Shown here: piece after piece, positions 1-20,243 of the stretch
Layout of the letters: each line of letters begins with the position of its first letter
How positions within the stretch are numbered: the first letter of the stretch is position 1
From: a virus
IMG/VR virus record: IMGVR_UViG_3300035070_001961
Coordinates: 1-20,243 of that record
DNA: 20,243 nt
Reading direction: 5' to 3' (one strand)
The notes under the pieces: model-generated
The model's database searches: none
What the model saw: only the letters and a program-made list of their open reading frames with translations
Told to the model about the DNA's origin: nothing
Made by a program: the position numbers and the translations under genes

Positions 1-438
1 GAATCAAATGGTGTGCAAATGAGAAAATGGTTAGAACACGTAGAGTTGATGGAAAAAGAAGGCAATCAAAAAGTGCCTCAAGATCCTGATGTCAAGAAAG
101 CACCGGGCACACAGCCGGCTCCTTACTACGGCGGTCTTAAAAAATCAACTAAGAAGAAAAGACTAGTACACTTTAAGAAAGGTGCAAAGATGGATGATGA
201 CAATCCAGCTGCGTATAAACCAGCACCTGGTGATGCAAAGGCAAAGACAAAGCCAAGTAAGCACACTTTAAAATATAAAAGAATGTTTGGTGATTCAGTT
301 GATGAAAAAATAAACCTTGCAATGGCAAAGAAAAGAATTAGTCGTGAAAAACAACAAGATAAAATAAGACACGACAGAATGTTAGATAGAGCTCGTATGA
401 GAGACGTCAGACGCAAAAATAAGGAAACAAGCGCATGA
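1..438 (+). CDS. C-terminal part of a basic phage protein, cut by the window edge
   Basis: The frame is open from base 1, so the real start probably lies upstream; inside the window a GTG at 13 and an ATG at 19 are possible starts but have no clear ribosome site. The visible 145 residues are rich in Lys, Arg, Asp and Pro, with a KPSKHTLKYKRMFG stretch and a highly charged helical C-terminus (AKKRISREKQQDKIRHDRML). I recall similar tails on hypothetical proteins of marine T4-like phages, but I cannot name a function. The stop overlaps the next start (ATGA at 435-438), so it belongs to the same operon as the core-like proteins that follow. Confidence 0.75.
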   Translation, partial: ESNGVQMRKWLEHVELMEKEGNQKVPQDPDVKKAPGTQPAPYYGGLKKSTKKKRLVHFKKGAKMDDDNPAAYKPAPGDAKAKTKPSKHTLKYKRMFGDSVDEKINLAMAKKRISREKQQDKIRHDRMLDRARMRDVRRKNKETSA

Positions 439-686
439 TTAAGTTTAGTCAATACATTGTAGAAAATGAGGGACTAAAAAAGAAGGCAGCCAAGTCTGGC
501 ATTTCTTACGGTACTCTCAAAAAAGTTTACAACCGCGGCATGGCAGCATGGCGTACAGGTCACCGGCCGGGTACTACACCACAGCAGTGGGGCATGGCTA
601 GAGTCAATTCATACATTACAAAGGGAAAGGGCACGTATTACGGAGCGGATGCTGATTTGCGTGGTGCTAAGAGGAAAACAAAATGA
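435..686 (+). CDS. Small DUF5824-like phage protein with a capsid-targeting-like leader
   Basis: An 83-residue basic protein. The central motif, KKAAKSGISYGTLKKVYNRG then MAAWRTGHRPGTTPQQWGMA and RVNSYITKGKGTY, matches a widespread phage family that I recall as DUF5824; the number is from memory. The family function is unknown. The first ten residues, MIKFSQYIVE, resemble the T4 internal-protein leader MKTYQEFIAE and contain an I-V-E that fits the (I/L)-x-E rule of the T4 prohead protease. This suggests, by inference, packaging in the head. It overlaps both neighbours by 4 bp (ATGA), which implies translational coupling. Confidence 0.8.
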   Translation: MIKFSQYIVENEGLKKKAAKSGISYGTLKKVYNRGMAAWRTGHRPGTTPQQWGMARVNSYITKGKGTYYGADADLRGAKRKTK

Positions 687-1600
687 AGACGTTCGATCAA
701 ATAAGAGAAGAATTAAGCGAAGGCTACGAATCAAATAAAATCAAAAAAGTTCTTCGAATAGGAGAGGAAGTAGAACAAATTCATGAATTGAAATCATCAG
801 AGAGATCTCAAAATATTTTAAAAACAGGTATTGGTACCAAGGTCGGGCACAGTGGTCATGAAGGGGCTGAGTTCCAGCATGATGAAGCTGCTAAGAAGCA
901 TAAAGGCACTGAAGCAGGAAAACATCATGCAGCTGCTGCACAACATCATTCGAATGCAGTATCAGCTCTAGAAAAAGGCAATATAAGTAGCGCATTCAAC
1001 CATTCAAAACTTGCGAACAGGTCGGCATTGAAAGCCAGATTGGCTGGAGGTAGTAAAACTGATACCGAAACTCTTCATAACCACCATCAAGCAATTTACA
1101 AGGGCCATCAACGGGCGCAAGACCACGCCGCCACCCTAGCCGACCGAAAGACCAAAGCCAAAAAAGATAAACCTATTCAACGTGCTATTGGTCAGGCAAA
1201 GACTAAAATTAAAAGATCTCTTCGGAGGGAAGATGTTGAACAAGTCGATGAGATAAGCGATAAAATGCTTGCTCGTTACAAGAAAAAGGCATTTCAACAA
1301 TATAATGTTTCTAGAAAAAGAATGGGTGATGATGGTTATACTCCAGCGAAAAGAGCTCAACACGCTGATCGGTTTAGAAAACGCAGTAAAGGTATTGGCG
1401 GTTATTATCAAAGAGACATGGCCAAAAGAAATACTATAAAATATAAAGATGGGTCAACATTTGATATGGGCAGTGGATCAAAGTATCTACACAAACCTAC
1501 TAAGCATGATATGTATTCAAAAGGTAAAAAAGGCATGACCATGACAGGAAGACCTGCTTCTGCTATGCCTAAATCTTATCAGGATCCGGATAGGAAGTAA
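683..1600 (+). CDS. Putative internal head (prohead core) protein, His- and Ala-rich
   Basis: A 305-residue, strongly basic protein. Its N-terminus MKTFDQIREELSE resembles the T4 capsid-targeting leader and has I-R-E and L-S-E sites that fit T4-type prohead protease cleavage. Residues about 60-155 are a His/Ala-rich, probably helical segment (KHHAAAAQHHSNAVSAL). Residues 188-203 carry the motif VDEISDKMLARYKKKA, followed by RKRSKGIGGYY; the next two genes have the same arrangement. It is likely a core or internal protein assembled inside the prohead. That role is inferred from the leader and composition, not from a recognised enzyme domain. It starts in a 4-bp overlap with the upstream stop. 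Confidence 0.75.
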   Translation: MKTFDQIREELSEGYESNKIKKVLRIGEEVEQIHELKSSERSQNILKTGIGTKVGHSGHEGAEFQHDEAAKKHKGTEAGKHHAAAAQHHSNAVSALEKGNISSAFNHSKLANRSALKARLAGGSKTDTETLHNHHQAIYKGHQRAQDHAATLADRKTKAKKDKPIQRAIGQAKTKIKRSLRREDVEQVDEISDKMLARYKKKAFQQYNVSRKRMGDDGYTPAKRAQHADRFRKRSKGIGGYYQRDMAKRNTIKYKDGSTFDMGSGSKYLHKPTKHDMYSKGKKGMTMTGRPASAMPKSYQDPDRK

Positions 1601-1604
1601 AAAA

Positions 1605-2441
1605 ATGAAAACATTTTTTCAAGTTAGACAAGAATTGAGCGAACAGCTTAAACCAGAACATCAGGAATTGTTCGACAAACATAAGAAAGCTGCTGAATAT
1701 CACGCGGGGCAAAAGCGGCGATATTCCAGTTATTATAATAGTGCACACCCTAAAACTATAGCACATAAAGCAATGTCGCGTGCTCATGATAGAGTCGCGG
1801 ATGCCATAAGACTCCACCACGGTGGCGGTAAAGACGGTGTTCACCGTACTGTTCAACAACACTCACAAGATCTTCATGATACAGCAGATAAACATAAAAA
1901 TAGGATTGGGAGTGAACATGTATCTAACGCTCAAGATTTACATAAAAGTTTATCAAATATGAAAGAAGATTCAGATGCAGTCAAAGCTTTCTTAGCAAAA
2001 GGTGGCAAGATCAAAAAACTCCCACCAGCAAAAGCACAGGGCTATCATGGCAAGGATGATCCAGGCAAAGATATTAAAGGTATGCTCGATAAGCCTGACA
2101 CTAAAAAGTCTGTAATGGGTACTCGTAAAAAAGCCAAGTCAATGGAAGCAAACGAAGCAATGATTATAAGGTCTAAGAAACCTGCATCAAAACTTCGTAG
2201 GGATGCAGAAAGTCGTCCAACTGGTGTGAGAGAAATATCAAAGGGAATGGCTGGTCGCTATCTAAAGAAGGCACCAGCGAGTGCAGCACAAGCCGGTGAC
2301 ATGATGGCGCGGCCTACACCCGGTGCACCAGGTTCAGCAGCTACTATGGATAAAGGTGTCAAAAAATTAGTGAAACGATATAAGGGCACATCGATGGCTG
2401 TAGATAAACTAACTGGTAAAGCTAAAGTACCTGCAAAATAG
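1605..2441 (+). CDS. Putative internal head protein, paralogue of the upstream gene
   Basis: A 278-residue basic protein. The leader MKTFFQVRQELSE is nearly the same as in the preceding gene, including the L-S-E at 11-13, so the two probably share targeting and processing. A His-rich helical part (residues about 25-115) is followed by a VKAFLAKGGKIKKLPPAKAQG segment, which I recall from other marine T4-like phage proteins. At 208-223 comes VREISKGMAGRYLKKA, and the protein ends with KRYKGTSMAVDKLTGKAKVP. The motif order matches the flanking genes. The ATG at 1605 is preceded by AGGAAG. The function is inferred as packaged core or internal protein; there is no enzymatic motif. Confidence 0.75.
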   Translation: MKTFFQVRQELSEQLKPEHQELFDKHKKAAEYHAGQKRRYSSYYNSAHPKTIAHKAMSRAHDRVADAIRLHHGGGKDGVHRTVQQHSQDLHDTADKHKNRIGSEHVSNAQDLHKSLSNMKEDSDAVKAFLAKGGKIKKLPPAKAQGYHGKDDPGKDIKGMLDKPDTKKSVMGTRKKAKSMEANEAMIIRSKKPASKLRRDAESRPTGVREISKGMAGRYLKKAPASAAQAGDMMARPTPGAPGSAATMDKGVKKLVKRYKGTSMAVDKLTGKAKVPAK

Positions 2442-2449
2442 GATTGGAA

Positions 2450-4402
2450 ATGCCACTAGGAAAAAAAGCAGATGCTGGTGATTACGTAAAAGACTTTTAC
2501 AAATCGAAAGCACCACAGTTTAAAGGTAAATCAAAAAACAAGCGTAGGCAGATGGCCATCGCTGCGTACCTAGACGCACGTGATAAAGGTAAAGCCAAGT
2601 CAGAAGACATGACATTTAAGGTAGAAGTTGATGGACTACCTGCAATGTATATTGATGGCAATTCACCGGGCCAAGTGAAGAATCACTTACGTAAATTGAT
2701 CAAGCAACCTTCAATGATTAAAGGTGTAAGTCGTATGACAAAGTACGATGTAAAGAAAACATATCGTGCTAAAGCTCAAGGCAAAGATGTTGAAGAAGAG
2801 GATATGTCAGGTTACTTAAAATCTATTAGTGGACCTAGCCATAGAGGTAAAACCGCAACAGCCGCAGACATTGCAGCCATTAACAAGCATTTAAGGGATA
2901 CAAGAAAGCAGCGTGTAAGAAGTCACCCATTGGGATACAAGCATTCAGCTAGGGCCCAAGCAGCCCGGAGTGGTGTAAGTGAAAGATATGATTATCCACA
3001 CGGCACTGCAAAAGCGTACAAGGCTGCAACACCAGGTCAAGAAAAAGGTGACGGGTATATGGAGCCAAAGCAAGAAGCTGCACGTATACCACGTAAAAAA
3101 GGACAGCCGGCTAATTCTAAGAAACACAGTGATCTATATACTGATGAAAATCCGAAAGGTACGATTCACGGTCTAAAGTTTGCTACGGTTGCAGATGCAA
3201 AAGCTTCGGTGGCTAAGATTAAAAAGTCTAGTAGAAAACATGCACACAAAATTCAAGCAGCGATAGCAATGGAACAAAGAGCGAGAGTTGCTGGTAAAAA
3301 TGCAGAAGCTGCAGTATACAGAAAGTACATAAACGCCATGAAAAAGAAAACAAAAGCCATGAAAGAAAATTATATCGTTAAACAATATAAAAATGGTAAA
3401 ACAACAGGTGTAGTAAAAAGATTCAAAGGATTGAAACAAGCTACTGCACACGCTGATAAACAAGGCGGTGATCACAGAGTGCACAAAGAAGATAGTATCA
3501 AAACTAAACCTCCATTTGCTGATGCTAAAAAAATATCAACTAAACCTACCAAAGATCAGTTTGGTAATATAATTAAGAACCGCGCTAGGCATTTAGCTAG
3601 AAAAGCTGCTAAACAAGCCGGTGGTGACAAGGTAAACGAGTTGAAATATACAACGATGAACAAGTATATGAGTAAAGCTCAAAGAAGTAAAGATAGAGCT
3701 ACTAATTCTGCAGTTGCAACTATACTAAGAAAAGGTGATCATTCTAAAGATTTACAGACTATGAAAAAGCGTGATAAAGGTATGAAGCTTGCAAAGAGCC
3801 GCGCTGTAGATAAGATACGTAAAGGCCATAAAGCTAACGAAGAATGGGAAACTATAAGAACAGGGCCTGGTTTTAGAATACAAAAAGATAGTGATACAGG
3901 TGCCACAAGAAGAGTAGCTGATAAAGCCAAAGATAGAAAAATTAGAATTAGAACTGAAGCTGATGCCATGGATATGGTAAAAGCGAATAACGCTCAATCT
4001 AAAAAAGGTTATAAAACTGAAAAGCTTACGATACCAAAGATACGAAATATCATGTACAAAGGTGCAAAAGCTCTAGGTGATGTGCAAGCTGTACGTAAAA
4101 AGAAGGTAGGTAAACGTATTGCCCGGCGTGTTGCGGGTAAACTTGCAAGTCGTGCATTGAGAAAGCTAATTAAGAATGATGTACAAGAAGGTAAAGGTGG
4201 TAAACCAGAATCTTTTGAAGCACAATATAAACGTAGACTTGTAAAGACTACGAAGCCAGAGCACAAAGAAAAAGGTTACAACTGGAGGATCAAAGGTAAG
4301 GATAGACCAGAAATTTCTATTAAGTTGTATAAGTCTAAGCCTGGTCAAGCAGAATTTAATAAGCAACTTAGAAGAGTAGCGGGGCACGAGTTCGGTGGAT
4401 AG
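2450..4402 (+). CDS. Long modular basic protein, candidate polyprotein of the prohead core
   Basis: A 650-residue, Lys/Arg-rich protein. I prefer the ATG at 2450, with AGGA six bases upstream, over an in-frame TTG at 2444. Modules seen in order: DFYKSKAPQFKGKSKNKRRQ (residues about 16-35); a VEVDGLPAMYIDGNSPGQVK segment (about 58-77); GVSERYDYPHGTAKAYKAAT (about 175-194); a small ENYIVKQYKNGKTTGVVKRF domain (about 307-326); VNELKYTTMNKYMSKAQ (about 395-411), matching the repeat of the two upstream genes; and a basic C-terminal domain. V-x-E tripeptides (114-116, 176-178, 395-397, 578-580) often fall at module borders and fit T4-type prohead protease cleavage. Similar modules occur in different combinations in marine T4-like phages. 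The role is inferred as head-internal. Confidence 0.72.
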   Translation: MPLGKKADAGDYVKDFYKSKAPQFKGKSKNKRRQMAIAAYLDARDKGKAKSEDMTFKVEVDGLPAMYIDGNSPGQVKNHLRKLIKQPSMIKGVSRMTKYDVKKTYRAKAQGKDVEEEDMSGYLKSISGPSHRGKTATAADIAAINKHLRDTRKQRVRSHPLGYKHSARAQAARSGVSERYDYPHGTAKAYKAATPGQEKGDGYMEPKQEAARIPRKKGQPANSKKHSDLYTDENPKGTIHGLKFATVADAKASVAKIKKSSRKHAHKIQAAIAMEQRARVAGKNAEAAVYRKYINAMKKKTKAMKENYIVKQYKNGKTTGVVKRFKGLKQATAHADKQGGDHRVHKEDSIKTKPPFADAKKISTKPTKDQFGNIIKNRARHLARKAAKQAGGDKVNELKYTTMNKYMSKAQRSKDRATNSAVATILRKGDHSKDLQTMKKRDKGMKLAKSRAVDKIRKGHKANEEWETIRTGPGFRIQKDSDTGATRRVADKAKDRKIRIRTEADAMDMVKANNAQSKKGYKTEKLTIPKIRNIMYKGAKALGDVQAVRKKKVGKRIARRVAGKLASRALRKLIKNDVQEGKGGKPESFEAQYKRRLVKTTKPEHKEKGYNWRIKGKDRPEISIKLYKSKPGQAEFNKQLRRVAGHEFGG

Positions 4403-4688
4403 ACTAAAAACATTTATTGAAAAAGAAACCGGTAAAGATTCAAAGGGTCATTTTCGTGCAACCGAAAAAGGTGCGGGTATGACACAAAAAGGTGTTGACG
4501 CTTATAACCGTAAGACCGGTGGTAATTTAAAAACAGCGGTGACAGGTAAAGTTAAACCTGGCTCAAAAGCTGCAAATAGACGTAAATCATATTGTGCAAG
4601 AAGTGCAGGACAAATGAAGATGTTTCCGAAAGCGGCAAAGGATCCTAACAGCAGATTGAGACAGGCGCGTAGAAGATGGAAGTGTTAA
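4395..4688 (+). CDS. Small DUF6321-like basic phage protein
   Basis: A 97-residue protein starting at GTG and overlapping the preceding stop by 8 bp. The core motif, MTQKGVDAYNRKTGGNLKTA then VTGKVKPGSKAANRRKSYCA and ending in RRRWKC, is a recurrent phage signature that I recall as DUF6321; the number is from memory. The family has no known function. The N-terminus MDRLKTFIEKETG again resembles a short capsid-targeting leader with an F-I-E site. Strong basicity and the position at the end of the core-like operon fit a virion-internal role. There are two Cys residues, one of them the last residue. Confidence 0.75.
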   Translation: MDRLKTFIEKETGKDSKGHFRATEKGAGMTQKGVDAYNRKTGGNLKTAVTGKVKPGSKAANRRKSYCARSAGQMKMFPKAAKDPNSRLRQARRRWKC

Positions 4689-4691
4689 TAA

Positions 4692-5153
4692 ATGGCGACG
4701 AAAGTAAATGATAATACAGAGGTAGCATTACCTTTACGTAATATGATAAGTTTGATTGCTGCGGCATCGATTGCAACATGGGCTTATTTTGGTATCGTAG
4801 AAAGATTAAATAATCTTGAGACCTCTCAAACTATGATGAAATCAGATCTTAACTTTAATACAGAGTTTCGTATTAAATGGCCAAGAGGTGAAATGGGTAG
4901 TTTACCTGCTGACTCAGAACAGTTTATGATGATTGAACATTTGGCAAGTGAACTTGAAAAGTTAACAACAGAGATTGAAAGTGGTGAAGCACCATTCGAT
5001 CAACAACAAAAATTGCAAATTGATTTTATGCTGAAGCGAGTTGAAAATCTTGAGGCAGCTCATGAGAAGATACGTAATGATATTATGGATCTCATACACG
5101 CCTCAAGCAACATGAGACCACCGTCAGCAAATCAGGATCATTCGGGACACTAA
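4692..5153 (+). CDS. Single-span membrane protein with a coiled coil
   Basis: A 153-residue protein. After about 15 polar residues comes one hydrophobic segment (MISLIAAASIATWAYFGIV, about residues 18-36), then a mixed region with FNTEFRIKWPRGEMGSLPAD, and a charged helical stretch (about 75-140) suited to a coiled coil. The FRIKWPRGE-GSLPADSEQF motif is, as I recall, conserved in marine T4-like phages, with no assigned function. The topology is probably N-in with a long soluble C-terminal domain. It starts 4 bp after the preceding stop. An inner-membrane role late in infection is an inference. Confidence 0.8.
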   Translation: MATKVNDNTEVALPLRNMISLIAAASIATWAYFGIVERLNNLETSQTMMKSDLNFNTEFRIKWPRGEMGSLPADSEQFMMIEHLASELEKLTTEIESGEAPFDQQQKLQIDFMLKRVENLEAAHEKIRNDIMDLIHASSNMRPPSANQDHSGH

Positions 5154-5154
5154 A

Positions 5155-5325
5155 ATGGAAGCAATGGCAATTATTCTTATGTTAATGAAACCAGACCATT
5201 CTATGATGGAACTTGGTAAGTATAAGTCGATGGAGCAATGTGAACAGGCCATGCAGGTTGCAAAGACACAGTTTAAAAAGGGACATCTATCTTGCACAAA
5301 AGAAGGCGAGAAGATGAAGCACTAA
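5155..5325 (+). CDS. Small 56-residue protein with hydrophobic N-terminus and two cysteines
   Basis: The ORF begins at ATG 5155, one base after the preceding stop, and its own stop overlaps the next ATG (TAATG). The protein has a Met-rich hydrophobic N-terminus (MEAMAIILMLMK), then KSMEQCEQAMQVAKTQFK and GHLSCTKEG. The spacing of S-M-x-x-C ... S-C resembles that of the next gene, so the two look like a tandem paralogous pair. The two Cys residues could form a disulfide if the protein is exported, but no clear signal-peptidase site is visible. The function is unknown. Confidence 0.7.
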   Translation: MEAMAIILMLMKPDHSMMELGKYKSMEQCEQAMQVAKTQFKKGHLSCTKEGEKMKH

Positions 5326-5576
5326 TGGCAACAGGAACTTACTTTGTATTACTAATGTTTTTCGGAGAACCAGTGGGTCTTAAAGAGTACACTATACGTG
5401 AAAGTATGAGTGAGTGTCTTAGTGCAAAACGCACTATCGAACGTACACTCCGCGGCGGTAGATCAAAACAATACGGTGGATCAGTGCGAATATCATGTAA
5501 AAACTTAGAAGTAGAACATGATGCAGATTATAATATTATAAGATTTGTAACTAATGTAGATAAAGTATTGGATTAA
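5325..5576 (+). CDS. Small 83-residue protein with hydrophobic N-terminus and paired cysteines
   Basis: I start it at ATG 5325, in the TAATG overlap with the upstream stop, rather than at a TTG at 5292. The N-terminus (MATGTYFVLLMFFGEPVGLK) is hydrophobic but short. It is followed by YTIRESMSECLSAKRTIE and SVRISCKNLEVEHDADYN. The S-M-x-E-C ... I-S-C pattern parallels the preceding small protein. I recall such short two-Cys proteins from marine phages but no experimentally known role. It may be membrane-associated or exported. The next gene starts one base after its stop. Confidence 0.75.
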   Translation: MATGTYFVLLMFFGEPVGLKEYTIRESMSECLSAKRTIERTLRGGRSKQYGGSVRISCKNLEVEHDADYNIIRFVTNVDKVLD

Positions 5577-5577
5577 T

Positions 5578-5856
5578 ATGGCTGATACAACTAATCAAAG
5601 ACTTGATAGGATAGAGGAAAAGCTCGATAGGTTAGCTGAGGCCATGATTGCACTTGCGCGCGCAGAGGAAAAACTTGCTGCAATGCAAAGAAATCAAGAG
5701 AATAATCATGAACGTGTGAATAAGTTGTCTGTTAAATTAGATGACATTGAAAAAAAGGTGGACACTAATCACCGTACAGTATGCCTTATAAATAAACTAG
5801 TATACGCTGCTCTGATCGCAGCGGTCGGAGCGTATGTGGCTCAACTATGGTTGTAG
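5578..5856 (+). CDS. XhlA/holin-like coiled-coil protein with a C-terminal membrane segment
   Basis: A 92-residue protein. Residues about 5-65 form a charged coiled coil (QRLDRIEEKLDRLAEAM ... KLSVKLDDIEKKV) and residues about 71-90 form one transmembrane helix (LVYAALIAAVGAYVAQLWL). This architecture matches haemolysin XhlA-type proteins that cooperate with holins in some phages; the similarity is architectural, not a proven family match. It is a holin or accessory candidate, although the recognisable spanins lie 7 kb downstream. Alternatively it could be a membrane-anchored scaffold. The gene contains a T4-type late octamer that probably serves the next gene. Confidence 0.7.
   Translation: MADTTNQRLDRIEEKLDRLAEAMIALARAEEKLAAMQRNQENNHERVNKLSVKLDDIEKKVDTNHRTVCLINKLVYAALIAAVGAYVAQLWL
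5787..5794 (+). promoter_or_regulatory. Exact T4-type late promoter octamer TATAAATA
   Basis: TATAAATA is the T4 late promoter consensus, read by gp55 with gp33 and the sliding clamp. It lies inside the end of the upstream gene, 71 bp before the ATG at 5866, which would leave a leader of roughly 60 nt for that core-type structural gene. One or two such octamers are expected by chance per strand in a window of this size and composition, so position is the main support. Confidence 0.4.
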
Positions 5857-5865
5857 GAGAAAAAA

Positions 5866-6939
5866 ATGTTTGGAAATAATCCATTCGATTTACGTGGTAG
5901 GGCCACACAAGAAACGGTCCAAGAAAACAAATACGTAATACCAGAAGAGATCCCAGCAAATGAACGTACTGCTTTTCACGGTGCGGCAGCTGCTGCGGCC
6001 AAGGCTGGTAAAAAATCATTTAACTTCGGTGGTAAGACACACCCAGTTACAATGAAGAAAGATACTGCAAAGCAAATACCAACTGAAGCACTAGATCAAA
6101 AAGATAAGTCAACGCTAATGAAAGTTGCTAAGAAACTTAAAGGTGCAAGTGCTGCACATGCAGGTCAGTCAAAAGCCATTATGAAAGATATTCAGGATCA
6201 AAAAGATATGGATCCTAAAGATCACGTTGGTAAGAGTAAAAAGAATCCAGGTATGTTCTGTGTGTTTGATAAAGACGGAAAAGAAGTAAAGCTTTTCAAA
6301 GACAAGAAAGATGCTGAAGATTATGCAATGAAAAATCATGATAAACTAATGGGCGAAGGTTATATGAAAGACCTTGCCACAAACAAAACAGAACCAAAGC
6401 CAAAGTCTGATGCTCAGGTTGCAGCTGACTTTAAGAAGCGTCGCAAGATGGCTAACAAAGAAAAAGCTGAAGGCGGCGGTAAAGAAGGGGATGTTCAAAT
6501 GAACCCTAAAATGGAAACAGGTAGTAAATCAGAGTCTCGTATAAGAGAAGCTTTAATGTCAGTTCTCGAAAAGAAACACGACGATCACTACAAGTCTGCT
6601 ACTGAACCTGAGATGATGAAGGATAAGTTGAAAGGCAAGGGTGCACAAGACATGGCCGCCGGCGCTGAAAAAGAAATTAGCAAAGGACCAGAGGCACATC
6701 TTGATGAACCAGACATGTTGAAGAAAGATCGTGCAAAGATGACTTCAAATGTTAAGAAGTCTGCAATGCGTAAGAATGATAATCCAAAAGGTGATACCAA
6801 CGTTGTTCCTGGTGGAACACCAATGAAAGACCCTGCTGCTATGAAGTCAGAATCATACAATAAGATGTCTGGATTACTAGCGGCTTATGCATCGATGCAA
6901 AAAACTGAAGAAGTGGAAAAAGAAGAAGATGGCTCTTAA
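5866..6939 (+). CDS. Core/scaffold-type structural protein of marine T4-like phages
   Basis: A 357-residue, Lys/Ala/Asp-rich protein with a strong ribosome site (TAGGAG) before the ATG. Segments seen: a VQENKYVIPEEIPANERTAF leader, an Ala-rich stretch with AAAAAAKAGKKSFNFGGKTH (about 40-59), KGASAAHAGQSKAI (about 92-105), a compact FCVFDKDGKEVKLFKDKKDA segment (about 131-150), RIREALMSVLEKKHDDHYKS (about 225-244), and a C-terminal MRKNDNPKGDTNVVPGG. I recall these pieces from hypothetical or prohead-core proteins of marine T4-like phages. I-R-E, V-Q-E and V-L-E sites fit T4-type prohead protease processing. The structural role is an inference from composition and context. Confidence 0.72.
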   Translation: MFGNNPFDLRGRATQETVQENKYVIPEEIPANERTAFHGAAAAAAKAGKKSFNFGGKTHPVTMKKDTAKQIPTEALDQKDKSTLMKVAKKLKGASAAHAGQSKAIMKDIQDQKDMDPKDHVGKSKKNPGMFCVFDKDGKEVKLFKDKKDAEDYAMKNHDKLMGEGYMKDLATNKTEPKPKSDAQVAADFKKRRKMANKEKAEGGGKEGDVQMNPKMETGSKSESRIREALMSVLEKKHDDHYKSATEPEMMKDKLKGKGAQDMAAGAEKEISKGPEAHLDEPDMLKKDRAKMTSNVKKSAMRKNDNPKGDTNVVPGGTPMKDPAAMKSESYNKMSGLLAAYASMQKTEEVEKEEDGS

Positions 6940-7234
6940 AGGACCAAGAGGTGCAGTTCCCTCACCGCGTGGGTGGATGAATCCTAATACAAATGAAATA
7001 CTTTCTGTTCGTAAATTTACACAAGCGGAAATCGATGAGTGGTATGGTGTAGACACTAGCAATCCCGAGCCTACGACCGAGATGTTAGTTGAAGCACCTC
7101 GTAATAATACGAGTCTAGAAGAAATGACCAAGACAGAACTGGAAGCACTGGGCATGGAACACGGTGTAGATCTTGACAGGCGTTATTCTAAAAAGAAACT
7201 GATTAATACGTTAAAGGTTCTTGGTGCTGATTAA
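6929..7234 (+). CDS. Small structural-type protein with a C-terminal HeH/SAP-like motif
   Basis: I start it at ATG 6929, which has AAGAAGAAG upstream and overlaps the preceding gene by 11 bp; an in-frame ATG at 6887 would add a Lys-rich extension read from the other gene's coding sequence. The 101-residue protein begins MALKGPRGAVPSPRGWMNPN, has a Pro/Thr-rich middle, and ends in MTKTELEALGMEHGVDLDRR with KKKLINTLKVLG. That is a helix-extension-helix pattern (SAP/LEM/HeH type) often associated with nucleic-acid binding. I recall the family from marine T4-like phages. Its role is unknown; DNA contact in the head is possible. Confidence 0.75.
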   Translation: MALKGPRGAVPSPRGWMNPNTNEILSVRKFTQAEIDEWYGVDTSNPEPTTEMLVEAPRNNTSLEEMTKTELEALGMEHGVDLDRRYSKKKLINTLKVLGAD

Positions 7235-7245
7235 TATATAATGTT

Positions 7246-7608
7246 ATGGATGCACAACTTACTGATGATACATTATTTTTGTATGCTGCTAAACACTACT
7301 ATAACCCGCAGTTTTCTGATGTTGAAGAATTTTTTGAAGATCTCAAGAGATTCAAATATATTAAAAGACTTGTGAATCGTTATCTTGACACTGATGAATT
7401 TCCTCATCGTTTGTTATTAAATCATATTATAGTTATCTTCAATGTCTTTGGAATTGAAGCATCGTTGAAGATACTAGAGTTGAGGTTAGATGATAAACAT
7501 TGGCCGGTGATTAAACCTATTTTATTATATCTAAGTTATATACGAAATGATCAATACACAGGAATAGAGATGGATCAAACAGTAGTAGAATTTTTGAGGA
7601 CGATATAA
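7246..7608 (+). CDS. Conserved marine T4-like phage protein of unknown function
   Basis: A 120-residue, all-helical looking protein (LYAAKHYYNPQFSDVEEFFE ... FKYIKRLVNRYLDTDEF ... HIIVIFNVFGIEASLKIL ... YIRNDQYTGIEMDQTVVEFL). The sequence is clearly globular and, as I recall, well conserved in marine T4-like phages, where it sits with the next gene. No catalytic motif was recognised. I see no Shine-Dalgarno sequence before the ATG at 7246; the leader is AT-rich (TTAATATATAATGTT), so initiation may depend on low structure. Its stop overlaps the next start as TAATG. Confidence 0.85.
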   Translation: MDAQLTDDTLFLYAAKHYYNPQFSDVEEFFEDLKRFKYIKRLVNRYLDTDEFPHRLLLNHIIVIFNVFGIEASLKILELRLDDKHWPVIKPILLYLSYIRNDQYTGIEMDQTVVEFLRTI

Positions 7609-8195
7609 TGGGTTTAGTTAAGAGAGCTGCAGATCTTACCTATACGTTTAGATTTATACGTATGATTGTGTTAGATTGGAGAGAATGGGATGCTTACAAG
7701 CTTGGCATCATCGATGAAAATGGAAAAAGACAAAAACAAGTCAAGCTCGACAGTGACGAGCGAAAGTCTGCATATACACCTTTCATCAGACTTTGTGCGA
7801 ACATCAAGAGGTTGGTGGCTAATATTCCTGGCGGCAGTAGCAAGCTTGGCAGTTTCGCGTCTGCTCTTTTTCTTATAAAAGAAAAGTATGAGCTTACTGA
7901 TACATGTTTAGAGAAGATACTAAGTAAGGCCGGTGTTGACAGACTTGATATGATGGTTGAAAAAAACGAGTGGTTTGTACTAGAAGATGGTGCAGTATCA
8001 CCGGGTGTTTATAAAATTAAGGGTAATAAACTAATAAATAGATCATGTGAGGAAGTTGTTTGGGCAAAGGATAATGTTAGAATCGAAGAGGATTCATATC
8101 CAGTAGGTGAAGTTTTTGGTATATCAATTTATGAGGCTTTGCATATGAAAACAAATCAAAGAATTTACGTTTCAGTAAGCGAGATCTACAGGTAG
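7608..8195 (+). CDS. Conserved marine T4-like phage protein, probably virion-associated
   Basis: A 195-residue protein beginning MGLVKRAADLTYTFRFIRMI, with KLGIIDENGKRQKQVKLDS, then NIPGGSSKLGSFASALFLIK (about 72-91) and a C-terminal SPGVYKIKGNKLINRS ... YPVGEVFGISIYEALH (about 164-179). I recall this family from many marine T4-like phages, where it sits with the preceding gene and near head genes. No function has been shown that I know of. The two genes are coupled by a TAATG junction. No signal peptide or membrane segment was seen. Confidence 0.85.
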   Translation: MGLVKRAADLTYTFRFIRMIVLDWREWDAYKLGIIDENGKRQKQVKLDSDERKSAYTPFIRLCANIKRLVANIPGGSSKLGSFASALFLIKEKYELTDTCLEKILSKAGVDRLDMMVEKNEWFVLEDGAVSPGVYKIKGNKLINRSCEEVVWAKDNVRIEEDSYPVGEVFGISIYEALHMKTNQRIYVSVSEIYR

Positions 8196-8199
8196 TAAA

Positions 8200-8559
8200 A
8201 TGGCATTCACTAGAAATGTAAGAAAAGTTGCTCAAAGTCTAACCGGTGCTAAAGCAGTTGCGAAGGTACATATAAGAGCAAACTTAACGACACCAGCTAT
8301 AACTGGTAGTTTTGGAGTAAGTTCTCTTGTTGATAATTATACAGGATCGGGTAAACCACAATTTACAACTAATTTTGCCGCGGCAGATTATACTGTTGTT
8401 ATTTCTGTCGGCAAATCTGGTGATGTTTTATTTGCTGAATTACAGGCAGATAGCACAGCGACTACTAGCGAACATCGTATCATGGGAAGAAATGGCTCTG
8501 AGGCTGGCGATGCTGATTGGGATATTGGTACCTCTATTTGTATGGGAGACTTAGCGTAA
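8200..8559 (+). CDS. Tail-fibre tip-like protein
   Basis: A 119-residue protein. The central FGVSSLVDNYTGSGKPQFTT plus NFAAADYTVVISVG resembles the recurrent phage fibre motif G-V-S-S-x-x-D-N-G-T-G-x-Y-T-V-N-F-x-x-A-x-x-D-x-x-Y, a beta-rich domain usually found at fibre ends. It ends in CMGDLA, and its stop overlaps the next start (TAATG). The 60-codon ORF at 10620 also ends in a C-x-GDLA-type tail. It opens the tail-fibre locus and is likely an adhesin or trimeric fibre tip. The N-terminal 30 residues (VRKVAQSLTGAKAVAKVHIR) are basic, perhaps for attachment. Confidence 0.7.
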   Translation: MAFTRNVRKVAQSLTGAKAVAKVHIRANLTTPAITGSFGVSSLVDNYTGSGKPQFTTNFAAADYTVVISVGKSGDVLFAELQADSTATTSEHRIMGRNGSEAGDADWDIGTSICMGDLA

Positions 8560-9323
8560 TGGGTGTCACAAGAATAAGAGACATAGCATCAATACTCGGT
8601 AAGACTGAAGCTGCAAATCCTTCGAACCCTGCACTTGGTACAGGCAGCGGCGGTGGAGGTGTAGACTCTGCAGGTGTTACACATCTTTTAGACTCAGCGG
8701 GAATACAGTCACCAATTTTAGGATCTACGCCAGCTCTTTTAGTTGATCCCGGCACAACTATGTATCACTGGGGTCAGCCGTATCAAGATTCAGACGGTAC
8801 TCTAACCCCACCGTTTGTAAATGCAGCACAGATCAGAAAAGGTGCTTTAGTACAAGTCGCTAATGCTGCCAACACTGCCGCTACAGAGCGCAGCCAATTT
8901 CTCTATCAGAATTGTTTTTACTTAACTCCTTCAGCTGATACTGGTACAGATATTTTAAGATACACCATGCTTGACAGATCAGATGATGCTGTACCAAGCA
9001 GCAGTGAAGTATATGGCCGAGTGAATTGGATATGCTGGGCTGGTGGTCATACAAATGCTACTGGTAATGGATCAAAACATCAAATAGGTGTTATCGACTA
9101 TAACGGTGCATCTCCTACAAACGGTACTTCACATACCTCATCTGATGGTAATGCTCCAGATTTTGCATGGACACACAGCAACTTTGTTTCAACACTAAAT
9201 GTACAAGGGTCTGGTGCTAGTTCTAATGTTGGTTACTTTACAGTATACGTACAAATATTGTTTACTCACGGCGCGGGTTCTCGTGGTTCAGCAATATACT
9301 ATAAATTAGAGGAGTTGGTCTAA
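8559..9323 (+). CDS. Tail-fibre protein with N-terminal RDIASILG module
   Basis: I start it at ATG 8559 in the TAATG junction, giving 254 residues; an in-frame ATG at 8517 would read through the end of the previous gene. The first about 25 residues (MGVTRIRDIASILGKTEAAN) match the start of the glycine-rich fibre at 9510. A Gly/Ser linker follows, then a beta-rich body with many Ser, Thr, Asn and Gly and aromatic residues. It ends in YFTVYVQILFTHGAGSRGSA. No family was recognised for the body. It is likely a receptor-binding fibre or fibre-attached protein; the shared module suggests a common docking site. Confidence 0.75.
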   Translation: MGVTRIRDIASILGKTEAANPSNPALGTGSGGGGVDSAGVTHLLDSAGIQSPILGSTPALLVDPGTTMYHWGQPYQDSDGTLTPPFVNAAQIRKGALVQVANAANTAATERSQFLYQNCFYLTPSADTGTDILRYTMLDRSDDAVPSSSEVYGRVNWICWAGGHTNATGNGSKHQIGVIDYNGASPTNGTSHTSSDGNAPDFAWTHSNFVSTLNVQGSGASSNVGYFTVYVQILFTHGAGSRGSAIYYKLEELV

Positions 9324-9508
9324 TGTCTGATGATTATACTTTTGGCAACGACTCTGCAGAACAAAATCAAATTATAATTACAAAAAGACAAGCTGCTTAT
9401 ATGGAAGATTTAGGAAGTTGGCAAGATCAACTACACATGATATATGATGATGAAGCGAACTGGCGAGCTAAAGTAGCAGAAGTAAAAGCAAAGTTTCCGA
9501 AGGTGTGA
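9323..9508 (+). CDS. Small tail-fibre-locus protein, possible chaperone
   Basis: A 61-residue acidic and aromatic protein (ITKRQAAYMEDLGSWQDQLH, then MIYDDEANWRAKVAEVKAKF). The helical ending with W-R-A-K-V-A-x-V-K resembles small proteins that accompany tail-fibre genes in marine phages and are often guessed to be assembly chaperones; that is context, not proof. It is coupled to the upstream fibre gene by TAATG and is followed after 1 bp by the glycine-rich fibre gene. Confidence 0.7.
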   Translation: MSDDYTFGNDSAEQNQIIITKRQAAYMEDLGSWQDQLHMIYDDEANWRAKVAEVKAKFPKV

Positions 9509-9509
9509 T

Positions 9510-10610
9510 ATGACTAGAACTAGAGACTTAGCGACAATACTCGGTTTAACAGAAGCTGATAACACTACTAATCAAACGTTAGGCGCTGGTGGTGGTACTT
9601 CAGTAACATTTATAGATTCAGACGCTTTAATACCAAGTGCAGATTTAACAGGTGATTCTGGAGATTTAGTATTTTCAAGATCGTCCAACGCCTTATTTGT
9701 GTGTGAGGGTGGATACTATCGTAAACTATCATCGAGTAGCTTAGTCACTGCTGAAATGCTTCTTATCGGTGGAGGCGGTGGTGGCCAAAGTGGGGGCGGC
9801 GGCGCCGGCGGATTGTTGTATTATGGGTCAGAAGTTGGCCGCTCATCAGATTCAGCAGACTACGAAAGAAAACCACACGGGTCAGCCATCAGCATTGACG
9901 TAGGAAAAACATATACTGTTACTATAGGTGACGGTGGTGGTAGAGCATCCAACGGAACAAATTCTACTGTCACAGCAACGGGAGTAAGCTTTACTGCTTT
10001 TGGAGGCGGGTCAGGCGCTGACGGTGGAGGTACTCACATAGGTACAGGCTTCCAAGGTAATGACGGTGGATCTGGCGGCGGCGGAGGAGGTAACACAGGC
10101 ACTGGTTCAAATGTTAGATTGCTTGGAGGTGATAATGTGCCCGGCCAAGGGTTTCCCGGAGGCGTTGGTTTAGAAGTTGGTAATTCACCAGCCGGAGCCG
10201 GTGGTGGCGCTGGAGGTCCTGGTGGATCTGCAGAAGCAGGTAGTGCCAACCATTCTAACGGAGGTAGTGGATTACGATATTCTATTACTGGCACTGAAAC
10301 GTATTACGCCGGTGGAGGTGGAGGAGGATCACACAATGCTGGCTTTGGCAGTGGTGGCCCAGGCGGCGGAGGAAATGGAAATATAAATAATGGTGCGTCT
10401 ACTCCAGGTACTGCCAATACAGGAGGTGGTGGAGGTGGTGGAGGATATGCTAATGCCTCGGCCTCAACAATCTCAAATGGCGGGTCCGGAGTTTGTATCT
10501 TAAAAACTGCATCAACTCTTACAACAACGGGTACTGTAACAGTTGACAGCGATGGTAGTGGCTTTAACGTATATACTTTTACTGATGACGGAACATTTAA
10601 AACATCATAA
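9510..10610 (+). CDS. Glycine-rich tail-fibre adhesin
   Basis: A 366-residue protein. The N-terminus MTRTRDLATILGLTEADN shares the docking-like module of the fibre at 8559. A short GDLVFSRSSNALFVCEGGYY segment (about 51-70) comes next, then a long glycine-rich domain (about 85-335) with poly-Gly runs separated by short polar loops, and a closing beta part (NVYTFTDDGTFKTS). Glycine-rich domains of this type occur in phage adhesins, including the poly-glycine sandwich of T4-like gp38 adhesins, where variable loops contact the receptor. The match to that exact fold is unproven. Probably the main host-range determinant in the window. Confidence 0.8.
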   Translation: MTRTRDLATILGLTEADNTTNQTLGAGGGTSVTFIDSDALIPSADLTGDSGDLVFSRSSNALFVCEGGYYRKLSSSSLVTAEMLLIGGGGGGQSGGGGAGGLLYYGSEVGRSSDSADYERKPHGSAISIDVGKTYTVTIGDGGGRASNGTNSTVTATGVSFTAFGGGSGADGGGTHIGTGFQGNDGGSGGGGGGNTGTGSNVRLLGGDNVPGQGFPGGVGLEVGNSPAGAGGGAGGPGGSAEAGSANHSNGGSGLRYSITGTETYYAGGGGGGSHNAGFGSGGPGGGGNGNINNGASTPGTANTGGGGGGGGYANASASTISNGGSGVCILKTASTLTTTGTVTVDSDGSGFNVYTFTDDGTFKTS

Positions 10611-10619
10611 GGATAAATA

Positions 10620-10673
10620 ATGAAAATACCTGAATTTAAGAATACACATTTGTTTGATAGATTATGTTGGGCA
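10620..10673 (+). repeat. 54-bp perfect direct repeat, copy 1
   Basis: These 54 bases, starting at an ATG and coding MKIPEFKNTHLFDRLCWA, are identical to 11859-11912. Identity stops on both sides: the base before the ATG differs, and after GCA one copy reads GAT and the other AAA. No silent difference has accumulated, which points to recent duplication or ongoing gene conversion. This copy has a good ribosome site (AAGGATAAATA) and is fused to a different 3' part. Confidence 0.95.
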
Positions 10674-10802
10674 GATGGCAATGGTTTTAGAGTAAGATCT
10701 AATAATACAACGTCTTCGCAAATACATGTTGCAACATTTAACAGTTCTGCTGCTGCTCATGATTGTCCAAAATACATAAACTGGTGTGGAGACCTCGCAT
10801 GA
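10620..10802 (+). CDS. Chimeric 60-residue ORF: copied start plus fibre-tip-like tail
   Basis: The first 18 residues (MKIPEFKNTHLFDRLCWA) come from the 54-bp repeat and equal the start of the gene at 11859. The remaining 42 residues (FRVRSNNTTSSQIHVATFNS, ending CPKYINWCGDLA) are Ser/Thr-rich and beta-like, with a GDLA end shared with the fibre-tip gene at 8200. I read it as a recombination scar: the start of one gene joined in frame to the 3' end of a lost fibre-tip gene. It has a good ribosome site and may be translated, if only to couple to the next gene (ATGA overlap). It may equally be regarded as a pseudogene. Confidence 0.55.
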   Translation: MKIPEFKNTHLFDRLCWADGNGFRVRSNNTTSSQIHVATFNSSAAAHDCPKYINWCGDLA

Positions 10803-11671
10803 CACAGAGTATTAATAGAAGAATTGCTGGTAACTTTAGCAAAAATGATGGAGCTCCAGAAGCCTTAAGAGGTGTTAAATCAGTATCAAGCGGCACTACG
10901 CTTACAACAGATGACCTTGGCTTTGTTGTGCAATGTAGTGGTACTTCAGCTGATTACAATGTAATATTACCAGCCGCAGATTCATGTACTAATAAACAAG
11001 TATATTTACAGATGAAAGATAGTGACGCAGGTCTTACAAGACTTGTGACTGTTATGTCAGCCGATAGCACTTCAACAAAAATTGACGGTGAAGGAAGAAG
11101 AGTAATGCACGGTGGCGAAACTGCTGTTTTATTCTCTGATGGTACAAACTGGACAAAAATTGGTGGTAAGACAGACCCACTATATGCTTTTCAATATGGA
11201 ACAGGATTGTCAGATCAAAGTGTTGCAACAGCAACTACAACGAAAATTACTTTGGGTAAAGAGCCATCAGCTACTTATTTTTCTGGTGGTGATTTAGGAA
11301 CAAAAAATACAAATTTGAGAACTATGCAAGATTATGCAAACTCTCAAATTGTAATTAAAAGAGATGGTGTTTATGAAGTTCAGGCTTGTGTAAGAATTAA
11401 TAACCTTGGAAGTTCGGCAAATATCGAAGTAGGATTTGGAATAAATGCAGGTGGATCACATAATAGTGGATCAGCAGTCGGCTTTTCAAGTATAAGATCT
11501 GGATACCACACTACTAGTGACTATCCAGCAATACAAATGAGAACTAATTCTTACTTCAAAGCCGGTGACACTTTAATATTGAACACAAGACATTACAAAG
11601 GAAGTAACCAAAACTATTTGTTGAATAACAACATGACACATTTAGAAGTGAAAGAGAAACCATCATGGTAG
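10799..11671 (+). CDS. Tail-fibre protein with C1q/TNF-like C-terminal domain
   Basis: I start it at ATG 10799 in an ATGA overlap, giving 290 residues. Residues about 25-125 resemble a fibre stalk or spacer domain (SGTTLTTDDLGFVVQCSG ... YNVILPAADSCTNKQVYLQM ... GGETAVLFSDGTNWTKIGG). Residues about 130-290 look like a C1q-type jelly roll (IVIKRDGVYEVQACVRINN ... AIQMRTNSYFKAGDTLIL ... LNNNMTHLEVKEKPSW). Such domains form trimeric receptor-binding tips in many phages. The gene lies inside the repeat-bounded cassette. The N-terminus lacks the T-R-x-R-D-x-A-x-I-L-G module of the two other fibres. Confidence 0.78.
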   Translation: MTQSINRRIAGNFSKNDGAPEALRGVKSVSSGTTLTTDDLGFVVQCSGTSADYNVILPAADSCTNKQVYLQMKDSDAGLTRLVTVMSADSTSTKIDGEGRRVMHGGETAVLFSDGTNWTKIGGKTDPLYAFQYGTGLSDQSVATATTTKITLGKEPSATYFSGGDLGTKNTNLRTMQDYANSQIVIKRDGVYEVQACVRINNLGSSANIEVGFGINAGGSHNSGSAVGFSSIRSGYHTTSDYPAIQMRTNSYFKAGDTLILNTRHYKGSNQNYLLNNNMTHLEVKEKPSW

Positions 11672-11862
11672 ATTATTATCCAGACGGAAGCTTATTTGAT
11701 CGCATAGTTAAAATTTATCCAAGTCTTACTTGGAAAGACTTTTCTCAAGAAGGAACTATTGTACTTTACGATAATGCAGACGGTAATGGTCCATATATAT
11801 TAGAATGGAATCACCCAAGTTATGCAAAACCTACGAAAGAACAATTGGACGCAGCTTTATGA
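11665..11862 (+). CDS. Small XkdW-like tail-locus protein, possible chaperone
   Basis: A 65-residue protein overlapping the upstream gene by 7 bp and the downstream gene by 4 bp. The end, GTIVLYDNADGNGPYILEWN then KPTKEQLDAAL, resembles the XkdW-type pattern (I-L-x-D-D-G-x-G-P-Y-I-x-x-W-N ... P-T-x-E-E-L) found in phage tail regions; the family name is from memory. Such small proteins next to fibres are usually assumed to help fibre folding or assembly. Confidence 0.75.
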   Translation: MVDYYPDGSLFDRIVKIYPSLTWKDFSQEGTIVLYDNADGNGPYILEWNHPSYAKPTKEQLDAAL

Positions 11863-11912
11863 AAATACCTGAATTTAAGAATACACATTTGTTTGATAGA
11901 TTATGTTGGGCA
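11859..11912 (+). repeat. 54-bp perfect direct repeat, copy 2
   Basis: Identical to 10620-10673 and in the same orientation, 1239 bp apart start to start. This copy is the natural 5' end of the intact 153-residue gene. Recombination between the two copies would remove the 60-codon ORF, the C1q-like fibre and the XkdW-like gene, leaving one intact copy directly behind the glycine-rich fibre. Confidence 0.95.
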
Positions 11913-12320
11913 AAAGAAAACTTAGAGCCTATACAAAGTGATTATCGCGTAGTATATGAACAAAACATTGACGAGCCCGCAAAGGTGCTTGTGCCCGATC
12001 CAAACTGGATGGCGTGCGCACAGGCGGGTGGTATACTTCCACCGGTGTGGGTTTATCATGAACTAGCTGACGATGAAGCCAAGCCTGACTTTGTAAAACA
12101 TACACGTGGTTATTTACTGCATGAAACTGACCCAGTAGAACCAATGACTGAAGAAGAAGCAATTGAATACTTAATTATGAAAGACATACCAAGAGAAGTA
12201 TGGCAATCTTGGGATGAAGGAAATAAACCGAAGATGGTAATTTGTAGAAAAGAACAGTTACCGTCAACTAGAGAATGGAGAAACGCTTGGCGTATCTCCG
12301 AAGATTTAGAAGCCGCATAG
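11859..12320 (+). CDS. Conserved tail-fibre-locus protein of marine T4-like phages
   Basis: A 153-residue protein. After the repeat-coded start come SDYRVVYEQNIDEPAKVLVP, DPNWMACAQAGGILPPVWVY, TEEEAIEYLIMKDIPREVW and SPKMVIC-type positions read here as KPKMVICRKEQLPSTREWRN. I recall closely similar proteins next to fibre genes in marine T4-like phages; the function is unknown, with chaperone or fibre-hinge suggested by place only. The last about 20 residues (PSTREWRNAWRISEDLEAA) resemble residues 21-43 of the next protein. It begins in an ATGA overlap with the upstream gene. Confidence 0.8.
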   Translation: MKIPEFKNTHLFDRLCWAKENLEPIQSDYRVVYEQNIDEPAKVLVPDPNWMACAQAGGILPPVWVYHELADDEAKPDFVKHTRGYLLHETDPVEPMTEEEAIEYLIMKDIPREVWQSWDEGNKPKMVICRKEQLPSTREWRNAWRISEDLEAA

Positions 12321-12329
12321 GAGAAACTA

Positions 12330-12698
12330 ATGGCAACAACAATCGTAGATAAAGACGGCAAGTCTATTGATGCAGCTTCGGCAACGGTACCATCTGATCG
12401 TCATTTCCGTAATGCATGGACGCTCGACGGAACTGTAATATCAGAAGATCTTGCGACTGCAAAAGATATTTTTAAAGATAAAATTCGTGAAGTACGAAAG
12501 CCTTTGCTTGAGGCGGAAGACGTAGTGTATATGAAAGCTTTAGAAGCAGACGATGCAGATGCAAAAGCAGCATCTGTAACTAAGAAAACAAACCTACGTA
12601 ATGCACCTGCTGCATCTGCTATCACAGATGCTACGACTATTGCAGAACTAAAAGCTGCATGGGATACGAGTCTGCTAGGTACTTCACCATACGCATAG
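12330..12698 (+). CDS. Tail-fibre assembly-type protein
   Basis: A 122-residue protein with a strong ribosome site (AGGAG). It has the pattern PSDRHFRNAWTLDGTVISED, then TAKDIFKDKIREVRKPLLEA, YMKALEADDADAKAA and TTIAELKAAWDTSLLG. This resembles small phage proteins with R-x-x-R-N-A-W ... K-x-x-x-R-x-x-R-x-P-x-L-x-x-L-D placed after fibre genes and usually called tail assembly chaperones. The assignment rests on pattern and location. No catalytic residues were recognised. Confidence 0.75.
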   Translation: MATTIVDKDGKSIDAASATVPSDRHFRNAWTLDGTVISEDLATAKDIFKDKIREVRKPLLEAEDVVYMKALEADDADAKAASVTKKTNLRNAPAASAITDATTIAELKAAWDTSLLGTSPYA

Positions 12699-12707
12699 GA
12701 GGCGTAA

Positions 12708-13013
12708 ATGCCTAACAAAGGCCTGTGGTATAATATCAATAAGCGCAGAAAAAGTGGAAAGCGCATGCGTAAGAAAGGTGAAAAAGGTGCACCTACGCAA
12801 GACGCTTTGCGTCAAGCGCAAGCCACGAGTCGACGTGAAGCTATGAGTGAAATGCCAACTGTAAATACCAGCGCTATACCTAATCCAGCGGATACAGCAA
12901 TGGGTCCACGTATACGTACTACTACCATGCATGATAAACGTAGAAAAAAAGACAAGTTGCCTGTCTTACTCAAACGTTTTAGAAAGTACATAGAAGACAA
13001 TGGTATAGGTTAA
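12708..13013 (+). CDS. Small basic conserved phage protein (GLWYNINKRRK family)
   Basis: A 101-residue, strongly basic protein with a strong ribosome site (AGGAGG). The N-terminal motif GLWYNINKRRKSGKRMRKKG followed by GAPTQDALRQAQ is a recurrent phage signature (G-L-W-x-N-I-x-x-[KR]-R-K ... M-R-K-x-G-x-K-G-A-P-T). The function is unknown; the charge would fit DNA or capsid interior contact. The C-terminal helix (LPVLLKRFRKYIEDNGIG) is amphipathic. It couples to the spanin gene through TTAATGA. Confidence 0.8.
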   Translation: MPNKGLWYNINKRRKSGKRMRKKGEKGAPTQDALRQAQATSRREAMSEMPTVNTSAIPNPADTAMGPRIRTTTMHDKRRKKDKLPVLLKRFRKYIEDNGIG

Positions 13014-13516
13014 TGACTCGCATATATGTTCTGATTTTTATTATTGCAGTTCTTGGTGGTATAGGTTATGGTGCTAAATATTATTATGACACTACACAAA
13101 ATAAGATTGCAATCCTTACAGAAAATAATGCTCAACTTGAAGTGGCCGTACAAACTGCGGCCGCTAGCTTAGATGCGGCCATTGAAAATCAAGAAAAGCT
13201 TGGCGCTCTCAATAAAGCTTTACAGGAAGATTTGCAAAAAGCTGAAAAATACGGGGATAGTCTCCGTAACAAATTACAACAACTCAATCTAGTCAAAGAT
13301 GCATTGACAGATGCAAAAGACTTAGAAGGTAGAATGAATGGTGCAACTGCTAAAATCTGGCGTGACATCACTACCGATACTGGTGGCGACGGTGGCCGTC
13401 CTGTTCCTGAGTGGCTGCAGCAGCCTAAGACTGCCGGCGGAAATCAAGACAGTAACCAAGATCGAGAAAGTGACGATACCAACGGTAGCGAGACCGAAGC
13501 CAGTACAACTGAATGA
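13013..13516 (+). CDS. Putative inner-membrane spanin (Rz-like)
   Basis: A 167-residue protein with an N-terminal transmembrane segment (YVLIFIIAVLGGIGYGAKYY, about 5-24), a long coiled coil (about 28-110: ENNAQLEVAVQTAAASLDAA ... LRNKLQQLNLVKDALTDAKD), and a Gly/Asp/Ser-rich, disordered tail (GGNQDSNQDRESDDTNGSET). N-in/C-out topology with a periplasmic coiled coil is the hallmark of Rz-type i-spanins. A lipoprotein ORF begins inside it in the +1 frame, the arrangement of overlapping Rz/Rz1 pairs. With its partner it would fuse inner and outer membranes at the end of lysis. Confidence 0.8.
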   Translation: MTRIYVLIFIIAVLGGIGYGAKYYYDTTQNKIAILTENNAQLEVAVQTAAASLDAAIENQEKLGALNKALQEDLQKAEKYGDSLRNKLQQLNLVKDALTDAKDLEGRMNGATAKIWRDITTDTGGDGGRPVPEWLQQPKTAGGNQDSNQDRESDDTNGSETEASTTE

Positions 13517-13730
13517 TGTTAGAGTTTACGTAGTAAACGAAGAGATCTATGAAGAATTTGTGAAAGAGTTTACCGAAGAAAACGGTGAGCTTGCTTTTGT
13601 TGCACTGTCCATGAAAGACTATGAAAACTTAGCTCTCAATGTTGCAGAGCTTCGAAGATATATTAATCAACAAAAAAATATTATAATATACTACGAAGAA
13701 GCAGTGACAGAAAAGGAGGAAGAAAAATGA
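13338..13730 (+). CDS. Putative outer-membrane spanin lipoprotein (Rz1-like), overlapping in +1 frame
   Basis: A 130-residue protein starting at ATG 13338 inside the i-spanin gene, in the +1 frame; GAAGG eight bases upstream supports this start. Residues 1-27 are a lipoprotein signal (LPILVATVAVLFLSGC) with lipobox L-S-G-C, so lipidation at Cys27 is predicted. A short Pro-containing stretch (VTIPTVARPKPVQL) follows, then an acidic helical C-terminal part (VYVVNEEIYEEFVKEFTEEN ... YYEEAVTEKEEEK). The first 179 bp overlap the i-spanin and the rest extends beyond it. It is longer than a typical Rz1. Spanin function is inferred from architecture. Confidence 0.8.
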   Translation: MVQLLKSGVTSLPILVATVAVLFLSGCSSLRLPAEIKTVTKIEKVTIPTVARPKPVQLNDVRVYVVNEEIYEEFVKEFTEENGELAFVALSMKDYENLALNVAELRRYINQQKNIIIYYEEAVTEKEEEK

Positions 13731-14329
13731 TGTCTTTCATATTAGATCAACTTATGACATGGTGGCAGTTCACTGTTGTAGGTGTACTAATTATTATAGG
13801 ATGGCTAATTAATAAGTTAGGCGTGGATTGTGACGAATACTTAATCGGGTTTGACTATGTAGAAATGCCACAACTCAAGCCAATCAAAATCGCTACAGCA
13901 GGCAAAGGATTCTGGTCAGCGATATGGATGTGGTTGACGGGTACGAGACATTGGATGGTAGCACAGGACTGGACATACGAACTTGAAGGCGTGTACTACG
14001 TCATACCAGCAGGGTTTGTGTTTGACGGTGCATCGATCCCTAAGTTCTTACACACTTGGCTATCACCAACAGGTGTACTATTGATGGGTGGACTTGTACA
14101 CGATTACGCCTATAAATATGAAACACTACTGAAAGCTAATAAAACAGATACTATGGGTAAGATCGATCAAAAGAAAGCTGATCAGATCTTTAGAGACATT
14201 AACATAGAACAAAATGGTTTTCACTTTTTAAATAAGTTGGCTTACTGGGCTTTACGCATCGGTGGCTTTGTAGCATGGAATGGCCACAGAAAACGTAACG
14301 CAAAGATAGAAGGAATATTCGATGTATGA
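13727..14329 (+). CDS. DUF1353 family protein with N-terminal membrane segment
   Basis: A 200-residue protein starting in a 4-bp ATGA overlap with the o-spanin; a second ATG at 13730 would also serve, and GGAGG lies upstream. Residues about 10-29 form a membrane helix (WWQFTVVGVLIIIGWLINK). The soluble part carries the DUF1353 hallmark VIPAGFVFDGASIPKFLHTW (about 92-111) and GLVHDYAYKYE (about 122-132), with conserved D100 and the H125-D126 pair. The family is common in phages near lysis or tail genes, and its activity is not settled to my knowledge. The membrane anchor and place directly after the spanins suggest a lysis-related role, as inference. Confidence 0.82.
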   Translation: MMSFILDQLMTWWQFTVVGVLIIIGWLINKLGVDCDEYLIGFDYVEMPQLKPIKIATAGKGFWSAIWMWLTGTRHWMVAQDWTYELEGVYYVIPAGFVFDGASIPKFLHTWLSPTGVLLMGGLVHDYAYKYETLLKANKTDTMGKIDQKKADQIFRDINIEQNGFHFLNKLAYWALRIGGFVAWNGHRKRNAKIEGIFDV

Positions 14330-14717
14330 GTATCGCTGCGAAATAGTAAAGATAATCGATGGTGATACAGTAGATGTCGACATCGACCTAGGATTTGGTG
14401 TATGGCTCAAAAAAGAACGTATACGTATGTTTGGTATAGATACACCAGAATCGAGAACTCGAGATCTCGAAGAAAAAAAATATGGACTAGCTGCCAAAGA
14501 GTTTTTAACTAAATGGCTGTCTGCTGGTAATATTACATTGAAAACGCAAAAAGATGCTGAGGGTAAATTTGGACGCATCCTTGGAGAATTATGGTATGGT
14601 GATGTAAATATAAATCAAAAGATGATTGAAGAACATCACGCTGTAGAGTATAAAGGACAATCAAAAGATGAGATTGTTTCTGAACATTTATTTAATAGAA
14701 CAAAGGTGAAGATATGA
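14322..14717 (+). CDS. Staphylococcal-nuclease-like (thermonuclease) protein
   Basis: A 131-residue SNase-fold protein. Visible motifs: IIDGDTVDVDIDLGF (D13-G-D-T start), ERIRMFGIDTPESR with catalytic-type R35, D40 and E43, and GKFGRILGELW with R85. These match the calcium-binding and catalytic set (D, R, D, E, R) of micrococcal nuclease, so it is probably active on DNA or RNA. No signal peptide is present, so it acts inside the cell or is packaged. It overlaps the DUF1353 gene by 8 bp and the next gene by 4 bp, so it is co-expressed with the lysis genes. Its role could be host DNA breakdown. Confidence 0.88.
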   Translation: MYEYRCEIVKIIDGDTVDVDIDLGFGVWLKKERIRMFGIDTPESRTRDLEEKKYGLAAKEFLTKWLSAGNITLKTQKDAEGKFGRILGELWYGDVNINQKMIEEHHAVEYKGQSKDEIVSEHLFNRTKVKI

Positions 14718-14926
14718 GTTGCATTAAACATCAATTAATTAAAGCCGCTCGCATGCATGCGGAGGGTGAACTAGAACGCGCAAAGACTAATATTGCCGTT
14801 TACATGGAGCACAGTGTAGGTATCGGAGAACACAGCGATATTGTGGAAGCTATTCAAGAAGAGCTTGACAAGATGGCTGCAGCATCTGATCGCATTGAGA
14901 TGCTTGAAAAATATTTTGAAGATTGA
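14714..14926 (+). CDS. Small conserved phage protein of unknown function
   Basis: A 70-residue helical protein (CIKHQLIKAARMHAEGELER, then VYMEHSVGIGEHSDIVEAIQ, and LDKMAAASDRIEMLEKYF). I recall nearly the same pattern (hydrophobic-V-G-I-G-E-H-x-D-x-x-E-A-I) in marine T4-like phages; the function is unknown. It starts in an ATGA overlap with the nuclease gene and is the last gene before the hairpin and promoter, so it closes the operon. Confidence 0.78.
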   Translation: MSCIKHQLIKAARMHAEGELERAKTNIAVYMEHSVGIGEHSDIVEAIQEELDKMAAASDRIEMLEKYFED

Positions 14927-14956
14927 TCTTACTTAAAAAAATAAATATCTTTTTTT

Positions 14957-15007
14957 AAACGCAGAGTCCCTGAAGCCATAAAATAACGGTTTACAAACTC
15001 TGCGTTT
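14957..15007 (+). terminator. Inverted repeat with 11-bp perfect stem, possible terminator overlapping a promoter
   Basis: AAACGCAGAGT (14957-14967) pairs perfectly with ACTCTGCGTTT (14997-15007). The 29-nt loop can form a small inner stem (AAGCC with GGTTT). Four T residues follow the right arm, weak for a classical rho-independent terminator. It lies just after the last late-type gene. The right arm sits exactly in the spacer between the -35 and -10 of the following promoter, so it could instead, or also, be an operator. Confidence 0.55.
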
Positions 15008-15018
15008 TGATATATAAT
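14990..15018 (+). promoter_or_regulatory. Sigma70-type promoter for the ribonucleotide reductase gene
   Basis: TTTACA (14990-14995), a 17-bp spacer and TATAAT (15013-15018) form a near-consensus host promoter. The predicted start near 15025 gives a leader of about 34 nt before ATG 15059, which has GAGG at 15048-15051. The -10 is followed by ACTACC, and an almost identical layout occurs at 18642-18670. Likely an early promoter read by unmodified host RNA polymerase. Confidence 0.82.
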
Positions 15019-15058
15019 ACTACCAGAAAAACAAACAATCAGATATTGAGGTACGAAT

Positions 15059-17278
15059 ATGGCTACACCGAACGTAGACACGCGAGAGTTTTTATCGCAG
15101 ACGAAATTTTATGATGGATATTCACGTTTCAAGGAATACGGAAACGGTGGCTATGAGTCTTGGAACGAAGCAGTTGACCGCGTCATGGAGATGCACTTAG
15201 ATAACTACCAAGAGTCAAATGGTAAGTTACAAGATTTTATTGAAGAAGCTCGTACCGCATACAAAGAACAGCGCGTACTCGGTGCACAGCGTGCACTACA
15301 GTTCGGTGGTGAACAACTATTAAAACATCAGATGAGAATGTATAACTGTACATCTTCTTATGCTGATCGTCCAGATTTTTTCGGTGAATACTTTTATATT
15401 CTATTGTGTGGTGCAGGTGCAGGATTCTCTGTGCAAGAACACCACGTAGCTAAACTTCCTCAAATTAAAAACAGAACTAAGCAAGCAAAAGGTTACATTG
15501 TTGAAGACTCTATCGAAGGTTGGGCTTCAGCTTTAGACGTCCTTTTGTCGTCTTATTTCGTTGGTGGTGGTAAACATCCAGATTTCGAAGGACGTAGAGT
15601 TTTCTTTGATCTTACACAGATCCGGCCAAAGGGTGCTAAAATCTCTGGTGGATTTAAAGCACCGGGTCCAGAGGGTTTACGTCGTTCTCTCGATAAGATA
15701 GAACTTATTTTACAAAACTTAGTTATTGATTCCAAAGATCCTGTATCTCTTCGTCCTATTCAGGTCTACGATATTTGTATGCACGCTGCAGATGCTGTCT
15801 TATCAGGTGGTGTTCGCAGATCTGCAACCATTTGTCTTTTCTCGCCTGAAGATGAAGAGATGATGACAGCAAAAACAGGTAACTGGTTTATGGACAATGC
15901 ACAAAGAGGCAGATCAAATAACTCTGCAGTTATTGTACGTGATGATGCAACACCTGATATGTTTGCAAAAATCATGGAATCAGTGAAATCATTTGGAGAA
16001 CCAGGATTCTATTTTACCACCTCAAAAGAACACACAACAAATCCTTGTGTAGAAATCGGTATGTATCCTCAGAAAGACGGTGTGTCTGGATGGCAGGGTT
16101 GTAACCTAACCGAGATTAACGGTGGTATGTGTCATACCGAGGAAGACTTTTACAAGGCATGCCGCGCAGCGTCTATCCTCGGTACCTTACAAGCCGGCTA
16201 CACTGACTTTAAATTTATATCGCCAGTGTCTAAAGAAATCTTTGATAGAGAAGCACTGTTAGGTGTTTCAATCACAGGTTGGATGAATAATCCGGAGGTT
16301 CTATTCAATGAAAAGATTCTTGAAAAAGGTGCTAAAATCGTTAAAGAAGTTAATCGACAGGTTGCTGATATTATTGGCATTAATCCTGCTGCTCGCACTA
16401 CATGTGTTAAACCAAGCGGCAACGCAAGTGTCCTCTTACAAACAGCAAGTGGAATCCACGCCGAGCATTCACCACGCTATATACGAAACATACAAATGAA
16501 TAAAGAGTCTGAAATTACTCAGGCGATTGTAAAGTCATATCCTTACATGGTAGAAGAGTCAGTATGGTCAGCCAACGGAACGGACGTTGTAATATCATTC
16601 CCTATCGTACCACACAAAGGTTCAATGTATAAGGAAGAACTATATGGCGTCAAGCATTTGGAACTGGTTGCAAAAGCACAAAAGCACTGGGTCATTGCTG
16701 GTACAAATGAGGAACTTTGCGCTGATGAAGGTGTTCGTCACAATGTCTCTAATACTATTATTGTTGATGATTGGGATGAAGTAGAAAAGTACGTATTTGA
16801 AAATCGCTATTCCTTCTCTGGTATTTCTTTTCTTAGTATGTCCGGTGACAAAGATTTTAATCAAGCGCCAAACACAGCAGTGATTGATGATAAGCAGATG
16901 GTAAAGAAATACGGCCCCGCAGCAATCTTTGCGTCAGGTCTCGTAGTCGATGCTATGAAAGTATATCCTAATCTATGGGATGCATGTTCAACTGCACAAG
17001 GTATGGGATTAGACATATCTCTTGAATCTTCAGAAAATTCTGCAAGACAAGACTGGAATCGTAGGTTTGAAAACTTTGCAAACAACTATCTTAAGGGCGA
17101 TACAAAAGAAGCAGAACATTGCTTAAAAGATTCATATCTGTTTCACAAGTGGAATAAAATTCAGCAAAACTTACAACCCGTTAACTGGAACATGGATCTC
17201 ACAGAGCAAGTCTTTACAGACGTAGATACGATGGGTGCGGCTGCTTGCGCTGCTGGTGGCTGTGAAATCGACTTCTGA
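15059..17278 (+). CDS. nrdJ: Adenosylcobalamin-dependent (class II) ribonucleotide reductase
   Basis: A 739-residue enzyme reducing ribonucleotides to deoxyribonucleotides with a radical made from coenzyme B12, supplying DNA precursors for phage replication. The length equals that of monomeric triphosphate reductases of the RTPR type. Landmarks: YNCTSSY with C97 and C348 in GCNLTEIN as candidates for the reducing pair; CGAGAGFSVQEHHV (117-130); the finger loop N328-P-C330-V-E332 carrying the radical Cys with Asn and Glu; GGVRRSATICL (250-260); KPSGNASVLLQTASGIHAEH (451-470); and C-terminal C730/C735 in ACAAGGC as the reductant-exchange pair. All expected catalytic residues seem present. It has its own promoter, and the next gene starts inside its last codons. 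Confidence 0.95.
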   Translation: MATPNVDTREFLSQTKFYDGYSRFKEYGNGGYESWNEAVDRVMEMHLDNYQESNGKLQDFIEEARTAYKEQRVLGAQRALQFGGEQLLKHQMRMYNCTSSYADRPDFFGEYFYILLCGAGAGFSVQEHHVAKLPQIKNRTKQAKGYIVEDSIEGWASALDVLLSSYFVGGGKHPDFEGRRVFFDLTQIRPKGAKISGGFKAPGPEGLRRSLDKIELILQNLVIDSKDPVSLRPIQVYDICMHAADAVLSGGVRRSATICLFSPEDEEMMTAKTGNWFMDNAQRGRSNNSAVIVRDDATPDMFAKIMESVKSFGEPGFYFTTSKEHTTNPCVEIGMYPQKDGVSGWQGCNLTEINGGMCHTEEDFYKACRAASILGTLQAGYTDFKFISPVSKEIFDREALLGVSITGWMNNPEVLFNEKILEKGAKIVKEVNRQVADIIGINPAARTTCVKPSGNASVLLQTASGIHAEHSPRYIRNIQMNKESEITQAIVKSYPYMVEESVWSANGTDVVISFPIVPHKGSMYKEELYGVKHLELVAKAQKHWVIAGTNEELCADEGVRHNVSNTIIVDDWDEVEKYVFENRYSFSGISFLSMSGDKDFNQAPNTAVIDDKQMVKKYGPAAIFASGLVVDAMKVYPNLWDACSTAQGMGLDISLESSENSARQDWNRRFENFANNYLKGDTKEAEHCLKDSYLFHKWNKIQQNLQPVNWNMDLTEQVFTDVDTMGAAACAAGGCEIDF

Positions 17279-17432
17279 TATTGAATCACCATGTCAAAAC
17301 ATATGTGTATTACAAGATGGCATATGTATTGGGTGTGGTCGAACTAGTGATGAAATCACTGAATGGTTTACTGCAACTGACGATAGAAAAACAATAATAA
17401 AGGAACAGTGTGGAAAACGATTACTTAATTGA
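17262..17432 (+). CDS. DUF1289 small cysteine-rich protein
   Basis: A 56-residue protein if started at GTG 17262 (in-frame GTGs at 17235 and 17256 are alternatives). It overlaps the end of the reductase gene by 17 bp. The motif SPCQNICVLQDGICIGCGRT followed by DEITEW is the DUF1289 signature (S-P-C-x-x-x-C-x-x-x-x-x-x-x-C-x-G-C-x-R-T-x-x-E-I-x-x-W). Four Cys residues suggest metal or Fe-S binding. The family is widespread in proteobacteria with no settled function. A bacterial origin is likely, and coupling to the reductase suggests joint expression. Confidence 0.82.
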   Translation: MKSTSDIESPCQNICVLQDGICIGCGRTSDEITEWFTATDDRKTIIKEQCGKRLLN

Positions 17433-17538
17433 ATGCGAAGAGTGTGACAATACTTGTAGGGTTACTAGCTATGATTGGCCCGAGTATTGTCCTGTGTGCG
17501 GTGCACCAACTGAACCAGTAGCATTAAGAGACGAATGA
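17410..17538 (+). CDS. 42-residue zinc-ribbon protein
   Basis: Begins at GTG 17410 with AAAGGA just upstream, overlaps the DUF1289 gene by 23 bp, and its stop overlaps the next ATG (ATGA). The protein has C-E-E-C (residues 9-12) and C-P-V-C-G (27-31), plus a further Cys at 16, with Y-D-W-P-E-Y before the second pair. Two CxxC-type knuckles about 15 residues apart predict one bound zinc (or a rubredoxin-like iron site). Similar short ribbons are frequent in phages, with unknown roles. The tight coupling on both sides supports real translation. Confidence 0.78.
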   Translation: MENDYLIECEECDNTCRVTSYDWPEYCPVCGAPTEPVALRDE

Positions 17539-18221
17539 ATAAATGTATGCGGTTATTAGATATTATAAAAAAAAGATATAGTGCAAGAGAATTTGAAAAT
17601 AATCAAATTAATAAAGAAAAACTAAACTATATACTTGATTGCGCTTTAGCTGCACCAAGTAAACAATCTATATATCCATATGAAATACATGTACTAGGAC
17701 AAACTAAAATAGCGAGTGAAATAAAAGAACATCTTGTTTGGAATGACACATGGTGTGTAAAAGGTTATAGAGCAAGAACAGAAGATAAAAAAAGCAATGA
17801 AAAAGTTTATAATTTACAGTATGGAGCTCCAATTGTTTTAGCATGGACTAACAGAAATATTAATGAAGAAAATTACAACACTAGAGAACATTCATCTAAA
17901 CAACTTGAAAGTGATATATACGTAAGTGCTAGTTTTGCATTATTAGCAGCTGAAGAGATAGGTTTACAAACTTGTTTTGGTAGGTGTCATGACGTTTTAA
18001 AACTTGCTAATATGCTTGGAAGATCTGGTCATAAATGTTTACTAACTCTATCAATTGGATATGCAAATCAAATTGATGATTTAAATTATTATAAAAAAGT
18101 AAAAAGAAATGGATTTGAAGATGGATGGACTATAAGAAATGTGCCTCAACATTTTCCGTCTGAAAACCATGAATATAGATCCAACACTATCGATAAAGAC
18201 AAATTAGTAAATTATATATAA
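17535..18221 (+). CDS. Nitroreductase-family flavoprotein, very AT-rich
   Basis: A 228-residue protein of the nitroreductase/FMN-dependent oxidoreductase fold. Visible motifs: IIKKRYSAREF (FMN-phosphate contact region, 10-20), ALAAPSKQSIYPYEIHV (about 37-53), YGAPIVLAWTNR, and IGLQTCFGRCHDVLKLANM, followed by LLTLSIGYA. Such enzymes use NAD(P)H to reduce nitro-aromatics, quinones or other acceptors; the substrate here is unknown. It starts in an ATGA overlap with the zinc ribbon. Codon use is far more A/T-biased (AAA, ATA, TTA, AGA) than in neighbouring genes, suggesting recent acquisition, for example from a low-GC marine bacterium or another phage. Confidence 0.88.
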   Translation: MNKCMRLLDIIKKRYSAREFENNQINKEKLNYILDCALAAPSKQSIYPYEIHVLGQTKIASEIKEHLVWNDTWCVKGYRARTEDKKSNEKVYNLQYGAPIVLAWTNRNINEENYNTREHSSKQLESDIYVSASFALLAAEEIGLQTCFGRCHDVLKLANMLGRSGHKCLLTLSIGYANQIDDLNYYKKVKRNGFEDGWTIRNVPQHFPSENHEYRSNTIDKDKLVNYI

Positions 18222-18224
18222 TGT

Positions 18225-18638
18225 ATGTGGTTATACAATGAACAACCTTACGATGAAACCCCAGATGAGTACCAAGGATTTGTGTATCTTATCACAGAAC
18301 TGGATACAAACAAAAAGTATATCGGTAAGAAGAACTTCTGGCGGCCTAAGGTATTACCAAAGAATAGCAAAAGATCTAGACGGCAAAGAACCAAAGTCGA
18401 ATCCGACTGGCGAGAATATTATGGATCTAATAAAGAACTTCAAGTACTCGTTGAACAGCGAGGGCAAGATAGTTACAAAAGAGAGATCCTGATACTTTGT
18501 AGAACTAAAGGTGAGATGTCATACTATGAAGCTAAGTTGCAGTTTAAACATGACGTTTTACTTCGTGATGATTACTACAATGAGTTTATAGGTTGCAAAA
18601 TACATTCCAGGCATTTGCCAAAACAAGAAGCAAAATAA
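18225..18638 (+). CDS. GIY-YIG-like putative endonuclease
   Basis: A 137-residue protein. G18-F-V-Y21 and K31-Y-I-G34 are the two halves of a GIY-YIG module. They are followed by a basic stretch (KNSKRSRRQRTKVESDW), YYGSNKELQ, KREILILCRTKGEMSYYEAK (E102 could be the metal-binding Glu) and FIGCKIHS. I recall closely similar proteins, without a separate DNA-binding domain, in T4-like phages. It may be a free-standing nuclease or an inactive relative; a catalytic Arg near residue 40 is plausible. It starts 3 bp after the nitroreductase stop. Confidence 0.82.
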   Translation: MWLYNEQPYDETPDEYQGFVYLITELDTNKKYIGKKNFWRPKVLPKNSKRSRRQRTKVESDWREYYGSNKELQVLVEQRGQDSYKREILILCRTKGEMSYYEAKLQFKHDVLLRDDYYNEFIGCKIHSRHLPKQEAK

Positions 18639-18641
18639 TAG

Positions 18642-18670
18642 TTTACTTTTTAAAAGAACTGTGGTATAAT
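18642..18670 (+). promoter_or_regulatory. Sigma70-type promoter ahead of RNase H
   Basis: TTTACT (18642-18647), a 17-bp spacer and TATAAT (18665-18670), then AATACTACAA. The same hexamers and spacing occur ahead of the reductase gene. The predicted start near 18677 gives a short leader with a strong AAGGAG (18686-18691) before ATG 18697. Probably an early promoter. Confidence 0.82.
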
Positions 18671-18696
18671 AATACTACAATTAAGAAGGAGCTATT

Positions 18697-19542
18697 ATGA
18701 TTCTAATGGATTTTAGTGGTATTGCTGTTGCCACGATTGCAGTTAACAAAGTTAACGATGAAAATATGCTACGGCATATGATGCTTAACTCTGTACGTAT
18801 GTATAACAAAAAGTTTCGCGATCAATATGGTCAAATGATTATATGTTGCGATGGTGCTAACAACTGGCGCCGTGGTTATTTTCCACAGTACAAAGCTAAT
18901 CGTCGTAAAAGTCGTGATGATTCTGGTTTTGACTGGGCCGAAGCTTTTCGTATTATGCATAAAGTCAAAGACGAAATCAAAGAAAACTTTCCTTACAAAG
19001 TAATACACCTCGAAGGTTGCGAAGCCGACGACATTATTGGTACCATGGTAGAACATACACAAGAGTTCGGCCAGTACGAAGAAGTAATGATTGTGTCCTC
19101 AGATAAAGATTTTTTACAGTTGCAAAAGTATGACAATGTAAGACAGTGGTCACACATACTCAAGAAAGAAATCAAAGACCCTCATCCGAAATTAAACCTT
19201 ATAGATAAAATATTATCAGGTGATACTGGTGATGGCGTACCAAATGTGTTATCAGGTGATGATACATTTGTAAACGGTGAAAGACAAACACCACTATCAA
19301 AAAAGAAGAAGCAAGCTATTATTGAAGATCTAAGTGATGGCGAATTATTGTATGCTGCTTCTTGGTATCGTAACTATCAACGTAATGAAACACTGATTGA
19401 TCTAACTAAAACTCCAAATGATTTGAAAAATAAAATTGTAGATGAGTTTTGGATTACTGTATTTAATGAGGGTAAGACACTACCATACCTTATAAATAAC
19501 AATATGAAACAATTGATTGGATCCGTGGAGGAATTTTTATAA
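18697..19542 (+). CDS. rnh: T4-type RNase H (5'-3' exonuclease, FEN-1 family)
   Basis: A 281-residue enzyme that removes RNA primers and adjoining DNA from lagging-strand fragments. The acidic metal-binding residues of the FEN/5'-nuclease fold are visible: D5 in LMDFSG, D52 in CCDGANNWRRGYFPQYKANR (which also holds the basic helix), E109, D111 and D112 in GCEADDIIG, D136 and D138 in SSDKDFL, and D176 and D179 in SGDTGDGVPN (helix-hairpin-helix start). The length is slightly below the roughly 305 residues of T4 Rnh. It has its own promoter and a strong ribosome site. An active enzyme is expected. Confidence 0.93.
   Translation: MILMDFSGIAVATIAVNKVNDENMLRHMMLNSVRMYNKKFRDQYGQMIICCDGANNWRRGYFPQYKANRRKSRDDSGFDWAEAFRIMHKVKDEIKENFPYKVIHLEGCEADDIIGTMVEHTQEFGQYEEVMIVSSDKDFLQLQKYDNVRQWSHILKKEIKDPHPKLNLIDKILSGDTGDGVPNVLSGDDTFVNGERQTPLSKKKKQAIIEDLSDGELLYAASWYRNYQRNETLIDLTKTPNDLKNKIVDEFWITVFNEGKTLPYLINNNMKQLIGSVEEFL
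19491..19498 (+). promoter_or_regulatory. T4-type late octamer inside the end of rnh
   Basis: An exact TATAAATA, 44 bp before the next ATG. It could let the downstream gene be made late, or be chance in an AT-rich coding stretch. Position is the only support. Confidence 0.25.
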
Positions 19543-19962
19543 ATGTCTAAAAGAGTATATGAAGTAATTGAAGAGGCACAGAAGAAAAGAACAAAGGCCG
19601 GCAAAATCGACGTCTTTCGTAATAATGATAGCTGGGCTCTTCGAGATGTTTTAAGAGGCACATTTGATACAAGCATCGAATGGAACCTACCACCGGGTGA
19701 ACCACCATATGAACCTGCCGAGTCTCACAATCACCCAACAGAGTTAACCCGCGAAAATACTAAGTTCAAGTACTTTATTAGAGGCTTTCGAGTTTCTGAA
19801 AGTATGAGCACTATAAAGAGAGAAAGTTTGTTCATCGGACTTCTCGAAGGTGTGCATCCTGATGATGCCAAGTTAGTAATTGACATGACTAACAAGACAG
19901 CACCAAAGTATATTACTCGTCAAATAGTAGAGGAGGCTTTCCCAGACCTGCTCAAAGATTAA
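19543..19962 (+). CDS. DUF6433-like conserved phage protein
   Basis: A 139-residue protein starting directly at the rnh stop (TAAATG). The pattern ALRDVLRGTFDTSIEWNLPP then GEPPYEPAE, FKYFIRGFR, IKRESLFIGLLEGVHPDDAK and IVEEAFPDLL is, as I recall, DUF6433, conserved in T4-like phages of marine and other hosts next to replication genes. The function is unknown. Its place between RNase H and the right edge fits a replication or late-transcription accessory role, but nothing in the sequence shows this. Confidence 0.85.
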   Translation: MSKRVYEVIEEAQKKRTKAGKIDVFRNNDSWALRDVLRGTFDTSIEWNLPPGEPPYEPAESHNHPTELTRENTKFKYFIRGFRVSESMSTIKRESLFIGLLEGVHPDDAKLVIDMTNKTAPKYITRQIVEEAFPDLLKD

Positions 19963-19982
19963 CGTTAACAAATAGGAACTCA

Positions 19983-20230
19983 ATGGCCCTAGAACTCAAA
20001 CCGTTAAGACAAAAGAAACTGTACCATCAAATGAAAAAACAACTAGTCCGGCATGACAAAAGAGTGATGCTATATTTGAGAAATCAGAACTGGTTAAAAA
20101 TAAGAAAACAAAAGGACAGACGAAGACGTAGAGTGCTAATGAGATTATGGAGAATGAAACAATTGACATTATTGAAAACGGGAAGATTGTCTCTGCCAAC
20201 ACTGGCAGCATCCTAATTCAAATCAATTGA
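19983..20230 (+). pseudogene. Uncertain coding stretch, possibly a decayed small gene
   Basis: An ATG at 19983 with AGGA upstream opens a 77-codon frame to 20216, but its product is an unconvincing Lys/Arg/Leu-rich sequence (QKDRRRRRVLMRLWRMKQL). The frame beginning at 19985 reads much more like a protein: TVKTKETVPSNEKTTSPA, DAIFEKSELVKNKKTKGQ and MENETIDIIENGKIVSANTG ending QIN. It is broken by TGA at 20054 and TAG at 20129. One extra G after the ATG would put the start in that frame. Sequencing errors, a decayed gene, or real use of the basic frame all remain possible. The last 13 bases of the window hold nothing recognisable. Confidence 0.35.
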
Positions 20231-20243
20231 AAAAATATTGGTG

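Follow-up and report, generated by a model that had tools for sequence, protein, structure and literature searches.

The analysed window, the whole 20,243-nt stretch of IMG/VR record IMGVR_UViG_3300035070_001961, carries an operon of proteins with N-terminal tags resembling capsid-targeting sequences (CTS), together with one untagged multi-module protein. Candidate cleavage sites in these proteins follow the pattern hydrophobic-x-Glu (hxE), generalised from the V-x-E of the original prediction; an arrow (↓) marks the predicted cut in the following features.

1–438, + strand: cytidylyltransferase-like protein (phrog_3041, PHROG match 2.2e-15), C-terminal part only, truncated by the contig edge
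435–686, + strand: DUF5824 basic protein, 83 aa (Pfam PF19141, 1.9e-20)
683–1600, + strand: basic protein P1, 305 aa, 21% Lys+Arg, with a targeting-like start and internal hxE sites
758–766, 779–787 and 1244–1252, + strand: P1 internal sites IGE↓, IHE↓ and VDE↓
1244–1438, + strand: YxxKA module copy 1 in P1, VDE↓ISDKMLARYKKKA...KRSKG
1605–2441, + strand: basic protein P2, 278 aa, 22% Lys+Arg, with a targeting-like start and two internal hxE sites
1959–1967, + strand: P2 site MKE↓DSDAVKAF, preceding the AKGGKIK module
2226–2234, + strand: P2 site VRE↓, preceding YxxKA copy 2 (2226–2273, then KRYKG)
2450–4402, + strand: multi-module basic protein P3, 650 aa, 25% Lys+Arg, modules C, K, H, F, Q, A, M and J
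2789–2797, + strand: P3 predicted site VEE↓, separating module K from the EDMSGYLKSI segment
2975–2983, + strand: P3 predicted site VSE↓, with RYDYPHGTAKAYK coming next
3359–3367, + strand: P3 predicted site MKE↓, closing module F, with NYIVKQYKNG next
3632–3679, + strand: YxxKA module copy 3 in P3, beginning at site VNE↓
4181–4189, + strand: P3 predicted site VQE↓, between modules M and J
4395–4688, + strand: DUF6321 basic protein, 97 aa, 28% Lys+Arg (Pfam PF19846, 1.3e-13; phrog_10346 at the C-terminus, 8.8e-27)

P3 residues are numbered from the ATG at 2450, not the TTG at 2444, because the residue numbers given for its V-x-E sites imply that start. No enzymatic Pfam or PHROG domain was found above the cut-off in the 650-aa P3 or its modules, and Pfam and PHROG searches with single modules mostly gave no match. 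P1 and P2 (ORFs 683–1600 and 1605–2441) had no tblastn relative among 50,697 phage records, and neither the DNA-level search of the whole window against 50,697 phage records nor the PDB sequence search returned a match. Identification of module F as DUF5872 was rejected; it gave no Pfam hit, and the weak DUF5872 similarity falls on the ACYHKV module.

Capsid-targeting-like N-termini

We defined a targeting-like start by an aromatic at residue 4, a hydrophobic or aromatic residue at 7 and a hydrophobic-x-E ending at about residue 10–13. The ORFs at 435–686, 683–1600 and 1605–2441 all begin in this way. The DUF5824 protein opens with MIKFSQYIVE↓ (nt 435–464), with aromatics at 4 and 7 and I-x-E at 8–10 as in the CTS of T4 IPIII, whose key positions are 4, 7, 8 and 10 (PMC9026906, PMC3012670, PMC7411985), and this start is conserved in relatives. 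P1 and P2 start with MKTFDQIREELSE↓ (nt 683–721) and MKTFFQVRQELSE↓ (nt 1605–1643). Intact homologues of the cytidylyltransferase-like protein also open with a targeting-like sequence in relatives G001, G003, G004, G005, G006 and G007 (MINSFKNFLVE↓D, MINSFSTFLVE↓E and similar), in P-TIM68 (MKSFTSFFTE↓A) and in S-CREM2 gp154 (MKNFSSFLTE↓A). The start of the DUF6321 protein, M/V-DRLKTFIEK, is weakly targeting-like (MDKFKTFMEK in the G003 relative), and the 650-aa P3 has no such tag, its start MPLGKKADAGDYVKDF being conserved in orthologues.

Among six relatives, a targeting-like start with hxE was found in 37 of 1009 ORFs; 28 of these belong to this locus, 3 neighbour gp21, 2 are gp23 itself and 4 lie elsewhere. 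In the same phages, the propeptide of gp23 contains L/M-x-E↓A. The original prediction had suggested a head polyprotein and knew of no earlier description of such a system. The locus is not one polyprotein but an operon of tagged proteins together with one untagged multi-module protein. The prediction overlooked the targeting-like starts and the closest precedent, the T4 internal proteins with their CTS.

Hydrophobic-x-Glu sites at the borders of exchangeable modules

Three 16-residue segments, VDEISDKMLARYKKKA in P1 (residues 188–203, nt 1244–1291), VREISKGMAGRYLKKA in P2 (residues 208–223, nt 2226–2273) and VNELKYTTMNKYMSKA in P3 (residues 395–410, nt 3632–3679), align without gaps as originally described, each with KR-x-KG (KRSKG, KRYKG, KRDKG) 29–33 residues beyond it; shuffles of the three proteins gave a mean of 0.0001 motif matches per set. 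These 16-mers are part of a widespread helical-hairpin module in which V, E and L/I are conserved. AlphaFold2 predicted copy 1 as a hairpin (pLDDT 85; helices 13–33 and 41–70), the first ten residues having a mean pLDDT of 64 and VDE lying in coil ahead of helix 1. The model of the whole 650-aa P3 had a mean pLDDT of 46, with only module F (about 241–315) well predicted, and was therefore set aside as evidence. Orthologues of copy 3 carry VDE↓ or MDE↓ behind differing upstream sequence. The P1' residue is Leu/Ile at the YxxKA sites; the remaining borders show Ala/Gly/Asp/Lys there, and the propeptide of gp23 has Ala.

For module contexts other than YxxKA, we scored hxE within 8 residues upstream of the module start. 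It was present at 70 of 121 contexts counted as independent (58%), compared to 6% of background windows and 24% with the same residues shuffled, the 121 contexts being related by descent so that p-values overstate their independence. At the same borders hxD, hxK, hxQ and hxN showed no enrichment. The hxE motif was avoided inside the modules, with 2 occurrences in module cores against 21.8 expected; the control patterns Exh (20 vs 22.0) and hxxE (19 vs 21.9) were not depleted in this way, and the ratio for hxE in ordinary ORFs of the same phages was 1.19x. P3 contains exactly five hxE sites, VEE 114–116, VSE 176–178, MKE 304–306, VNE 395–397 and VQE 578–580, all at module borders, which agrees with the original assignment of V-x-E to borders at 114–116, 176–178 and 578–580. 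The signal in P3 is one of placement and not of number, because shuffles give 4.9 sites. In homologues V-x-E proved commoner at borders than elsewhere, the reverse of what had been named as evidence against the prediction.

Borders without hxE make up 42% of the non-YxxKA junctions, and about 40% show the Glu minus the hydrophobic residue. The AKGGKIK module (91 frames among the fetched loci) has hxE in just 29% of contexts, and its usual beginning is ...KKE↓DSD. In the B and YxxKA modules hxE is retained in 91–96% of fused contexts. The earlier reading of V-x-E as a T4-type protease site gains from the concentration at borders and avoidance inside modules, and needs modifying for the 42% of non-YxxKA borders lacking hxE and for the less typical Leu/Ile at P1'.

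Homology breakpoints called blind to the motif carried hxE in 45% of cases vs 12% at random positions and Glu in 80% vs 36%; hxD was not enriched. Orthologues of P3 are alike up to (V/L)(D/E)E and then diverge, four orthologues having four different segments after the Glu of VEE. Glu-Asn precedes the NYIVKQYKNG module elsewhere, as at the 3359–3367 site. Phages lacking S77 encode free-standing proteins of 50, 83 and 96 aa that correspond to fused modules over almost their full length. The J and K modules occur both free-standing and tagged and in fused form; in G005, where J is a separate tagged gene, the tag's final ISE↓ aligns with VQE↓ of P3. The proposed shuffling of modules between genes is supported. 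Internal re-initiation in place of fusion was rejected, the Met ahead of the K module not being conserved (EDM, EET, EDA, EGT), as was a fixed DNA recombination word at the junctions, where Glu is encoded by GAA/GAG at 92/27 vs 286/102 elsewhere. Junction Val codons differ from background, with relatively more GTA, yet all four occur, so that no fixed DNA word was seen.

Prohead protease, virion proteins and proposed processing

An S77 prohead protease is encoded in all of the related contigs that reach at least 90 kb (13 of 13) and in 6 of 6 T4-like isolates with these modules. The random control for this association is weak and too small: only 4 random contigs reached 90 kb, of which 2 encode the protease. 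The window itself lacks the gene, 20 kb being too short to settle S77 presence. Published mass spectrometry detected the homologues gp136, gp137, gp154, gp155 and gp160 in virions of cyanophage S-CREM2 and the citidylyltransferase in S-SM1 virions; the 13% peptide coverage of gp160 fits a cut or an intact protein alike. The original prediction as a whole is partly supported, by module shuffling, the border sites, S77 in relatives and homologues in virions; cleavage and packaging as separated peptides are predicted.

Taken together, we consider it probable that the locus encodes T4-style packaged internal head proteins of a T4-like marine phage, several of them fused into shuffled precursors that the prohead protease would process, at least in part. 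The cytidylyltransferase-like protein, the DUF5824 protein, P1 and P2 would enter the prohead core via their N-terminal targeting sequences, and the 650-aa P3 would join it without one. The gp21-type S77 protease would then cut after hxE, taking off the targeting sequences and also splitting multi-module proteins at module borders. Its products would be basic pieces of 40–100 residues, retained among the packaged DNA, possibly bound to it, and probably ejected along with it. The hxE sites may double as tolerated joints, by which modules move between a free-standing tagged gene and a fused position. We judge the chances evenly balanced that T4-like phages possess a general polyprotein system arming the head, in which exchangeable basic mini-proteins are freed at hxE, one gene gives many packaged or ejected factors, and the protease site is the joint where tagged genes and chain links are swapped.

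We regard it as unlikely that packaged internal proteins lose only the tag and multi-module ones stay whole, with internal hxE a relic linker from fused tagged genes. Targeting sequences do end in the same hxE, J and K are known in both forms, and decaying relics might leave about 40% of non-YxxKA borders without hxE. However, the junctions keep the hydrophobic residue at site position P3 and Glu at P1 and lack an aromatic at P7 and P4, where the targeting sequence would place one, the near-absence of hxE within modules is left unexplained, and the B and YxxKA modules retain hxE in nearly all fused contexts. Less likely again is that these are prohead core or scaffold-like proteins, chopped at hxE into fragments that exit before DNA packaging, like most of T4 gp22, gp67 and gp68, which are cut to small peptides. 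The untagged 650-aa P3 would suit this role, as would the multi-module genes of Bellamy, S-CREM2 and Sf-CH5, which lie between terminase genes in the head cluster. Against it, purified S-CREM2 virions contained the homologues gp160, gp155, gp136 and gp137, a Lys+Arg content of 20–28% better matches DNA-associated internal proteins, and module diversity and turnover fit accessory ejected factors rather than a conserved scaffold.

A reading without any protease, with V-x-E-(I/L) as a conserved helical-hairpin N-cap and borders rich in Glu as flexible charge-neutralising linkers, seems very improbable. It draws on the conserved V, E and L/I of the YxxKA module and the general Glu enrichment at borders, but the hxE order also precedes unrelated modules beyond composition (0.58 vs 0.24 shuffled), hxD shows no enrichment, the depletion within modules is specific to hxE, and VDE sits in low-confidence coil ahead of helix 1.

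Relation to known systems

T4 IPI, IPII, IPIII and Alt carry, like the proteins here, a ~10-residue N-terminal tag with an aromatic at 4 and a hydrophobic or aromatic residue at 7 (PMC9026906, PMC3012670, PMC7411985). The gp21-cut T4 internal proteins also share hxE at the cut position (here a predicted one), small basic character, an S77 protease in the phage family and fast turnover with the present proteins, whose homologues were detected in virions. They are single units, whereas here several modules form a chain with hxE at many borders and the largest protein is untagged. T4 gp22, gp67 and gp68 are multi-site gp21 substrates, of which 2.5 and 3.9 kDa fragments stay in the head (PMC9026906, Table 1). 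They resemble the present proposal in having one precursor and several cuts; in contrast to that conserved core with mostly exiting fragments, the units here are basic, exchangeable and also found as separate genes. In the open PMC literature searched, no description of chained head proteins of such design was found.

If the proposed processing is correct, T4-like marine phages use the capsid-maturation protease to make a cocktail of packaged proteins from one precursor, so far known only in embryo from T4 gp22/gp67 peptides and trimmed ejection proteins. Unannotated proteins in many marine phage genomes would gain a location and a processing rule, with exact mature termini predicted and checkable by routine virion mass spectrometry. 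A targeting-like start or an hxE joint would serve as a sequence rule to find ejected anti-host factors, also for uncultured hosts, and the cut sites would mark where evolution swapped modules in and out of chains.

In SPN3US/phiKZ, a gp21-related protease cleaves after x-x-Glu, making several A-x-E or S-x-E cuts in one head protein, as in the ejection proteins gp53/gp54 (PMC10052503, PMC5694885), but these trim N-terminal propeptides and involve no shuffled module chain. Polyvalent proteins (Iyer et al. 2017, PMC5512222) are, like the chains here, multi-domain, with shuffled domains, and predicted to be packaged and injected. The 650-aa P3 lacks the at least two disparate enzymatic domains in one polypeptide that define them. 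Polyvalent proteins mix disparate biochemical domains, some with autoproteolysis, whereas the modules here are small and basic with no enzymatic signature, and their borders are marked by prohead-protease-type sites.

Gene row and the YxxKA module

The window is a virus fragment 20,243 bases long, and its first 4.7 kb form a tight plus-strand gene row with Lys+Arg at 20–28%:

1-438, +, cytidylyltransferase-like gene, end part
435-686, +, DUF5824 gene
683-1600, +, basic gene
1605-2441, +, basic gene
2450-4402, +, gene for the 650-aa multi-module basic protein
4395-4688, +, DUF6321 gene

The 650-aa gene probably does not begin at the listed TTG (2444), because its orthologues start at MPLG.... 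The three 16-residue V-x-E-(I/L)...YxxKA motifs were found exactly where the original prediction had placed them (expected by chance, 0.0001 per set), and the corresponding profile gave 139 distinct matches in related loci of viral contigs and isolates, with at most four per protein. Alignment of 48 sequences showed invariant Glu10 and Tyr19 and a KR-x-KG-I element in the second half of the module. AlphaFold2 predicted a helical hairpin (mean pLDDT 85) with the V-x-E in the coil preceding helix 1. YxxKA is one of about a dozen modules found in varied orders and combinations, and the P1′ residue at its sites, Leu/Ile, is unusual.

Downstream of the basic-gene locus, 15059-17278 encodes a 739-aa ribonucleotide reductase (phrog_367, 2.5e-96), and phages S-CREM2 and P-TIM68 carry NrdA-type genes at the matching place.

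Hydrophobic-x-Glu at borders and breakpoints

The 8 residues preceding each module core were searched, in mutually dissimilar contexts, for hydrophobic-x-Glu ([VILMF]-x-E, hxE), the proposed prohead-protease site. It preceded non-YxxKA modules in 70 of 121 contexts (58%), which are related by common ancestry, compared with 6% of other windows in the same proteins and 24% after shuffling of the same border residues; none of the variants in which E was exchanged for D, K, Q, N, S, A or G was enriched there. The CW-GY module was the clearest independent case (hxE in 91%, P1′ mostly Ala or Lys, a few residues' play between hxE and module), and borders lacking hxE were common. Inside module cores hxE was nearly absent (2 observed vs 21.8 expected); the control patterns were normal (Exh 20/22.0, hxxE 19/21.9), hxD was mildly low (40/60.7), and hxE reached 1.19 times expectation across 460 ordinary ORFs encoded by the same phages. 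Enrichment at borders combined with avoidance inside modules is the pattern expected from a protease site.

The cores had been delimited by hand from conserved parts. A motif-blind test free of hand-set boundaries used BLAST homology breakpoints between multi-module proteins: hxE lay within 4 residues in 45% of 616 contexts vs 12% at random positions, and Glu in 80% vs 36%, with no enrichment of hxD, hxK, hxN, hxS or hxT in the same contexts. The 650-aa protein's four orthologues share a K module ending ...GKD[VL][DE]E (one GKGLDE), and its terminal Glu is followed by four different segments. Conversely, unrelated upstream sequences can precede one and the same segment: EDMSGYLKSI comes after VEE in one orthologue and after VNE in another.

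The orthologue at L002:8007-10202 contains an extra Cys-rich, zinc-ribbon-like segment, VVCPKCRDTDEREGCTFCDGKGQVP (columns 50-100 of the orthologue alignment), between two Glu borders, KKE/S and LQE/A (slash, predicted cut point).

Targeting-like starts, protease and virion data

The first 10 residues of T4 IPIII direct it to the head, positions 4 and 7 serving targeting and 8 and 10 processing (PMC9026906). Window proteins with similar, targeting-like starts begin MIKFSQYIVE/, MKTFDQIREELSE/ and MKTFFQVRQELSE/; the 650-aa protein has no such start. Among 1009 ORFs of six related contigs only 37 combined a targeting-like start with hxE, and a manual count placed 28 in the basic-gene locus, 3 in the small gene adjoining gp21, 2 in gp23 and 4 elsewhere.

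The T4 gp21-type protease S77 was present in all 13 related contigs at least 90 kb long and in six T4-like isolates carrying these modules; of random control contigs, a small sample, 2 of 4 were positive. The gp23 propeptide of the same phages reads L/M-x-E/A. In S-CREM2 virions, mass spectrometry identified gp154 (cytidylyltransferase), gp155, gp156, gp160, gp136 and gp137, the study's authors warning of possible contaminants among the non-structural proteins (PMC10665884), and S-SM1 virions contain a citidylyltransferase (PMC3037559). As read from sequence, S-CREM2 gp154 starts MKNFSSFLTE/A and gp136 MQTFSMFFSE/D, gp160 is basic and multi-module and carries hxE at its borders, and gp137 has a DUF6321-like unit at its end.

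A basic 68–78-aa gene directly upstream of gp21, a gp68-like position, shares the targeting-like start of the window proteins (MKTFTNIRE, MKQFTQIRE, MKTLKNLRE at an internal Met, MKQFSQLRE). A conserved 408–409-aa protein adjoining the locus also has one (MNTFQQFVTEQKNTHMTHIEDKVLYGGVKGTREA in G004) and for this reason may be packaged too. Their positions in related contigs are:

G001:31348-31560, gp21-adjoining basic gene
G003:13423-13635, gp21-adjoining basic gene
G005:27997-28230, gp21-adjoining basic gene
G006:108785-109021, gp21-adjoining basic gene
G007:87909-88115, gp21-adjoining basic gene
G001:80848-82077, 408–409-aa protein
G004:58378-59607, 408–409-aa protein
G007:32280-33506, 408–409-aa protein

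Probable packaging and free-standing modules

We conclude that the locus encodes T4-type internal head proteins and that some of these are multi-module chains containing predicted protease-type joints. Packaging of the family in the head is highly probable, and hxE is likely to be a genuine protease site; substantial separation of the modules within the virion is predicted with about even chances. Two other readings remain beside it: the chains may be packaged intact, hxE sites being relics, or the products may be core proteins whose fragments exit the head. For internal head proteins, the basic charge of the modules suggests association with DNA, and the precedent of T4 IPI and Alt suggests that modules might be ejected and have anti-host roles.

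Single modules occur as whole genes in two phages lacking S77, Bacillus phage PM1 and Pelagibacter phage HTVC033P. PM1 ORF28, 50 aa long, matches the stretch between YKTE/ and NDVQE/ in the 650-aa protein. In HTVC033P a 96-aa gene matches module F and an 83-aa gene matches DUF6321, the latter beginning no more than 2 residues from the VIDE/ border in Sf-CH5 gp74. The J module is a separate gene in G005, and its start, MIKFKQFISE/KK, aligns with the internal VQE/GK of the 650-aa protein.

In HTVC033P, a phage lacking S77, gp36-gp41 are very small basic genes arranged in a row (42, 96, 82, 46 aa and further ones) and resemble unfused versions of the T4-like phage modules. The AKGGKIK module (DAVKAFLAKGGKIKKLPP) lies at 1959-2140 of the window, about residues 121–180 of ORF 1605-2441; a sub-threshold match to the Pfam SutA RNA-polymerase-binding domain PF20661 (E 1.8e-4, 21.3 bits, cut-off 29.3) prompts the idea that it might be an ejected RNAP-binding peptide. 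A Lys-rich 357-aa protein at 5866-6939 has six hxE sites and no targeting-like start, and its KSFNFGGKTHPVTM segment directly precedes the AKGGKIK module in the related locus L124.
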